The notes beneath the pieces were generated by a model that was given only the letters and a program-made list of their open reading frames with translations, searched no databases and was not told the origin of the DNA. A stretch of 64,000 nucleotides of DNA, taken from assembly GCA_021815405.1 (NCBI GenBank), contig JAKAGV010000017.1:62001-126000 (forward strand), written 5' to 3'. The stretch comes from Bacteroidota bacterium (GTDB lineage: Bacteria > Bacteroidota > Ignavibacteria > Ignavibacteriales > Ignavibacteriaceae). This document shows, piece by piece, positions 1-64,000 of the stretch. Position numbers and translations under genes: made by a program. The stretch's first letter is position 1. Each line of letters begins with the position of its first letter.

Positions 1-1031
1 GGGTTTGAATTTCTGTTTTCAGGACGAACATTTTCCGGCTGCCTTGGATTTATAATTCTATTATCCGGTCTGTTGTTTTGAAGCTGCCACGGATTTGAAT
101 TTCTGTTTTCTTGACGGATATCCGGCTGCTGCGGATTTACATTTCTTCCTGCAGGACTTCTAAATAAATCTACTCTAGAAACATCCAGTGTAGATGATCG
201 AAGACCTCGTTTAATATTGACATCTCTTCCAACAGTTTTTATCAACTCATTACGAGGCGGAATATAAGCTCTTACAACGCCGCTATTTCTACCGATTCCA
301 TCTGAAAGATTACGAGGACTATCAACTCTATCAATTCTGCTTTCAACTATTCTGCCGCCGCTTCTTTGTCTTATATAATCAACATCAACACCGCGGTTAA
401 TTACACGTCCGTCGGAGTAGCCGTAATTTGTTCTGAATCTTGAATTGGAATAGATTCTATATTTATATCTATCGTGTATAAAGTGATCGTAAGGATGAGG
501 ATCGCAAAAATACCTGTATCCTACAAAATGCCAATAATTATAAGGTGTTACATAATTAAAAGAGAAATTTATTCCAAAGCCGATTGAGAATGATGCATAA
601 GGCGGCAATGGTGCCCAGCCGATATAATCATTGTCATATCTCCATTGAACCCATGCTGGTGCCCACTGATTATCCGGTACCCAAATCCATCCGTAATAAT
701 TATCATAATACCACCTGCCGTAATGATAAACTATATAGCCAAATGGTTCGTAAGAATCCCAATACCAGCCATCGTTTGTCCATACCCAATGACCATACCT
801 GTACGGAAGCCATCCGTAACGCATATTCAGCGGTCGCCAAACTGTTAATCCATTATCAAGCTGAATCCAGTTTCCATACGGTGCAAGCGCGGAATAAAAC
901 GCAACGGAGACATTCCCGCCGTTATCATTGTAATAACCATCGTTATTATAATTATCGCCGTAGTCCTGGGCAAAGCTTAATGAAAAAGCTATTCCCACAA
1001 TTAATATCATATAAAGAATTATTCGTTTCAT
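1..1031 (-). CDS. DUF6600-type Tyr/Trp-rich secreted protein, C-terminus cut by window edge
   Basis: The minus-strand frame is open from an ATG at 1031 to the left edge (at least 343 residues). The ATG has a good ribosome binding site (GAGGTG, 1041-1036). Residues 1-22 form a signal peptide ending in SLSFAQ. Residues about 44-145 carry the DUF6600-like pattern: FYSALAPYGNW, then WVWTNDGWYW, YHYGRWYYD, YGWIWVP, WAPAWVQW and IGWAPLPP. After it comes an Arg/Asn-rich low-complexity tail with repeated ENRNSNP segments still running at the edge. The function of this family is not known. An envelope or surface role is inferred from the signal peptide and composition. The family call rests on remembered motif spacing. 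Confidence 0.75.
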   Translation of the reverse strand, partial: MKRIILYMILIVGIAFSLSFAQDYGDNYNNDGYYNDNGGNVSVAFYSALAPYGNWIQLDNGLTVWRPLNMRYGWLPYRYGHWVWTNDGWYWDSYEPFGYIVYHYGRWYYDNYYGWIWVPDNQWAPAWVQWRYDNDYIGWAPLPPYASFSIGFGINFSFNYVTPYNYWHFVGYRYFCDPHPYDHFIHDRYKYRIYSNSRFRTNYGYSDGRVINRGVDVDYIRQRSGGRIVESRIDRVDSPRNLSDGIGRNSGVVRAYIPPRNELIKTVGRDVNIKRGLRSSTLDVSRVDLFRSPAGRNVNPQQPDIRQENRNSNPWQLQNNRPDNRIINPRQPENVRPENRNSN

Positions 1032-1134
1032 TTCACACCTCAAATTTTCACATTAAAATAAATACAAGCATTATGCCATCAGAAACATTGAATTTTAGTT
1101 CTTTTTCAAGATATAATTAGGAAACATTGTCCAA

Positions 1135-1500
1135 AATACTGCACAAAGCGAAGTTATTTCTACACAGATAAAGTAACGTCCTTTTCTCGCAGGCATTAAT
1201 GCTTTTCCGATAAGGAAACTTCCTTATGCGAATAGCCATACTCCTTATCGGTTAAGCAATATTCTTTAAGCCGTAGTGAACTTTCCTTTGCCAGTATGCA
1301 GTAATCCTTCAGCTTAAAGCAACTTTCCTTATAATGGAAGGAAAATTCCTTTACAGTTAAGCAACTTTGCTAATTACAAAAGGAAAGTTCGCTAACTGTT
1401 AAGCATCGATGCTTCTGCAGAAAGGACAATGCTTTGCCGAAAGGAAAATCCCTTCGGCGAAAGCATTTTTAGCTTAAATTCGAAGGATTAGTTGTTAGTC
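1135..1500. repeat. hairpin- and motif-rich intergenic block
   Basis: This stretch between the DUF6600-type gene and the DUF4160 gene has no credible ORF. It is packed with short palindromes: GCATTAATGC (1193-1202), ATAAGGAA-ac-TTCCTTAT (1210-1227), AAGGAA-aa-TTCCTT (1338-1351) and GCATCGATGC (1403-1412). Short words recur: GTTAAGCA at 1251, 1356 and 1398; AACTTTCCTT at 1279 and 1321, with its reverse complement at 1380. It ends in a terminator-like hairpin. It could be a structured RNA, a decayed repeat array or a protein-binding region. Confidence 0.6.
1428..1470 (+). terminator. long hairpin followed by T-run
   Basis: Left arm AATGCTTTGCCGAAAGG (1428-1444), loop aaaatc, right arm CCTTCGGCGAAAGCATT (1451-1467). 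The arms pair almost perfectly with one bulge on each side, and five Ts follow (1466-1470). This is the form of an intrinsic terminator for plus-strand transcription. No plus-strand protein gene lies upstream, so it may end a non-coding transcript from 1135-1430. Confidence 0.6.
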
Positions 1501-1692
1501 ACAATGAATGTGTGACTTATGGACATCTTTATTTTATTATGAAAATTCTAATAATTCTTCTCTCCTTTACTCAACCTGGCTATTGAAATTACGCAAAATA
1601 TTTCTGTTGTCTGATTACGTAGAGAAGGATAATGCCGAGAATGAATCTTCATGATTTAATGCTTTTAATTTGCAGTATTCTAATCGTTGATA

Positions 1693-1742
1693 GAGTACAA
1701 CTCTTCGTAGAGTAATATTCGGCAGTATGACCGCCAAACAAC
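1693..1742. repeat. 50-bp dispersed repeat, copy A
   Basis: Aligns without gaps to 39291-39340, with 38 of 50 identical positions by hand count. Both begin GAGTACAA, contain GTAGAG, and end in a CAGTA....AACAAC block after the same 10-base spacing. Both copies are intergenic. Related fragments (tgtaactgtcaaacaacgg, about 1768-1786) follow copy A. Confidence 0.6.
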
Positions 1743-1850
1743 GGCATCATTATGTTCCAAAGTGTAACTGTCAAACAACGGAGTGTAGAACAATAGAGGA
1801 TATAAGGCTTGTTCATTAAAAATCTAATAATTAAATTACGAAGCAAAATT

Positions 1851-2120
1851 ATGCCAGAGATAAGCAGATTCTTAGGAATAATCATTACAATGTACTGGTA
1901 TGAAAATATGATACATCATACTCCACATTTTCACGCCCGTTATAATGAATACCGGTGTGTATATTCAATTGATGATCTTTCTGTAATTGAAGGAAAACTT
2001 CCGGCTAGAATTCATTCATATGTTATAGAATGGGCACAATTACATTTATCCGAACCACAAGAAAACTGGAATCTTGTAGTCAATGGTAAAGCGCCAAATC
2101 ATATTGTTCCGCTTGTATGA
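1851..2120 (+). CDS. DUF4160 domain protein
   Basis: Small protein of 89 residues beginning MPEISRFLGIII. That is where this family normally starts, so this ATG is preferred to the in-frame ATG 42 bases upstream. The core has the typical HHTPHFHARYNEYRCVYSI segment. DUF4160 proteins are very often encoded next to a DUF2442 protein, as here, where the stop lies beside the next gene's start region. The pairing and size recall toxin-antitoxin modules, but no activity can be claimed from sequence. Confidence 0.8.
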   Translation: MPEISRFLGIIITMYWYENMIHHTPHFHARYNEYRCVYSIDDLSVIEGKLPARIHSYVIEWAQLHLSEPQENWNLVVNGKAPNHIVPLV

Positions 2121-2131
2121 AGGAAGAAAAA

Positions 2132-2398
2132 ATGTATTATTTAATTGAAGTAACTGAAGCAAAATATTTAGGGGAGTTCAGAATTTTATTAACTTTCAAT
2201 ACGGGAGAAAAACGAATTGTAAATCTAAAAGGACGGCTGCATGGAGAAATATTTGAACCTTTAAAGGATGAAGGTTTCTTTATGCAGTTTAAAGTCGATA
2301 AGGAACTGGGAACAATAGTTTGGCCAAACGGCGCCGATATTGCACCCTATGGATTATACGATATGAGTAAACCCGCAGAATATATAAAAGCTGTTTAG
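2132..2398 (+). CDS. DUF2442 domain protein
   Basis: 88-residue protein (MYYLIEVTEAKYLGEF...). It has the family pattern of a beta-rich N-terminus, a FNTGEKRIVNLK strand, FEPLKDEGFF and the IVWPNGADIAP motif near the end. The ATG at 2132 is chosen because AAGGAAG (2120-2126) is well placed before it. An in-frame ATG at 2117, overlapping the DUF4160 stop, would add five residues. It is probably co-transcribed with the DUF4160 gene. Members are often considered antitoxin-like partners of DUF4160, which is unproven here. Confidence 0.8.
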   Translation: MYYLIEVTEAKYLGEFRILLTFNTGEKRIVNLKGRLHGEIFEPLKDEGFFMQFKVDKELGTIVWPNGADIAPYGLYDMSKPAEYIKAV

Positions 2399-2550
2399 CA
2401 CTTTCCTGATACTTTGCCAGAGCACGTTATTAAAATCCGAATTTAATTCCTCACTTCCAGGAACCCATGTATTTCCGTATATAATCATGTTGGTCACGGA
2501 AATCGATTAATCTCTACCTCTTTAATAAACTTTATAATGGATAGACAAAG

Positions 2551-3705
2551 TTAGAAGAAATATTGCCCCTGCAGGTAGTAAGCTTTGGGATAGTACCAAT
2601 ATTCGCTAAGAAAGTTTCCGTAAGTTTGGAAGATGCCCAGAGTGAGAGTTCCATTATCACTTACTGAATAATTACCTGAAAGAAGAAGATATCCGCTGTC
2701 ATCATTTAAGTTTGCATTTTCAGCAAGTGTTAAGGTAAACAGCGGCGTTATTTGATAGCTTCCGCTGACAACGATATAGTTCTGACTTAGGTTTATTATA
2801 CTGCCATTGTATAATCCAAGCAAATTGTAATTGTATTTATTCGTACTCCCCTCTCCATTAAATTGATATTCAATAAGAACATAAAGCTTTGATGTAAACT
2901 GATTGTCCATTCCGAAAACAAATCTGACAAAATTATTATTTAGATTATTTTTATCCATTGAGATAATTCCTTCGCCGCGGAGACCGGCATCGAATATGCT
3001 TCCTGCAAAATCTCCGCCGGCAATAATTCTTTTATCAAAGTAGCCGCCGACTAAGGCATAATCGTAGCCGGCAAAATTTGTCCTAAATCTAAAACCGACA
3101 TTGCTTGTGGAAATTTTTTCTTGAGGATTATAAACAATATTCAGATCGGTAAAACTTCCGAAGCTGTAAGTTAGCGATGCAGCATCCACTCCGTCTTTTT
3201 CAATCTTACCAAAGTTTGCAGGGTTAATCGGATTAAATAAATCAGTCGGACTCCAAACTCTACCAACTCCCCAAGCTATTCTTTGTCTTCCGAGAATAAT
3301 ATTTCCCCAATTAAATCCTTGTCTAAAATAAAGCCGGTCAATATAATGATAGACATCAATATTATCCCGGTTTAAAATATTCCAGCGCATATTAATAATT
3401 TGTCTGCTGTTATTTGTTTGGTCAAAAAAAAGAAAGGAAGTTTGCTTAGAAAAGAGCGCGTCAGCTTCATATTCAAGATTGATACGCCCGTTATCCCAAA
3501 GATGAATTTCGGGTCTTAGCCTTAGCCTGGTCAAATTCATAAATTGATTTGGACTCACTGAAAATAAATTCGCTAAATCTTTGTTCATAATTGAATAGAC
3601 GGGAAGATCGACAACGTAGCCGGTAAAAGAGTAATTTATCTGAGCAAAGAATTGAACAGTTGAAATTATAACGAACAATATTGTAATAGAAATGCATTTC
3701 ATCAT
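2551..3705 (-). CDS. outer-membrane beta-barrel protein of an ABC/lipoprotein operon
   Basis: 384-residue exported protein with signal peptide (residues 1-22, ending QFFAQ). The rest alternates short amphipathic strands and turns, ending in an aromatic terminus (LQGQYFF) as expected of an outer-membrane barrel. The segment GNIILGRQRIAWGVGRVW followed by SPTDLFNPINP resembles DUF1302-like porins. It is the last gene of a five-gene minus-strand set (LolA-like protein, two permeases, ATPase, this protein). An outer-membrane exit or acceptor for that transporter is the likely role (inference). A gap of 127 bp separates it from the ATPase gene. Confidence 0.7.
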   Translation of the reverse strand: MMKCISITILFVIISTVQFFAQINYSFTGYVVDLPVYSIMNKDLANLFSVSPNQFMNLTRLRLRPEIHLWDNGRINLEYEADALFSKQTSFLFFDQTNNSRQIINMRWNILNRDNIDVYHYIDRLYFRQGFNWGNIILGRQRIAWGVGRVWSPTDLFNPINPANFGKIEKDGVDAASLTYSFGSFTDLNIVYNPQEKISTSNVGFRFRTNFAGYDYALVGGYFDKRIIAGGDFAGSIFDAGLRGEGIISMDKNNLNNNFVRFVFGMDNQFTSKLYVLIEYQFNGEGSTNKYNYNLLGLYNGSIINLSQNYIVVSGSYQITPLFTLTLAENANLNDDSGYLLLSGNYSVSDNGTLTLGIFQTYGNFLSEYWYYPKAYYLQGQYFF

Positions 3706-3832
3706 TTAATCGTTAACAAATTAGCATAGAGAAGTTTTGCAATTGGCAATTTGTACCTTGTAAAAAGTTTTTTCCATATTGTTCAAAACCTGAGTGAAAC
3801 ATTTCTGTTCTTTGCTCATTTCTCCATACATC

Positions 3833-4507
3833 CTACTTTTTTTCTATCGTTCCGTCTTTCAAAATAATTAAGCGTTTCGCCCGGTCAATAACATTCTTAT
3901 CGTGCGAAGAAAAAATGAACGTAATATTTTTTTCCGTGTTCATCTGTTCCATTAAATCAAGAAGATGACCGGCAGTAACCGAATCAAGATTTGCTGTCGG
4001 CTCATCTGCAAGCACAAGAGTTGGATTATTTACGATTGCCCGCGCAACCGCTACACGCTGCTGCTGTCCGCCGCTCATTTCATTAGGACGTTTGTCAGCC
4101 AGCTCTTTTATTCCGAGTTCATCCATCAAAGCCAGCGCTTTTTCTTTCCTAACATTATCAGGAATTCCAAGAAGCATCATGCTGAATTCAATATTTTCAA
4201 TCGCAGTTAGCACCGGAATTAAATTGTAAGCCTGGAAAATAAATCCAAGCTTGTGCAACCGCATCTTTGAAAGCTCTTTTTTCTCCTTCAGAGTAATGTC
4301 TTCACCTTCAAAATAAATTTTCCCTTCTGTAGGTTTGTCCAGAGCACCTAAAAGGTTCAACAAAGTGGTCTTGCCGGAACCGGAAGGACCTGCAATGACA
4401 ATATATTCGCCTTTAGAAACTGAGAGGTTGATGCCTCTCAAGGCATTTACCGGAACGCCGTTGTCTTGATATACCTTTACAAGATTTTCAGCTTTTAATA
4501 TTTCCAT
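3833..4507 (-). CDS. ABC transporter ATP-binding protein, LolD/MacB type
   Basis: 224-residue ATPase. Walker A GPSGSGKTT at residues 40-48, Q-loop FQAYNLIP, signature SGGQQQRVAVARA from residue 145, Walker B LVLADEPTANLD, and H-loop SSHD. Length and motifs match the LolD/MacB/FtsE-like group, which drives FtsX-type permeases by mechanotransmission rather than channel transport. It sits 8 bp after the first upstream permease gene, so it should energise the two permeases encoded just before it. The substrate is not determinable; lipoprotein or lipid movement is inferred from the LolA-like and barrel neighbours. Confidence 0.92.
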   Translation of the reverse strand: MEILKAENLVKVYQDNGVPVNALRGINLSVSKGEYIVIAGPSGSGKTTLLNLLGALDKPTEGKIYFEGEDITLKEKKELSKMRLHKLGFIFQAYNLIPVLTAIENIEFSMMLLGIPDNVRKEKALALMDELGIKELADKRPNEMSGGQQQRVAVARAIVNNPTLVLADEPTANLDSVTAGHLLDLMEQMNTEKNITFIFSSHDKNVIDRAKRLIILKDGTIEKK

Positions 4508-4515
4508 ATAAACTT

Positions 4516-5730
4516 CTACACATAATTGATTGCATAAACAGGTTCCAGTTTAATTGCTTTATAAGCCGGATAAAGCGCGCCAATAACAGCAACAAACGGG
4601 ATTAATAAAACTGCATTAAAAATATTTCCGAGAGACAACACCGGATAAATAACTGCACCAACTCCAAATGATTCAAGACTTGCGGAAAAAATACTTAAGT
4701 TTATTCCTGAATGTGCAAGAGGAATATCCAGAAGCAGACCGCAAATCAAACCGGCAATAGTACCGATAACTCCGAGTATAAACGCTTCAAACAAAATCAT
4801 CAGATAAAGCCGGCTGTTCTTCATCCCGATTGCCATAAGCACGCCGAACTCCCGTAGCCTTTCAAATACCGACATAAGCATCGTATTGACTATCCCAAAA
4901 ATCAACGCTAAGCCTATTATAATATTTAAAATCATCATAGATTCTTTATAAAGATCCATTTGATAAATCAGCATTGGAAGCATATCGCGGTAAGTAAACA
5001 CTTCATATTTGCTTCCAAGTTTCGCTTCGAGATTTTTTTTAATCGATGTTATATTGTTGTAGTCTTTTGTAATGATTGCAAACTCATGGTAGTTATCGCC
5101 GATGCCCAGCATTTCTTGTTCGGTTCCGGCATTCACGTAAACTGCCATTTTATCAAATTCGGAACTTGACGTTTGAAAGATACCGACAATTCTAAATGCG
5201 TCGGAACCGATATCGCCTTTTAATGTGTTTGCCATTGCAACAATTTTATCGCCGACACCAACGCCAAGCTTTTCTGCAAGCTTTTTACCGATTATAATTC
5301 CTCTCTTATCACTGCCGAGGTAATTACCTTCAACAATTGAACTTTTTATTACAGATACTCTTGCTTCTTCAGCAGGAATTATTCCGTAAAGAATAACCCC
5401 GGAAGAATTGCTTGCACTGCTTAAAATTCCAGCGGCGAAAACTCTTTTACTGTAAGCCTCAACATCAGGAGTTGAATTTAAAATTGACTCAACATGTTTA
5501 TAATCCGGTATATAATTCTTAACAATTTTATTATTATTAAATCCGGCTTTATGAATCTGGACATGAGAAATATCGAGACTAATCTGATTGAAAAGCATTT
5601 GCCTCATCATTCCGTTTGATAAACCGTCTTCAAAGACAATCGCAATCAATCCAACCATCACGGATATAAGGACAATGAGCGACCGCCTCTTATTACGCCA
5701 GATATTCCGCCATGCCAGTTTAAATAACAT
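4516..5730 (-). CDS. ABC transporter permease, FtsX/MacB type (second of two)
   Basis: 404 residues starting MLFKLAWRNIWRNKRRS. The start at 5730 is chosen because GGAG lies just upstream and the paralogue next door begins the same way; an in-frame ATG 24 bases upstream is less likely. One N-terminal membrane helix, a periplasmic MacB-like core domain (about residues 45-230), then three helices with ERLREFGVLMAIGM between them, the typical FtsX coupling segment. It is a paralogue of the 5936-7159 gene, from which it is separated by about 205 bp of non-coding DNA. The two probably form a heterodimeric permease like LolC/LolE. Confidence 0.9.
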   Translation of the reverse strand: MLFKLAWRNIWRNKRRSLIVLISVMVGLIAIVFEDGLSNGMMRQMLFNQISLDISHVQIHKAGFNNNKIVKNYIPDYKHVESILNSTPDVEAYSKRVFAAGILSSASNSSGVILYGIIPAEEARVSVIKSSIVEGNYLGSDKRGIIIGKKLAEKLGVGVGDKIVAMANTLKGDIGSDAFRIVGIFQTSSSEFDKMAVYVNAGTEQEMLGIGDNYHEFAIITKDYNNITSIKKNLEAKLGSKYEVFTYRDMLPMLIYQMDLYKESMMILNIIIGLALIFGIVNTMLMSVFERLREFGVLMAIGMKNSRLYLMILFEAFILGVIGTIAGLICGLLLDIPLAHSGINLSIFSASLESFGVGAVIYPVLSLGNIFNAVLLIPFVAVIGALYPAYKAIKLEPVYAINYV

Positions 5731-5935
5731 ATCTATACTCCATAATCTTACCAAGCCAATATCGATTTCGGTTACGGCAACGGTTACGATGCCCGTTTCG
5801 TTTTTCGGTTATGTTGTTCGCCTGTACTTAAAAGCCTGTCGAAAGATGACTAATGATTCGGACTTGGTTACCTAATAACGCCTAACAATTTCTTTTCCAA
5901 TTTGCATAAAACCTGATTATAAAGTTCATACTTAA

Positions 5936-7159
5936 TTAAGTGTGCCTGATTCCTTTAAGCGGTTCAAGTTTATATACTTTGTACGCCGGATAAAAACACG
6001 ATACCAATGCAATAATCAAAATTGAAAGAGAAACATTCACGAAAATTCCGGGTTCAAGGGTTGATTTGAGCTGCGGTAGAAAATGATAAATTTCATAAAG
6101 CTGTTTAAGTTCTCCGCCAAAAACAATTGGATGCAGAATAAAATAATAATTTACCCCGGCGCCTAAAATATTTCCGGCACTCAATCCGATTAAAGTAATT
6201 ATAATGGTTTCCAGATATACCAGATAAGTAAGATTAATTTGCGGCATTCCAATTGCCAATACAACTCCAAATTCCCGGAACCTCTCAATTACCGACATTA
6301 AAACAGTATTCAAAATTCCGAAAGCAACTATGACGATTAAGATGCCGAGAAAAAATATTCCGCTGACATTATCAAGCTGAATTGACTGCTCAAGCTCCGG
6401 ATTAACTTTTGTCCACGACAGAACCTTCAAATCAGGATTTTTAATTTTAGCGGATAAAGATTTGTCTATTTCCGGAAGATCGTTTAGATTGTCCGCTTTT
6501 ATTGCAATCACGTTTACCCGGCTGCCCATATCAAGTAAAGACTGTGCAGATTTCAAGCCCATAAAAATTAAAGATGCTTCGAGTTCCTGAACTCCGAACT
6601 TTACAGTCCCGACAATTTTATATTTTTGATTGCCGAGAGTGCCGTCGAATCCCTGCGCAAGGATTACAATATCGTCCCCAATTTTAGCATCGAGATTTTT
6701 TAGTAATTGATCACCGACGACAATTTGATTTGATGAATCCGAAGTAAAAAATTTACCGGCATTTATATTTTTAATAAAGGTTGTCACCCCATTTTCCTTT
6801 TCCGGTTCAATTCCGAAAATTGCCGCACCGCGTGAATTATCTTTATAACTAATCAAACCGTCGGCATAGACTCTTGGTGCATAACCAAGTACGCCTTTTG
6901 TTGAGTTCAGAGCTTCTTTGATATTTTTATCAACGACAAAACTATAAGTTAAAGATGGATTATCCCGGTATCTTTTTTCCTGTATTTGAAGATAACCCGA
7001 AAATAACTCAACAACAGATTTGATGTTCAGTGCATAGGTCCCAAGCTGAATGCCCCGCATTGCAATAGCCATTAGAGTAGCGAAGATAACCGCCGCAAGA
7101 GTGATTATTGATCGCCGTTTGTTTCTCCAGATGTTTCGCCAGGCAAGCTTTAAAAGCAT
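5936..7159 (-). CDS. ABC transporter permease, FtsX/MacB type (first of two)
   Basis: 407 residues beginning MLLKLAWRNIWRNKRRS, followed by one membrane helix, a periplasmic MacB-like domain, and three C-terminal helices around ERFREFGVVLAIGM. The last residues (YPAYKVYKLEPLKGIRH) match the usual family ending. It starts 3 bp after the LolA-like gene and is presumably translated with it. With its paralogue downstream it would make the inner-membrane half of a Lol/Mac-like transporter whose ATPase lies at 3833-4507. Confidence 0.9.
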   Translation of the reverse strand: MLLKLAWRNIWRNKRRSIITLAAVIFATLMAIAMRGIQLGTYALNIKSVVELFSGYLQIQEKRYRDNPSLTYSFVVDKNIKEALNSTKGVLGYAPRVYADGLISYKDNSRGAAIFGIEPEKENGVTTFIKNINAGKFFTSDSSNQIVVGDQLLKNLDAKIGDDIVILAQGFDGTLGNQKYKIVGTVKFGVQELEASLIFMGLKSAQSLLDMGSRVNVIAIKADNLNDLPEIDKSLSAKIKNPDLKVLSWTKVNPELEQSIQLDNVSGIFFLGILIVIVAFGILNTVLMSVIERFREFGVVLAIGMPQINLTYLVYLETIIITLIGLSAGNILGAGVNYYFILHPIVFGGELKQLYEIYHFLPQLKSTLEPGIFVNVSLSILIIALVSCFYPAYKVYKLEPLKGIRHT

Positions 7160-7162
7160 AAT

Positions 7163-7909
7163 TTAGTTTCCACGCTCCAATTCTTGATAAGAAAAAATTC
7201 TATCCGGGATTTTAATATCGAAATGCATGTCATCAACAATAATGGTTGTTTCGTGCCCTTTCTTTGCAACGTTATACATCGTCCATTTTGCAGGCATAAT
7301 CCTTCCATGAAAATTTTTTATATCGGTGTAAGACATATACCTGACCATCTTTCCTTTTTCATCATAATATTGAACAAGCGCGGGAAGATAATCCGACATC
7401 CTTACCCAATAATAAATTTTTCCCCAAACGACGGGTGCATCCGGCTTTGGGATTAATTGGATCTTCCAGCATTTCTCGTTATTTATTTTTTCAGTATCCA
7501 AAATTGATAAGTCATAATCCTTAACCAGATTAGATTCACGTACTAAGTCATCATTCGTAAAGTCGGAACCATTCCACGACTGCAGCATCATCGAAGGAGG
7601 TATTTTAATTGTTGTTTCGGTGTTGCGAAGGTAACTCCAAATTTCGTCGCCAATTTTTAACGTCTTATTCCCTTCTTCTTTTGCAGGAGATTTTGTAACT
7701 ATGAGAGCCTTTTGATTTCCAACCCACCAGGCTTCCATTTTTAATGATCGAGTATAATCAGGAGTTTTTATTTTCATTTCAATTGTACCATACGATGTTT
7801 TGCCCTTTACATCGTTTTCTGCTTTGGTAACAATTTCTTCGGCAGTCTGAGCAAATATGCTTACAGCTAATAATAATGAAATTGCAAAGCTTACAAATAA
7901 TCTTTTCAT
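7163..7909 (-). CDS. outer membrane lipoprotein-sorting protein (LolA-like)
   Basis: About 248 residues from ATG 7909 (a TTG at 7918 would add three). Signal peptide to about residue 22 (SIFAQ). The mature part has the LolA-like pattern of the group annotated as outer membrane lipoprotein-sorting proteins: repeated beta strands, GDEIWSYLRNTETTIKIPPS, SWNGSDFTNDDLV, then KIYYWVRMSDYLPALVQYYD. LolA-fold proteins carry lipidated cargo across the periplasm. As first gene of the operon with two permeases, an ATPase and a barrel, it is a likely periplasmic carrier. Cargo unknown. Confidence 0.82.
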   Translation of the reverse strand: MKRLFVSFAISLLLAVSIFAQTAEEIVTKAENDVKGKTSYGTIEMKIKTPDYTRSLKMEAWWVGNQKALIVTKSPAKEEGNKTLKIGDEIWSYLRNTETTIKIPPSMMLQSWNGSDFTNDDLVRESNLVKDYDLSILDTEKINNEKCWKIQLIPKPDAPVVWGKIYYWVRMSDYLPALVQYYDEKGKMVRYMSYTDIKNFHGRIMPAKWTMYNVAKKGHETTIIVDDMHFDIKIPDRIFSYQELERGN

Positions 7910-8019
7910 TTCTTTCAAAATTTTATAATTAGCTAAACGTTAAGTCAAAACTTACTCATATTGACTGCAAATTTCTATAATAAATATTTTTAGATGGATT
8001 GAAGTTTTTATTTAATATG

Positions 8020-8065
8020 GATGTCATTCCCGTCAAGTTTTAATTCGTTGAACGGAAATGACATC
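8020..8065. repeat. inverted repeat, possible terminator of the cytochrome gene
   Basis: Arms GATGTCATTCCCGT (8020-8033) and ACGGAAATGACATC (8052-8065) pair with one mismatch around an 18-base loop. It lies about 75 bp beyond the stop of the cytochrome gene. The TGTCATTCC / ATGACA ends resemble the larger palindromic elements at 36.6 and 40.6-40.9 kb. On the plus strand it is followed by five Ts. Confidence 0.6.
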
Positions 8066-8140
8066 TTTTTAGATTCTCCCTGTTTGAATAGATTAGCGCT
8101 CTTAAAGATTTTGAAGAAAGATCTTCATTAGAATTTCAGC

Positions 8141-9913
8141 TTATTTTAGCAATACAATTTTCTTGAAAAGCTGATGGTTTCCTACTATCAACCGGCAGAT
8201 GTATGTGCCGCTTGAATAGCCATTTTCTCCAAACTTAAATACATGACTGCCTGCGGAGAGAACTTCATTGTTAACAAGAACTGCAACAGTCTGTCCAAGC
8301 ATATTGTAAACCTTCAGAGTTACTCTGTCCTCAGAAGGCAAATTAAATTCTATGCTTGTAGAAGGATTAAAAGGATTTGGGTAGTTAGATAATTCATAAT
8401 TGGACCTATCACTATTGCCATCTCTCCATCTGTCTTTGGGAGGATAAAATGCAGTAACACTGCTTACAGTTATGTTTACGGCAGAAGAAACGGTAGAGGC
8501 TCCATCATTATCAGTAGCAACTGCAGTTAACGAATACGAGCCTGCCTGAACATTGTTCCAGACAAAAGTAAATGGAGAAGTCATTACTGATCCGATTACA
8601 TTTGTACCGTTATAGAAAACTACGCCAGTAACATATCCATCGCTGTCTGATGCGGCGGCTGTTATTGTAATGTTTGAACCTGTATTATATTTTGAATTGT
8701 TCGTTGGAGAAGTAATTGAAACAACCGGCGGAATATTAGTATAGGTAGTATTCACAGCATATATTCCATGAGGTCCGGGACCTGTAGGATTAGTAGCGTG
8801 GCAAACTGTACATTTTCTAATAGTTCCTGCAGTTCCTTGTAACCTTATGCTCTGCAAATTATCATTTGCAACGTGAGTAGGCCATATGCCGTGCGGGCTG
8901 CCGTGACACGCTGAGCAAAACAATCCTCCATGCCCTTGAGAGTCCTTAAACAATTTACCGGTGTTTGTTGCATAGTTTGAACCATGACAATTACTGGCAC
9001 CGCAAGTAGGCTCATCCAACCATGGTCGTCTTCCACTTTTAACAGAACTACCTACGTTAGCTAAAGTACCATGACAGTCTTCGCATTGCATAGGATTAGC
9101 CGGCGGTTGAGAATCAACCATTGCACCGCGTAAGCATTGCGTCTGCGGACCGGGATGACACTTATAACAAGTTTCTTTTGTGTTTGGCAAATTCAATTCT
9201 GCATGAGCGGAATGAATAGCCTGAGAAAATGGCGGAGCCTCTCCCTTTCCGGTTGTGCCAAGTGCATTGTCTGCATGGCAGCTTGCACACAGTACAGGTC
9301 CATTTCTATTAAATCCACTAACGCTTTCATGCCTGTTAAGTATATCCTGTTCTGAAGAATGACATCCGGATTGAACGCAGCTTATCTCATTACTTACTGG
9401 AATAACTGCATCTGTTGTAGCCAGGACGGTATTGGTTCCGGTCAGCGTTGCAACTATATGAACCAATTGATAAGGATTCGGTGTTGTAAGGCTGCTATCA
9501 GGGTAAGGCGTAAGCGGAATTCCACGGGCATAGAAATAATTGCCTGACGGATCAAGAGTTCCGGTTAGCCCTTTGCCAGTAAGTCCTACATTATCCGGCA
9601 ACGGAGATGAAAGTCCGAAAAGCTGCTGAACGTAAGTCCAGAAATTTGTTTTACCGACAGAGTAAGTGTTGCCGGGAACAGAATATGTTATAGTAACTCC
9701 GCTTGTAATTATCTGCGGATCCTGACCCGGTGTTTTCTTAATAAGCTGCGCGTAAACATTATTATAAGGAGGCAGAACGGCAATTTTTGAAAAGTCTTTA
9801 TTCGAACAATGCATTCCAAGGTCATTCCAGCCAATCAAAACGTAGGTTGACTGAGCATAAACCATATAATGCAGTGTGAACATGAAAGCGAAAAAAAGTA
9901 ATTTGTTTTTCAT
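8141..9913 (-). CDS. secreted multihaem c-type cytochrome with Ig-like and type IX sorting domains
   Basis: 590 residues. Signal peptide 1-20 (ends VYAQ), N-terminal domain starting IGWNDLGMHC (about 27-175), then seven haem-binding sites: five CxxCH (CASCH 209, CYKCH 249, CEDCH 277, CSACH 333, CTVCH 368) and two wider CX4CH (CVQSGCH 179, CGASNCH 304). Residues about 395-483 form a bacterial Ig-like domain (PPVVSITSPTNNSKY...). Residues 506-590 are a Por/type IX secretion C-terminal sorting domain (YPNPFNPSTSIEF, KVYNMLGQ, final LLK). Together these indicate a cell-surface or extracellular electron-transfer protein. It is a single-gene unit; no partner reductase is adjacent. Confidence 0.9.
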   Translation of the reverse strand: MKNKLLFFAFMFTLHYMVYAQSTYVLIGWNDLGMHCSNKDFSKIAVLPPYNNVYAQLIKKTPGQDPQIITSGVTITYSVPGNTYSVGKTNFWTYVQQLFGLSSPLPDNVGLTGKGLTGTLDPSGNYFYARGIPLTPYPDSSLTTPNPYQLVHIVATLTGTNTVLATTDAVIPVSNEISCVQSGCHSSEQDILNRHESVSGFNRNGPVLCASCHADNALGTTGKGEAPPFSQAIHSAHAELNLPNTKETCYKCHPGPQTQCLRGAMVDSQPPANPMQCEDCHGTLANVGSSVKSGRRPWLDEPTCGASNCHGSNYATNTGKLFKDSQGHGGLFCSACHGSPHGIWPTHVANDNLQSIRLQGTAGTIRKCTVCHATNPTGPGPHGIYAVNTTYTNIPPVVSITSPTNNSKYNTGSNITITAAASDSDGYVTGVVFYNGTNVIGSVMTSPFTFVWNNVQAGSYSLTAVATDNDGASTVSSAVNITVSSVTAFYPPKDRWRDGNSDRSNYELSNYPNPFNPSTSIEFNLPSEDRVTLKVYNMLGQTVAVLVNNEVLSAGSHVFKFGENGYSSGTYICRLIVGNHQLFKKIVLLK

Positions 9914-10442
9914 ATTATCTACTCACATTTGGTTATTAATCATTAATCATTATAGTTAAGCATCGTATCAGTAAGAATGTTAATGAGCTTCGCCCCGCTT
10001 TTCTCCTCTTTTGAAAAGTAAAATTTTGCAAAACGATTTTTCCTGTTCACCTCCCAAAATTATTAGTAAGAACTTATTAATCTGAAATTAAAATTACTGA
10101 GTATAACCTACACACCATGGAAAAAAAATTCAATAAGTATTTTAGCAATTTGAGGTGTAAAAATTTTGGTTCCAAAAAAGTGCCCTAAATGCCGAATCCT
10201 TTAAATAATTTTTGAATCCTATCCACTTTTAATCATTGGATAAAAAGTACAATTTGTGGTAATACATTTCCCTTATTTATGGCTCATGTTGAGCAAAGTT
10301 TGGGATAATGAAGCGATGGAATATTTGAGTAAACTATTCAATTTTACTATTCGCATATTCCACAGAAGATTTTTTTTTGTGAGTTAATAAGAAAGCCCAA
10401 CCATTTTTCAAATTCAGATATTCTGGATCCGGAAATAAAATT
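9914..10442. other. intergenic, 529 bp, nothing recognised
   Basis: AT-rich region upstream of the cytochrome gene and downstream of the glycosyltransferase gene. A minus-strand GTG frame of about 35 codons with a GGGAGG directly abutting it (near 10050) was seen but the spacing is wrong for a ribosome site. No tRNA, riboswitch or repeat was recognised. Confidence 0.5.
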
Positions 10443-11579
10443 TTATCTTTTAATTTTTCTATCTTTCCAGTTAAAGTTGCCGAATGCACCAAAGGCTCCG
10501 GCAATAATTATATAAGGAATATGGAAGAGCTCTGCAATGAAAATATATTTCAGCAATTCTTTTCCGTAAAGCAGTCCTGTTCCTCTTTTTATTATCCAGA
10601 ATTCAAATGACAGTTTTAAAACAAAGCTTAAAATAAATATTATCCAGAAAGATTCTGATAAAAATATTGCTACGGCAGGCAAAAGAATTAAACTTAAGTA
10701 GAAAAGAAAAATCAGGACCAGCTTAATCACCAACAGTTTATCTGCATAAAAAAGACCTTTGCTTGCCCACCGTTTCCTTTGATGATAAAACTTGCCGAGA
10801 GTATCGTTAGCCTGAGTTTTGACAATCGCTTCTTTATCGGTACAGAATTTAATTTTGAATTCTGTTCCCTTACTGATTTTTTGCATCAGCAATTCATCAT
10901 CACCGGAAGAAAGATTCAAGTTGTCATTAAATCCATTTACAATTTTAAAAACGGATTTTCGATAAGCTATATTTGCCGCATTGCAGATTGTAGGCTTGCC
11001 GGCACCAATTAGTCCGGCACCCGTAAATACTAAACCGGCAAACTCCAATTTCTGAAGATTGGAAAATAAGCTTCCGTTTTCAATGAACTCGACCGGACCG
11101 GAAACAAAACCTGTTTGCTCATCAAAATATTTTAGAAGAGATCCGAGCCAATTCTTATTTTGAATACAGTCGGCATCAGTTGTAACGATTATTTCACCAA
11201 TTGAATTTTCGATACCGAATCTTATAGCTCTTTTTTTATATGCATTAACAGAAAATATTTCCGGAACAGAAAGAACTTTTACGTTGCTTGATTTTTCAGT
11301 GCACAATAATTTTTCTAATGAATCATCATCAGAAAAATCATTAACATAAATTACTTCAAATCTTTCTTTAGGATAATTTTGGTTTTCAATGCTTTCCAAA
11401 CTTTTAAGAATATTTTCAGATTCATTCCTAAAAGGAATAATTACAGAGACGAATTCGTCAGAGATTTTATCTCCAACTGATCCGGTAAGTTTCCCTAATC
11501 CTCTAAAAATCCCGGATAGGAAGAACAAATAATTTAAAAGAAGGGAAATGAAAATGATTATTAGGCAGGTATTAAGCAT
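10443..11579 (-). CDS. membrane glycosyltransferase, family 2
   Basis: 378 residues from ATG 11579, which overlaps the stop of the upstream gene by 8 bp; a TTG start 27 bases earlier is less likely. One N-terminal helix, a GT-A catalytic domain (about 35-260) with VSVIIPFRNE, the VTTDADC metal-binding DxD-like motif, SGDDELL and QRKRWASKG (QxxRW type), then three C-terminal helices. This is the layout of processive or lipid-linked family 2 enzymes such as poly-GlcNAc or hyaluronan synthase relatives. Overlap with the flippase-like gene suggests joint function in an envelope glycolipid or polysaccharide. Acceptor and sugar unknown. Confidence 0.88.
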   Translation of the reverse strand: MLNTCLIIIFISLLLNYLFFLSGIFRGLGKLTGSVGDKISDEFVSVIIPFRNESENILKSLESIENQNYPKERFEVIYVNDFSDDDSLEKLLCTEKSSNVKVLSVPEIFSVNAYKKRAIRFGIENSIGEIIVTTDADCIQNKNWLGSLLKYFDEQTGFVSGPVEFIENGSLFSNLQKLEFAGLVFTGAGLIGAGKPTICNAANIAYRKSVFKIVNGFNDNLNLSSGDDELLMQKISKGTEFKIKFCTDKEAIVKTQANDTLGKFYHQRKRWASKGLFYADKLLVIKLVLIFLFYLSLILLPAVAIFLSESFWIIFILSFVLKLSFEFWIIKRGTGLLYGKELLKYIFIAELFHIPYIIIAGAFGAFGNFNWKDRKIKR

Positions 11580-12555
11580 TATTCTTTTTGAATAGTAAAA
11601 CAACACCTATTAAGGAGGGAATTAGTACATTAATTAAGAATAAAAAAATCGATGCGTCAAAAGCTGACGGTGCAAGTTCACCCATCTTAGTTAGAAAGAA
11701 AACTGCTGCTCCTTCTCTAACGCCGATTTCAGCTAATGAAACCGGGGGTAAAACAGACTTTGCAAACATAACCATGGTTCCCGCCCAAAGGAAGTGAAAG
11801 AAATTATGGTGATTTGTAAATGCTGCCGTCAATAAAGCAAATTGAGCAATAATGCATGAATAAAATAAGACAGTCCAGCCAATCATCCTAGCGGAATAAT
11901 TTTTATCTAATGATCTTAATATTTCGACCTGTTGGAAAAAAGAGCTTAATCTTTTTTTTGAGCTAAAATAATCGATGATAGAATTTTTCCAGAGCCTGGG
12001 ATGAAGCAGCAGCATAATAAAAAAATAAAATAGAAGGAACAGAACAATGAACAACGACATAGTTATTATTGAGTTAACATGATAATATGTATGAATAAAT
12101 AAAATACTTGAGATGGAACCTATAAATAACACAACTATCAAGGCAAACAATTTATCAATCAAAGTTGCAATCGTGACTTGTAGAATCGGTTTGTCCTTAA
12201 ATTCCAACGCCCGCCCGAAATATTCGCCGACACGAGCCGGTGTAAATGAACCGGCAGTTATTCCGAAAAACAAAGAATACCAAATTTTTTTTGAGCTGGA
12301 TTCTTTAAGTAAACTGCTGCTTGTCAACTTCCATTTTTTGTATTGGAATGTAAGATTTACAGAAGTAAGCCCAAAAGCGATAAGGATTAAATATAAATTT
12401 GCATTTATAAATGCTGAATAAATTTCGGAAAGTTTTATTTTATAGAGTATGAATGAAATCAGTCCCAATGCAATTATAATTTTAAGAGCTATGAGATATG
12501 ATCTTTTTAGAGGAAGAACTTTGCGTAATTCATTCTTTAGTAAAATATTTTCCAT
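11572..12555 (-). CDS. LPG synthase TM-domain (UPF0104-like) membrane protein
   Basis: 327 residues, about eight predicted membrane helices. It shows the features of the lysylphosphatidylglycerol-synthase transmembrane family: FFGITAGSFTPARVGEYFGRALEFK near the second helix pair and LPPVSLAEIGVREGAAVFF near the end. Many members without the aminoacyltransferase domain, as here, are thought to act as lipid flippases. Start taken at ATG 12555 (TTG at 12558 is the only alternative). Translationally coupled (8-bp overlap) to the glycosyltransferase downstream, so probable partner in lipid-linked glycan handling. Confidence 0.85.
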   Translation of the reverse strand: MENILLKNELRKVLPLKRSYLIALKIIIALGLISFILYKIKLSEIYSAFINANLYLILIAFGLTSVNLTFQYKKWKLTSSSLLKESSSKKIWYSLFFGITAGSFTPARVGEYFGRALEFKDKPILQVTIATLIDKLFALIVVLFIGSISSILFIHTYYHVNSIITMSLFIVLFLLFYFFIMLLLHPRLWKNSIIDYFSSKKRLSSFFQQVEILRSLDKNYSARMIGWTVLFYSCIIAQFALLTAAFTNHHNFFHFLWAGTMVMFAKSVLPPVSLAEIGVREGAAVFFLTKMGELAPSAFDASIFLFLINVLIPSLIGVVLLFKKNNA

Positions 12556-12620
12556 CAAAGTTTTGTTTTACTTTCTTGCTCTTAAAATAATTATTGAATC
12601 AAATTTAACTACATTTAATT

Positions 12621-13538
12621 TCAAATAAAATCAAACATAAATCCAATTCCAAATCTTGAAACACGGTAATTAAAATATTGATTGAAAACATCTCCCCCAT
12701 TATAATAAGAAGCATAAAACACTAATCCTTTTCCCTGCCAATCTCCGAATTTTATTCCCAGCAAATAATTTTGATTGACAATGTACTCCGGAATTCCGCG
12801 AACATCAAAATTTACTGCAACAAAGATGCTTTCATCCTTATCAAAAACTTTTCCGAGAAGATTAGGAATAGAATATTCGAAGCCGCCTTTGTATAAAAAT
12901 CTTTTCAGATTTCTTTCACCGGTCTTCTTTCCGGTTGACATCGAAAGTCCGGCATAATAACGAAGAAATGAAATTCCGAGATATTCTTCACGCGCAAATA
13001 ATAATTCTCCATAGTTATTTCCGTATGCTTCCGGAAGCTGGTTATCAAGCCATTCATCAGTTGAATTATCCCAATGCCCATCAACAAGATGCGCGCTGCT
13101 GTGGATGTATCGAAACCTTGTAACGAATCTTCCATTGTTCAGGCTTTTCGAATAAACAACATTTCCGCCGAAGAAGCCGTCGACTGCATCTATCTGAAGT
13201 CTATAAGCAAGGTAAGATGTAACGTAAGCGTAAGCCATAAATTCTGCACCGACAGTGATTTTACTTTTCGATTCCGGGAAATTAAAACCAAAGACATCAA
13301 CAGAATTTCCGATATCAACTTTCATGTTTGTTGTTGCAGTGTAATAAAGTAATCCCATCCGTGCTTCATCTATTCCTGCTTTGAGTGGCATAAAATTTAA
13401 TCCGCTGGGGAATAATTCAAAGCATGTTTGCTTTGCAGCTTTGCTTTTAGCATTTGTCTGATTAGAACTATTATTTTGCGAATACCCGATTTGATAAATT
13501 AAAGTGCAAAAAAGAATTGCCGTAAAATATTTTCTCAT
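12621..13538 (-). CDS. predicted outer-membrane protein, possibly DUF1207 type
   Basis: 305 residues with a signal peptide (1-20, ends IGYSQ). The mature protein is rich in alternating aromatic/polar beta strands and ends FGIGFMFDFI, as outer-membrane barrels do. The segments FELFPSGLNFMPLKAGIDEAR, at the start, and FRYIHSSAHLVD resemble the DUF1207 group, in which a histidine-serine-serine-histidine stretch is conserved. Single gene, 62 bp before the flippase-like gene. No function is assigned. Confidence 0.6.
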   Translation of the reverse strand: MRKYFTAILFCTLIYQIGYSQNNSSNQTNAKSKAAKQTCFELFPSGLNFMPLKAGIDEARMGLLYYTATTNMKVDIGNSVDVFGFNFPESKSKITVGAEFMAYAYVTSYLAYRLQIDAVDGFFGGNVVYSKSLNNGRFVTRFRYIHSSAHLVDGHWDNSTDEWLDNQLPEAYGNNYGELLFAREEYLGISFLRYYAGLSMSTGKKTGERNLKRFLYKGGFEYSIPNLLGKVFDKDESIFVAVNFDVRGIPEYIVNQNYLLGIKFGDWQGKGLVFYASYYNGGDVFNQYFNYRVSRFGIGFMFDFI

Positions 13539-13792
13539 TAGTCCGATATTACAAAGTTGTCTAAAAATATTATCTCTAACCTACGCTTTATTTGAATGAC
13601 TTTCCTGCTTCAATTTTCAATCTGCATAATATTTATTATTTAATTTTTAAAGTTGATCTCATTCAAAAATATGAAAATGAAAATATATAATTATCCCTCA
13701 TTTTAAAATACTTCTTAACAACTATTGGAAAATTAATTGTGATCGATATAACCTAATTCACTTTGATTCAAAGTATTTATCGCGGTTCATTT
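13539..13792. other. AT-rich intergenic DNA before the bshC promoter
   Basis: Divergent intergenic space between the barrel gene and bshC. Apart from the promoter at 13793-13824, nothing else could be recognised. Confidence 0.5.
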
Positions 13793-13824
13793 TTTGTTAC
13801 GGAAAATTCTTTTTCTTACTTTTG
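13793..13824 (+). promoter_or_regulatory. Bacteroidota-type promoter of bshC
   Basis: TTTG at 13793-13796, 20 bases, then TACTTTTG at 13817-13824, an exact fit to TTTG-N19/20-TAnnTTTG recognised by the primary sigma factor of Bacteroidota. The bshC start codon is 31 bp downstream. Confidence 0.7.
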
Positions 13825-13855
13825 TTCATAAAATTCCAAACAACTGGACGGCAAA

Positions 13856-15487
13856 ATGTACATCAACTTCAGCGACATTCCCGGGAACAACAATCTATTC
13901 CTGGACTATCTTTATGAATTTGAAAACGTAAAAAAGTTTTATAAGATCAACTTCCGTGATAAGGACGAATATTTGAAGACTTTCCAAAGAGTCTCCAATT
14001 CTCATGATCATTCCCGCGAAGCTCTTTCTCAAACTCTCAAGGAACAGTACCAGGGTTTTAATCCTTCCGCCAAAACTCAAAAAAATATTTCGGCGCTTGC
14101 AGATAAAAAAACTCTTGCAGTTGTTACCGGGCAGCAGCTCGGAATACTCGGTGGTCCGCTTTATACTTTTTATAAGCTGATGACGGCTATTAAGCTCAGC
14201 ACTTTCCTTTCGGAACGATATGATGATTATTATTTTGTACCGGTATTCTGGCTTGAAGGCGACGACCACGATTTTAACGAAGTACGCACTATCAATTTTC
14301 TAAATGACAACAACGAAATTGCCCAAATCAGCTATGGTCAAGCGGTTGAAGACGAGGAAGAAAATAAAGGAAGTATCGGCAATCTTAAATTGAATGAAGC
14401 ACTTGATCAATTTTATACTGATCTTGAAAAAAATCTTCGCGTCACAGAATTTACCCCCCAGATATTTGAAAAAATAAAATCTTTTTATAATTCAGGTAAA
14501 ACATTTAAGGAGGCATTTAAGGAACTTCTTTTCTGGATGTTCGATCAATACGGTTTGATAATTTTTGATCCGCAGGATAAAAATATAAAAAATCTTCTGA
14601 AGCCAATCTTCAAAAAAGAAATTGCTGATTTTAGAATCCACACCGAAAAACTTGTTAAGGTTAGTGCTGAACTTGAGGAAGTATATCATGCTCAGGTTAA
14701 AGTTCGTCCGGTAAATCTTTTCTATAGTAATGAAGAAGGAAGATATTTGATTGAGCCGGTTGAAAATGAATTCCGGTTAAAGAGAAAAAGAAAAAAGTTT
14801 ACACTTGAAGAGATTTTATCTCATATCGAAAGTGAACCTGAAAAATTCAGTCCAAATGTTTTGCTTAGACCGATTTGCCAGGATTATGTTTTGCCTACTG
14901 CGTTTTATGTTGGCGGTCCAAGTGAGATTTCGTATTTCGCTCAGGTAATGCCGCTTTATGATTTTTATAAAGTCGAATCGCCGATAATTTATCCGAGATC
15001 ATCTGCAACAATAATTGAGAAGAATATCAATTCAATTATAGAGAAGTTCGGAATTAATCTGCCAGAATTATTCATCGATCCGGATAAATTAAAGCAGAAG
15101 GTAATTGATTCTATATCCAAAACATCTGTTGAGGAAGTCTTTAATAAAACCTCGAGTCAGATTGAGCTTTCTTTCGATCAGCTTAAAGAAAAGCTATTCG
15201 AATTTGACAAGACAATCAGCGATGTCTCTTCAAAGTACAAAGAAAAAATAATGAAATATCTCGAAGAGTTGAAAATAAAAGCTTATGAAGCTCAGAAAAG
15301 AAAGCACGAAATTACTCTTAGGCAAATTGAAAGAGTTGTTAATGTTGCGCTTCCAAATTCCAATTTGCAGGAGCGTGAAATCAACTTTATTTATTTTGCA
15401 AACAAGTATGGCATCGAAATAGTAAACAAAGTATTCGAAGAACTTACGATCAATAAGTTCGAGCACCAGATAATTTCTCTAAGTTAA
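13856..15487 (+). CDS. bshC: bacillithiol synthase BshC (cysteine-adding enzyme)
   Basis: 543 residues, the usual BshC length. It should add cysteine to GlcN-malate in the last step of bacillithiol synthesis, in the cytosol. Family motifs: VVTGQQLGILGGP from residue 89, VPVFWLEGDDHDFNEV (128-143), LRPICQDYVLPTAFYVGGP, and a helical coiled-coil region from about residue 400 to 500. It is monocistronic with a clear upstream promoter and faces the aroA operon convergently, with only 9 bp between stops. BshA and BshB are not in the window. Confidence 0.95.
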   Translation: MYINFSDIPGNNNLFLDYLYEFENVKKFYKINFRDKDEYLKTFQRVSNSHDHSREALSQTLKEQYQGFNPSAKTQKNISALADKKTLAVVTGQQLGILGGPLYTFYKLMTAIKLSTFLSERYDDYYFVPVFWLEGDDHDFNEVRTINFLNDNNEIAQISYGQAVEDEEENKGSIGNLKLNEALDQFYTDLEKNLRVTEFTPQIFEKIKSFYNSGKTFKEAFKELLFWMFDQYGLIIFDPQDKNIKNLLKPIFKKEIADFRIHTEKLVKVSAELEEVYHAQVKVRPVNLFYSNEEGRYLIEPVENEFRLKRKRKKFTLEEILSHIESEPEKFSPNVLLRPICQDYVLPTAFYVGGPSEISYFAQVMPLYDFYKVESPIIYPRSSATIIEKNINSIIEKFGINLPELFIDPDKLKQKVIDSISKTSVEEVFNKTSSQIELSFDQLKEKLFEFDKTISDVSSKYKEKIMKYLEELKIKAYEAQKRKHEITLRQIERVVNVALPNSNLQEREINFIYFANKYGIEIVNKVFEELTINKFEHQIISLS

Positions 15488-15496
15488 CCTAAACTA

Positions 15497-16600
15497 TCAT
15501 ATTGTTTTTTCTGTTTGCGAATCGAAAAAGTGGAGTTTGTTTGTATCGAAAGTTAAATCTTTTGTCTGGCCGGCTTGTGGCATCTCGCGTGCGGGAACTC
15601 TTGCAACAAACTGAGTATTATCGATTAAGAAATACAAGAATATTTCATTGCCCATCGGCTCAACAACTTCAAGCGGAACATTAACGCGAAGATTATTTCC
15701 GGTCGGCGAACTTAAAGAAGAATCATAAATATCTTCCGGACGAATTCCAAGCCAAACATTTTTATTTACATAAGGCTTCATATTGTTTTCATAATTGGAA
15801 TCGAGCCTTACAGACAAACCTCCGCCGATGCTCTTGAAATTAATTCCGTTATCGTCATAAATTTTCCCTTCAACAAAATTCATTGAAGGACTGCCGATAA
15901 ATCCTGCAACAAACTTATTTAATGGATTGTTGTACAAGTTAAGCGGTGAATCAATTTGCTGAATAAATCCGTCCTTCATTACCACGATTTTATCGCCCAT
16001 TGTCATCGCTTCGGTCTGGTCGTGCGTTACATAAATCATCGTAGCATTAAGCCTCTGGTGGAGCTTAGATATTTGAGTTCTCATTTGAACCCGCAGCTTT
16101 GCATCAAGGTTGCTCAGCGGCTCATCAAACAAAAATACTTTTGGTTTTCTAACAATAGCTCTACCGACAGCAACACGCTGCCTCTGACCGCCTGAAAGCG
16201 CTTTTGGTTTCCTGTCAAGATAATCTTCAAGTTCAAGTATCTTTGCGGCTTCGGTAACCCTTTCTTTAATTTCTTTTTTGTCGAACTTGCGCAGCTTTAA
16301 TCCGAATGCCATATTTTCAAAAACAGTCATGTGCGGATAAAGGGCGTAGTTCTGAAATACCATTGCAATGTCTCTATCCTTCGGCGAAACATCATTAACC
16401 TTTTTGCCGTCTATAAAAAGATCGCCTTCGGAAATTTCTTCGAGCCCAGCAATCATTCTTAATGTTGTAGATTTTCCGCAGCCGGACGGTCCGACAAGCA
16501 CCACAAACTCCTTATCGTTAACATTGATATTTACATCTTTAACCGCAATGTTTCCACCTTCGTAAACCTTTGTTACATTATGCAGAGTTACTTCAGCCAT
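15497..16600 (-). CDS. ugpC: MalK/UgpC-type sugar ABC transporter ATP-binding protein
   Basis: 367 residues. ATPase domain with Walker [10 protein letters not shown] (37-45), [12 protein letters not shown], signature [14 protein letters not shown] from 135, [15 protein letters not shown] and [12 protein letters not shown], then a C-terminal MalK-type TOBE domain (about 235-360; [10 protein letters not shown]). This group powers uptake of oligosaccharides or glycerol-3-phosphate and one ATPase may serve several permeases. No permease or binding protein is nearby: it is the last gene of the housekeeping operon, 3 bp after aroA. The symbol marks the subfamily, not the substrate. Confidence 0.9.
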
Positions 16601-16603
16601 GTT

Positions 16604-17884
16604 TTACCTTGTTATATTTTTTATTTGTTTTATGAAATCAGGATTTGAAATACTGACACAATCAAAGTTATTTATTTTTCCTCCACTATGCAACAACATA
16701 GAAAGAATTCCAAAAGCCATTGCAATACGGTGATCGCCAAAGCTTTCGAAGACCGGATTACTGTTATTTATCTTTCCGCCGAATGAAAATCCATCTTCAT
16801 ATTCTTCTACTTCCAGCCCGATAAGTTTTAAATTATAACAGATTGCATTTATTCTATCAGTTTCTTTACCTCTTAATTCAGAAGCATTTCTAATTGTAAA
16901 ATTACCATCCGCAAAAATACCAGCAATCGAAAGAATCGGGATCTCATCAATTATATTGGGAATTATTTTTTCCTGAATAAAAATATTTTTTAGCTCGCTT
17001 CCTCTAACGATTAAGTCTCCTAATGGCTCGCCTGCTGCTTCGCGTTCATTTTCACTTTCGATATTTCCACCCATTTCTTTTAAAACTTGAAGGATACCTG
17101 TACGAGTTTCATTCAAAGAAACATTTTTAAGTTTCAACAAAGAATTTTTTGAAAGCAATGCAAACACAATAAAAAAAGCTGCGGTAGAGATATCGGAAGG
17201 AACAAAATATTCTTTAGGCACAGGATAATTCTGCTTAGAAGAATAACTGATTATTCTTTTAGCCGTTTTTTCTACTTTTAATCCTAACATCCTTTCCGTG
17301 TGGTCGCGGGAAGGATTCCTCTCAATTACCGAAGTCGGCTCATCGCAATGCAGTCCGGCTAATAACACCGCACTCTTTACCTGCGCACTTGCCATAGGAA
17401 GTTCGTATTTAATTGCATGAAGATTTTCCGAAGGAGAAATTCTAAGAGGAAGAGTATAATTGTCACTTGCAGAAATCTTTCCTCCCATCTCGGTAAGCGG
17501 AGTAATAATTCTTTTCATCGGACGCTTTGATAAGGATTCGTCTCCAATAATTACCGACTCAAAATTTTGAGCTGCCAAAATTCCGCTAATAAGCCTTGTT
17601 GTCGTTCCAGAATTTCCAGCATCAAGTTCACTGTCCGGCTTGCGGAATCCTTTAAATCCTTTTCCGGTTGCCTCAACAAAATCTTTTTCTTTTTTGATTT
17701 CAACACCAAGCTTCTTAAAGCATTCTTGAGTAGATTTAACGTCTTCACCATTAGAAAGATTATAAATTCTCGAAGTTCCTTCTGCCATTGCAGAGAACAT
17801 AACTGCACGATGAGATATTGATTTGTCCCCCGGTAAATTCAGCTCGCCTTCTATTTTATCAACTTTTGAAAATTCCTGTACCAT
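16604..17884 (-). CDS. aroA: 3-phosphoshikimate 1-carboxyvinyltransferase (EPSP synthase)
   Basis: 426 residues, normal for the enzyme that joins phosphoenolpyruvate to shikimate-3-phosphate in aromatic amino-acid synthesis. Characteristic motifs: PGDKSISHRAVM from residue 18, LDAGNSGTTTRL (87-98), SKRPM, RDHTERML, and near the end GKETDRI and FGDHRIAMAF. Complete and without unusual residues in these motifs. It lies 13 bp after the TrmH-like gene and 3 bp before the ATPase gene in one minus-strand operon. Confidence 0.97.
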   Translation of the reverse strand: MVQEFSKVDKIEGELNLPGDKSISHRAVMFSAMAEGTSRIYNLSNGEDVKSTQECFKKLGVEIKKEKDFVEATGKGFKGFRKPDSELDAGNSGTTTRLISGILAAQNFESVIIGDESLSKRPMKRIITPLTEMGGKISASDNYTLPLRISPSENLHAIKYELPMASAQVKSAVLLAGLHCDEPTSVIERNPSRDHTERMLGLKVEKTAKRIISYSSKQNYPVPKEYFVPSDISTAAFFIVFALLSKNSLLKLKNVSLNETRTGILQVLKEMGGNIESENEREAAGEPLGDLIVRGSELKNIFIQEKIIPNIIDEIPILSIAGIFADGNFTIRNASELRGKETDRINAICYNLKLIGLEVEEYEDGFSFGGKINNSNPVFESFGDHRIAMAFGILSMLLHSGGKINNFDCVSISNPDFIKQIKNITR

Positions 17885-17897
17885 TCCATTTCTAATA

Positions 17898-18488
17898 TTA
17901 TTTTTTGCACCAGTTATTTATCATTTCATCTAATTCTTCTGATGAGAATTCACTTTGTTCATACATTTCTTTTTTCTGTCTCTGTCTGAATGCCTCATAC
18001 AGAATTACCGCCGCCGCTACAGAAACATTTAAGCTCTGCACCATTCCCTTCATCGGAATAACAAATTTTTTATCTGCAAGATTTGCCGCTTCATTGGAAA
18101 CGCCGCGATGTTCATTGCCAAGAACCAACGCTGTTTTACCTGTTAAATCCAAGTCATAAATTGAAACTGCATCGTCGACTATTGCAGAAGCATAAATTTG
18201 GAATCCTTCTTTCCGTAAACTGTCATAACAAGATTTTACATCTTTAAATTTATCTCGATCTACCCATTTGAAAGCAGAGGCAGAAGATTTCTTTCCGATC
18301 TTTGGAAATTTTTCGATGTAATAAATTAGTGAGGCTTTCGGGACGCCAACGGCATCGCAAGTCCTAAATATTGCCGAGACATTATGCGGATCATGAATAT
18401 TTTCCAATACTATTCTTAACGACTTCTGACGGGCATTTAATACGGAAGTAATTTTCTGCTGCCGCTTTTCTGTTTTCAGTACTCTCAC
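17898..18488 (-). CDS. TrmH/SpoU-family RNA 2'-O-methyltransferase
   Basis: 196 residues. Knotted SPOUT methyltransferase with the three family motifs: ENIHDPHNVSAIFRTCDAVG (motif 1), ALVLGNEHRGVSNEA (motif 2) and MVQSLNVSVAAAVILYEA (motif 3). The length and short N-terminal extension fit TrmH, which methylates G18 of tRNA, better than RlmB. Substrate specificity cannot be fixed from sequence alone. Located 5 bp after the HicB-like gene and 13 bp before aroA. Confidence 0.88.
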   Translation of the reverse strand: MRVLKTEKRQQKITSVLNARQKSLRIVLENIHDPHNVSAIFRTCDAVGVPKASLIYYIEKFPKIGKKSSASAFKWVDRDKFKDVKSCYDSLRKEGFQIYASAIVDDAVSIYDLDLTGKTALVLGNEHRGVSNEAANLADKKFVIPMKGMVQSLNVSVAAAVILYEAFRQRQKKEMYEQSEFSSEELDEMINNWCKK

Positions 18489-18493
18489 AAACT

Positions 18494-18715
18494 TTATTTA
18501 TCAAAAACAAGTTTATAAATAATTTTACTTCTGTTACCGCGCGCTCTATCGACTTTAAGCTTTTTCACGTCTGTCTTTAAATAAAATGCAGCCAGCTCAA
18601 GAATCTTGTTCATCACGGTATCTTCATCATGAGCCCAGCACTCGCATCCTTTAAGGCTTGGAATTTCCGCCGTACACCCGTCATCCGATTTCGTCACTAT
18701 CAAATTTAATATCAT
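18494..18715 (-). CDS. HicB-like small protein without HicA
   Basis: 73 residues, [21 protein letters not shown]...[15 protein letters not shown]. This is the partially degraded RNase-H fold of HicB antitoxins (two strands, EIPSLKGC, then a helix). It lacks the usual DNA-binding C-terminus and there is no HicA toxin beside it. The start overlaps the deoC stop by 4 bp (ATGA), so it is translated with the metabolic operon. Its role is unknown; it may be a domesticated HicB-fold protein. Confidence 0.65.
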
Positions 18716-19557
18716 TTAGAACCAAGCATAATCTTCACGCTTGCACTTGCACCAATTCTATCGGCACCGCTGGCAATCATTGCATCGGCATCTTCTCTTG
18801 ATCTAATTCCGCCGGATGCTTTAACTCCGACTGAACTGCCGACAACATACTTCATTAAAGCTACATCGCCAGCCGTTGCGCCGCCTTTGCTAAAGCCGGT
18901 TGATGTCTTTACAAAATCGGCTCCGGCTTTCTTACAGATTAAGCATGCTTTTATTTTTTCTTCATCAGTTAATAACGCTGTTTCCAAAATTACTTTGCAG
19001 ACGGCATTGTTTTTCTTTGCAGCCAGAACAACCTGGTTTACATCATTAAAAACATAATCGTAATTTCCACTTTTAAGCATGCCGATATTTATTACCATAT
19101 CTACTTCCTCCGCACCGTTTTTTATGGCTTGCTCTGCTTCGAAGCGTTTAGTTTCGGTTGTTGTTGCACCTAAAGGAAATCCGATTACCGTGCATACCTT
19201 TACTTCGGTTCCTTTTAATAAATCTGAACACAAAGAAACATGACATGGATTAACACAGACAGAAGCAAATGTGAATCTCTTGGCTTCTTCGCAAAGAGAT
19301 TTTATTTCTGCAGGCGTGCCTTCCGGTTTTAACAATGTATGATCAATCTTTCTTGCCAAGCCTTTATCAATTGATTCGCCTACGCCAAGTCCGGCAGCAA
19401 TTCTAGTTGCACCGTTGCCTACTATATTGTTAACAGCTTTCGGCTGCGTTACAACATTTGTCTCCCAGCCTTTGCACGATTCATCTTTGCAATAGAAATC
19501 ATGCAGCGTTTTTTCAAGAAATTCCTGTGACACTGTTTTCTCTTTCGTGAATTCCAT
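18712..19557 (-). CDS. deoC: deoxyribose-phosphate aldolase
   Basis: 281 residues from ATG 19557; a GTG at 19566 would add three and overlap folD. Class I aldolase that splits 2-deoxyribose-5-phosphate into acetaldehyde and glyceraldehyde-3-phosphate. Family motifs: [63 protein letters not shown] with the Schiff-base lysine, and KASGGIRS with the second lysine. An N-terminal extension of about 70 residues precedes the barrel. Sits 1 bp after folD. Confidence 0.95.
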
Positions 19558-19558
19558 T

Positions 19559-20437
19559 TTATTCACCGTATAATAGATATGCTTTGTAAGTATTTTTCAT
19601 TAACATCGCGATTGTCATTAGCCCAACTCCGCCAGGCACCGGCGTCATCATTAAAGCTTTTGATGCAACGTCATCAAAATCAACATCGCCAACTAAGCGG
19701 TAACCTTTGGGCTTTGTGGCATCTTCAATGCGGTTTATGCCGACATCAATTACTACTACGCCTTCCTTTACCATATCAGCTTTTACAAATTTAGGCTGAC
19801 CGATTGCCGCGATAAGAATATCTGCTTGTCGCGTATAATCGGCAAGGTTTTTCGCTGCGGAATGACAAACCGTAACAACGGAGTTCGCACCTTCTTTCTT
19901 CTGAAGCATAATGTTTGCAATCGGCTTACCAACAATATTGCTTCTTCCCAAAACTACAACATGCTTACCTTTTGTTTCAACTCCATATCTGATAAGCAAT
20001 TCTTGAATTCCTGCCGGAGTGCACGAAACAAAAGTTTCCTTTCCGATAACTAAATTACCAATGCTCATCGGATGAAAACCATCAACATCTTTCTTTGGCG
20101 AAATTGCTTCTATAACTTTATCTTCATTTATATGTTTTGGCAATGGAAGCTGAACGAGTATTCCATGATAGTCTTTGTCGTGATTATATTTTTCAACTAG
20201 ATCGAGCAATTCTTTTTCGGAAATATCAGCACTAAGTTTTTCCGATTTGCTTCTCATTCCGATTTCTTCGCAAGCTTTGCCTTTGTTCCTAACATAAACT
20301 TCCGAAGCCGGATTATTTCCGACAAGTATTGTAACAAGACCGGGAACATTTTTCCCGCTGCTTTTTAACTCAGATATTTTTTGCTTCAGCTCTTCCTTTA
20401 TTTCAGCAGCAATCTGCTTTCCATCTATAAGCTTCAT
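19559..20437 (-). CDS. folD: methylenetetrahydrofolate dehydrogenase / cyclohydrolase
   Basis: 292 residues, normal for this bifunctional one-carbon enzyme interconverting 5,10-methylene- and 10-formyl-tetrahydrofolate. Motifs: [21 protein letters not shown], with the catalytic lysine, [29 protein letters not shown] (nucleotide site), and [16 protein letters not shown]. Complete. Located 24 bp after the methyltransferase gene in the same operon. It makes formyl donor for fmt, which is encoded at 36.7 kb. Confidence 0.97.
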
Positions 20438-20461
20438 CTTAATTCCTATTCATTATTTCCA

Positions 20462-21478
20462 TTATTCCATTACTCCGCTATTCCAAAGCGAAGGTTGTGC
20501 CAACGATATATTATAAGTCTCCTTCAAATGCTTTTGCAGCTTAACATCATTTAAAATTTCTTCTTCAAAAGGATTGGAATTCTGCCAGCCAGTCCGTCCT
20601 GTGTTTCTATAATTTTCCAAACGCCTCAAAGTTATTTCACAAAAAATCGGATCATTATCAATTGTGTAACATCTTCTTCCAGTCATCTCCGCTGAAAGAA
20701 GTGTTGTACCTGAATGAGAGAAAAAGTCCAGCACAATTTCATTCATCCGGCTGCTTGATAAAATTATTCTCTGGATAGCTTTCAATGGCTTTTGTGCATA
20801 ACAGCCGTTTACATTTTCTTCCATCCTGTAAAAAACCTGCTGAATATCAATCCAAACATTTCCGGCACGAATGAATTCCGATTTGCTTCGCTCTAAATTT
20901 TCAGTCTCCTTACCGTTAACGGTTTTATAATATCCTTTTAAAACTTTAGGAATATCCGTGTATTCAGAATTTACATCAAAGAATGGTTTGCCCTTGGTAT
21001 AGTACAAAAGTTCCTGTCTAACCGACATCCAGTTCTTCTGAGTACCGTAACCGCGCTGGTTCCGCATTGTAATGAAGCTTCTGGATTCAAAGCCGGAATC
21101 GCGCATCATCAAAATAAAATCAGCAAACGGCTGGTAATGATTATTCTGATCCGCTCCAAGCCAAACATATAGCGCAGAATCGTCACTCATAACTTCGTAA
21201 GAATTTTTTATCCAGACTTTACACCAGTCAATAAAATGTTCTACTTCTCTCTCTTCAAATGCTACAAAGTTGTAAGGCGGATCGTGGACTGCCAGCACTC
21301 CTTTTTCTTCATCCATTAATTTTTTAATTGAAGCAAGATCAGCGGCATCGAGGCATCCAATCTTGTGCATTCCGGAAGAGTCCAGCCGTATTTCCCCTTT
21401 ACTAAATCTGCAATACGGAAGCAGAAGCTCTCTCAGCTTTTCATCCATGTCGATTCTCGGCAAAGGAAAGTTCTTCAT
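20462..21478 (-). CDS. orphan DNA adenine/cytosine-N4 methyltransferase, beta class
   Basis: 338 residues. Catalytic motif DPPY at 66-69 precedes the SAM-binding motif DFFSHSGTT (251-259), followed by GRRCYTIDNDPIFCEI, so the order is that of beta-class N6/N4 amino-methyltransferases. The usual FxGxG is FSHSG, within the known range. A target-recognition-like central part lies between (about 100-240). No restriction endonuclease is adjacent; neighbours are ymdB-like (3 bp upstream) and folD. It is therefore a solitary methyltransferase in a housekeeping operon, possibly regulatory. Recognition sequence unknown. Confidence 0.85.
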   Translation of the reverse strand: MKNFPLPRIDMDEKLRELLLPYCRFSKGEIRLDSSGMHKIGCLDAADLASIKKLMDEEKGVLAVHDPPYNFVAFEEREVEHFIDWCKVWIKNSYEVMSDDSALYVWLGADQNNHYQPFADFILMMRDSGFESRSFITMRNQRGYGTQKNWMSVRQELLYYTKGKPFFDVNSEYTDIPKVLKGYYKTVNGKETENLERSKSEFIRAGNVWIDIQQVFYRMEENVNGCYAQKPLKAIQRIILSSSRMNEIVLDFFSHSGTTLLSAEMTGRRCYTIDNDPIFCEITLRRLENYRNTGRTGWQNSNPFEEEILNDVKLQKHLKETYNISLAQPSLWNSGVME

Positions 21479-21481
21479 TTC

Positions 21482-22285
21482 TTAATCGATTTTTTTTACG
21501 AAGTCCGGGAAAATTATTCTCTCAAGTTCTTTTGTCTTTCCGGTCTCGGTATCAATTCTAAAAAATATTCCGCAAAGATGAGCATCTTTTTCTGCAGTCT
21601 CATACTTTTGGGGAGTTTGAAACAGAAACCTGTTAACAGCTGCTTGAGTTTTCATTCCAATTACCGATTCGTAAGGACCGGTCATTCCGACATCGGTAAT
21701 ATAACCGGTTCCGTTTGGAAATATTCTTTCGTCGGAAGTTTGAACATGAGTATGTGTCCCAACCATCGCGCTGATCTTGCCGTCAAGATAATTTATCATC
21801 GATACTTTTTCAGCAGTAGCCTCGGCATGAAAATCCAAAAAGATCATGTTTGTTTCGGATTTTATTTTCGCAAGGACCCAATCGGCAGTCTTAAATGGAC
21901 AATCAATTGCAGCCATAAAAGTTCTTCCCTGCAAATTGATTACCGCAACTTTGCCTTTCTTAGTTTCCGCAATGTAATAACCGTTTCCGTAAGTTCCTTT
22001 CGGATAATTCAATGGTCTAAGAGAGCGCGGTTCCTTTTTTAAATAATCCTGCGATTGATGCTTGTCCCAGGTATGATTTCCGCCTGTAATTACATGTACA
22101 CCAAGATCGAGTAAAATTTTTCCTTCCTTGTCCGTGCATCCTTTACCGTCAGAAGCATTCTCACCATTAGCAATAACAAGGTCGGCTTTATATTTTTGAA
22201 TTAAGCTCGGCAGCCAGGTTTGCACTAAATCCAAACCGGGTTTGCCGATAATATCGCCTATAAAAAGTAAGTTTAATGAAGCCAT
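21482..22285 (-). CDS. YmdB-family metallophosphoesterase
   Basis: 267 residues from ATG 22285, chosen because AGGAAA precedes it and the family begins at this NLLFIGDIIGKPG motif; the longer frame upstream has no family similarity. Metal-binding motifs of the calcineurin-like YmdB group: GDIIGKPG, NGENASDGKG, GGNHTWDK, DFHAEATAEK, GTHTHVQTSDE. Bacillus YmdB is a cyclic-AMP phosphodiesterase affecting biofilm and sporulation choices. Which nucleotide is used here is unknown. First gene of the operon that continues to the MalK-type ATPase. Confidence 0.92.
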   Translation of the reverse strand: MASLNLLFIGDIIGKPGLDLVQTWLPSLIQKYKADLVIANGENASDGKGCTDKEGKILLDLGVHVITGGNHTWDKHQSQDYLKKEPRSLRPLNYPKGTYGNGYYIAETKKGKVAVINLQGRTFMAAIDCPFKTADWVLAKIKSETNMIFLDFHAEATAEKVSMINYLDGKISAMVGTHTHVQTSDERIFPNGTGYITDVGMTGPYESVIGMKTQAAVNRFLFQTPQKYETAEKDAHLCGIFFRIDTETGKTKELERIIFPDFVKKID

Positions 22286-22418
22286 AGATTTCCTAATTTG
22301 AGCGTCCAATATATCGAAAAACTCAGACACATAAAAGAAATCTGTTCGATTGACCAGCAAGAAAAGACTTCTATCAAGTGCGAACAATTCATCATGCGAT
22401 CAAGCGCTCTTTTTTCTC

Positions 22419-22450
22419 TTTGATAAATTTTCCGTTTAGTAATAGATTTG
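22419..22450 (+). promoter_or_regulatory. Bacteroidota-type promoter, probably leaderless transcript
   Basis: TTTG at 22419-22422, 20 bases, TAGATTTG at 22443-22450. The exact consensus ends only 6 bp before the ATG at 22457. With the usual start 5-7 bases after the TAnnTTTG element, transcription would begin at or next to the start codon. Confidence 0.65.
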
Positions 22451-22456
22451 CAGTTG

Positions 22457-24187
22457 ATGAACGATAATATTTCCACTCTTCCTGTTGAAGAAGCAGATTT
22501 TTGTATAGTTGACGTTGAAACCACCGGATTGTCTCCTCGAGTTAACGGCGTAATTGAAATCGGATTAGTGAAAGTTTCAAATCTAAAAATTGTAGATAGA
22601 TTTCATTCGCTTGTTAACCCGGGAAAAGATATTCCGTATTTCATAACTCAGCTTACCGGTATTACAAACGATGATGTCTTCGATGCACCGTTCTTCGAAG
22701 ATATTGCCGATGAAGTTGCGGAGTTCATCTCCGGCAACATTTTAACCGCACACAATTTTACTTTCGATAATAGCTTTCTTAAAAAGGAATTTCATTACTG
22801 CGGCAAAGAGTATATAAATAGCCCGAACCTATGCACACTTAAACTTTCGCGTCGCCTTTATCCGATGCTTAAAAGCAAATCACTCGGAGCAGTCTGCAAT
22901 CATCTAAAATTAAAGAATGCCGGTGAACACCGTGCTTTAGGTGATGCCGAAGTTACTGCAAAGCTTCTCATCAAATTAATAAATGAATTGAAGAGCAAGC
23001 ATAACATCAGCGTAGTTGAAGAGCTTATAAATTTCCAGTACGTTCCTAAAAACTTGCAGACACAAATTCCAATAAAGAAAAAGCTGGGCGAAGATGTTTC
23101 CATGCTGCCGGATGCGCCGGGAATTTATTACTTCCTTAATTCACGAGGAGATGTAATTTACATCGGTAAAGCAAAGTCGCTTAAAAACAGAGTTAAATCA
23201 TATTTTCTACCAACTTCTCCGCGAAAAGCAAAGAAGATTGTTAAGCAAGCATCGCGTTTGAAAATCGAAATTACAAACTCTGAACTGACTGCATTATTGA
23301 TGGAAGCCGAATTGATTAAGATTATCAATCCTCGACACAATACAATGCTAAAATGGTACGGAAATAAATATTTCTTAAGAATTATCACCTCTCATACATT
23401 CCCCGTTCTTGAAGTTACAAACTATTTCGACTTCGACGGGAATGATTATTTCGGTCTTTTCATTTCAAAAAAGAAGGCTCTGTCAGTTCATGAAATGATC
23501 AATAAAACTTTCAGCATCCGAGAATGCGATGATGATGAATTCGCAAAAGGAAGGAAATGCTTCCTTGCAGAAATTGAAAGATGTACAGCGCCTTGCGTTA
23601 ATAAATATAAATCAATCTATTTTGAAGAGCTCGAAAAAGTTTACGAATTCCTTTACGGCAAAAATCAGTTTGCAGTAACCAGACTCATCAATAAGATGAA
23701 GGAATATTCCGATAAGCAGAAATACGAGAAAGCTGCCGATGTAAAATCATTAATTGATATGATTCTTTCTCAGACTCACAAATCTTCCCTGCTTGCAGAG
23801 CCGGTAAACTCCGCAAATGTTTTGTTTGAAGTTGCTGAAAGAAACTGCCGCGATTATATTTTGATGATTACCGGAAAAATCTTCGTCAAGAAATATGCTA
23901 TCCATGATAAAGATTATTTTGAAGAAGCGCTCGATGATTTTTATGAAGGCACAATAAATTTAAAAGTTATGCCCGATGACGAAGACTTAGAGAAGATGAA
24001 AATTACACTTAACTGGATTGTGAAGAACAGAAACAAAGTAAGAACATTTTACTTAAAAGATTACCGAAACAAACAAGATTTATATTCACATATTTCAAGC
24101 TTCGGCAAATTCAGTAATCCGCCGGAAGCTTCAACTTTTGATATAAAGAATTTCTTAGATTCGGAAATGAAAGAAGCGTTAGCATAA
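22457..24187 (+). CDS. DnaQ-like exonuclease fused to UvrC-like GIY-YIG nuclease
   Basis: 576 residues. N-terminal DEDDh 3'-5' exonuclease (about 14-175): FCIVDVETTGLSP, TAHNFTFDNSF and HRALGDAEVTAKL supply the acidic residues and histidine. A GIY-YIG domain like that of UvrC/Cho follows (about 220-300): APGIYYFL, VIYIGKAKSLKNRVKSYF. The C-terminal part keeps a UvrC-like helical region with CFLAEIERCTAPC and KYEKAADVKSLID (UVR-like). The combination is known in Actinobacteria and Bacteroidota as an exonuclease-UvrC-like protein, probably in DNA repair. Start ATG 22457 fits the promoter; upstream TTGs are less likely. Confidence 0.9.
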   Translation: MNDNISTLPVEEADFCIVDVETTGLSPRVNGVIEIGLVKVSNLKIVDRFHSLVNPGKDIPYFITQLTGITNDDVFDAPFFEDIADEVAEFISGNILTAHNFTFDNSFLKKEFHYCGKEYINSPNLCTLKLSRRLYPMLKSKSLGAVCNHLKLKNAGEHRALGDAEVTAKLLIKLINELKSKHNISVVEELINFQYVPKNLQTQIPIKKKLGEDVSMLPDAPGIYYFLNSRGDVIYIGKAKSLKNRVKSYFLPTSPRKAKKIVKQASRLKIEITNSELTALLMEAELIKIINPRHNTMLKWYGNKYFLRIITSHTFPVLEVTNYFDFDGNDYFGLFISKKKALSVHEMINKTFSIRECDDDEFAKGRKCFLAEIERCTAPCVNKYKSIYFEELEKVYEFLYGKNQFAVTRLINKMKEYSDKQKYEKAADVKSLIDMILSQTHKSSLLAEPVNSANVLFEVAERNCRDYILMITGKIFVKKYAIHDKDYFEEALDDFYEGTINLKVMPDDEDLEKMKITLNWIVKNRNKVRTFYLKDYRNKQDLYSHISSFGKFSNPPEASTFDIKNFLDSEMKEALA

Positions 24188-24224
24188 TCTATTTCAGTTA
24201 ATCTGCTTTTATCCTATTAAATAA

Positions 24225-24248
24225 AAAACCCTCAGTATAGAGGGTTTT
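24225..24248. terminator. bidirectional intrinsic terminator
   Basis: Perfect stem AAAACCCTC (24225-24233) / GAGGGTTTT (24240-24248) with loop agtata. It lies between the convergent exonuclease/GIY-YIG gene and rpmA, with A- and T-runs on the two sides so it can serve both strands. Confidence 0.85.
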
Positions 24249-24273
24249 ATTCAATAATTATTTTGATAAAAAA

Positions 24274-24528
24274 TTATTCGGTTACAACGCTGACGATTTT
24301 TCTATCGCCTCTCTTGATTTCAAATTTAACAACGCCGTTTGCAACAGCAAATAATGTATCATCACCGGCTCTCATAACATTTACGCCTGGATGGAATTTA
24401 GTTCCATGCTGCCTAACCAGGATATTACCGGCAAGTACCTTTTCTCCGCCGAATCTTTTTACGCCAAGACGCTGCGCATTACTATCTCTGCCATTCCTAG
24501 ACGAGCCTTGACCTTTCTTATGTGCCAT
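24274..24528 (-). CDS. rpmA: 50S ribosomal protein bL27
   Basis: 84 residues: [20 protein letters not shown] then [28 protein letters not shown], the standard bL27 sequence. There is no N-terminal pro-peptide of the Firmicutes kind. It follows rplU by 17 bp, the near-universal rplU-rpmA order, and is closed by the terminator at 24225-24248. Confidence 0.98.
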
Positions 24529-24545
24529 TGTTTAAACTCCTTTAT

Positions 24546-24854
24546 TTAACCAATCTTTGTAATTTCAATTTTTGTTAATTGCTGCCTGTGACCATTCTTC
24601 TTATCGTATCCGGTTCTTCTTTTCTTTTTGAAAACGATAACCTTATCGTCTTTCAAGTGCTGCAAAACTTTTGCTTGAACCGTTGCGCCTTCAATATAAG
24701 GACTGCCGATTTTCGTACCGCTTTCATCAATTAGTACAAGAACGTTTTTGAAAGTGACATCCTTTTCAGGTTCATCATTAAGCTTCGGAACAAAGTACTG
24801 TCCGTTCTCAGTCACCTTGAATTGTTGTCCCAAAATATCAACAACCGCGAACAT
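24546..24854 (-). CDS. rplU: 50S ribosomal protein bL21
   Basis: 102 residues: MFAVVDILGQQFKVTENGQYF, IGSPYIEGATVQAKVL and the basic C-terminal VFKKKRRTGYDKKNGHRQ segment of bL21. A strong GAGGT ribosome site precedes the ATG. First gene of rplU-rpmA; 112 bp separate it from the end of the histidine kinase gene, room for its own promoter although none was recognised. Confidence 0.98.
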   Translation of the reverse strand: MFAVVDILGQQFKVTENGQYFVPKLNDEPEKDVTFKNVLVLIDESGTKIGSPYIEGATVQAKVLQHLKDDKVIVFKKKRRTGYDKKNGHRQQLTKIEITKIG

Positions 24855-24966
24855 TTTTACCTCATTATCTAAAATTTAGAAGACTAAATTAAGAAAAGGA
24901 AGTCGATATTTCAAATTTTTAATGAAAAATTTTTCAAAATATGATCAAAATCCGCCTTATCAAGAT

Positions 24967-25995
24967 TCATTTCTTCAGCCTAAAAGAAAATTCAGTCCCC
25001 TCGCCTAATTTACTTTTAACTTCTACTTTTGAGCCGTGTGCTTCCACAATATGCTTTACAATAGCAAGCCCAAGTCCGGTTCCTCCTTCGGCTCTCGATC
25101 TTGCTTTATCAACTCTGTAAAACCTCTCGAATATCCGGTTCAAATCTTCATCCGGAATACCGATGCCGGTATCTTTAATAATTATTTTGCCGGACTTCTC
25201 CTCTTCTTCTACAAAAATTTCGATCTTCCCTTTCTCGGTATATTTAATTGCATTCTGGACTAAGTTATTCATTACCTGCCTCAGCCTGTCTTTATCACCA
25301 AACAGTTGAAGCCTCTCGTTTGAAGGATGATAAACTAATTCCAGATTTTTTTCTTTTGCAAAAGGCGCCATTTCATTTACAAAGTTCTTCAAGTAATCAT
25401 CAACCTTAAAATACCTGAAGCTCATTCTCATTTCACCGGATTCAATCATCGAGATGTCAATTAAATCATTTAAAAGGTTGTTTAAATTAACCGTATGCTG
25501 GTTGGCTTTCTCAAGAAAATACTTATTCACTTTTACGTCATTTAATGCACCGCCAAGCAGAGTCTCAAGATATCCTTGGATCGCAAAGATCGGCGTACGA
25601 AGCTCGTGCGAAACATTTCCGAGAAATTCCGAACGAACTCTTTGAAGCCGCTTCATATTTTCAATATCTTCTTTTTCTTTTTCAAACATCAGCTTAATAT
25701 CACCTTCAAGTATAGAAAGGTTTTTACCAAGCTTTATCTCTTCAGGCTCTTGATAAACATTTTGCCGGATATTGTTTATCGTCCGTTTAATATCCTCAAG
25801 CTCCTTCTTTCTTTTCCTTCCGAGAAAAAATAAAAGAATAATACTAAAGAAAATCAGGAGAGCAATTAGCCATGCTTCTATTGCAAACGAGCCGATAATT
25901 ATAATTATCAATAAAATGACAATAAGATTGATGATAAGGAACTCAAGTAAGTAAACTCGAGCCGAAGAAAGGTTTGATTTTATATCATTCCACAC
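24967..25995 (-). CDS. sensor histidine kinase, PhoR-like
   Basis: 342 residues with GTG start, overlapping the response regulator gene by 11 bp. Two membrane helices close to the N-terminus (about 15-60) with almost no periplasmic loop, a linker helix, HisKA domain with FLGNVSHELRTPIFAIQGYLE (phospho-accepting His), and an HATPase domain with NNLVQNAIKYT, DTGIGIP and GGTGLGLAIVKHIVEAHGS. The pair resembles PhoR/PhoB, but no phosphate genes are near, so the signal is unknown. Last gene of the xseA-dxs operon. Confidence 0.92.
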   Translation of the reverse strand: MWNDIKSNLSSARVYLLEFLIINLIVILLIIIIIGSFAIEAWLIALLIFFSIILLFFLGRKRKKELEDIKRTINNIRQNVYQEPEEIKLGKNLSILEGDIKLMFEKEKEDIENMKRLQRVRSEFLGNVSHELRTPIFAIQGYLETLLGGALNDVKVNKYFLEKANQHTVNLNNLLNDLIDISMIESGEMRMSFRYFKVDDYLKNFVNEMAPFAKEKNLELVYHPSNERLQLFGDKDRLRQVMNNLVQNAIKYTEKGKIEIFVEEEEKSGKIIIKDTGIGIPDEDLNRIFERFYRVDKARSRAEGGTGLGLAIVKHIVEAHGSKVEVKSKLGEGTEFSFRLKK

Positions 25996-26677
25996 TTTTG
26001 AATCTGTACCCTACTCCTTTCACGGTTTCGATTAGATCGGCAAATTTATCCAGCTTTTCTCTAATCTTTCTTATATGGACGTCGACAGTTCTATCGACAA
26101 CATAAACATCTGTTCCCCAAACATCTCTAAGTAGAATTTCTCTGCTGAAGACCTTCCCCGGATTATTTGCAAGATAAAAAATCAGTTCAAATTCTTTTCG
26201 CGGAAATATTTTTTCTTTACCGTTAATAGATACAGTATATTGTTCTTTATCGATTGATAACGGTCCGGCTTGAATTTTTGAAGGCGATTTGGTTTCACCG
26301 CCAACGAGTTCGCTTTTCCTTAAGTTAGATTTTACTCTTGCAATCAATTTCTTCGGAGAGATCGGCTTCTGAATATAATCGCTCGCACCCAATTCCAAGC
26401 CTTTTATTTCATTAACCTCACCGGACTTGGCAGTAAGAAAAATTACCGGAATCTTTTCGCATCCGCTTGTAGCTCTTATTTGCCTGCAGACTTCAAAGCC
26501 GTCAAGCTTTGGCATCATTATATCCAGAACAATCAAATCAGGCTGCTGATTGAGCTTTGCAAGCGCTTCAGCGCCGTCGTAAGCAGTAATTACTTCAAAG
26601 CCCTCCCGCTCTATATTATACTGGAGAAATTCTACGATATCATGCTCATCATCAACAAGTAAAATTTTTGTCTTCAT
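25985..26677 (-). CDS. response regulator, PhoB/OmpR family
   Basis: 230 residues. Receiver domain 1-120 with the acidic pair DDE, phospho-accepting Asp in LIVLDIMMPKLDG, Thr in FLTAKS and Lys in YIQKPIS. A winged-helix DNA-binding domain (about 130-228) follows, with FPRKEFELIFYLANNPGKVFSR, VDRTVDVHIRKIREK and GVGYRF. Stop overlaps the kinase start, showing they form one two-component system. Starts 4 bp after the oxidoreductase gene. Confidence 0.95.
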   Translation of the reverse strand: MKTKILLVDDEHDIVEFLQYNIEREGFEVITAYDGAEALAKLNQQPDLIVLDIMMPKLDGFEVCRQIRATSGCEKIPVIFLTAKSGEVNEIKGLELGASDYIQKPISPKKLIARVKSNLRKSELVGGETKSPSKIQAGPLSIDKEQYTVSINGKEKIFPRKEFELIFYLANNPGKVFSREILLRDVWGTDVYVVDRTVDVHIRKIREKLDKFADLIETVKGVGYRFKSVE

Positions 26678-26681
26678 AAAT

Positions 26682-27683
26682 TCAAATCTTTATTTCTTTT
26701 TTAAGTGAAGATGATTTGTACATGGCATCGATAACTTTCATCCTTTCCAAAGATTCCTCAGCAGATGAAAAGACAGGTGTAAGCCCACTAATGGCACCGA
26801 AAAAGCTTTTCAATTCGTTTGTGTACGATTTCTTGAATAAGCTTACTGCATTTTCCGATTGCGATGGAGTTAAATCAACTATATGCTCTTCAATTTTTTT
26901 ATAAACATGAAATGGATTAAGTGAAGCCGATCCTTTCGTACCGTAAACATCAAAATAAAATGAATCTTTATCAAGCGACAGTGACCAGCTTGACTCCATG
27001 CTTATACATGAAGAATTCCCGCATTTCAAAAAGCTTATCGATGTATCTTCAACTGTCTTAGTGTTTTGGAAATAATTTTGAGTAACTACCGACTCAACAT
27101 TAGGAAAATCAAGAGTCCATAACGCTAAGTCTAGAAGCAAAATTGCTAAATCAATTATTACACCTCCGCCTGATTCTTCCTTCTTTGTAAACCATTTCTG
27201 ACTGCTGCTTTGTCTCCGAAGCCAGCCGCACTTAATATAAAAGGGCTCACCTATTTCACCAGCATTTAATATGCTTTTCAAAATCATAGCGTCGGGTCTG
27301 AATCGTAAATTCATTCCGACCATTATTTTTCTTTTATATTTTTTTGCTGCGTCATAAATTTGCTTAGCTTCCTGATAAGTTCTTGCCAACGGCTTTTCAA
27401 TTAGAATATCTTTACCGGCTTTCAAACAAGCAATTGCAACTTCTTTGTGGGTACTTGTCGGAGTTGCAATAAGAATAGTTCCTGCATCAGCTTTTTCCAG
27501 AAGCTCCACATGGTCTTTATAGCGTTCTTTGATATTAAATTTATCTGCTATGGTATTGAGTCTGTTTTTATTTACTTCAGCAACTGCGGTTACTTCAATA
27601 TTTTCAATTTTCGTTAGGTTTGGAAGATGTACAAGCTGGGCTATGCCGCCAAGTCCGATAACTGCTATTTTAGTTTTCTCCAT
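26682..27683 (-). CDS. Gfo/Idh/MocA-family oxidoreductase
   Basis: 333 residues. N-terminal NAD(P)-binding Rossmann domain (IAVIGLGGIAQLVHLPNL, residues 5-22; LIATPTSTH; EKPLARTYQEA with the conserved EKP lysine), then the alpha/beta C-terminal substrate domain (GWLRRQS..., GGGVIIDLAILLLDL). Members oxidise or reduce sugars, inositols and similar. No specific substrate is evident. The start codon shares one base with the dxs stop (TAATG), indicating tight coupling. Confidence 0.9.
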   Translation of the reverse strand: MEKTKIAVIGLGGIAQLVHLPNLTKIENIEVTAVAEVNKNRLNTIADKFNIKERYKDHVELLEKADAGTILIATPTSTHKEVAIACLKAGKDILIEKPLARTYQEAKQIYDAAKKYKRKIMVGMNLRFRPDAMILKSILNAGEIGEPFYIKCGWLRRQSSSQKWFTKKEESGGGVIIDLAILLLDLALWTLDFPNVESVVTQNYFQNTKTVEDTSISFLKCGNSSCISMESSWSLSLDKDSFYFDVYGTKGSASLNPFHVYKKIEEHIVDLTPSQSENAVSLFKKSYTNELKSFFGAISGLTPVFSSAEESLERMKVIDAMYKSSSLKKEIKI

Positions 27684-29614
27684 TAAACAGTTACCTCATG
27701 ACTGATAATTTTGTTTTCACAGAATAATTTTGTTTTGTTTACAATACCGGTAGGATCAATTCCTAAAATATTATGGAGCTCCGGCTGAGTTCCGTGTTCA
27801 ACAAAATAATCCGGAAGCCCGATTCTCAAAACATCCGTTTTATAATTTTTATCGGCAAAGTATTCAAGCACGCCGCTTCCAAAACCGCCGACAAGTGCAT
27901 TCTCCTCTAGTGTAATAACTTTTGAAAATTTCTTTGCAATCTCATCAAGTCTTTCATAATCCAAAGGTTTGATAAAGCGCATATTGACAACCTCACAGCT
28001 TATTCCTTCGTTTTCAAGAATTGCTGCAGCCTTCATTGAATAATCTACCATTACCCCTACTGCAAGCAAGGCAACATCTTTTCCCTCTTTAAGTAATTCA
28101 CTTTTTCCTATCTCAACCAAATCAAAGCCGTCTTTAAGCTCAACGCCTAATCCGTTTCCTCTTGGGTACCTAAGAGCAATAGGACCTTCTTTATATTTTA
28201 TTGCAGTATAAAGCATGTCGCGTAATTCGGATTCATCTTTTGGAGCCATCAAAACCATACCAGGAATCATACGAAGATAAGTTAAATCAAAAGAGCCGTG
28301 ATGAGTTGGACCATCTGCACCGACTAAGCCTGCTCTGTCAAGCGCAAACACAACGTGAAGTTTTTGAATCGCAATATCATGAATAATCTGGTCAAATGCT
28401 CTCTGAAGGAATGTTGAGTAAATTGCAACAACAGGAATTATATTTTGAGTTGCTAGTCCAGCAGCAAATGTAACTGCGTGTTCTTCAGCTATTCCGACAT
28501 CGAAACAATTTTTAGGAAATTCTTTTTGAAGAATGTCCAGACCGGTTCCCTCAGGCATAGCACCTGTTATTCCAACAACATTCGGATTATCTTTTACAAT
28601 CTCAACAAGAGCTTTTCCGAAAATAGAAGTGTAAGAAGGATTGCCTCCTGATTTCTTGATAGCTTTTCCGGTAAGCTTATCAAACGGAGTGGAAGCATGA
28701 AGTTTCTGAATATCATTTTCAGCCGGCTCGTATCCCTTTCCTTTTTTAGTAAGAACATGAACGAGAATCGGTCCCTTTAATTCTTTAACCTGTTCAAATA
28801 TTTTTATAAGTTGATGAACATTGTGCCCGTTCACCGGACCGAAATATCTAAAGCCTAAAGCTTCAAATAACATTCCTGGTGTAAGCACTGCTTTAATTCC
28901 ATTTTCAAGTCTTGCAGCAATACGCCTGACTCTATCTCCAAAATGGTCAAGCTTTCCGGTTAATTGCCAGATCTGGTCCTTCATTTTATTATAATCGGGA
29001 TGAGCAATCATCTCAGTAAAGTAGTTGGAGATTTGCCAAACATTCGGAGCGATTGACATATTGTTGTCATTTAGAACCACAATCAAATCTGATTTAATTA
29101 AACCGGAATTATTCATCGCTTCGTATGCCATACCACCGGTCATTGCACCATCGCCAATTACAGCAACTACTTTTCTTTTCTCTTTATTGATATCCCTTGC
29201 AACTGCCATTCCCAGCGCCGCAGATATTGAAGTTGAAGCATGCCCTGCACCAAAGGCATCATATTCACTTTCAGATTTTTTTAGAAAGCCACTGATTCCA
29301 TGAAGTTGTCTAATTGTTTGAAGTGCTTCTTTTCTTCCGGTTAAAATTTTATGAGGGTATGCTTGATGACCGGTATCCCAAACAACTAAATCGTGAGGAG
29401 TGCTGAAGACTTTGTGAATTGCCACTGTCAGCTCAACTGCACCAAGACCTCCACCGAAATGACCGCCTACTTCAGAGACGGTATCAATTAAATAATTTCG
29501 CAAATCAGAACATAACTGCTTTAACTGTGCTATATCAAAGCTTTTTATATCAGAAGGCAGGTTTACCTTTGATAATATCTCATATTTATTTACATCACTC
29601 ATGTTTTTTCCCAT
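27683..29614 (-). CDS. dxs: 1-deoxy-D-xylulose-5-phosphate synthase
   Basis: 643 residues. Thiamine-dependent first enzyme of the MEP isoprenoid route, joining pyruvate and glyceraldehyde-3-phosphate. Motifs: GGHFGGGLGAVELTVA, VWDTGHQAYPHKIL, VIGDGAMTGGMAYEA with following NDNNMSI (ThDP site), IAEEHAVTFAAGLA, ALDRAGLVGADGPTHHG and YPRGNGLG. Start ATG 29614 is 2 bp after xseB; an internal ATG at 29602 preceded by GGGAAAA is a fair alternative. An xseB-dxs arrangement is common in bacteria. Confidence 0.97.
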   Translation of the reverse strand: MGKNMSDVNKYEILSKVNLPSDIKSFDIAQLKQLCSDLRNYLIDTVSEVGGHFGGGLGAVELTVAIHKVFSTPHDLVVWDTGHQAYPHKILTGRKEALQTIRQLHGISGFLKKSESEYDAFGAGHASTSISAALGMAVARDINKEKRKVVAVIGDGAMTGGMAYEAMNNSGLIKSDLIVVLNDNNMSIAPNVWQISNYFTEMIAHPDYNKMKDQIWQLTGKLDHFGDRVRRIAARLENGIKAVLTPGMLFEALGFRYFGPVNGHNVHQLIKIFEQVKELKGPILVHVLTKKGKGYEPAENDIQKLHASTPFDKLTGKAIKKSGGNPSYTSIFGKALVEIVKDNPNVVGITGAMPEGTGLDILQKEFPKNCFDVGIAEEHAVTFAAGLATQNIIPVVAIYSTFLQRAFDQIIHDIAIQKLHVVFALDRAGLVGADGPTHHGSFDLTYLRMIPGMVLMAPKDESELRDMLYTAIKYKEGPIALRYPRGNGLGVELKDGFDLVEIGKSELLKEGKDVALLAVGVMVDYSMKAAAILENEGISCEVVNMRFIKPLDYERLDEIAKKFSKVITLEENALVGGFGSGVLEYFADKNYKTDVLRIGLPDYFVEHGTQPELHNILGIDPTGIVNKTKLFCENKIISHEVTV

Positions 29615-29616
29615 AT

Positions 29617-29856
29617 CTATTCAGCGGGCTCATCTTGTCCGTCGATAGACAAATTATCCAGCTTCTTTTTTAATTCTGTAATTTTTAATTCTGCATTCTT
29701 TAATGTTGATATACAATCTTGTGAAAGTTCAATTCCTTCTTCATAAAGTGAAATAGCTTCTTCAAGTCCGATAGAATCGCTTTCAAGAAGAGATGAAATT
29801 TCTTCAAGACGATTTAATTTGTTTTCGAAACTGACCTTTTCAGTTTTTTTTGCCAT
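29617..29856 (-). CDS. xseB: exodeoxyribonuclease VII small subunit
   Basis: 79 residues, two-helix protein with the family pattern FENKLNRLEEISSLLESDSI then GLEEAISLYEEGIEL, and a C-terminal helix. It forms the regulatory coat of exonuclease VII with XseA, encoded 62 bp upstream. Sits directly before dxs as in many genomes. Confidence 0.95.
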   Translation of the reverse strand: MAKKTEKVSFENKLNRLEEISSLLESDSIGLEEAISLYEEGIELSQDCISTLKNAELKITELKKKLDNLSIDGQDEPAE

Positions 29857-29918
29857 GTCTTATTAGTCTTATAAAATTAAATGATGTAATTTAAAACTTT
29901 CCGCACTAATGCCAAATC

Positions 29919-31118
29919 TTATTTGACGGTTTTACCAGATGTGATTTCAATTTCTTTGTCGAAGAATTTAAGTCCGGTTTCTTTTGAATAATCAAAATTA
30001 GCAGCTCGGGTAATAAATTTAGAATCTTGACGGACTAACACAAATCCCTTTTTCAGTGCTTTGTTTATGTCGTGAGATTCAATATCCTTTGAAATTAGAG
30101 AAAGCTTGTTGTTCACCGCTACTAATTTCTTATCCATATTCTGCAGTAAGCGGTAAGTGAGATTATCAACTTCTTGTTCTTTCATACGTACTAAATCAAT
30201 TGGAAGACGGAAGCCGTAAGAGTTCAGCGTGTTCCTAATTTGATTCTGTTTGGATTCAATTAAATCAAATATAATCTCTTCAGTTGATTCTGAAAAATTT
30301 TGGATAAAAGAGAATAATTCATCTTTGTCCGGTGTGGCAATTTCCATTGCAGCAGATGGCGTTGGAGCGCGAAGGTCAGCAACAAAATCGGCAATAGTAA
30401 AATCAACCTCATGACCAATGCCGGTAATTATTGGAATTCCGGAATTAAAAATTTCTCGTGCAACTATTTCTTCATTGAAAGACCATAAATCTTCAATTGA
30501 ACCGCCGCCTCTTCCGACAATTATTATGTCAATATCATTGCGCTGATTAAGAAGCCTTAGGCTTTCGACGATAGTTTCAGCGGCACCGCTGCCCTGCACT
30601 CTTGATGGAGCTATTACCAATTCAACTAAAGGAAACCTTCGCGTCGCCACACTTATCATGTCTCTGAATGCGGCACCATCAATGGCTGTTACGATTCCAA
30701 TCTTTTTTGGAAACGAAGGAATCTGTTTTTTGAATTGTGCGTCGAACAATCCTTCTGCAGATAATTTTTGTTTAAGTCTTTCAAATGCAGCTTGAAGCTC
30801 GCCGACACCGGCAGGCTTCATAGAGCGGACATCAAATTGATAATTTCCACGCGGCGGATAAACAGTAATTCTGCCGCTGATAATTATCTTCATCCCATCC
30901 TGCGGCGTGAAGAAAACGTAATTATTTAAGCCTTTCCACATTGTGCAGGAAATAACCGCACCTGAATCTTTCAAATTAAAATACCAATGACCGGAAATGT
31001 GGGCTTTAAAATTCGAAATCTCTCCAACAACGTTTATCTGTGAAAAATTCTCTTCAAGATTTTGCTTTATCTTGTTAGTAATCTGCGAGACTGAAAGTAT
31101 TTCTTCTGTATCAAACAT
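29919..31118 (-). CDS. xseA: exodeoxyribonuclease VII large subunit
   Basis: 399 residues. N-terminal OB-fold (SQITNKIKQNLEENFSQINV..., GHWYFNLKDSGAVISCTMWKG), then the catalytic domain with IGIVTAIDGAAFRDM, PSRVQGSGAA, VGRGGGSIEDLWSFNEE, IGHEVDFTIADFVADLRAPTPSAAMEI, and a coiled-coil C-terminal half. With XseB it degrades single-stranded DNA from both ends. Lies 3 bp after the unknown envelope protein gene. Confidence 0.96.
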   Translation of the reverse strand: MFDTEEILSVSQITNKIKQNLEENFSQINVVGEISNFKAHISGHWYFNLKDSGAVISCTMWKGLNNYVFFTPQDGMKIIISGRITVYPPRGNYQFDVRSMKPAGVGELQAAFERLKQKLSAEGLFDAQFKKQIPSFPKKIGIVTAIDGAAFRDMISVATRRFPLVELVIAPSRVQGSGAAETIVESLRLLNQRNDIDIIIVGRGGGSIEDLWSFNEEIVAREIFNSGIPIITGIGHEVDFTIADFVADLRAPTPSAAMEIATPDKDELFSFIQNFSESTEEIIFDLIESKQNQIRNTLNSYGFRLPIDLVRMKEQEVDNLTYRLLQNMDKKLVAVNNKLSLISKDIESHDINKALKKGFVLVRQDSKFITRAANFDYSKETGLKFFDKEIEITSGKTVK

Positions 31119-31121
31119 CAG

Positions 31122-31958
31122 TTAAAAATAAATTGAGAAAAAGCTTGAGTAAAGTCCAAGTGAAATTTCGTTAAAATTCTTTCCGCCTTCGCCCGGCTTC
31201 AAATTAAATCTGTATCTTGTATAAACAGTAAATGTATTAAATAATTTAAACCATCCTACTGAGAATTCCGCACTGACTCCATTATACCCCTGGAAATTAG
31301 TGAACAAATCAAGACCGGGTGAAACATATTCAAACACAGGAGCCACGAAGATTTCTTTATATCCGATACGGAAAAAATTTTTATCCTGTGCATTAAAGAT
31401 ATAAGAATATTCGGCAGAAAAATATCCGGCAGGATAGCTATAGCTTGCCGATCTAAAAGTTAATATCGGAATTTCTTTTGTTAAGCTAAAATAATTTCCA
31501 TCTTTTGTCGTAACAAAAACTGGCGACGGCAAAGCAAACACTGTGGCTCCAAATAAACAAAGCAGCAAAAAGTTGGATTCACTTTGAATTTTAATTTCCC
31601 CAGGTAATTCAAATTCATACTTATCACTTTTAAAAGTATGCCCCGAAGAATCCTGTACCAAAATAATATATGGAACTGATTTCGTTTTAAAATTTAAACC
31701 AGTTATATCCACTTTAATGTTGTGATCTTCGGTTAAAGTATCGGATATAGTATATTCATATTTATTGTCGATTAAAAGCTTGGATTTACATTTGCTGCTC
31801 GTAAAAAAGGATAGTAAAAAATGATGAGGAATTTCCGGCGAAACATACGAGTCAATAACTGTAACATCGATAGAATCCTGATTCGTCTGTTCTTGTCCAA
31901 AGCTAACAGCAATGATATTGAGTGAAATTAAAACAGCAAATAATATTTTTTTGTGCAT
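31122..31958 (-). CDS. predicted exported protein of unknown function
   Basis: 278 residues, not recognised. Signal peptide about 1-21 (VSFGQ). The N-terminal half (30-120) reads like a small beta domain. A hydrophobic stretch (about 130-150; LLLCLFGATVFALPSP) could be a membrane segment. The C-terminal half is made of beta strands with alternating aromatics and ends FSIYF, as outer-membrane proteins do. It heads the operon with xseA, xseB, dxs and the two-component system, only 3 bp before xseA. Envelope location is inferred. Confidence 0.6.
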   Translation of the reverse strand: MHKKILFAVLISLNIIAVSFGQEQTNQDSIDVTVIDSYVSPEIPHHFLLSFFTSSKCKSKLLIDNKYEYTISDTLTEDHNIKVDITGLNFKTKSVPYIILVQDSSGHTFKSDKYEFELPGEIKIQSESNFLLLCLFGATVFALPSPVFVTTKDGNYFSLTKEIPILTFRSASYSYPAGYFSAEYSYIFNAQDKNFFRIGYKEIFVAPVFEYVSPGLDLFTNFQGYNGVSAEFSVGWFKLFNTFTVYTRYRFNLKPGEGGKNFNEISLGLYSSFFSIYF

Positions 31959-32002
31959 TTTTTTCCCAGGTTGTGGAAGAATAAGTCCTAAATTATAAAA
32001 GA

Positions 32003-32036
32003 TTGGTCACTAAAACCTACCTTTTTTAGTGACCAA
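32003..32036. terminator. perfect 13-bp inverted repeat
   Basis: TTGGTCACTAAAA (32003-32015) and TTTTAGTGACCAA (32024-32036) flank the 8-base loop cctacctt. It lies 34 bp after the stop of the 32070-33398 gene and 45 bp before the start of the next minus-strand gene. Terminator for the former is most likely (followed by AATCTTTT on the minus strand). An operator for the latter is also possible. Confidence 0.65.
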
Positions 32037-32069
32037 ATTGCTTACAGCAAAATTAGGAAATAAAACGGA

Positions 32070-33398
32070 CTAAACAATTTTTAAGCAAGATTCCAGGTCT
32101 GCTAAAATATCGTCAACATTTTCTAATCCAACAGCTAATCTTATTCCACCTGGATCTATTTTATATTCAGGAAGCTTTTCAACCGGGACCATCGAATGCG
32201 TCATCGAAGCCGGATGTTCCAGCAAAGTTCGAGTATGACCAAGACTCACTGCCAAAGTCATTGTATAAGCTTTTTCTGCTGCGTAGTTCATAAACTTTTT
32301 TGCATCTTCTTTACTTTGCAAAGCATCGGCACCTTTCAAAACAAAATAGATTAAACTACCAGGTGCAAAATCGCCGTTAAAATCCCGCATTTGTTTCTTG
32401 GCAATTTCATAATATTTATAAGAAGATAAGCCCGGGTAGTTCACAAATTTGATTTTATTGTGCTTATTCAAATATTCTGCAATTTTTTGAGCTGATTTAA
32501 TCTGCTGGCGGATTCTGAGATGAAGTGTCGGCAGCCCATATGTAGCAACCGTCCATGCGCTTCTATTATTTAGAACTGCACCAAAATCCTTTCTATAAAG
32601 CAGCAGGATATCTCTGTACTTCTTTTTCCCAATTACAACACCACCCATATCAGTACCAAATCCTCCTAAGCCTTTGGTAAGTGAATTAACAGAAAAATTT
32701 GCTCCCAGCTCAATGGGTCTTTGGCAGAAAGGAGTGGCAAATGTATTATCAACGACTATTTTTATCCTATTTGCCTCTTCTCTATTTCGGTTCTCCTTAT
32801 CGATAATTTCCCGTACACGTGCAATATCAATAATGTCTAGATTTGGATTAGAAGGTGTTTCAAAATAAATGACCTTAGTCTTTTGATTAATTGATGATAA
32901 GAGATTTTCCTCAACCGTTAAATCCACTAGTTTAACATTAATATTGTATCTTGGATACCAAGTAGTAAACAGAGAATAAGTACAGCCATAAAGAGTATGA
33001 TGAGCAATAATCTCATCTCCTGTTTTAGTTAAAACTCCAAGAATACCTGAAATTGCCCCCATGCCGGTGGCATATGTTACTGCTACATCTCCTTTTTCAA
33101 CATATGCGAGATTTTCCTCTAAAATATCTTTATTAGGCTCACCTAACCTGTCATAGATATAAATAGGTTTAGGATTTTCCCCCGTAACCGGAGAGTTGGC
33201 AAATTCTAAGAATCCTTCCGCTCCTCTTTCTACAGAATCAAGCCTATATATTACTGACGACGAAATAGGAGGTAAAACATGATGTGAATAATCCCATTTA
33301 TTGGTAACGTTCTTACCATAAATTAAGTGGGTTTCCATTGAATATTTTGTATCATCAATGGAATTGGAATTTTGCGAAGATTTATTTTGATCTTTCAT
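32070..33398 (-). CDS. trans-sulfuration-family PLP enzyme (methionine gamma-lyase / cystathionine synthase-like)
   Basis: 442 residues. Cys/Met-metabolism fold-type-I PLP enzyme: YATGMGAISGIL, HHTLYGCTYSLF, FETPSNPNLDIIDI, VVDNTFATPF and NSLTKGLGG with the PLP lysine; C-terminal LGHTRTLLEHPASMTHS and GGIRLAVGLE. It is about 65 residues longer than its neighbour at 33884, mainly from an N-terminal extension and an insertion near PVTGENPKPIYIYDRLG. Specificity among gamma-synthase, gamma-lyase and O-acetylhomoserine sulfhydrylase cannot be read from sequence. Single gene, followed by an inverted repeat. Confidence 0.82.
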   Translation of the reverse strand: MKDQNKSSQNSNSIDDTKYSMETHLIYGKNVTNKWDYSHHVLPPISSSVIYRLDSVERGAEGFLEFANSPVTGENPKPIYIYDRLGEPNKDILEENLAYVEKGDVAVTYATGMGAISGILGVLTKTGDEIIAHHTLYGCTYSLFTTWYPRYNINVKLVDLTVEENLLSSINQKTKVIYFETPSNPNLDIIDIARVREIIDKENRNREEANRIKIVVDNTFATPFCQRPIELGANFSVNSLTKGLGGFGTDMGGVVIGKKKYRDILLLYRKDFGAVLNNRSAWTVATYGLPTLHLRIRQQIKSAQKIAEYLNKHNKIKFVNYPGLSSYKYYEIAKKQMRDFNGDFAPGSLIYFVLKGADALQSKEDAKKFMNYAAEKAYTMTLAVSLGHTRTLLEHPASMTHSMVPVEKLPEYKIDPGGIRLAVGLENVDDILADLESCLKIV

Positions 33399-33883
33399 AA
33401 TCGATCCCCGGAAATTATTAAAAAATATGACCGATGAAATTTACGGAGATTTTTTGTGAAAAGTATTATACTTCCCAGAGTATTGTAAGGACTGAGTTGT
33501 ACCTGTACATTGGAATATTCTGCTAATAGCAAAAGTAATCTTTTTTATAAGTGAATTCCTCCCAAAACCAGGCATCAGCTAGAATTTTTTCGGGATCATT
33601 TGATATTTTTTCTCCCTAATAAAATTCATAAGCGTATGAAGAAGAAGTAACCTCACTGCCTATCCTTATAAATTTGAATGGGAAATATTTATTTATCACG
33701 CTCCATTTTAATACTTTGTCTCTGTTCATTGGTTTTCTTTCACGAAATGGTTCGTAACAGCCCGGTTAAAAATATTAGTTCCACAGAGGAAAATACTGCC
33801 GTACTCTCTGAAGGCAGGCATGAGTAATATAATAAGAAGCAATTGAACAATTCATATGCCAGACTTGCTTACTAAATTGTTTT
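33399..33883. other. intergenic, 485 bp, nothing recognised
   Basis: Leader region of the 32070-33398 gene and downstream region of the next PLP gene. A small CTGCC/GGCAG hairpin lies near 33797-33817. No SAM-type riboswitch, ORF or exact promoter consensus was found by eye. Confidence 0.45.
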
Positions 33884-35017
33884 TTATCTTAAAGCTGAGT
33901 TAACATCTTCAATTAAATCTTCAATGTCCTCAATGCCAACAGAGAATCTTACAAGGCTGTCCGTAAGCCCCATTTTTTCTCTTTCTTCTTTAGGGACGGA
34001 TGCATGAGTCATGCTTGCCGGATGACTAATTAAGCTCTCAACTCCGCCGAGGCTTTCACCTAAGGTAAACACTTTGACATTTTTTAGAAGCTTTTTTGCT
34101 TTATCAACATTGCCGAAGTCAGCAGAGATCATTCCGCCGAACCCCCGCATTTGTTTTTTTGCCAGCTCATGCTGCGGATGGTTTGGTAGACCGGGATAAT
34201 AAACCTTTGCCGCAATTTCTGATTCAACTAAATATTCGGCAAACTTTACCGCATTATGGTCATGCCGTTCCATTCTTACAGCTAAAGTTTTTGTGGATCG
34301 TATAATCAGCCAGCAATCGAATGGAGACGGAACTGCGCCGACGGCATTTTGAACATACCTGATCCTTTCATGTACCTTGTCATTGCTCGTCACGATAATT
34401 CCACCGATTACATCGCTGTGCCCGTTTATATATTTTGTAGTGCTGTGCAAAACAATATCGCACCCGAGTGTTAAAGGATTCTGAAAATACGGACTCATGA
34501 AAGTATTGTCCACAATGCTTAAAAGATTATTCTCTTTACAAATCTTTGAAGCTCCTTCCAGGTCGGTAAGATTCAGCATCGGATTTGTGGGACTCTCCAG
34601 ATAAACAAGCTTTGTATTTTTCTTAATTGCCTTTTTGATGTTGTTCAGGTCGGTAGTATCCACCCAGGAATATTCGAGTCCGTAATCTTTCATGATAAGC
34701 TCAAATAATCTGAAAGTTCCGCCGTAAACATTGTTTGTAACGATAATATGGTCGCCTGCTTTAACAAGGCTCATCAATGCGTGAGTCGCGGCTAAACCGC
34801 TGCTGAATGCAATTCCATATTTTCCTTTTTCTAAAGCGGCAATGTTTGTTTCCAGAGACTGCCTTGTCAGGTTATGCGTTCTGCCGTATTCGTAGCCTTT
34901 ATTTTTTCCCAACTCTTCCTGGGCGTAAGTTGATGTCTGGTAAATAGGAGTAATGACAGCACCGGTAACTAAATCGGGATGCTGCCCGGCGTGAATTGCG
35001 TCTGTTGAAAAGCCCAT
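33884..35017 (-). CDS. cystathionine gamma-lyase / gamma-synthase
   Basis: 377 residues, typical length. Motifs: FSTDAIHAGQHPD, PIYQTSTYAQ, YEYGRTHNLTRQSLE, FSSGLAATHAL, NNVYGGTFRLF, LESPTNPMLNLTD, VDNTFMSPYFQNPL, HSTTKYINGHSD (PLP lysine), ESLISHPASMTHASV and RFSVGIED. Placed directly after a cystathionine beta-synthase gene (89 bp), so cystathionine gamma-lyase in reverse trans-sulfuration is favoured over a synthase. The two activities are hard to tell apart by sequence. Confidence 0.88.
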   Translation of the reverse strand: MGFSTDAIHAGQHPDLVTGAVITPIYQTSTYAQEELGKNKGYEYGRTHNLTRQSLETNIAALEKGKYGIAFSSGLAATHALMSLVKAGDHIIVTNNVYGGTFRLFELIMKDYGLEYSWVDTTDLNNIKKAIKKNTKLVYLESPTNPMLNLTDLEGASKICKENNLLSIVDNTFMSPYFQNPLTLGCDIVLHSTTKYINGHSDVIGGIIVTSNDKVHERIRYVQNAVGAVPSPFDCWLIIRSTKTLAVRMERHDHNAVKFAEYLVESEIAAKVYYPGLPNHPQHELAKKQMRGFGGMISADFGNVDKAKKLLKNVKVFTLGESLGGVESLISHPASMTHASVPKEEREKMGLTDSLVRFSVGIEDIEDLIEDVNSALR

Positions 35018-35106
35018 TGATGTTCCTTTATTTTGTTGTACTTAAAACCTATGGGTAGATTAATAAAATCGCAAAGCGCATAGCGAAAAGCACGTTGACT
35101 ATGTGT

Positions 35107-36474
35107 TTAGGTAAACTTCGCGTGTTCTAAAATATCATATCTTGTAATTATATCTATAATCCTTCCGTATTCAGTTATGAGCACGGCAGGAGAATCGCTT
35201 AAATATTTTTTCACATTGCTCAGTTCGGTCCGTTCATCAAGAGTTGGAAAACTAGCATCCATTACCTGTTCTATGTTCGCTTCAAGAAGGCGAGGATTTT
35301 CAAGAAGTCCCCAAGTTAATCTAGTTTCTCTTATACTTCCGACAGATTCGCCTTTATCAATTACAGGAAGCTGCGAGAAGCCTTTCGTATTAAGCAATTC
35401 TACCGCAGCTTTTACTTTATCCTTCGGATTAAGAAATGTTAATTCCTTTTGCTTGCCATCCCACTTTGCTGATGAAATATCTTTCAAAGTTCTGATTTCA
35501 TTAGGTAAAAGTCTTTTTTCTTTAAGCCACTCATCGCTGTGGAATTTGGAAAGATATCTTTCGCCTGTATCGCAAACGATAAAAACGATAACAGCATTTT
35601 CATCCAGTTCCTTTGCTACTTCAAGCGTAATGCCTAAAATTGTTCCAGTACTTCCGCCGCAAAATATTCCTTCTTCACGCGAAAGCATTCTTGCAAAGTT
35701 AAAGGAATCCATATCGCTGATGTTATATATCTTGTCGATGTACTGGAAGTGTACATTCTTTGGTAAACAATCCTGACCGATTCCTTCCACAAGATAGGGC
35801 ATGCCTTGAGGTAATTCATTTTTCTCTTTATATTCTTTGAAGATAGAACCGAATGGATCCGCGCCGATTACCTGTACATTTTTATTTTTTTCTTTTAGAT
35901 ATCTGCCTACACCGCTTATTGTTCCGCCGGTGCCTATGCCTGCAACAAAGTGAGTAATCTTTCCGTCAGTCTGTTCCCAAATTTCAGGTCCGGTTGTACG
36001 GTAATGAACCTCCGGATTAGCCGGATTAGAATACTGGTACATAAAAATAGAGTTTGGTGTTTCCTGGTTAATTTTTTTTGCAACTGTTATGTAATAATCA
36101 GGATGGTCATGTTTAACAGCATTTGAAACAACAATAACATCACCTCCTAAAGCTTTAAGATAATTTATTTTTTCACTGCTGACTTTATCTGTAACAACAA
36201 AAATAGATTTATAACCTTTCACAGCACAGGCAAGAGCAAGTCCGATACCGGTATTCCCGCTGGTTGCTTCAATAACAGTACCGCCGGGATTTATCCTTCT
36301 GTTTCTCTCCGCTTCTTCAAGCATAGAAAGACCTATCCTGTCCTTAACGCTGCCACCGGGATTTGCGGACTCCAGCTTTGCAAAAATTTTTGGCTTCAAG
36401 CCTTTGTTTAATTTGTTCAGCTTAATTAGCGGAGTATTTCCTATTGCGTCGAGTATGTTGTTTTTATAATTCAT
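35107..36474 (-). CDS. cystathionine beta-synthase with CBS domains
   Basis: 455 residues. Fold-type-II PLP domain (1-320): [28 protein letters not shown] (PLP lysine), [30 protein letters not shown] and [10 protein letters not shown] pair of CBS domains (about 335-455) follows ([25 protein letters not shown]), as in the eukaryote-like cystathionine beta-synthases; cysteine synthases lack these. It should condense serine and homocysteine to cystathionine. The CBS pair may sense adenosyl ligands. First gene of the pair with the gamma-lyase. Confidence 0.9.
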
Positions 36475-36583
36475 AAAATATGTAAAATGGTTTTATGATT
36501 TTTCAATTCTAAAAGTTCTATGTTTTGAAAAGATAATAACGAATCCGCAACTAAAGTGGAGTAATCTAATTTACTTACAAAGT

Positions 36584-36691
36584 GAAGTTACGCAAAATAA
36601 TGTTTTGTCATTCCGAATTTGTTTCGGAATCCTTATTTTTAAGCTGTTTTTAGATGCTGAAACAAGTTCAGCATGACAATTGCGTAACTTC
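36584..36691. repeat. 108-bp nested palindromic element
   Basis: Outer perfect 12-bp arms GAAGTTACGCAA (36584-36595) / TTGCGTAACTTC (36680-36691). Inside these are TGTCAT (36606) / ATGACA (36673-36678) and two small hairpins, TTCCGAATTTGTTTCGGAA and TGCTGAAACAAGTTCAGCA. It ends 2 bp before the fmt stop. The core is repeated at 40590-40669. Resembles the dispersed GAAACAAGTTCAGCATGACA-type intergenic repeats seen in many bacterial genomes. Confidence 0.75.
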
Positions 36692-36693
36692 AG

Positions 36694-37602
36694 TTACTTA
36701 TTAACGAAACTAAAGCCTCTCAGGAACTCATCAATTTTCATCCGGCGCTTACCTTCCTGCTGAAGCTCAAGAATTTCCAGAGAGCCGCTGCCTGTTCCGA
36801 TTGCCAGAGAATTTTTTGTTTGGTAAAATTTTCCGGCGTTGAGATTATGATTCAGTACAATTTTAGTTTTATAAATTTTTATTGTTTTGTCTTTAAACAT
36901 AAAGAAGGCTCCAGGAAACGGCGAAAGACCTCTGATGAGATTATGGATTTCTAAAGCTGTTTTATTCCAGTTAATTTCGCATAATTCTTTTGTTATCTTC
37001 GGCGCGGAAGATGTAAGAGAATCATCCTGCTTCTTTAACTCGTATTTTCCGTTTTCAATCAGGCTGACAGTCTGCAAAATTATTTCCGCTCCAACAAGAC
37101 TCATCTTATCATGCAATGTACCGAAATCATCTTCTTCATCAATTTTGATTTTTTCCTGGAGAAGGATATTCCCGGTATCGACTTTATCTTCCAGCATAAA
37201 AGTAGTGACTCCGGTTTCCGTTTCACCGTTGATCAAAGCCCACTGGATAGGCGCCGCACCGCGGTATTTGGGAAGCAATGATCCGTGCAGATTAAATGAT
37301 CCTTTGGAAGGAATTGTAAAGACTTCCCTGGGTAAAATTCTAAAAGCTACAACCACAAACAAATCAGCATTAAATGATTTCAGCTTCGAAATAAAATCCG
37401 CATCTTTTAATTTCTCAGGCTGAAGGACCGGAATATTATTTTTAATAGCTGCTTCTTTAACTGCTGTGAATGAAACTTTTTGTCCACGCCCTCTTTCCTT
37501 GTCCGGACCGGTAACTACCGCAACAACAGTATGGCTGCTTGTGATTAAAGCATTAAGCGCGGGGACAGCAAATTCCGGAGTTCCCATAAAAACTATTTTC
37601 AT
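36694..37602 (-). CDS. fmt: methionyl-tRNA formyltransferase
   Basis: 302 residues. Formylates initiator Met-tRNA with 10-formyl-tetrahydrofolate. N-terminal formyltransferase domain with IVFMGTPEFAVPAL, the folate-site SFNLHGSLLPKYRGAAPIQW and GVTTFMLEDKVDTG; C-terminal domain from about residue 205 (INWNKTALEIHNLIRGLSPFPGAF). Located 15 bp after def, the usual def-fmt pair. Confidence 0.97.
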   Translation of the reverse strand: MKIVFMGTPEFAVPALNALITSSHTVVAVVTGPDKERGRGQKVSFTAVKEAAIKNNIPVLQPEKLKDADFISKLKSFNADLFVVVAFRILPREVFTIPSKGSFNLHGSLLPKYRGAAPIQWALINGETETGVTTFMLEDKVDTGNILLQEKIKIDEEDDFGTLHDKMSLVGAEIILQTVSLIENGKYELKKQDDSLTSSAPKITKELCEINWNKTALEIHNLIRGLSPFPGAFFMFKDKTIKIYKTKIVLNHNLNAGKFYQTKNSLAIGTGSGSLEILELQQEGKRRMKIDEFLRGFSFVNK

Positions 37603-37617
37603 TTTTAAAGCGGGGTT

Positions 37618-38181
37618 TTATGCAAGCTGATAATTAGCGTTATCCGTTACCGGATACTGGAACTGAATTTTTCTTTTTTTAATCTTAATAATATCCTTAT
37701 TAACTTTTTTCTTCATTTCAGAATCAATTAAATCAGTAAAGAGAGTTCCCTGGAGATGATCGTATTCATGCTGAATTACCCTAGCAAGATAGTCTTCAGC
37801 ATCTATTTTGTGCTCGGCAAAATCCGTATCTCTATACGAAATAGTTATGCGTTTCGGTCTATCAATATCTGCACGGATATCAGGAATACTTAGACACCCT
37901 TCCTCCATCGTAACTTTCTCTTCCGATCTGAAAGTAATTTTCGGATTGATAAAAACAAAGGGCTTATCCTTTTCATGACCTTCAACTTTGGCTAAATCAA
38001 CTATGAAAATAGATTTATCCGAACCGATCTGATTTGCTGCCAATCCAACTCCGTTAGCATTATGCATCGTCTCGAACATATCCCGTATAAGTTCGACAGT
38101 CTTCATATCAACTTCTTTAAGCTGATTTGTTTTTTTGCGTAAAATCTTATCTCCAATTAAAGTAATAGGCAGCAAAGCCAT
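37618..38181 (-). CDS. def: peptide deformylase
   Basis: 187 residues. Removes the N-formyl group from new proteins using a metal held by Cys and two His. The three motifs are intact: GVGLAANQIG (motif 1), EEGCLSIP (motif 2, metal Cys), QHEYDHLQG (motif 3, HExxH). AGGAGAAG ribosome site before the ATG. Forms an operon with fmt. Confidence 0.97.
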   Translation of the reverse strand: MALLPITLIGDKILRKKTNQLKEVDMKTVELIRDMFETMHNANGVGLAANQIGSDKSIFIVDLAKVEGHEKDKPFVFINPKITFRSEEKVTMEEGCLSIPDIRADIDRPKRITISYRDTDFAEHKIDAEDYLARVIQHEYDHLQGTLFTDLIDSEMKKKVNKDIIKIKKRKIQFQYPVTDNANYQLA

Positions 38182-38692
38182 TTCTTCTCCTAATTCTTGT
38201 TAAATCTAAAATGATAACTGATCTTGTTTTCGTAAATATTCTAATGCACTAAATTAAATAAATCAAAATGAATAATAAAGTCGGCAGTGTTCTAATTTGA
38301 CTAAAACCGCAATTAATGTTTTAAGTCATACTATTCGCAGCGGCGGATATTTCGGAATATAATAAATGAATTAGACTGCGAAACAAGTTTTGGATGACAA
38401 AAATAAAATAAGGGCACTGATAGAAAGTATTCCATAGTATTTAAATTTTCATAACTGACGCACTTAATAATTGGCAAGGGCAAATTTCCATTAGTATTTA
38501 TTGTGTTAAAGATCATTATGTGCTTTTCATGTCTTGAATATAAATTATCTTATCGAAATTTTTGTCCATCAAATTTAAGGTAGTGCGCATAGAAAATTTT
38601 TAAAGGCTATTCATCATTTGTTAATTGAATTAGCCTTTAATAATTAATTATACCGCTACCTTTTTTATTTATAACCAATATAAGGAAAAAAT
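38182..38692. other. divergent intergenic region, 511 bp
   Basis: Between def (minus) and the Rieske gene (plus). It contains a degraded fragment of the palindromic element (GAAACAAGTTTTGGATGACA, 38380-38399). AAGGAAAA precedes the Rieske ATG. No exact promoter consensus, ORF or RNA gene was recognised. Confidence 0.5.
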
Positions 38693-39172
38693 ATGAAGAT
38701 TAACCGGAGGGACTTTTTCAAAAAGGCTGGACAAGGTGCAATAGTTTTGGCAGTACCAGCAATCGCAAGCTCAATTTTGGAAAGCTGCAACAATAACATT
38801 ACCAATCCAACATCCAACAGCGCATCATTAGCAAATGTAAACGGAACATATGCTAACGGAATTGTCAAGCTTACAGTAAATTCATCTTCACCTTTATCAA
38901 AAACCGGAACAGCAGCAATGGTAAATTTTCCTAATGGGCAATTGCTGGTTGATCATCCTTCCGCAAATACTTTTAACGCACTTTCCGCAGTCTGTACTCA
39001 TGCCGGCTGCTTAATAACAAATTTTGATTCAGGAAGCTCTCAATTTGTTTGTCCGTGTCATGGTTCCAGATATGATGTCAATGGTAATGTAGTTTCAGGA
39101 CCAGCACCTTCACCGCTGCAAAAATATCAAGCGCAATTTGCAAGCGATACTTTAACTGTGAATGTAGGATAA
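38693..39172 (+). CDS. Rieske 2Fe-2S protein with twin-arginine signal and possible lipid anchor
   Basis: 159 residues. N-terminal NRRDFFKKAGQGAIV is a twin-arginine export signal, and LESC at 29-32 could serve as a lipobox with Cys32. Rieske motifs are complete: CTHAGC (101-106) and CPCHGS (120-125), giving both Cys/His cluster ligands and the two disulfide cysteines. Length (about 125 mature residues) fits a stand-alone Rieske protein, exported folded. No cytochrome b gene adjoins, so the electron partner is unknown. Monocistronic, convergent with the VIT1-like gene. Confidence 0.9.
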   Translation: MKINRRDFFKKAGQGAIVLAVPAIASSILESCNNNITNPTSNSASLANVNGTYANGIVKLTVNSSSPLSKTGTAAMVNFPNGQLLVDHPSANTFNALSAVCTHAGCLITNFDSGSSQFVCPCHGSRYDVNGNVVSGPAPSPLQKYQAQFASDTLTVNVG

Positions 39173-39290
39173 ATATTTTCTTAAATAACTAAGGTTATGC
39201 TAAGTATTGATGATGTCTGAAAGTTGTACTGTCAGACGCAATTCTGTATGCAGTTAAACTGCTATTTTAATTGTATTCATTTTCTTTTCA

Positions 39291-39340
39291 GAGTACAATT
39301 CTTAGTAGAGGTATGTTGGACAGTACAACTGTCGAACAAC
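39291..39340. repeat. 50-bp dispersed repeat, copy B
   Basis: Counterpart of 1693-1742 (38 of 50 positions equal, no gaps). It lies in the 196-bp space between the convergent Rieske and VIT1-like genes. A partial inverted match (AGTTGTACTGTCAGAC, about 39220-39235) precedes it, so copy B may be one half of an imperfect larger palindrome. Confidence 0.6.
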
Positions 39341-39368
39341 AGCGTGACTTAGTAGGAAATATTAGTGA

Positions 39369-40478
39369 TCATAGCATCCGTGATATTAATTCACCGATAA
39401 AATATCCTATTGCGGCAATTCCAAAACCGACGACAAACATATCAAAGCCGCTTCTGAAAATTCCTCTGCCGGTGAAGAAGCTTCTTGCAGCGCCGACTCC
39501 AAAGTGAGCAAGCATTGCAATAATAAATGCAGTCCATATTGCTGGTCTTCCGCTCATAAAGAAAAACGGAGCTACGGGAATAATTGCACCAATTGCCGTT
39601 GCCGTACCGGTAATCCATCCTTCTTTCAACGGACTTACATTTTGTTCCCCGATTCCCAATTCCTCGCGGACTTTTTCTTCCAAAGCCTGGTCGGGATTTT
39701 TCATTACTTCAACCGCCAATGCATTTGCTTCTTCAGGGCTCATACCTTTTGATTCATAAATTAACGCGAGCTCCTCGGTTTCTAATTCGGGCATTAAAAG
39801 AATTTCTTCGCTCTCCATTTGCCTTTCGTGATCATAGACTTCCTTCTCACTTACCGCCGCAAGATATCCGGATGAACCCATAGAAAGCGAATCGGCTATC
39901 ATTCCGGAAATACCTGAAATCAAAATTATATGAGGTGCTACACTTGCGCCAATTACACCGGCAATCAAACCAAAGTTGGCTGTTAAGCCGTCATTAAATC
40001 CATAAACAATGTTTCGCAATAGTCCGCCGGATTCTGATTTATGCCAGGGTTCGTCGCTGGTTCCTTTTAAAGTCATAAGCTTACCGGCATGTTCGGCAGA
40101 ATCTTTTGCAAGTCTAAGCGCTATATTTTTTGTAGGCTCATCACTGCTTTCCCTATACAATCCCAAATAAGATTTTACCTCTGTCGATTCTTCACTCATC
40201 AAAGCTCTAGATAAAATCCAAGGACCAAATTTTTCTGAAGTCCATGCCATCAATTTTGCTTTAAAAGACGGCTTTAATTCTTTTATCTGAATGTTATTTT
40301 TTTTGATTAGATCGCTCCAGGCGATAATATGTTTGTCTTCTACCGAGGCTAATTTTAAATATACTCCTTTTTTGTTTTCATCATTTATTAAACCGGCAAG
40401 AATTCTATAAAGGAAAGCAGCATCGACTTCTTCCTGAAGATGATGGAGCCAAATTGAAGACGTATCTCTTTTACTCAT
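39369..40478 (-). CDS. ferritin-like domain / VIT1-CCC1 family metal transporter
   Basis: 369 residues from ATG 40478; the frame extends 48 bases further only by a TTG. N-terminal ferritin-like helical domain (about 1-140) with EEVDAAFLYR, VEDKHIIAW and DSAEHAGKL carboxylate/His motifs. The C-terminal VIT1/CCC1 membrane domain (about 155-369) has VYGFNDGLTANFGLIAGVIGA, MIADSLSMGSSGYLA and five helices. Such MbfA-type proteins export or store Fe2+ or Mn2+ at the membrane. Monocistronic; faces the Rieske gene. Confidence 0.88.
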   Translation of the reverse strand: MSKRDTSSIWLHHLQEEVDAAFLYRILAGLINDENKKGVYLKLASVEDKHIIAWSDLIKKNNIQIKELKPSFKAKLMAWTSEKFGPWILSRALMSEESTEVKSYLGLYRESSDEPTKNIALRLAKDSAEHAGKLMTLKGTSDEPWHKSESGGLLRNIVYGFNDGLTANFGLIAGVIGASVAPHIILISGISGMIADSLSMGSSGYLAAVSEKEVYDHERQMESEEILLMPELETEELALIYESKGMSPEEANALAVEVMKNPDQALEEKVREELGIGEQNVSPLKEGWITGTATAIGAIIPVAPFFFMSGRPAIWTAFIIAMLAHFGVGAARSFFTGRGIFRSGFDMFVVGFGIAAIGYFIGELISRML

Positions 40479-40589
40479 AAAAATATCACTGAAATAATTG
40501 AAGAATGATAATTTATTTATTCGCAATTTATAAATAAAATATTTACCTAAAAAGAATGAAAATATTTAATAGTGAAATAATTTAATTTT

Positions 40590-40669
40590 GTAATCCCGAA
40601 ATTGTTTCGGGATCCCTTTTTACATAGTTTTTAGATGTTGAAACAAGTTCAGCATGACATTTTACGTCA
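40590..40669. repeat. palindromic element, copy of 36.6-kb element core
   Basis: Contains TCCCGAAATTGTTTCGGGA (40594-40612) and TGTTGAAACAAGTTCAGCA (40636-40654) plus a trailing ATGACA. It is nearly co-linear with 36606-36683, including the shared GTTTTTAGATG between the hairpins. The outer 12-bp arms of the first copy are lost. Confidence 0.75.
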
Positions 40670-40887
40670 ACCTAATTTTTATTTCCATTAGCTTTATCTA
40701 CCAGCTATCTTTATTTATCATTTTTAAAATACCTTTAAAAAACTTTTTTCCATTAATAGATAAGCAGATAAAATCTTTTTTGTTGGGGTTTATTATTGCT
40801 GCTATGGTCAAGTAATATTTTAAGGTTTTGATTTCTCTTTGTTATAAATTGTTAATAAGTCCACTCTATAAAGCTAGAAAAGACGAA

Positions 40888-40948
40888 ATGTCATTCTCAT
40901 GAAAGTGGGAATCTAAACTTTTTAGATTCCCATTTTCACCGGTATGAC
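40888..40948. repeat. long hairpin with TGTCATTC / ATGACT ends
   Basis: TGGGAATCTAAA (40907-40918) and TTTAGATTCCCA (40921-40932) form a perfect 12-bp stem, flanked by GAAAG/TTTTC and outer TGTCAT / TATGACT. It is a variant of the palindromic family in this window and lies 60 bp past the MASE3 kinase stop. It could also terminate that transcript. Confidence 0.65.
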
Positions 40949-41007
40949 TTTTTTTAGAACTGACTCATGAAATAAAAATAAATTCTAATCTCATTTATAA
41001 AGAAAGA

Positions 41008-42837
41008 TTAGAAATTAGATTCTGCAAATGTTATAATAAATTCTGTCCCTTTATTTCTTCTTAGTTCAATGTTCCCTTTGAGCTGGCTTACTAACGAATT
41101 TACCAATTGCATCCCAAGAGTGTCTGTATTTTTAAAATCCAAATCCTTCGGAAAACCAACACCGTTATCTTTCACTGATAAAATAATTTTACCTTCATTA
41201 TCTGGCTTAAGTGAAATTTTAAGTTCATCTTGATCCGAGTTATTCTGTTTGCCAATTATAAAAGCGTGTTTTAATGAATTGGAAACCAGTTCATTGATTA
41301 TTAAACCGATATTAACCGCATAATCAACTGTAATTTCGATTTCTTTTATATCAAGAAGTAAATCAATTTTATTTGAATTGTATTTATATGAGCCAAAAAG
41401 ATTTACAATCAGTTCATGTACATAATCAGAAAAATTTATATGGGAGAGGTTCTTTGACAGATACAATTTTTCATGAACAAGCGCCATTGTTTTAACTCGA
41501 TTCTGGCTTTCAACAAATATTTCTCTGGCTTCATTATCCTTAATATATGCCGATTGGAGATTGAAGAGGCTGGAAATAACCTGTAAATTATTTTTTACTC
41601 TATGATGAATCTCTTTTAAGAGTACCACTTTTTCTTTTAGCGAATTCTCAAGTTGTTCGCCATACAATTTTCTTTCGGTAATATCCCTGGCTATTGCGCA
41701 ATAATATTTTTCTCCGGCAAATTCGATGAAATTAAATTTGATTTCGACATCCACTTTGTTATCGGAGGAATTAAAAAGTTGACGATCAATTGTAAAAGCG
41801 TCGGTTAGGTCATTGGTTACAAATTCTTTTAAATCAAAGTCACGGCAAACAATATTAAACGGTTTGCTCAACATTTGATCTTTAGAATATCCAAGTTTAA
41901 CACAGACTGTTTCGTTTACATCTACAATTGTTCCATTAAGGTTTATCCAGAAAATTAAATCTTCAGCATGATCAACGGAAAAGCGAGTTAACTGAAGAGC
42001 CTTTTCATTCTGTTTAAGCATTCCAAAAAGCACATTGAAGGGATCCTTCAAACCGGAAACAATTATCGCTTTATACATTAAATAAAAAGAAACTATCTTT
42101 AATAGATGCCCTAAAAGATTTGGGAAGCTGTAAACACTTTCATAAAAGGTAAGATTTATTTCTGATGCTATGTTTATTATAATTGCCGCGATAACCAAAT
42201 TGAAAAGGTAATGATCAAAGTGGCGGCGTTTTTTGAAAAGGACCAATATTGATAAAACCAAGATGAATGAAATGATATACTCACTGATTCTTTTGAAAGG
42301 TGTTAAACCTATTCCCTCAATATAACAATCCGGAAATATCCTCCAGTAAAATATAGTTGCAAGAATAATTACTGTAATTGCAAAGTATATTGTTATAAGC
42401 TGATAAATACGTATCTTTTTGTTGATTAATAAAGGCGCAGATAATAAAGTTATACTTTGAATATACCGTGCTGCAATCCAAAGCTGAGTTGGTATATTGG
42501 CAGATTGGTCCGGGATTATCGTCATTCCCTTGTATGTCAGCGCATGAATGAAATCCAGCCCGGAGACAAAAACGAAAGCAATTCCGATTACAATAAAAAA
42601 ATTATTTTCAATGTACCTGCGAGAGTTCCATACCACAATGAAGATACCGAATGCTATAATTATACTAAAGCCTTCGGCTATGCTGTGGAAAAGCAAATAA
42701 TTATAATTGCTAATTACGAAAAGCGAAAAAATGAAAAACAGGGAAAGGAGGAATACATATAGTTTCTCCATTGAGAAGTTAGTTTTATTTAATATTTTGT
42801 TCAGCTCTTTCTTTAAATTTATTGAGCTTAAATTCAT
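41008..42837 (-). CDS. MASE3-PAS histidine kinase of the HisKA_2 family
   Basis: 609 residues from ATG 42837 (AAGGGGG upstream favours it over ATG 42855). Six or seven helices of a MASE3 sensor domain (about 15-265; NNFFIVIGIAFVFVSGLDFIHAL), a PAS domain (about 280-395; VDVNETVCVKLGYSKDQML), HisKA_2 with KEIHHRVKNNLQVISSLF and an HATPase domain ending in NKGTEFIITF. HisKA_2 kinases usually signal to separate or atypical regulators. No regulator gene adjoins. Last gene of the DUF493-geranylgeranyl-reductase-like operon (45-bp gap). Confidence 0.88.
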   Translation of the reverse strand: MNLSSINLKKELNKILNKTNFSMEKLYVFLLSLFFIFSLFVISNYNYLLFHSIAEGFSIIIAFGIFIVVWNSRRYIENNFFIVIGIAFVFVSGLDFIHALTYKGMTIIPDQSANIPTQLWIAARYIQSITLLSAPLLINKKIRIYQLITIYFAITVIILATIFYWRIFPDCYIEGIGLTPFKRISEYIISFILVLSILVLFKKRRHFDHYLFNLVIAAIIINIASEINLTFYESVYSFPNLLGHLLKIVSFYLMYKAIIVSGLKDPFNVLFGMLKQNEKALQLTRFSVDHAEDLIFWINLNGTIVDVNETVCVKLGYSKDQMLSKPFNIVCRDFDLKEFVTNDLTDAFTIDRQLFNSSDNKVDVEIKFNFIEFAGEKYYCAIARDITERKLYGEQLENSLKEKVVLLKEIHHRVKNNLQVISSLFNLQSAYIKDNEAREIFVESQNRVKTMALVHEKLYLSKNLSHINFSDYVHELIVNLFGSYKYNSNKIDLLLDIKEIEITVDYAVNIGLIINELVSNSLKHAFIIGKQNNSDQDELKISLKPDNEGKIILSVKDNGVGFPKDLDFKNTDTLGMQLVNSLVSQLKGNIELRRNKGTEFIITFAESNF

Positions 42838-42882
42838 GCCCCCTTCGCCTTTCATTTTTTATTTAAAATTATGGAAATAAAC

Positions 42883-44067
42883 CTAATTATTAATTTTCTG
42901 TTCTGCAATAAAAAAATATTTAATTAATTTAAGATAGCTTGCAGGATTCGTCATGATACTTTTATAAGTTTTTTCACCGGTAAATATATCTGTAATCAGC
43001 TCACTAAGCTTTTGTCCATATATTTTAAACAACGCAGTTCTTACTCTTGCATTGCGATAAACCAAATTTGAAATAAAATTTGCGTAATTGTTTTCAGTTA
43101 AAATATTATCATAAACTGATTGATCATAAAAATTATTTACATATCTCACATCAAAATCTTTTTTAATTAGAGCATTAGCCGCAAGATAACCGCTTAATAC
43201 GGCATTACTAATTCCTTCTGCCGTTACCGGATCTGCAAGACCCGCAGCATCGCCTGTTAATAATAATCTTTTTATTCCGAAATTTTTATTATTTCTGTTA
43301 ATTGGAATAATATAACCATGCTTTTCAGTGTGAATAATCTCGTTAATTCCTAAAAGAGATAAATATTTTTTAAATGCTTCATTCAGGTTGACTTTATCCT
43401 TTTTCATAAGCACAACGCCAATTGACAAATGATCTTTTTTAGGAAAAACCCATGCGTAACCTCTATCCACAAGCCCGAAATCAAATCTAGGACTTTCGAA
43501 GAATTTTGAATAACTCTCAATATTAACTTCAGTTTCCGTTTCAATGGCTGGAAGATGTATTAAATTCTTGTTTAATCCCAAAAATTTGGCAGAAATTCCA
43601 GTAGCGCCGTCTGCAGCAATAAGAAATTTCCCTTCTATATCGCCGTAGTTTGTGGAAAGTAAAACATTATCGTCAAGCAAAGAAATACTTTTTACTATAT
43701 GACCGTCTTTTATAAAAGCGCCAGCTTCTTCTGCTTTAGAAAGCAAAAATGAGTCGAGGTTTTCCCTCATACTCATCATAATTATAGGTTCATTTCTTAT
43801 AGTTTTAAAGTGTAACTTCGTAGAATGGTCAAAGACATCGACAGAATAAAACTCGTCTTCCATAATTCCATTCCAAGAAAAGGGTAAAATTTTTTTTATA
43901 CGTCTTACAACACCTCCACCGCAGACTTTGTATCTAGGCAGTCTTTCCTTTTCTAGAACTAAAACCTTGCAGCCTCTTTTAGCAAGGAAATACGCTGCAG
44001 TAGATCCTGCAGGTCCTGAACCGACAATAATTACATCAAAATGTATATGATTAGAATTATTTACCAT
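42883..44067 (-). CDS. geranylgeranyl reductase family FAD protein
   Basis: 394 residues. FAD-binding Rossmann motif VIIVGSGPAGSTAAYFLAKRG (residues about 11-31), LPRYKVCGGGV (family signature), LLTGDAAGLADPVTAEGI near the C-terminus. The family reduces double bonds of isoprenoid chains (chlorophyll side chain, archaeal lipids, menaquinone). Here the substrate is unknown; a quinone or other isoprenoid is plausible since dxs is present. Second gene of a three-gene minus-strand set. Confidence 0.85.
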   Translation of the reverse strand: MVNNSNHIHFDVIIVGSGPAGSTAAYFLAKRGCKVLVLEKERLPRYKVCGGGVVRRIKKILPFSWNGIMEDEFYSVDVFDHSTKLHFKTIRNEPIIMMSMRENLDSFLLSKAEEAGAFIKDGHIVKSISLLDDNVLLSTNYGDIEGKFLIAADGATGISAKFLGLNKNLIHLPAIETETEVNIESYSKFFESPRFDFGLVDRGYAWVFPKKDHLSIGVVLMKKDKVNLNEAFKKYLSLLGINEIIHTEKHGYIIPINRNNKNFGIKRLLLTGDAAGLADPVTAEGISNAVLSGYLAANALIKKDFDVRYVNNFYDQSVYDNILTENNYANFISNLVYRNARVRTALFKIYGQKLSELITDIFTGEKTYKSIMTNPASYLKLIKYFFIAEQKINN

Positions 44068-44107
44068 TATTCGAAGGCAATGGCATTTTATTTATTTTTA
44101 AACGAAT

Positions 44108-44374
44108 TTATAAAACGAACTTTACATCCGGACTATTTCCTAATTTCTCGTATATCAAGTTTCTTACAGTTTCATTCGGCACTTCTAATTTAAGATTCAA
44201 ACTAAAATATTTCCCATTACTACTTACATTAGAAGGAGAAACATCATAAGATAATCCCATCGCAGCAGTTTCAATTGCCAGAAGAATTTTATTTACATCC
44301 GAACCGATTACTTTATAAGCCCACTGACAAGGATATTCAATTTGAGGTTTCTGCATCTCAGAATCTAAAATCAT
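44108..44374 (-). CDS. DUF493 (YbeD-like) protein
   Basis: 88 residues: YPCQWAYKVIGSDVNKILLAIETA..., SSNGKYFSLNLKLEVPNET and LIYEKLGNSPDVKFVL, the small alpha/beta ACT-like fold of YbeD. Function in the family is unclear; E. coli YbeD lies by lipB. GAGGAAG ribosome site. First gene before the geranylgeranyl-reductase-like gene. Confidence 0.82.
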   Translation of the reverse strand: MILDSEMQKPQIEYPCQWAYKVIGSDVNKILLAIETAAMGLSYDVSPSNVSSNGKYFSLNLKLEVPNETVRNLIYEKLGNSPDVKFVL

Positions 44375-44628
44375 TTCTTCCTCATTAATTCAAAATTTTA
44401 CTTCAGAAAAGATAGAGATTTTAAATACAAAGTTCTCAATATTATCAGTATTGAATAACCTCATTAGATTTATTAAAATTCAAACAGTTACGTTAAAAAT
44501 AGCTAAATGGTGTGGTTATCTTTATTACAAAATAATTTTATAATATTTTTTTTGTTGTTAATATCACAGCAAATTTTTTTTATGCTTCCGACACTTGCAT
44601 GATTTTAGATTAAGGATTAATTTTACTT

Positions 44629-44712
44629 CGGTTCTTTCAAAAGGTTCTCCCCTGCCTTTTGAATTAGAAGAACTAAGTCCCGATGGTCGCCCGATCATTG
44701 GGCTTTTTTATT
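44629..44712 (+). ncRNA. candidate small RNA with C-rich loop and terminator
   Basis: In the 447-bp space before the purine island. Stem GTTCTT (44631-44636) / AAGAAC (44668-44673) continues as CAAAAGG (44638-44644) / CCTTTTG (44655-44661) around the loop ttctcccctg. Sixteen bases later follows hairpin GCCCGA-tca-TTGGGC (44689-44703) with TTTTTTATTTTA. A loop with CUCCCC could pair with Shine-Dalgarno sequences, as in known UCCC-type small RNAs. It may instead be a 5' leader attenuator of the gene at 44822. No clear promoter was seen. Confidence 0.5.
44689..44712 (+). terminator. intrinsic terminator before the purine operon
   Basis: GCCCGA / TTGGGC stem with a three-base loop, then T6-A-T4. 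The upstream CCCGAT (44679-44684) is an exact repeat of the left arm's CCCGAT (44690-44695) and could pair with the same ATTGGG. A mutually exclusive fold is therefore possible. Confidence 0.65.
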
Positions 44713-44821
44713 TTAAATATTTTCTACAAGATATTGCCGATAAACTAAAAATCCCATAAATTCTACTTATAAATAAGAAAAATTTATATTTTGATATGAT
44801 AAATATTGAAACGGGGCTCAC

Positions 44822-46177
44822 ATGTTGATGCTGAAGAACTGTTTTTTCATTGCTTCTTTTGACGATGATAAAACATACACCTCCACTGATATTCTTATTG
44901 ATGGAAACAAGATTTCAAAAATCGGGAAGGAATTAAAACCAACCGTTAGTGATTTAAAAATAATAGATTGTAGTGATTGTATTATAATTCCCGGACTTGT
45001 AAACACGCACCACCATTTCTATCAAACACTTACAAGGAATATCAAAGAAGTTCAGAATGCAAAGCTGTTTGATTGGCTTGTTTATCATTATGAAATATGG
45101 AAAAATATTGATGATGAAGCAGTTTATTATTCATCACTTATTGCAATTGGAGAATTATTAAAAACTGGCTGTACTCTTTCAACTGACCATCATTATCTTT
45201 ATCCAAAAAATTTTAAAGGTGATTTAACCGGAATTCAATTTAGCGCCGCGGAAAAGCTAGGAATACGATTCTCTCCAACTCGCGGCTCCATGTCTTTAAG
45301 TAAGAAAAACGGAGGCTTGCCGCCGGATTCTGTTGTACAGGATGAATATGAAATTATTGAGGACAGCTTAAGAGTTATTGAAAAGTATCACGACAATGCT
45401 GAAGATTCAATGAGAAAAATTGTTCTAGCACCATGTTCTCCATTCTCTGTAACTAAGGAAAATTTAAAAGAAACTGCTGAGCTTGCAAGAAAATATAATG
45501 TAAGACTCCATACTCATCTCGCAGAAACTAAGGATGAAGAAATATACTGCAATCAGAGTTTCGGGAAAAATCCTCTTGCTCTTATGGAAGAAGTAGATTT
45601 CGTTGGTGAGGATGTTTTTTTTGCTCATGGAGTTTTTTTTAATAATGACGAGCTTAAGGTTTTAAAGGAAACAAAAACTTCAATTGCACATTGCCCTTCT
45701 TCAAACATGCGCCTTGGATCAGGCATTGCAAGAGTTAGAGAAATGATTGACGAAGGAATTAACGTCGGAATTGGAGTAGACGGTTCGGCATCAAATGATA
45801 CTTCCGACATACTTGGTGAATTAAGAAATGCGCTTCTTCTTCAACGTGTAAAATACGGTGCTGGCGGATTAAGCACCCAGGAAGTTTTTAAATTAGGAAT
45901 AGAAAATGGAGCGAAGATTTTGAACTATAACAAGCTCGGAAAAATAAAAGAAGACTGGCTTGCAGACATTGCAATTTTTAATCTAAACAAATTGGAATAT
46001 ACCGGCAGTCTTTCCGATCCATTAGCCGCTCTGCTTTTTTCAGGAATAAATCATCAAACAGAATACACTATTGTAAACGGAAAAGTTGTCGTTGAAAATG
46101 GAAGGCTTACCGGCGAAGATGAAAATTTGATTATCACCAAAGGAAATGAAATTGCAGGCAAACTTTTAACACAGTAA
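44822..46177 (+). CDS. 8-oxoguanine deaminase-type aminohydrolase
   Basis: 451 residues. Amidohydrolase with metal motif NTHHHFYQTLTRN, then STDHHYLYP, RGSMSLSKKNGGLPPDSVVQ, LAPCSPFSV, HTHLAET, FAHGVFF, HCPSSNMRLGSGIA and GVDGSASNDTSD. These segments match the 8-oxoguanine deaminase/hydroxyatrazine-hydrolase-like subfamily closely. It would deaminate an oxidised or plain aminopurine (8-oxoguanine to uric acid, or guanine to xanthine), feeding the molybdenum hydroxylase encoded next. First gene of a four-gene plus-strand operon; a GGGG precedes the ATG. Confidence 0.88.
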   Translation: MLMLKNCFFIASFDDDKTYTSTDILIDGNKISKIGKELKPTVSDLKIIDCSDCIIIPGLVNTHHHFYQTLTRNIKEVQNAKLFDWLVYHYEIWKNIDDEAVYYSSLIAIGELLKTGCTLSTDHHYLYPKNFKGDLTGIQFSAAEKLGIRFSPTRGSMSLSKKNGGLPPDSVVQDEYEIIEDSLRVIEKYHDNAEDSMRKIVLAPCSPFSVTKENLKETAELARKYNVRLHTHLAETKDEEIYCNQSFGKNPLALMEEVDFVGEDVFFAHGVFFNNDELKVLKETKTSIAHCPSSNMRLGSGIARVREMIDEGINVGIGVDGSASNDTSDILGELRNALLLQRVKYGAGGLSTQEVFKLGIENGAKILNYNKLGKIKEDWLADIAIFNLNKLEYTGSLSDPLAALLFSGINHQTEYTIVNGKVVVENGRLTGEDENLIITKGNEIAGKLLTQ

Positions 46178-46198
46178 TATTTCTTAAAGGGAAAATTT

Positions 46199-47023
46199 AT
46201 GTTTAATGAAAATTTAAAATGGTACTTCCCCGCCAGCATACCGAAAGCGGTACAGCTAATTGAACAGCCGGGGATAATACTTCATGGGGGAGGAACGAGA
46301 ATTTTAAAAACTCAATCCCGCAGCATAATCGGCTTAGTTGACATTTGTAACTTGAAGCTTGATTACATAAAACAAAAAAACAATTTATATCATGTCGGTG
46401 CTGCTGTTACATTCGGTAAAGTTGTAAAATTTTCAAAGGAAAACAATTGCCTTTCGATGCTTGGTACAGCTCTTTCCGAAGCAGCTTCAACACCAGTAAG
46501 GAATAGAATAACTATCGGAGGTTCGATAAAGGACTTTCCTTTGTGGAGCAACTTAATTGCACCTCTTATCGCTTTGGATGCAAAAGTAGAAATTAACAAC
46601 GGCAGTTCTAAAATAATTCCAATCGAAGAATATATTACCAGCGGAATGATTAAAACAAAGCATCTTGTAAAAGAAATAATTATTCCGGAAGATGAAAAAA
46701 TTATTTGGCGCATAAAAAGATTTACTTTGCTGAAGTTCGAATATCCGATTTTTAACATCGCTATAAAATTTAAATTTAACGGAAGTTTAGTTCATGATGC
46801 TGCATTTGTAATTACCGGCGTTAAAAATAGGTTTAAAAGATTCAACAAAGCCGAAAATATCTTTATGGAAAAAAATCTTTCTGAAAAATTAATAAAACAA
46901 GCTATGAAATTTATCGAGCCGAAATTCGTCTCTGATTATAAATATTCTTCAGCATATAAAGAAAAAGTTGCAAAAATCATCTTCGAAGATTTGCTTCTTG
47001 ATATAGCAGGGGTGAAACAATGA
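46199..47023 (+). CDS. xanthine dehydrogenase-family FAD-binding subunit
   Basis: 274 residues, CutM/XdhB-type. LHGGGTRILKTQ and STPVRNRITIGGSIKDFPLWSN are the two FAD-contact loops; here some glycines of the standard AGGTD and TIGGNL motifs are replaced (GGGTRI, TIGGSI). A CO_deh_flav C-terminal domain follows (FEYPIFNIAIKF...). It should pass electrons from the iron-sulfur subunit to the acceptor. AAAGGG ribosome site; ATGA overlap (4 bp) with the next gene. Confidence 0.88.
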   Translation: MFNENLKWYFPASIPKAVQLIEQPGIILHGGGTRILKTQSRSIIGLVDICNLKLDYIKQKNNLYHVGAAVTFGKVVKFSKENNCLSMLGTALSEAASTPVRNRITIGGSIKDFPLWSNLIAPLIALDAKVEINNGSSKIIPIEEYITSGMIKTKHLVKEIIIPEDEKIIWRIKRFTLLKFEYPIFNIAIKFKFNGSLVHDAAFVITGVKNRFKRFNKAENIFMEKNLSEKLIKQAMKFIEPKFVSDYKYSSAYKEKVAKIIFEDLLLDIAGVKQ

Positions 47024-47499
47024 AAATTAAATTCAATATAAATAGCAAGATTGAAGAGCTTGAGATAAGACCTGATGCAACTCTCCTAAATGTTTTAAGA
47101 GATAACGGTTTTACCGAAGTAAAATGCGGATGCAGCGAAGGAGAATGCGGTGCATGCATCGTTTTAATTGATGATAAGACAGTCAACTCATGTCAGGTTC
47201 TTGCAATGAGCGCAGCTTCAAAAAAAATAAAGACGGTCAAAGGAATCGGGACATTGCACAATCCGCACTTACTTCAAAAAATATTTGCAAGTACAGGAGC
47301 CGATCAATGCGGTTTTTGCTCGCCCGGAATGGTATTATCGGCTTATAGTCTTCTTAAAGAAAATCCTAATCCAACTGAGAAAGAAATTGCAGAAGCTCTG
47401 GATGGAAATTTGTGTCGTTGCACCGGCTATGTAAAAATTATTGAGGCTGTTAGGCGTACTGCACAAATTATGAACGAAAACTTAATAAGCCGGGAGTAG
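47020..47499 (+). CDS. xanthine dehydrogenase-family 2Fe-2S subunit
   Basis: 159 residues. N-terminal plant-type ferredoxin cluster with CGCSEGECGACIVLID (Cys 38, 43, 46) and Cys58. C-terminal helical cluster with CGFCSPGMVLSAY (Cys 97, 100) and CRCTGY (Cys 132, 134). All eight cluster cysteines are present. Middle subunit of a three-subunit molybdenum hydroxylase, starting inside the FAD subunit's stop and ending 2 bp before the catalytic subunit. Confidence 0.95.
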   Translation: MKIKFNINSKIEELEIRPDATLLNVLRDNGFTEVKCGCSEGECGACIVLIDDKTVNSCQVLAMSAASKKIKTVKGIGTLHNPHLLQKIFASTGADQCGFCSPGMVLSAYSLLKENPNPTEKEIAEALDGNLCRCTGYVKIIEAVRRTAQIMNENLISRE

Positions 47500-47501
47500 T
47501 T

Positions 47502-49829
47502 ATGTTCAAGTATGTAAAAAAAGCCGTAGAAAAAATTGATGGACTTGCATTAGTAACCGGTAATGAAAAATATACCGATGACTTTTCCTTTGACAAAATG
47601 CTTTATGTTTCAGTACTTCACTCAGGGTATGCTCATGCACAGATTGAAGAATTAGATGATTCTGCCGCAAGAAAAATTCCTGGCGTGGTTGAAATTTTAT
47701 CATACAATAATGTTAATACTATCTTATATACTACAGCCGGACAAGGTTTTCCGGAGCCTTCACCTTATGATACGATTCTATTCGGAAAGACAATGAGATT
47801 CGTCGGCGATAATGTCTGTGCAGTCGCTGCTGAAACTAAGGAGATTGCCGATATTGCATTAAAGAAAATTAAAATTAAATATAAGAGACTTAAACCTCTT
47901 TTAAATTTTGAACAGTCAGATAATTCAAAAATTATTATCCATAAAAATGATGGAGCTTTTCCGAAGATTCCGGTCTATTATGATGCTTCTAAAAATATTG
48001 CTGCAATGGTTGAGGCTGAAGCGGGCGACTTTGAAAAAGCATTTGGAGAATCGAAAAATAAAATCGAAAAAAATTTTTATGTTTCGTACGCTTCACACTG
48101 TGCTTTAGAACCACACGCCGCTGTTTCCTACATTGATAATCGTGGAAGGCTTGTGATTATTTCTACCACACAAGTTCCTTTTCATGTTAGAAGAATTGTT
48201 TCACATGTAGCAGAGATACCAATTTCTAAAATTAGGGTAATTAAACCAAGAATTGGAGGAGGTTTCGGAGGTAAACAGGAAGTTTTGCTTGAACCAATAG
48301 CTGCGCTAGTTACCTGGCGTACAAAGCGTCCTGCAAAGCTTGTTTACAGCAGGAAAGAAGTCTTTAATTCTACAAGGACAAGGCATCAATATAAAACTGT
48401 TTTTAAAGTCGGATTCCAAGATAATGGAATAATTACTGCGCTCCATCTTGATGCTTTAGAAAACTCCGGCGCATACGGCTCTCATGCATTAACGGTGCTT
48501 TCAAATGCCGGCTCTAAAACATTGCCACTCCTGAATAAAATTGAAAATTTAAAATTCACAGGAAAAGGAGTTTACACAAATCTCCCCTGCGGAGGTGCTT
48601 ATAGAGGTTACGGAGCTACAGAAGCTTATTTTGGCTACGGTCAAATTATTGATATGGTCTGCGAAGCAACCAATAATAATATTGTCGAATATTATAAAAA
48701 ATGGTCAATTAAGTCCGGCGAAACTTCGCCAATATTCAAAGCGTTAGGCGAAGGCAAAGAAGGTGTAGCTATGACAATTACCTCTTCTTCACTCGAAGAA
48801 TGTCTTGAAACCGGCTCAAAAGAATTTCACTGGAATGAGAAGAAAAAATTATACGACTCGAATTTCAACAAAGGGAAAAGGATAAAACGCGGTGTTGGAA
48901 TGGCGGCTTTAATGCAGGGTTCAGCTATACCAGAAATAGATATGGCTTCTGCATATATTAAAATGAATGATGACGGCTCGTTTAATTTAAATATAGGAGC
49001 GACCGATCTTGGCACCGGCTCAGATACCATTCTTGCCCAGATTGCTGCCGAAGTTTTGGATGTACCTGTAGAAAAATTTATTGTCACTTCTTCCGATACT
49101 GATTTTACGCCATTTGATACCGGCGCTTATGCTTCATCAACAACTTATTTAACCGGACAAGCAGTTAAGAAGTGTGCAGAAAATATCAAAGAGCAAATTC
49201 TAAAAGTCGGTGCAGAAATTCTCGGAGTTATTCAAAATGAAGTTGAAATTGAAAATGAACAGGTAATTACAAAACCGGGATTTGCTGATTTCCGAAAAAT
49301 TTCTTTTGCTGAAATTTGCAATTATTCATTCTACCAAAACAATCAGTTTCAAATCCAAGCAACGGCTTCTCATGTCTCGCCTAAATCACCTCCGCCTTTC
49401 GCTGCTCACTTTGTAGAAATTGAGGTTGATACTTTTACCGGTATTATAAAAGTTATCAACTATGTTGCCGCAGTAGATTGCGGTACTCCAATAAATCCGA
49501 TCCTGGCTGAAGGTCAAGCAGAAGGCGCAATCGTGAATGGTATTTCTTATGCGTTAGTTGAAAATTATTATTTCTCCGAGTACGGTAAATTACTAAACGA
49601 TACATTTGGGAAGTATGGAGTATACACAGCATCAGATATTCCTCCGATTAAAGTTATTCTAATTGACTCTTATGAGGAAACCGGACCTTTTGGCGCAAAG
49701 TCAATTTCAGAAATAAATATTAATGGACCGCTGCCGGCGATTGCAAATGCTTTCTTCAATGCTACAGGTAAGCGATTATTTAAATCTCCGTTTACTCCGG
49801 AAGATGTTTTAAAAGTTCTGAAAGGATAA
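47502..49829 (+). CDS. molybdenum hydroxylase catalytic subunit (xanthine/hypoxanthine dehydrogenase type)
   Basis: 775 residues. N-terminal aldehyde oxidase/xanthine dehydrogenase a/b hammerhead domain (DGLALVTGNEKYTDDF), then the molybdopterin-binding domain with RIGGGFGGKQEVLLEP, GAYRGYGATEAYF and the catalytic glutamate in GPFGAKSISEI near the C-terminus. It resembles the XdhD branch by context, but here the FeS part is a separate protein, whereas E. coli XdhD is a fusion. Expected to oxidise hypoxanthine/xanthine or act in reverse on uric acid. Stop abuts the convergent xdhC-like gene with no gap. Confidence 0.9.
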   Translation: MFKYVKKAVEKIDGLALVTGNEKYTDDFSFDKMLYVSVLHSGYAHAQIEELDDSAARKIPGVVEILSYNNVNTILYTTAGQGFPEPSPYDTILFGKTMRFVGDNVCAVAAETKEIADIALKKIKIKYKRLKPLLNFEQSDNSKIIIHKNDGAFPKIPVYYDASKNIAAMVEAEAGDFEKAFGESKNKIEKNFYVSYASHCALEPHAAVSYIDNRGRLVIISTTQVPFHVRRIVSHVAEIPISKIRVIKPRIGGGFGGKQEVLLEPIAALVTWRTKRPAKLVYSRKEVFNSTRTRHQYKTVFKVGFQDNGIITALHLDALENSGAYGSHALTVLSNAGSKTLPLLNKIENLKFTGKGVYTNLPCGGAYRGYGATEAYFGYGQIIDMVCEATNNNIVEYYKKWSIKSGETSPIFKALGEGKEGVAMTITSSSLEECLETGSKEFHWNEKKKLYDSNFNKGKRIKRGVGMAALMQGSAIPEIDMASAYIKMNDDGSFNLNIGATDLGTGSDTILAQIAAEVLDVPVEKFIVTSSDTDFTPFDTGAYASSTTYLTGQAVKKCAENIKEQILKVGAEILGVIQNEVEIENEQVITKPGFADFRKISFAEICNYSFYQNNQFQIQATASHVSPKSPPPFAAHFVEIEVDTFTGIIKVINYVAAVDCGTPINPILAEGQAEGAIVNGISYALVENYYFSEYGKLLNDTFGKYGVYTASDIPPIKVILIDSYEETGPFGAKSISEININGPLPAIANAFFNATGKRLFKSPFTPEDVLKVLKG

Positions 49830-50702
49830 CTAAATTTGGTCGTAGTTAAGTCTTAGGTGCTTCACTTCCTTGCCATTGGAAATAGCTTGTATTTGTGCTA
49901 AAATGCTTAGTGCAATTTCATCCGGTGAATCGCCCCCGATATCAATTCCAATTGGAGAATACAAGTTTTTAAAATCAATAGTACCTCCTATTTTTTTCTT
50001 CAGATAAGAAATACCTTCTTTCACTTTCCGTTTAGATCCAATCATTCCGACATAATTCATCTCGGGATAATTTTTATAAATATATTCCAGGACTTGAAGG
50101 TCATTTGTATGATTATGAGTTAGTATTATTGCAAATCCTTTTATGTCCAGCTTCAAATAGTTCTTACTCCTCTCAGGAAGAGTTTGAAGTTCAGAAAGAT
50201 TTTTTTCATTGAATAAATCAGGCTGAAGTTCTTCTAATATCTGTTTTCTGTTATCATAAATAGAAACAAAATAGTTTAGCTGCATTGCGAGCCTCGCTAC
50301 AGCCCTTCCGACATGACCTGCACCGAAGATATAAATTATTTTCGCAGGTTTATATACTTCATAAAATAAAGTTACTTCGCCTCCGCACAAAGCATTAATT
50401 TGTATTTCATTGTCATGTTTTAATTCTATATTTCCTGGTTCCGAACCTGATAATGTATCTTTCATTACCAAGGTTTCCAGTAAATTTCCGAGATTAGATT
50501 TAAGAAGCTCTTTGGATTTATTTATTGCATGAAGTTCTACGCCGCCGCCGCCTATTGTACCAGCTACTCTTCCATTTTCACCGACAAGCATTTTAAACCC
50601 GGCTTTTCCCGGAGTACTTCCCTTCATTTCTATTATAGTTACTAGAACACTTGCTTCGTTCTCATTTATTCTTTTGTTAAGAACTTCAAAAACTTCTTTC
50701 AT
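49830..50702 (-). CDS. XdhC/CoxI-family molybdenum cofactor insertion factor
   Basis: 290 residues. N-terminal XdhC domain (VLVTIIEMKGSTPGKAGFKMLV, GGGVELHA, CGGEVTLFYE) and C-terminal Rossmann domain (IYIFGAGHVGRAVARLAM, LTHNHTNDLQVLE, YVGMIGSKRKV, SPIGIDIGGDSPDEIALSI). Members bind and sulfurate or deliver molybdenum cofactor to xanthine-dehydrogenase-type enzymes, here those encoded convergently at 46.2-49.8 kb. Last gene of the minus-strand operon; starts within the upstream stop (4-bp overlap). Confidence 0.93.
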   Translation of the reverse strand: MKEVFEVLNKRINENEASVLVTIIEMKGSTPGKAGFKMLVGENGRVAGTIGGGGVELHAINKSKELLKSNLGNLLETLVMKDTLSGSEPGNIELKHDNEIQINALCGGEVTLFYEVYKPAKIIYIFGAGHVGRAVARLAMQLNYFVSIYDNRKQILEELQPDLFNEKNLSELQTLPERSKNYLKLDIKGFAIILTHNHTNDLQVLEYIYKNYPEMNYVGMIGSKRKVKEGISYLKKKIGGTIDFKNLYSPIGIDIGGDSPDEIALSILAQIQAISNGKEVKHLRLNYDQI

Positions 50703-52162
50703 AAATTTCCTGTTTCAGAATTAAACTCGGCAATTAATTTATCAATTTTATTAACCGAATTTTGGATACGATTCCAATAATCTGGATAGTCATACCATTG
50801 TGAATTGAGCTCTTCGGTATTTTTACCCTGCTGTTCAATCCAAGTGAAATATTTTAAATTATGAATTCGTTTTTTGTCGTAGTAACCTAGTTCCATCATT
50901 GAGGATGTATTAGCACCGGTAAGATTTTTATGGTAGGATTTGATTGCATTTTCTTTACCATATTTACCATATTTTTGATTCCATTCCTTCAAACGAGAAC
51001 CGTAAAGTTCCATTGAATCAGTTAAAATCGTAAAGACTACGTCATTTTCATTCAGCTCAAAATACTTAGCAAATTTTATTGATGCCAAAAGATTAGCAGC
51101 ACCGGAAATACCCACCTGGTTTAATTCCTCTGTAATTTTTGAATCGATACCTGAATCAATTAAAAAATTTCTTCCTGAATCTTCATTAAAGAGTCTGATT
51201 AATTCAATACAATCCTCATCATCAATTGCAATTACCATGTCTGTGTTTCTGATATTGTGAATCCATGGAACATGCTTATCGCCAATTCCCTCAATCCTAT
51301 GCCCGCCAAATCCGTTCATTAAGAGAGTTGGACATTGGAGAGCTTCAGTAGCAGCAATTTTCATTTGAGGATATTTTTGTTTTAGGAAATCGCCCGCTGC
51401 AATTGTGCCTGCAGAGCCTGTAGATGAAACGAACCCGGCAACATTTCCCTTGCCATTTAACACCTTTTCAAAGACTTCTTTTATCGCATTACCGGTTACT
51501 TCGTAGTGCCACAAATAATTTCCAAATTCTTCAAATTGGTTAAAGATTTTTATATCGCTTCTATTCTTTTTAAGTTCATTGCACTTATCGAAAATTTCTT
51601 TCACATTACTTTCGCAGCCTGGTGTTGCTATTACTTCACCCGCAAGCTCGCTTAGCCATTCGAATCTTTCTCTACTCATCTCTTCAGGCAAAATAGCAAT
51701 CGATTCACAACCGAGAAGTGCAGAATTAAAAGCTCCACCACGGCAATAATTTCCCGTAGATGGCCAAACAGCTTTTTGCATAATCGAATCAAAATTTCCT
51801 GTTACCAATGCAGGGGCAAGGCATCCGTAAGTAGCACCAACTTTATGAGCGCCGGTGGGAAACCACTTTCCGGTTAATGCAATTATCCTTGCGTTAACTC
51901 CAGTTAATTCACGCGGGAATTCAAAATAATTAACATCACCAAATCCTCCACCGAAATCTTTCTTCTCATTCTTCCAGGTTATACGAAAAAGATTCAATGG
52001 ATTTACATCCCATAGTCCGACATTTCTAATTTTTTCTTTCAGCGATAAAGTATTCTTTGCTGGTTCCTTCATCTGCTCGAAGGTCGGAAGTAATATCTTC
52101 TTTTCTCTGCATCGCTTAATATTATTATCTCTCTCTGCTTTGTTTATTTTCAAGTTAATCAC
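50699..52162 (-). CDS. fold-type-II PLP enzyme with TrpB-like lysine motif
   Basis: 487 residues, GTG start overlapping the MocA-like gene by 8 bp. Tryptophan-synthase-beta superfamily: LTGKWFPTGAHKVGATYG with the PLP lysine (compare TGAHK of TrpB), STGNYCRGGAFNSALLGC, GFVSSTGSAGTIAAGDFLK and GISGAANLLASIKFAKYF. The family is annotated only as a pyridoxal-phosphate-dependent (cysteine-synthase-like) enzyme. In purine islands such an enzyme may replace YgeX, diaminopropionate ammonia-lyase, releasing ammonia from a diamino acid (inference). Length is about 90 residues above YgeX. Confidence 0.75.
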   Translation of the reverse strand: MINLKINKAERDNNIKRCREKKILLPTFEQMKEPAKNTLSLKEKIRNVGLWDVNPLNLFRITWKNEKKDFGGGFGDVNYFEFPRELTGVNARIIALTGKWFPTGAHKVGATYGCLAPALVTGNFDSIMQKAVWPSTGNYCRGGAFNSALLGCESIAILPEEMSRERFEWLSELAGEVIATPGCESNVKEIFDKCNELKKNRSDIKIFNQFEEFGNYLWHYEVTGNAIKEVFEKVLNGKGNVAGFVSSTGSAGTIAAGDFLKQKYPQMKIAATEALQCPTLLMNGFGGHRIEGIGDKHVPWIHNIRNTDMVIAIDDEDCIELIRLFNEDSGRNFLIDSGIDSKITEELNQVGISGAANLLASIKFAKYFELNENDVVFTILTDSMELYGSRLKEWNQKYGKYGKENAIKSYHKNLTGANTSSMMELGYYDKKRIHNLKYFTWIEQQGKNTEELNSQWYDYPDYWNRIQNSVNKIDKLIAEFNSETGNL

Positions 52163-52844
52163 TTAAAGCCTCCTTTTTCAATTTGAGTTTTTCAAAATAT
52201 TTTTCAGCCTTTATAAAATCAATATTGTCATCAATATCAAGACAGATTCCCTCATCTTCCACAAGACATATTTTTTGTCTATACTTTTTCAGGATATTTC
52301 TGAAAATAATTTCATGCTCATCCTCCAAAACTTTTTTAACTATCCCTGATTTAATTAAAACTGGATGACCTTTTTTTATCAACTCTCCAACGTTTCCATT
52401 TGAAGAATCCAATGCAACCGCAGGAAGAAATACCTCAATTTTTTCATCTAAAAATTGGAGAATCATACTGGAAAAGGTTTGTTCACTTACAAACGGCATA
52501 TCTCCGGGAAGAATAAAAATGCCATCTGCGGCTTCATCTACAAAGCTTAAGCCGCACTTCACAGATGAAAGCATTCCATTCAAATATTTCTTATTCTCAA
52601 CAATAGAAATATTTTCTTTTTTACCATTGAAAGAAGAGGAGTATTTCTCAATTAAATATTCTAATCCTGAAAAATTGAATCCACCGACGATAATAATTTT
52701 ATCACAATGTTGTATCATCGAATTAATAGAATGTATGATAATCGGAACACCATCAATTTTTACTTCCGGTTTCCATTCATTCATTCGCATCGATAATCCG
52801 GCTGCAAGAATTATCCCTTCAAATCTCTTTTTGATTTCTCTCAT
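52155..52844 (-). CDS. MocA-like molybdenum cofactor nucleotidyltransferase
   Basis: 229 residues. NTP-transferase Rossmann-like fold starting FEGIILAAGLSMRMNEWKPEVKIDG, with the LAAGxSxRM phosphate loop and lysine, FILPGDMPFVSE (metal Asp) and GHPVLI. It matches the MobA-like/MocA group, which makes molybdopterin cytosine dinucleotide for xanthine-dehydrogenase-family enzymes; E. coli YgfJ in the homologous island is a member. Lies 13 bp after the threonine-synthase-like gene. Confidence 0.88.
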   Translation of the reverse strand: MREIKKRFEGIILAAGLSMRMNEWKPEVKIDGVPIIIHSINSMIQHCDKIIIVGGFNFSGLEYLIEKYSSSFNGKKENISIVENKKYLNGMLSSVKCGLSFVDEAADGIFILPGDMPFVSEQTFSSMILQFLDEKIEVFLPAVALDSSNGNVGELIKKGHPVLIKSGIVKKVLEDEHEIIFRNILKKYRQKICLVEDEGICLDIDDNIDFIKAEKYFEKLKLKKEALSD

Positions 52845-52857
52845 TTATTCATGTACT

Positions 52858-54081
52858 TCACTTTAGTTTTAATTTCTTCATAATTAAATTCAAATCAGGT
52901 TCGAAGGAATTTGGGAATTTGATACCTTTACATGCAGAATCAATATCCTTCAAGCCACTGCCCGTTAATAAAATTATGTAGCTTTTATCTTCCTGTAATT
53001 TTTCTTTCATCTTCAAGAAACCAGCAAAAGCTGCTGCTGAGGAAGGTTCGCAAAAGATTCCACTTTTCTTTGAAACATAATGCTGCGCAGCAAGAATTTC
53101 CTTGTCACTTACTAATAAAATTTCGCCATCTACTTTTTTAAGATTACGAACTGCAGAAAAGGCATTACAAGCTACATCAACACTTATTGAATCAGCAATT
53201 GTTTTTGCTTTTGAGCTAACATTAAATTTATTACTATAAAATGCGTTAAAAATATATGGACTTCCCTTTGCCTGCACCCCAATTATCTTAGGAATGAAAT
53301 TTATCAGTCCCAGGTAAAGCATATCCAAAAAGCCCTTGATTACGCCATCTAGAATAACTCCGTCTCCAACAGGAACGAAAACATAATCAATACTTCCACC
53401 ATTTAACTGAGAAGATAATTCGATTGCAACCGTCTTCTTCCCTTCTATCGTCATTGGATTAAATGCAGTATTCCGATTAAAAAATCCTGTTTCGCTGCTT
53501 AACTTTATCGAAAGTTCAAATGCTTTATCATAATTTCCTTTGATTGGAATTACTTCAGCACCGTACTGGAGGCACTGGACTATTTTTGCTTTCGGTGCTG
53601 ACTCCGGCATTAAAACATAAACCTTTTGTTCTGCCGCAGCTGCAATTCCGGACATTGATGAAGCTGCATTACCGGTAGATGCAACTACAATTTCTTTTTT
53701 CTTATATTTCTTTGCAAATGCCGAGACCAAAAATGAAGCTCTATCTTTAAAAGAACCTGTTGGATTTGTTCCATCGAATTTTAAAAAGACTTTTTCAAAT
53801 CCTAGATCCTTCTGAATATTTTTGGCTTCTATTAGAGGAGTGTTTCCGACTGGCAACTTAGGAAAATATTCTTTTTCCACCGGCAGGTAATCAAAAATGT
53901 CAAATTCATCATTTGTCTTTTTTGAATTCATTAAACCGGACGGCAATTGTACTTTCAATACTCCTTTGAACGGTTTACTTTCAATTCTTTCCCGGCTGCA
54001 AAACGGACATAGCATTAAGTCTTTGTCTATTTCAAAGACTCTGCCGCAGCATTCGCATTTATAAGTAAATTCCTTTTTCAT
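52858..54081 (-). CDS. threonine-synthase-like PLP enzyme with zinc ribbon
   Basis: 407 residues. N-terminal zinc ribbon with CECCGRVFEID and CPFCSRE (four Cys, 9-28), then a fold-type-II PLP domain: LPVGNTPLIEAKN, FLKFDGTNPTGSFKDRAS (PLP lysine), VASTGNAASSMSGIAAAA, VPVGDGVILDG, EPSSAAAFAG. This is the threonine synthase group, but it sits inside a purine-catabolic operon 5 bp after the YgeW-type gene. A diaminopropionate-lyase-like or other beta-elimination/replacement role is suggested. Biosynthetic threonine synthase remains possible. Confidence 0.8.
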   Translation of the reverse strand: MKKEFTYKCECCGRVFEIDKDLMLCPFCSRERIESKPFKGVLKVQLPSGLMNSKKTNDEFDIFDYLPVEKEYFPKLPVGNTPLIEAKNIQKDLGFEKVFLKFDGTNPTGSFKDRASFLVSAFAKKYKKKEIVVASTGNAASSMSGIAAAAEQKVYVLMPESAPKAKIVQCLQYGAEVIPIKGNYDKAFELSIKLSSETGFFNRNTAFNPMTIEGKKTVAIELSSQLNGGSIDYVFVPVGDGVILDGVIKGFLDMLYLGLINFIPKIIGVQAKGSPYIFNAFYSNKFNVSSKAKTIADSISVDVACNAFSAVRNLKKVDGEILLVSDKEILAAQHYVSKKSGIFCEPSSAAAFAGFLKMKEKLQEDKSYIILLTGSGLKDIDSACKGIKFPNSFEPDLNLIMKKLKLK

Positions 54082-54086
54082 GATCT

Positions 54087-55097
54087 TTACATTGTCAATG
54101 ACATTATCGCCTTTGCAGTATGCAGCCTGTTTTCAGCTTCATCATAAACAATAGAAATCTCAGGGTTATCTATAATTTCGTCAGTTACTTCATGCCCTCT
54201 GTCGGCGGGTAAAGCATGCATCAGTTTAACATTTTTATCTGCAAGATGGATACGCTTATTATCGCAAATCCAATTTTTATATTTTTCAAGATTGGATTTC
54301 ATTTCGAGCTTGTACTCGTTTTCGTTCTTCAAATAATCATTCACATCATAATATCCAAAGCCTCCCCAATTTTTTGGAATAACGATTTGAGCTCCTTCAA
54401 ATGCTTCATCCATATCATTTGTAAATTTCAAACTGCCGCCTCCGGCACCTGCATTTTGATAAGCCTGATCAACAATATCTTTGCTAAGAGGAAATTCTTT
54501 AGGATGAGCCACTGTTACATCAATTCCGTATCTAGGGAAAAGAAGAATTTGAGTTTGAGGGACCGAGAGCGGCTTTGAATGAGTATCTGCATAAGCCCAT
54601 GAAATTGTAACCTTCAATCCATTTGTATTTTTGCCGAAGTATTCAAAAATAGTCATCAAATCCGCAATCCCCTGAAAAGGATGATAAACATCATCCTGCA
54701 ATGACATAACAGGACGAGAAGAATGCTTAGCCATTTCCTTCAGGTAATCTCGACCGATTCCATAAAAACAATTCCTGGAAGCAATACCATGTCCCATCCG
54801 CGAAAGAATGATTGCCGTATCTTTTGCAGATTCGCCGTGAGAAAGCTGCATTTTATCTGTAGTAAGGTCATGTGCATGCCCGCCAAGCTGAGTCATTCCA
54901 GCTTCCATTGAGTTGCGAGTGCGAGTTGACTGTTCAAAAAATATCATGAACAAAGTTTTATCGGAAAGATATCGTGTGGAAATTTCTTTTTTAAATTTAT
55001 CTTTTAAATCGAAAGAAGTTTCGAACACTATATCCAGTTCTTCCTTTGTCCAATCCTGGCAAGTAAGAAAATGTTTCCCTCTCAAATTTGAATTCAT
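54087..55097 (-). CDS. ygeW: YgeW-type knotted carbamoyltransferase
   Basis: 336 residues. Aspartate/ornithine carbamoyltransferase superfamily with carbamoyl-phosphate motif FFEQSTRTRNSMEAGMTQLG, the insert GGHAHDLTTDKMQLSHGES, HPFQGIADLMTI (HPxQ) and LMHALPADRGHEVTDE of the second domain. These residues match the YgeW group, whose natural substrate has long been unclear but which is linked to anaerobic purine use, with carbamoyl phosphate from a carbamoylated product giving ATP through carbamate kinase. GAGGG ribosome site. Located 43 bp after ygeY. Confidence 0.92.
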   Translation of the reverse strand: MNSNLRGKHFLTCQDWTKEELDIVFETSFDLKDKFKKEISTRYLSDKTLFMIFFEQSTRTRNSMEAGMTQLGGHAHDLTTDKMQLSHGESAKDTAIILSRMGHGIASRNCFYGIGRDYLKEMAKHSSRPVMSLQDDVYHPFQGIADLMTIFEYFGKNTNGLKVTISWAYADTHSKPLSVPQTQILLFPRYGIDVTVAHPKEFPLSKDIVDQAYQNAGAGGGSLKFTNDMDEAFEGAQIVIPKNWGGFGYYDVNDYLKNENEYKLEMKSNLEKYKNWICDNKRIHLADKNVKLMHALPADRGHEVTDEIIDNPEISIVYDEAENRLHTAKAIMSLTM

Positions 55098-55139
55098 TTG
55101 ACCCTCTTATTTTTAGTAATTTATTTTAATTTAAATAAC

Positions 55140-56324
55140 TTAAAAGATCGAACAATAATAAGCGTAAAATGCCGAAGCTTTTACAAGATGCTCAATTGGA
55201 ACTTTTTCATTTGGTGCATGCGCAAAGACTTCATTGCCCGGACCAAAACCGATTATAGGAATTCCATATATACCATTTATTACAACTCCATTAGATGAGA
55301 AAGTCCATTTATCAATTACCGGTTTTTCACCAAATATTTTTGAAAAAGTTTCAACGCCGGTTTTAATTACAGGATTATTTTCCTCAATCTGCCATGTAGG
55401 AAAATATTTCTCCATACCATATTCTAATCCGGTATATGCTTTTGCCTTATAATTCAGAAGCTTAACTTCCGCGTTCATTCCTTGTACTATTTCTTCAATT
55501 TGTTTAATAGCAGATTCTTTATTCTCTCCATTTGTCAGTCTTCTATCAAGGTGAATTTTGCAATAATCCGCCACCGCACACAAAGAAGGACTAGATGAAA
55601 CAATTTCCGAAATAGTTACAGTTCCTTTTCCAAGGAATGAATCGTCAGCAAGTCTGTCATTTAATTTTTCAATTTCAAGAGCAGCTTTCGAAGCCGCATA
55701 AATAGCATTCTTCCCGCGTTCAGGTGCCGAGCCATGTGCCGAGAGTCCCTGGAAGGAAACTTCAATTTCCATTCTTCCACGATGCCCGCGATAGATATTT
55801 AAATTTGTAGGTTCGGTAATAATAACACAGTCGGGCTTAATTTTATCTTCTTCGATGATATATTTCCATGGCAGACCGTCACAGTCTTCTTCCATTACTG
55901 ACCCGACAAAATAAATTGTAACATCATTTTGAATGCCGATCTCCTTTAAGATCTTTCCCGCGGTTACAAATGATGCCGGACCTCCTGTCTGATCAGCACT
56001 GCCTCTACCATGAACGTAACCGTTTTTTATCGCTCCTCCAAAAGGATCGAAGTTCCAGTTCTTTTCATTGCCAGCATCAACAGTATCGATATGTCCGTCA
56101 ATTGCGATTATTTTTTTGCCGCTCCCAATCCTCCCTATTACATTTCCCAAACCATCAATAAATACTTCATCAAATCCAGCATCAAGCATCATTTGCTTAA
56201 GCTCTTCAGCAGTTTCTTTTTCATGACAGCTTAATGATTTATGTTTTATTAATTTTGATAAGTTGTTGGCTGTAAATTCCGAGTAATTTTCGGCAAGTGT
56301 AAGAATTTGTTCGGTTAAATTCAT
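55140..56324 (-). CDS. ygeY: YgeY-type M20 family metallopeptidase/deacylase
   Basis: 394 residues from ATG 56324, with GAGGG just upstream; the longer frame lacks one. M20 zinc enzyme: IAIDGHIDTVDAG (metal His/Asp), NGYVHGRGSADQTGG, VGSVMEEDCDGLPW (Glu pair), EPTNLNIYRGHRGRMEIEVSFQG, LDRRLTNGE and near the end FAHAPNEKVPIEHLVKA. Length and motifs fit YgeY of the E. coli purine island, thought to hydrolyse an acyclic ureido or amide intermediate. First gene of the minus-strand six-gene operon, divergent from ygfK. Confidence 0.92.
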   Translation of the reverse strand: MNLTEQILTLAENYSEFTANNLSKLIKHKSLSCHEKETAEELKQMMLDAGFDEVFIDGLGNVIGRIGSGKKIIAIDGHIDTVDAGNEKNWNFDPFGGAIKNGYVHGRGSADQTGGPASFVTAGKILKEIGIQNDVTIYFVGSVMEEDCDGLPWKYIIEEDKIKPDCVIITEPTNLNIYRGHRGRMEIEVSFQGLSAHGSAPERGKNAIYAASKAALEIEKLNDRLADDSFLGKGTVTISEIVSSSPSLCAVADYCKIHLDRRLTNGENKESAIKQIEEIVQGMNAEVKLLNYKAKAYTGLEYGMEKYFPTWQIEENNPVIKTGVETFSKIFGEKPVIDKWTFSSNGVVINGIYGIPIIGFGPGNEVFAHAPNEKVPIEHLVKASAFYAYYCSIF

Positions 56325-56587
56325 TTGAACCCTCTTATGATATGTAATAATTGAATGTACAAAAGCAAGATTGAAAATGTTCAAACTTGTCCATAAACTT
56401 TTTCCCCTTAGATCTTTTCATAAAAACCCTTTACAATTTTTCTTACACTAAAATATAAAAAATAAAATTAAATAGTTAGTAAAAAATTTATTTTTTTATA
56501 AACTTGATATATATTTAGACTGTTATAAAAGATAAGTTTTTTGAAAACATTAGTTTAATTTCTCTACCTAATGGAAATGGGGTACTT
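56325..56587. promoter_or_regulatory. divergent control region of the purine island
   Basis: 263 bp of very AT-rich DNA between ygeY (minus) and ygfK (plus), which must carry promoters for two large operons. Near-matches to the Bacteroidota consensus occur (TAAGTTTTTTG at 56533-56543; CAAAAGCA at 56360 on the other strand) but spacing to a second element is wrong. No clear operator palindrome was seen. Confidence 0.45.
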
Positions 56588-59500
56588 ATGGCAAAACGTT
56601 TTGTACCGGTCGAGTTCAATCATCTTTTGATGTGGATTTTTAATGAATACTTTTCACAAGGTTCAATATTCGGAATACCGTCTTCCAAATTTTATATCAA
56701 AAAAAATAAGAACGATATCCCAATATTTAATCAATCAATCGAAACGCCGATAGGTCCAGCGGCAGGTCCGCACACGCAGCTAGCTCAAAATATAATCTCT
56801 TCCTATTTAGTTGGCGGAAGATTTATTGAATTGAAAACCGTCCAGGTCCTTGATTCAATTACTGTTTCTAAACCATGCATTGATGCTGAGGATGAATGCT
56901 ACAATGTTGAATGGTCTCAGGAATTAAATCTTGAACAATCATACGACGAATATCTAAAAGCCTGGTTGATAATCCATATCCTTGAACATGCATTAAATCT
57001 TTCATTGTCGCAAAATTCATTCATTTTCAATATAAGCCTTGGATATGATTTTAAAGGAATTACCTCCGGTAAGATGGATGAGTTTATTAACTCCATGAAA
57101 GATTCTTCCGGAAATAAATTGTTCGAACAATATAAGGAATTAATTCAAAGTAAGAGCTTTTATAAAAAGTTTCTCTCAGCTGCTTTAAATAATAACATTC
57201 TTAATGAAGAAGAGATTAATCGATTTCGAGAATCATTTTTAAATATCAATCATATTCCCCCCAATATTTCAGAATCAATTATTCTTTCGACTATGCACGG
57301 CTGTCCTCCAAACGAAATTGAAAAAATAGCTGAATATTTAATAAGAGTTAAGCAATTACATACTTTCATTAAATTAAATCCAACTCTTCTTGGAAAACGA
57401 AGAGTTGAAAATATTCTGTCTGAAACCGGTTTCAATAATATAAAGTTGAAAGATGAAAGTTTTGAGAAGGATTTGAAATTCAGTGAAGCGGAAGATGTAA
57501 TCAAAAGACTTCAAACATTTGCTGCTAATAATAAAAGAGAATTCGGAATAAAACTATCAAATACTCTTGGTGTGAAAAACAATAAGCTGAAATTACCGGA
57601 TGCGGAAATGTATTTATCCGGAAGAGCTTTGTTCCCGCTTACAATAAATCTTGCTTATGATTTAGCAAGGTCATTCAACGGTAAGATTGGAATTTCTTTT
57701 TCCGGCGGCGCAAATGCTTCAAACATTAAAGACATTTTGTCAACTGGAATATTCCCTGTCACAATGGTTACTGATTTATTAAAACCAGGTGGTTACCTAA
57801 GGCTGTTTGAAACTGCTAAAGCTGTGGAAGATATTGTTGTTAATAATATCCATGGAAGCCATATTCAACTTAACCAGCTCCAGCATCTTTCCGAAAATTC
57901 ACTTTCAGATTTAAATTATAACAAAGGGAAAAGAAAAACTAATGTAATAAAAATTTCCAAAAGACTTGGAAAGTTTGACTGCTATATTGCCCCATGCCAG
58001 GCAGCTTGTCCAATAGATCAGGATGTTTCTGAATATATTAGATTGATTGAAGAAAAGAAATTCAAGGAAGCTTACGAGGTTATCGCTGCAAAAAATCCTT
58101 TGCCTAATATTACTTCTTACATTTGCGAGCATCATTGTACTACTAAATGTACGAGATGGGATTATGATTCTCCTTTAGCTATACGCGAGTTAAAAAAAGA
58201 GGCAGCCCTGAAAGGTTATAACCAGTTCATCAAAGGACTGAGAAATAATAATTCTATGCAAGAAGCAAAAATAAATGTTGCAGTAATTGGTGCCGGACCT
58301 GCAGGATTATCTGCTGCATATTTTCTTTCGCTTTCAGGATTTGATGTAACAATATTTGAAAAAAGCAGCAAAGCCGGCGGTACGGTCAGCCATATCATTC
58401 CTGAATTTAGAATACCTAAAGAAATAATTACTAAAGATATAGAGTTTATTATTTCTTTAGGAGTAAAGATAAATTACAATGCTGATAGTCATTTTAATAT
58501 CAATGAGATTAAACAAAAAGATTTTAAATATATTTTTATTGGAATAGGCGCACTTCAACCAACCCAATTAAAATTAGATAAAAGTAATGGAAAGATATTA
58601 ACTTCTATCGAAATGCTTCGCTCATTCAATAAAAAAGAAAAGTTAAATCTTGGAAAAACCGTTGCGGTTATTGGAGGCGGCAACTCAGCAATGGATAGTG
58701 CTCGCGCAGCATTACGAGTTGATAAAGTTGAAAAAGTATTCATTATATATCGTCGTACACAAGAATTTATGCCGGCAGACAAAGAAGAATTTGAGGCTGC
58801 AATTTCTGACGGAGTTATATTTAAGGAACTTCTTGTCCCGGTTTCATTTGAAAATAATATTCTTAAATGCCAAAAAATGAAATTGGGAAAGATTGACAGC
58901 GACGGCAGGAGAAAAACAGTTCCCGTTCAAAATGAATATGAAGACATATTAGTAGATACTGTTATTTCCGCAATTGGGGAACAGGTGGATTTCGAGCTGC
59001 TTTCAAAAAATGAACTGCTGAAAGATTCTTTTGGAAAATTAATTGTGGATCCCATAACCTGCGAGACGAATATTGAAAATGTTTATATCGGCGGTGATGC
59101 ATTTAGAGGACCATCTTCTGTTGTTCAAGCTATTGCCGATGGGAAGAAAGCAGCAGACGATATTCTTTATAAAGAAGGTCGAATACTTTTTGATAAAATT
59201 CATTCTGACAATTATTATAACGTCCCTAATCGTCTAAAAGATATCCAGGAAAGAAAAGGCAAAGTATATAGCATCAATTCCGGAAAATTTGTTGATGAAG
59301 CTTCAAGATGTTTAGGATGTAATTTAATCTGTAATAAATGTGTTGAAGTTTGTCCAAACAGAGCAAATGTAGCTTTGGAATCAAATAATATAGGGAACGG
59401 TTTTATTAATGCTTATCAGATTATTCATCTTGATGGATTATGCAATGAATGCGGCAATTGCGAAACTTTTTGCCCTTACGATGACGCTCCGTATAAAACT

Positions 59501-59782
59501 AAACTGACGATATTCTGGTCGGAAAAGGATTTTCGCGACAGCATCAACAGCGGGTTTTATGTAAAAAGCAAAGTGAATGGGAATTCAGAGGTAGTTCAAA
59601 TTCAGTACCGCATAAATAATGAGATAGGAAAATATTTAAGCAGTGCAAATGGAATAATGCATACTATTAATCCCGCTAATTCTTCTGAAGAACTTGAGAG
59701 ACTTTCAAATATTATTTCGAACATTATCAAGAATTTTCCTTATCTCTTAAGTCCGTCGGAAAATAAAATATTTAAGGAATGA
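56588..59782 (+). CDS. ygfK: YgfK-type iron-sulfur flavoenzyme (putative selenate reductase subunit)
   Basis: 1064 residues, close to E. coli YgfK. N-terminal dihydroorotate/dihydropyrimidine-dehydrogenase-like barrel (1-440; IETPIGPAAGPHTQLAQNII, LSTMHGCPPNEIEKI, ISFSGGANASN). Then a GltD-type Fe-S region (CYIAPCQAACP 465-475; CEHHCTTKC 513-521), FAD and NAD(P) Rossmann motifs (GAGPAG 568-573; GGGNSA 696-701), and a C-terminal 2x[4Fe-4S] ferredoxin (Cys 908, 911, 915, 918, 922 and Cys 952, 955, 958, 962). Required for anaerobic uric-acid/purine use in enteric bacteria; probably supplies electrons to ring reduction. Followed 1 bp later by ssnA. Confidence 0.93.
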   Translation: MAKRFVPVEFNHLLMWIFNEYFSQGSIFGIPSSKFYIKKNKNDIPIFNQSIETPIGPAAGPHTQLAQNIISSYLVGGRFIELKTVQVLDSITVSKPCIDAEDECYNVEWSQELNLEQSYDEYLKAWLIIHILEHALNLSLSQNSFIFNISLGYDFKGITSGKMDEFINSMKDSSGNKLFEQYKELIQSKSFYKKFLSAALNNNILNEEEINRFRESFLNINHIPPNISESIILSTMHGCPPNEIEKIAEYLIRVKQLHTFIKLNPTLLGKRRVENILSETGFNNIKLKDESFEKDLKFSEAEDVIKRLQTFAANNKREFGIKLSNTLGVKNNKLKLPDAEMYLSGRALFPLTINLAYDLARSFNGKIGISFSGGANASNIKDILSTGIFPVTMVTDLLKPGGYLRLFETAKAVEDIVVNNIHGSHIQLNQLQHLSENSLSDLNYNKGKRKTNVIKISKRLGKFDCYIAPCQAACPIDQDVSEYIRLIEEKKFKEAYEVIAAKNPLPNITSYICEHHCTTKCTRWDYDSPLAIRELKKEAALKGYNQFIKGLRNNNSMQEAKINVAVIGAGPAGLSAAYFLSLSGFDVTIFEKSSKAGGTVSHIIPEFRIPKEIITKDIEFIISLGVKINYNADSHFNINEIKQKDFKYIFIGIGALQPTQLKLDKSNGKILTSIEMLRSFNKKEKLNLGKTVAVIGGGNSAMDSARAALRVDKVEKVFIIYRRTQEFMPADKEEFEAAISDGVIFKELLVPVSFENNILKCQKMKLGKIDSDGRRKTVPVQNEYEDILVDTVISAIGEQVDFELLSKNELLKDSFGKLIVDPITCETNIENVYIGGDAFRGPSSVVQAIADGKKAADDILYKEGRILFDKIHSDNYYNVPNRLKDIQERKGKVYSINSGKFVDEASRCLGCNLICNKCVEVCPNRANVALESNNIGNGFINAYQIIHLDGLCNECGNCETFCPYDDAPYKTKLTIFWSEKDFRDSINSGFYVKSKVNGNSEVVQIQYRINNEIGKYLSSANGIMHTINPANSSEELERLSNIISNIIKNFPYLLSPSENKIFKE

Positions 59783-59783
59783 A

Positions 59784-61106
59784 ATGCTGATTTTAAAAAA
59801 TGCTAAAGTAATTAATTTCTATCCGTCCGATATGACTGAAAATATTGATGTTATAATTGATAAAAATATTATTTTGGACGTCGGTAAAAATATCTCTGTT
59901 AAATATAAAGCGGATAAAATAATTTACTTATCCGGCAAATATATTTCGCCAGGTCTTGTATGCGCTCATAATCATTTTTATTCCTCACTGGCAAGAGGAA
60001 TTCTAGCACAAATAAAACCGGCAAATAATTTTCTGGAAATTCTAAAGAACTTGTGGTGGAAACTTGATCAATCTATTGATGAAGAAATACTTTATTATAG
60101 CGGAATTATCGGCGCACTCGAAGCCATTAAAGCCGGCACTACTGCTGTCATCGACCACAACTCCTCTCCGGGCTTTATTGAAGGCTCACTTAATACTCTG
60201 AAAAAATGTTTTAACGAAACCGGTCTCCGTGGAATTTTATGTTACGAGATAACAGATAGGAACGGAGTAAAGAAGATTCAGGAAAGTCTAAAAGAATCAA
60301 TAAAATTTATTTCAGAAATTAATGGAGAAAAAGAGAAAAGCAAATCAAACCTAGTTGAAGCTGCTGTAGGCGCTCATGCACAGTTTACTTTAAGCGATAA
60401 AACTCTTTCTTCGATTTCAGAATTAGTAAGTCAAAGTAAAAGAGGGATTCACATACATGTTTGCGAAGACAAATCTGATTTTGAATATGCTAAAAATAAT
60501 TTTAAAATGACTCCAATTGAAAGGCTTGAACGTTTTAATCTTTTAAATGATAAATCCATACTTGCTCATGGAGTTTATTTAACAAAGAAAGATATCAAAA
60601 TAATTAATGGAAATAATTCCTTCTTAGTTCATAATCCCCGCTCAAACATGAACAATGGAGTTGGCTATGTAAAATATCCTGGACTTGTTGACAACTCTGC
60701 TTTAGGCACTGATGGAATAGGTTCAAATATGCTTGAAGAAATTAAGTTTGCCCTTTTCAAAAACAACGATTCCAAGGACAAAATCCCAATCGAGAATTTT
60801 TTAAAATTCTTACAAAATGGAAATATAATCCTTGAACGCTATTTCAACAAGAAGTTTGGCAGAATAGCACCTGGTTATACTGCGGATATTGTTGCTTACG
60901 ATTATTCCTCCCCCACTCCATTTGTTAAAGAGAATTTAGCCGGACATTTAACTTTCGGTTTTTCATCAAGAGATGTAGAATCAGTAATAATTAATGGAAG
61001 GCTGGTGTATGAGAATAGGCAATTCACTTTTGATACTTCAAAGATATATTTAGAAGCAAGTAAAGTTGCCCAAAGTTTATGGGCACGAATGAATAAGCTA
61101 AAATAA
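59784..61106 (+). CDS. ssnA: SsnA-type aminohydrolase
   Basis: 440 residues. Amidohydrolase fold with CAHNHFYSSLARGI (HxH metal motif), TTAVIDHNSSPGFIEGSL, GIHIHVCEDKSD, LAHGVYLTKKD, NPRSNMNNGVGY and GTDGIGSNMLEEI. It matches SsnA of the E. coli island, a predicted purine-intermediate deaminase or ring hydrolase. Only 1 bp after ygfK, same operon. It is distinct from the 8-oxoguanine-deaminase-like enzyme at 44.8 kb; the island therefore encodes two amidohydrolases. Confidence 0.93.
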   Translation: MLILKNAKVINFYPSDMTENIDVIIDKNIILDVGKNISVKYKADKIIYLSGKYISPGLVCAHNHFYSSLARGILAQIKPANNFLEILKNLWWKLDQSIDEEILYYSGIIGALEAIKAGTTAVIDHNSSPGFIEGSLNTLKKCFNETGLRGILCYEITDRNGVKKIQESLKESIKFISEINGEKEKSKSNLVEAAVGAHAQFTLSDKTLSSISELVSQSKRGIHIHVCEDKSDFEYAKNNFKMTPIERLERFNLLNDKSILAHGVYLTKKDIKIINGNNSFLVHNPRSNMNNGVGYVKYPGLVDNSALGTDGIGSNMLEEIKFALFKNNDSKDKIPIENFLKFLQNGNIILERYFNKKFGRIAPGYTADIVAYDYSSPTPFVKENLAGHLTFGFSSRDVESVIINGRLVYENRQFTFDTSKIYLEASKVAQSLWARMNKLK

Positions 61107-61160
61107 TTTCTTTTGCAAGATAAAAATATAAATTGAAGACATCTCTCTATCTTTCATTCA

Positions 61161-62909
61161 TTATATTTCTACCGGAACTTCGTCCGTAATCAAAGCCCTG
61201 TAATGAATAATTTCATTAGCGATTTTTCTGTCTTCTATATTTCCATATTCCACAAGTACCGGATTTTGGATTGACCATCTTCTGCATACTTCTTCAATAA
61301 GCTCATTTCGAACAACAAGAACTAATATATTTTTGAATCCGGAAAAAATCTCATCTAAACTATTTGACCAACCTTCTCCTTTTAATTCAAGAGGACCTAT
61401 TTCATCAACTACGCATACGTCGAGACTTTTTACTTTTTCCAAGGCAAGTGCTTGTCGTCCAAATTTAAGACCTTCTTGTTCAAAATAGAAATTCCCAATT
61501 TTAACGTTATTTGAATTTGATTCGACTGAGCAAAGCTTCTTAGAGTTACCCGAACAGACATCCACAATATCAAATGCCGCGCGCTTATTTTCTGACCAAT
61601 ATCCCGGAGCTAGTATTCCACCGATATTCAATCCTTCAGCCCTCAAACATTCGACTGTCTTTGTAAGCAAAGTAGTTTTACCACTTCCTTTTTCTCCTTT
61701 AATAATAAATACTAAAGGTAATCCTGTGGAATGTTTTTCAATCCGCTCAAGCCAATCGTCAGCTTTTTTAATAAGCCTTGCAACAGATGAGACCGGCTGC
61801 TTAAAAATTTTTTTCTCTTCTGAAATGTTGGCAACCATAAAGGGAAGAATTCTGAATGCTGCTTCAAGTGACTGAGAGAACTGACTCATTCCTTTCTTCT
61901 TAAACCATTTTTCGATAACCGGATTCCTAATTTCAATGCTTATGCTTGAAAAACCGATTATCATTAAGAAAGCACGCAGGTTAATCGATACACCCAAATA
62001 AAATCCGGCTAACGCAGAATTTCCCGTATTATTGTTTAGATTGCTCAGCAGCCATCCGGAGAGCAATGCAATAACTATAATCGCAAACCAAAATTTCGGC
62101 TTTTTTAATCTCTTAAGATTTTGTTTATAAAGTATTATACAAACTACCACGTAAGACAAAATAAAAATAGATGAAATCCATAATGAAAAATTTCCTAATA
62201 AAATCAATCCGGCTGCTATAGCCGTTATGTGAAATAATAGCATAGGAATTGAATACTTCTGATCAATGTTATTAGGAATAATATTTATAGCTGATTTTAG
62301 ATTTGGAGAAGCTAAAAATTTTTCATCCGGAAAATTTTTCGACATTTGGCTAACTCTAATTCCTATTAGCCCAGCTATACCGCCGATAATTAAATCCAGA
62401 AAGAATAATAAGAAGATTAAAGTCCACGGATTTTCCATCGGAATATTCAATTGCTTAATAGCGAACTGGTATAACTTTGAATAAAGTTCTATGATATTAA
62501 ATCCATAGATTATAATTAGATTAATAATTTTATAGAAAAGAGACCATGATACAGCAAGCCCCCCGCCCAATATAAATCCGGCATAATTTGAACCTATAAA
62601 ACTGATGACAGCTTCCAGTATAAAAGCTTCCGCAGCAATGCTAATCATTGGTCCGAAAATGTCAGCGCTTGGGGAAATAGTTTTCATTACTGCACATATT
62701 AAACCAGCACGCCATATAATTCCATTAGCTTTCCAATAACGACTGCTGCCCACGAGAAGAATAACAGCAATAAATGTTAAAATGGTTCCGGAGAATGGGA
62801 TGTGGGCGTTGTGAAGAAAGCTTCCCAATATTATTTCGCTTGAAGCCCACAAACTACCGATAACAGATGCTTTAAGCCAGACTGAACTTAATTCGTTCTT
62901 CCCTTTCAA
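61161..62909 (-). CDS. fusion of ECF-like membrane parts with THEP1-type NTPase
   Basis: 582 residues, TTG start (the only start before an upstream in-frame stop). Residues about 10-190 contain six hydrophobic helices like an ECF transporter S component. Residues about 215-385 hold further helices and a charged helical segment (NPVIEKWFKKKGMSQF, AFRILPFMVANISEEKKIF) resembling EcfT/CbiQ coupling helices, though without the classical Ala-Arg-Gly motifs. Residues 398-582 are an NTPase_1/THEP1 P-loop domain: GEKGSGKTT (405-413) and VCVVDEIGPLEL (498-509). It is between ssnA and an acetate-kinase-like gene, so a purine-related uptake or signalling role is inferred. Confidence 0.7.
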   Translation of the reverse strand: MKGKNELSSVWLKASVIGSLWASSEIILGSFLHNAHIPFSGTILTFIAVILLVGSSRYWKANGIIWRAGLICAVMKTISPSADIFGPMISIAAEAFILEAVISFIGSNYAGFILGGGLAVSWSLFYKIINLIIIYGFNIIELYSKLYQFAIKQLNIPMENPWTLIFLLFFLDLIIGGIAGLIGIRVSQMSKNFPDEKFLASPNLKSAINIIPNNIDQKYSIPMLLFHITAIAAGLILLGNFSLWISSIFILSYVVVCIILYKQNLKRLKKPKFWFAIIVIALLSGWLLSNLNNNTGNSALAGFYLGVSINLRAFLMIIGFSSISIEIRNPVIEKWFKKKGMSQFSQSLEAAFRILPFMVANISEEKKIFKQPVSSVARLIKKADDWLERIEKHSTGLPLVFIIKGEKGSGKTTLLTKTVECLRAEGLNIGGILAPGYWSENKRAAFDIVDVCSGNSKKLCSVESNSNNVKIGNFYFEQEGLKFGRQALALEKVKSLDVCVVDEIGPLELKGEGWSNSLDEIFSGFKNILVLVVRNELIEEVCRRWSIQNPVLVEYGNIEDRKIANEIIHYRALITDEVPVEI

Positions 62910-62987
62910 CTTATTTTTCTTTCATAAATCTTTCAATTTGAAATCTAAGTTGAAATATAGGATTTTTCCTCAAAATATTTAGCGCCC

Positions 62988-64000
62988 TTAATTCAAATAC
63001 TCATTGGCAATTACTTTTTCAACACTATCATTAAAATAAAATATCTTAGGAAAAAATTCTTTTACTGCAATTCTTTTTAATTCGGGAATCAGCCAGTCGG
63101 CAAAATAATGTGCAGCATCTACATACCTGCCGGAAAATGCAAGTGCATCAAAGCCATCCATAGCTGCTATAGCAGAGCCGCATTGCAGTAGTATTTTATA
63201 TTTGAAAATCTTGGCAGCTTTTTTATTATCCTTTTCATCTTTAAATACATCACTAATTGTAATTTGTTTACCAGCAATTGCAGATAGCCCGCTTTGCCTG
63301 GTGATAATCTCATTTAATGTTTCGGCACCATATTTTTTCTTTTCTTCAATTAGAATTAATATACCGGGATCGAGTTCGCCGCAAGTTGTATCACCTGGGA
63401 TTCCTTCAACTGGAGTAGCGCCACTTGAAGTCATTATAGGTTTTCCATCAATGACGGCTGCTATCTCAGGCACGGGGTCAAGGCAAATAGAAATTATTTT
63501 TCTGACTTCAGGATTTTCATTTTTTATTTTATCATAAACGGCTTTATGGATTAAGCCATGGTAGCCATATCTTCTGATATCCATTTTAAGTAGACTTTTG
63601 TCCAATGCGTATACTTGTTCATAATCAGGAAGACTAGCAAAGAATGCAGTCTCAAAGAACAATTTAATTTCAATATTAGGTGAGATTTCTTTTATTAATT
63701 TTATCAATCTTATAACAGCAGGAATATCAAGCGGCGATTGAGCAACAAGTTTTTCTAATTTCTCAATAGTTAAATTGTCGCAAACAACTTCCTTGTTAAA
63801 TTTTTTACCACCATACAAAACTCTTATCGCTGCAAATTTGGGGTTATAGTTTTTAACTAAACTTATAATATTATCTTTTTTACTTCCAGGGCTTCTGAAC
63901 TTTACTTTTCCGCTTATTAGAAGCTTGTGCTCGGGACCTGACTTTTCGCTTAATTCTTTTTCTGATGTTAAATTATTCCAACCTATTTCATAAACAAAAT
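62988..64000 (-). CDS. acetate/butyrate kinase family protein, N-terminus cut by window edge
   Basis: The frame stays open to the right edge, so about 337 C-terminal residues are visible and the true start lies beyond 64000. ASKHA fold kinase motifs: AAIRVLYGGKKF (compare HRVVHGG of acetate kinase), FFETAFFASLPDYEQVYALD, RRYGYHGLIHKAV (RYGFHG), ISICLDPVPEIAAVIDGKP, and TPVEGIPGDTTCGELDPGI. The catalytic and phosphate residues diverge somewhat: SICLDP replaces the usual HLGNG, so activity is uncertain. Next to purine genes it could recover ATP from acetyl phosphate derived from glycine. Confidence 0.75.
   Translation of the reverse strand, partial: FVYEIGWNNLTSEKELSEKSGPEHKLLISGKVKFRSPGSKKDNIISLVKNYNPKFAAIRVLYGGKKFNKEVVCDNLTIEKLEKLVAQSPLDIPAVIRLIKLIKEISPNIEIKLFFETAFFASLPDYEQVYALDKSLLKMDIRRYGYHGLIHKAVYDKIKNENPEVRKIISICLDPVPEIAAVIDGKPIMTSSGATPVEGIPGDTTCGELDPGILILIEEKKKYGAETLNEIITRQSGLSAIAGKQITISDVFKDEKDNKKAAKIFKYKILLQCGSAIAAMDGFDALAFSGRYVDAAHYFADWLIPELKRIAVKEFFPKIFYFNDSVEKVIANEYLN

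Follow-up and report, generated by a model that had tools for sequence, protein, structure and literature searches.

A membrane protein combining a predicted ECF S-component fold, a T-like part and a THEP1-type NTPase is a candidate importer of the molybdenum cofactor in Ignavibacteriales

A single gene in a 64,000-nucleotide stretch of Ignavibacteriaceae DNA (the whole of which is referred to below as the window) encodes a protein that, with a probability we put at about 0.6, would serve as the inner-membrane importer of a molybdenum cofactor (Moco) salvage system, being ECF-like in its construction and having Moco or molybdopterin as its ligand. The family to which this protein belongs accompanies molybdenum enzymes, Moco riboswitches and MobA, and is common in enzyme-bearing genomes without detected MoaA, MoaC and MoeA; transport, ligand and energy coupling are what we infer for the proposed importer. 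A wider proposal, to which we would give somewhat less than even odds, is that of a dedicated importer of intact Moco, composed of an ECF S component, a T-like part and an NTPase of the THEP1 rather than the ABC type, which would feed MobA/MocA directly, replace cofactor synthesis in many Ignavibacteriales and explain part of the "orphan molybdoprotein" organisms.

The fusion gene and its surroundings

The gene is encoded on the minus strand, which the earlier description had not given; its start codon is TTG, and it specifies 582 amino acids without an internal stop codon. Both motifs reported for this frame by a reading of the sequence alone (hereafter the sequence-only reading), GEKGSGKTT and VDEIGPLEL, are present in its translation. 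Since full-length relatives of the fusion exist in other genomes (75% identity in G007, 60% in G003, 58% in G012 and 35% in G034) and the five fusions form one group in a tree, a chance open reading frame is excluded. No plasmid gave a tblastn match to the fusion protein, and a PHROGs search with it returned nothing relevant. The position given earlier for the gene, between ssnA and an acetate-kinase-like gene, was borne out by matches of the two neighbours to TIGR03314 and PF00871. The relevant features of the window are the following.

46199..47023, plus strand: molybdenum hydroxylase, FAD subunit (PF00941, PF03450)
47020..47499, plus strand: molybdenum hydroxylase, [2Fe-2S] subunit (PF01799, PF00111)
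47502..49829, plus strand: Moco-binding subunit, xanthine-oxidase family (PF01315, PF02738, PF20256)
49830..50702, minus strand: XdhC/CoxI-type protein (PF02625, PF13478)
52155..52844, minus strand: MocA/YgfJ-like Moco nucleotidyltransferase (PF12804, E 2.4e-24; TIGR03310, 111.6 bits, below the cut-off of 186.45)
56588..59782, plus strand: ygfK, island neighbour (TIGR03315)
59784..61106, plus strand: ssnA, immediate neighbour of the fusion gene, ending at 61106 (TIGR03314)
61161..62909, minus strand: fusion gene, S-component domain, T-like domain and THEP1-type NTPase (582 aa, TTG start)
62310..62909, minus strand: residues 1-200, predicted ECF S-component fold (structural match to 5edl with 166 residues aligned, Z 15.4; conservation)
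61725..62309, minus strand: residues 201-395, probable T-like (CbiQ/EcfT-like) membrane part (weak CbiQ profile matches of split relatives)
61161..61724, minus strand: residues 396-582, THEP1-type P-loop NTPase, stop codon included (PF03266, E 4.9e-25)
From 62988 on: acetate-kinase-family gene on the other side of the fusion gene (PF00871)

Past ssnA, the window contains ygfK (TIGR03315), ygeY (TIGR03526) and a carbamoyltransferase gene. The MocA-like gene, the XdhC gene and the gene for the xanthine-oxidase-family enzyme are located 8-15 kb from the fusion gene, and the last of these (47502..49829) likely encodes the client enzyme of the fusion protein. Two tandem genes resembling the acetate-kinase family stand beside the fusion (window 62988-63998 and L031 10989-13270); with the NCBIfam profiles for acetate kinase, the nearer of the two remains well short of the cut-off scores.

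The S domain and the T-like part

Residues 1-395 matched no Pfam or NCBIfam family above cut-off. An AlphaFold2 model of this region, calculated with 51 S-T relatives in the alignment, had a mean pLDDT of 70.5, the S part being mostly at 80-96 by blocks and the T part at 41-70. Comparison of modelled residues 5-195 with solved structures retrieved the ECF S component 5edl (166 residues aligned at an rmsd of 2.9, Z 15.4), followed by three more S-component chains at Z 10.7-10.9, while the next chain, an unrelated one, stood at Z 7.5. Foldseek alone ranked 5edl 13th (E 0.57, probability 0.96, TM 0.54 by target length), below chains of low TM-score. In the model, residues 5-195 adopt the six-helix fold of S components. 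Five of 23 S members gave weak matches to PF09819 (best E 3.7e-4) and five of 23 to PF09605 (best E 2.1e-4); NCBIfam profiles gave nothing relevant with these members, and a search of PDB sequences with the S profile returned no chain. Invariant residues of the domain (alignment A1, 23 rows) are W21, E25, G29, G41 and G176. The model thus supports an assignment of residues 5-195 to the ECF S components at the level of fold, as had been suggested from the translation.

Residues ~205-395 are, judging by the sequences of relatives, probably a T-like (CbiQ/EcfT-like) part. TIGR02454 (CbiQ) was matched by 6 of 13 T members, all six being within the eight that are split from S, at E values of 2.9e-5 to 0.031 and with scores far below the family cut-off, and PF02361 was matched by 5 of 13 (best E 2.6e-3). 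The T part of the window's own protein had no match to either profile in the profile search, and the T profile retrieved from PDB sequences one unrelated chain at E 0.65. A separate model of the T domain had a pTM of 0.33 and reached at best Z 5.5, to an unrelated chain; no ECF T component was present among the 22 chains listed (31 aligned) for this low-confidence model. Structure prediction over residues 1-395, which had been suggested as a check of both membrane modules, recovered the S fold and gave no clear match for the T part; the probable T-like module is backed by the weak CbiQ matches of split relatives.

The THEP1-type NTPase domain

The sequence of the C-terminal part makes its THEP1 type certain. 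PF03266 (NTPase_1) matched residues 402-542 with an E value of 4.9e-25 (88.7 bits against a cut-off of 23.9), the two motifs named above correspond to the Walker A and DExGxLE motifs of the THEP1/NTPase_1 group, and the domain aligns with the solved THEP1 structures 2i3b and 1ye8. The narrower family NF010248 scored 86.6, below its cut-off of 156, and the MobB family PF03205 matched the P-loop weakly, with E 4e-4, which is below cut-off. No ABC-transporter family was found among the domain matches of the fusion protein, in agreement with the original assignment to THEP1/NTPase_1 and not to the ABC ATPases.

Both motif patterns were detected in 27 of the 32 NTPase open reading frames adjoining S-T genes of the named loci. 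PF03266 and PF12804 (MobA-like) were also found in one protein, across two phyla, in an Ignavibacteriales MAG (L092) and in two Bacteroidota MAGs (L133 and L134), with PF03266 just under its cut-off in L133. The NTPase-MobA-like fusions are located as follows.

L049, 7642-8715 (same protein as L092)
L092, 10013-11086
L133, 6199-7323
L134, 6900-8015

With S-T as its fusion partner in the window and a MobA-like domain as its partner elsewhere, the NTPase would tie together the predicted importer, the NTPase itself and nucleotide transfer to Moco. Since NTPase genes without S-T also occur, the role of the THEP1-type NTPase may be cofactor hand-off rather than energy supply.

The same two observations, NTPase genes without S-T and NTPases fused to MobA-like domains, speak for a reading in which the substance handled by the membrane part is linked to molybdenum in another way, be it a precursor, a pterin in degraded form or a compound for export, or in which that part anchors the NTPase at the membrane for Moco maturation without any transport. 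Three genomes (G017, G090 and G106) that have S and MoeA and match neither MoaA nor MoaC, as if molybdenum-free molybdopterin entered the cell, speak for this explanation as well. We nevertheless hold it unlikely: the S-component fold and the presence of a TonB receptor within the operon favour uptake, and an early precursor would need MoeA, which is unmatched in the genome of the window (G000).

Forms of the family and their neighbours

The Moco importer reading was examined in a set of 146 genomes that consisted of G000 and its relatives in the genus, family and order. Some part of the fusion protein was matched in 84 of the 146 genomes, in many of them by an NTPase alone, and the S-domain profile was matched in 93. 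Three forms can be distinguished in the genomic regions examined. Form (a) comprises fusions of ~580 aa in five genomes (G000, G003, G007, G012 and G034), the one in G034 being followed downstream by a TonB receptor gene. Form (b), found at eight loci, consists of separate S (~200 aa), T (~185 aa) and TonB receptor (~640 aa) proteins, with an NTPase gene after the receptor in four of the eight; the receptor of L040 was confirmed by Pfam. Form (c) is a single S-T protein of ~300-400 aa, often with a separate adjoining NTPase whose gene overlaps that of S-T in 29 of the 32 pairs found side by side at the named loci. A count over unnamed and named copies of some loci, made with an impure NTPase profile (8 S proteins in 63 rows), was set aside and redone on the named loci, and a mixed alignment of fusion, S-T and NTPase rows was discarded because it placed S-T rows on NTPase columns. 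In a tree of 74 S domains, whose bootstrap has not settled and whose long branches are flagged, the five fusions fall as one group inside the form (b) part and the S-T form is on the other side.

A NapA-like or other molybdopterin oxidoreductase is encoded in seven of the eight form (b) loci. Form (c) genes neighbour molybdopterin oxidoreductases that have NrfD-like subunits, islands for xanthine dehydrogenase or for purine degradation, and MobA; at some form (c) loci none of these four is nearby; the NapA and NrfD labels were assigned by reading of the sequences. S genes were located no more than 15 kb from a molybdenum-enzyme gene at 45 of 110 places, compared with ~2.1 expected under uniform placement, a count that is to be read as at least 45, since only listed PF02738 and PF01568 genes were considered, and in which the S places include contig-end fragments. 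A further set of 57 named S-T loci was found via the S-T protein alone, with neighbours detected by 24 probe proteins and several loci ending at contig edges. A catalytic molybdenum-enzyme gene is present at 15 of these loci, and such a gene, XdhC or MobA/MocA at 20 (23 if small subunits, Fe-S proteins and NrfD are also counted); an adjacent NTPase was found at 32, a CMD-family (AhpD-like) gene at 27 and purine-island genes at 7.

These neighbourhoods bear on the ligand, for which the sequence-only reading had proposed a purine or a molybdenum-related compound. An importer of a purine or purine catabolite would agree with the fact that ssnA adjoins four of the five fusions, and the concern that the fusion might occur mostly away from purine genes proved unfounded for the same reason. 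In the wider family, however, purine-island genes (7 of 57 named S-T loci) are outnumbered by catalytic molybdenum-enzyme genes (15, or 20 with XdhC or MobA/MocA added), seven of the nine members led by a Moco riboswitch (see below) stand by a NapA-like or other molybdopterin oxidoreductase, and the purine islands themselves encode molybdenum hydroxylases. A purine ligand was therefore rejected as the main reading on the neighbourhoods of the wider family, and we regard it as very improbable. The molybdenum-related part of the proposal is upheld by the neighbours and by the nine Moco riboswitches, and the evidence on the ligand points past a molybdenum-related compound to the cofactor itself.

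Moco riboswitches

The Moco riboswitch family RF01055 was detected at 35 places in 34 of the 146 genomes (above cut-off in 32 genomes). At nine of the places an S gene of the same strand follows after 42-194 nt, and these places belong to all eight loci of form (b) and to the fusion in G034. At 25 others a MoaA or MoeA match lies downstream at a distance of up to 3.7 kb, and one more is near a contig end. The gathering score was reached by eight of the nine S-leading riboswitches, the one in G039 being below it. Among the RF01055 places of the 146 genomes, none leads a gene of the S-T type. No RF01055 match at gathering score precedes the fusion gene of the window, around which only snoRNA, lncRNA and miRNA families were matched, far below their gathering scores (E 1.1-8.1).

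Neither MoaA nor MoaC was matched in seven of the nine genomes with a riboswitch-led S gene (G026, G039, G090, G097, G100, G106 and G123), with MoeA being retained in G090 and G106. A Moco-sensing leader before the S operon in apparent non-makers of Moco is what a cofactor importer predicts.

At L078 1792-2630, L079 7393-8229 and L080 6485-7316, riboswitch-led synthesis operons start with a CMD (AhpD-like) protein and a half-size protein of the chromate-transporter family, followed by MoaA. The chromate-transporter family was assigned by PF02417 for L078 and by similarity for L079 and L080, and these half-size proteins may be considered candidate molybdate transporters. The CMD protein is thereby tied to Moco synthesis operons, and the same CMD type is the one counted above at 27 of the 57 named S-T loci.

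Distribution of Moco synthesis genes and of the S domain

The phylogenetic profile covers MoaA, MoaC, MoeA, ModA, the S domain and the molybdenum-enzyme families PF02738 and PF01568. Out of 146 genomes, MoaC was matched in 51, MoaA above cut-off in 53 (a match below cut-off in G055 being uncounted), MoeA in 53 and ModA above cut-off in 12 (26 with any match). The molybdenum-enzyme families PF02738 and PF01568 were found in 104 and 77 genomes, the latter being counted from 39 bits up, with weaker matches, many of them in open reading frames of ~1,000 aa, dropped. G000, which is 99.98% complete, has three PF02738 matches and no match to MoaC, MoaA, MoeA or ModA (PF01967, PF06463, PF03453 and TIGR01256).

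MoaA, MoaC and MoeA were all unmatched in 87 genomes, of which 52 have both a molybdenum enzyme and S, 12 an enzyme without S, 8 S without an enzyme and 15 neither (Fisher p 1e-4 for S versus enzyme, which is a guide only, as the genomes are related). When enzyme-bearing genomes are considered, S is present in 52 of 64 without synthesis genes compared with 27 of 47 with MoaA and MoaC (p 0.01, the genomes again being related); regardless of enzymes, the p value for S versus MoaA/MoaC is only 0.08. The presence of S in 26 of 47 genomes that have MoaA, MoaC and MoeA counts against the importer reading, and so do the 12 genomes with an enzyme and no detected S, the 8 with S and no detected enzyme, and the lack of a riboswitch before the fusion gene of the window and before all S-T-type genes.

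The genomes with an enzyme, no synthesis genes and no detected S are G014, G020, G025, G035, G045, G066, G069, G074, G080, G098, G102 and G137. G025 carries a diverged S-like open reading frame near NTPase and MobA genes (E 0.0015), G098 (100% complete) and G102 (99%) have an NTPase and a full xanthine dehydrogenase island without S, G137 has only an NTPase within the regions examined, and G080 (100% complete) has neither S nor a match to any part of the fusion protein. Conversely, eight genomes with S have no match to PF02738, no strong match to PF01568 and none to PF00174; the last, taken as an extra molybdenum-enzyme family, was looked for in 36 of the 87 genomes that lack synthesis-gene matches and was matched in none of them.

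In a rival reading the importer, likewise ECF-like, would carry molybdate or tungstate and not the organic cofactor. Moco riboswitches lead Moco synthesis operons in these genomes too, and, since ModA is above cut-off in only 12 of 146 genomes, the synthesis-positive ones need another molybdate importer. Yet neither MoaA nor MoaC nor MoeA is matched in the 52 genomes that carry both S and a molybdenum enzyme, and molybdate alone would therefore be useless to them. Moreover, S is present in just 27 of the 49 genomes with MoaA and MoaC, and in the synthesis operons of L078, L079 and L080 it is the gene of the chromate-transporter family that may carry molybdate. A TonB receptor, finally, is not expected for the uptake of a small oxyanion. 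We consider molybdate or tungstate a quite unlikely ligand.

Proposed pathway and comparison with known systems

In the pathway that we propose for Moco import, the TonB receptor, in operons having one, would carry Moco or molybdopterin (MPT) across the outer membrane, the S domain would bind Moco or MPT, and the T-like part would couple S to the NTPase. NTP hydrolysis would drive or gate release into the cytoplasm or, alternatively, the NTPase would, like MobB, take charge of the cofactor. MobA/MocA-type enzymes would then add the nucleotide, and XdhC-type factors would finish the cofactor for the client enzyme. G000 matches neither MoeA nor ModA, and the form that it imports is therefore probably one with the metal in place; for G017, G090 and G106, metal-free molybdopterin is a possible imported form. 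The relatives of the TonB receptor of G034 that are found in G000 are all distant, scoring 44 bits at most, which also weighs against the importer reading. Relatives of the G034-type receptor were also seen apart from any recognised S gene at L141 (G137) and L142 (G020), and S profiles recognised no S in the regions around them.

The S fold and the S-T gene order are shared with the ECF vitamin transporters, which consist of S, T and two ABC ATPases, and the T-like part probably is too, to judge by the weak CbiQ similarity of split relatives; the protein of the window differs from them in its THEP1-type NTPase, in having S, T and NTPase in one chain and in its predicted ligand, Moco. Known THEP1 members (PF03266; 1ye8, 2i3b) are soluble, whereas the domain of the window, though above the Pfam cut-off and alignable with both structures, is fused to membrane S-T, and those of its relatives to a MobA-like domain. 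ModABC, TupABC and WtpABC, which carry oxyanions, have in common with the proposed importer a link to molybdenum use but are made of different parts, and ModA, the one looked for, is unmatched in G000. A likeness to MobB, the P-loop partner of MobA, is seen in the weak PF03205 match and in the fusion of NTPase relatives to a MobA-like domain; the NTPase of the window is, however, better matched by PF03266 and is fused to a membrane part.

Use of Moco made by others is known from dietary uptake in C. elegans (PMC9793310; worm Moco feeding is also covered by the available part of PMC9607355), for which the available text of PMC9793310 calls the membrane route unknown and names no transporter. 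The same text gives de novo synthesis as the prevailing view, with exogenous uptake not examined or observed beyond C. elegans. For orphan molybdoprotein organisms, the accessible portion of PMC6147048 cautions that genomes may be incomplete and proposes two answers, new synthesis genes or enzymes that do not depend on Mo. In the part of PMC3766115 that is at hand, coenzyme uptake appears among RNA-regulated gene classes without Moco, and Mo and W transporters are placed under metals. Of three other papers, one suggests that certain outer-membrane proteins of type 11 secretion may take up cobalamin or molybdopterin (PMC12282271), one describes a Moco riboswitch of Caldithrix that precedes the gene of a molybdate transporter, MoaA, MoaC and MoeA being part of the locus (PMC5317091), and one cites Moco uptake reactions as an example of unrealistic gap-filling in E. 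coli (PMC3423039). Among the matches listed from the open-licence literature for Moco uptake, salvage, auxotrophy or ECF transport, titles and opening abstract lines describe no bacterial Moco importer; no link of THEP1 to transport was found in the same literature. If our reading is true, a Moco importer would be a third answer to the orphan molybdoprotein organisms, besides new synthesis genes and Mo-independent enzymes, an ECF-type transporter would be coupled to a non-ABC NTPase, THEP1-type NTPases would gain a role, and Moco-deficient bacteria could take the cofactor from outside.

A further S-like protein, diverged in sequence and 193-204 aa long, was observed at L041 (17888-18469, minus strand), L042 (2762-3352, plus strand) and L045 (3774-4388, plus strand). 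Its genes have no recognised T neighbour and share their islands with the riboswitch-led S-T-TonB operon.
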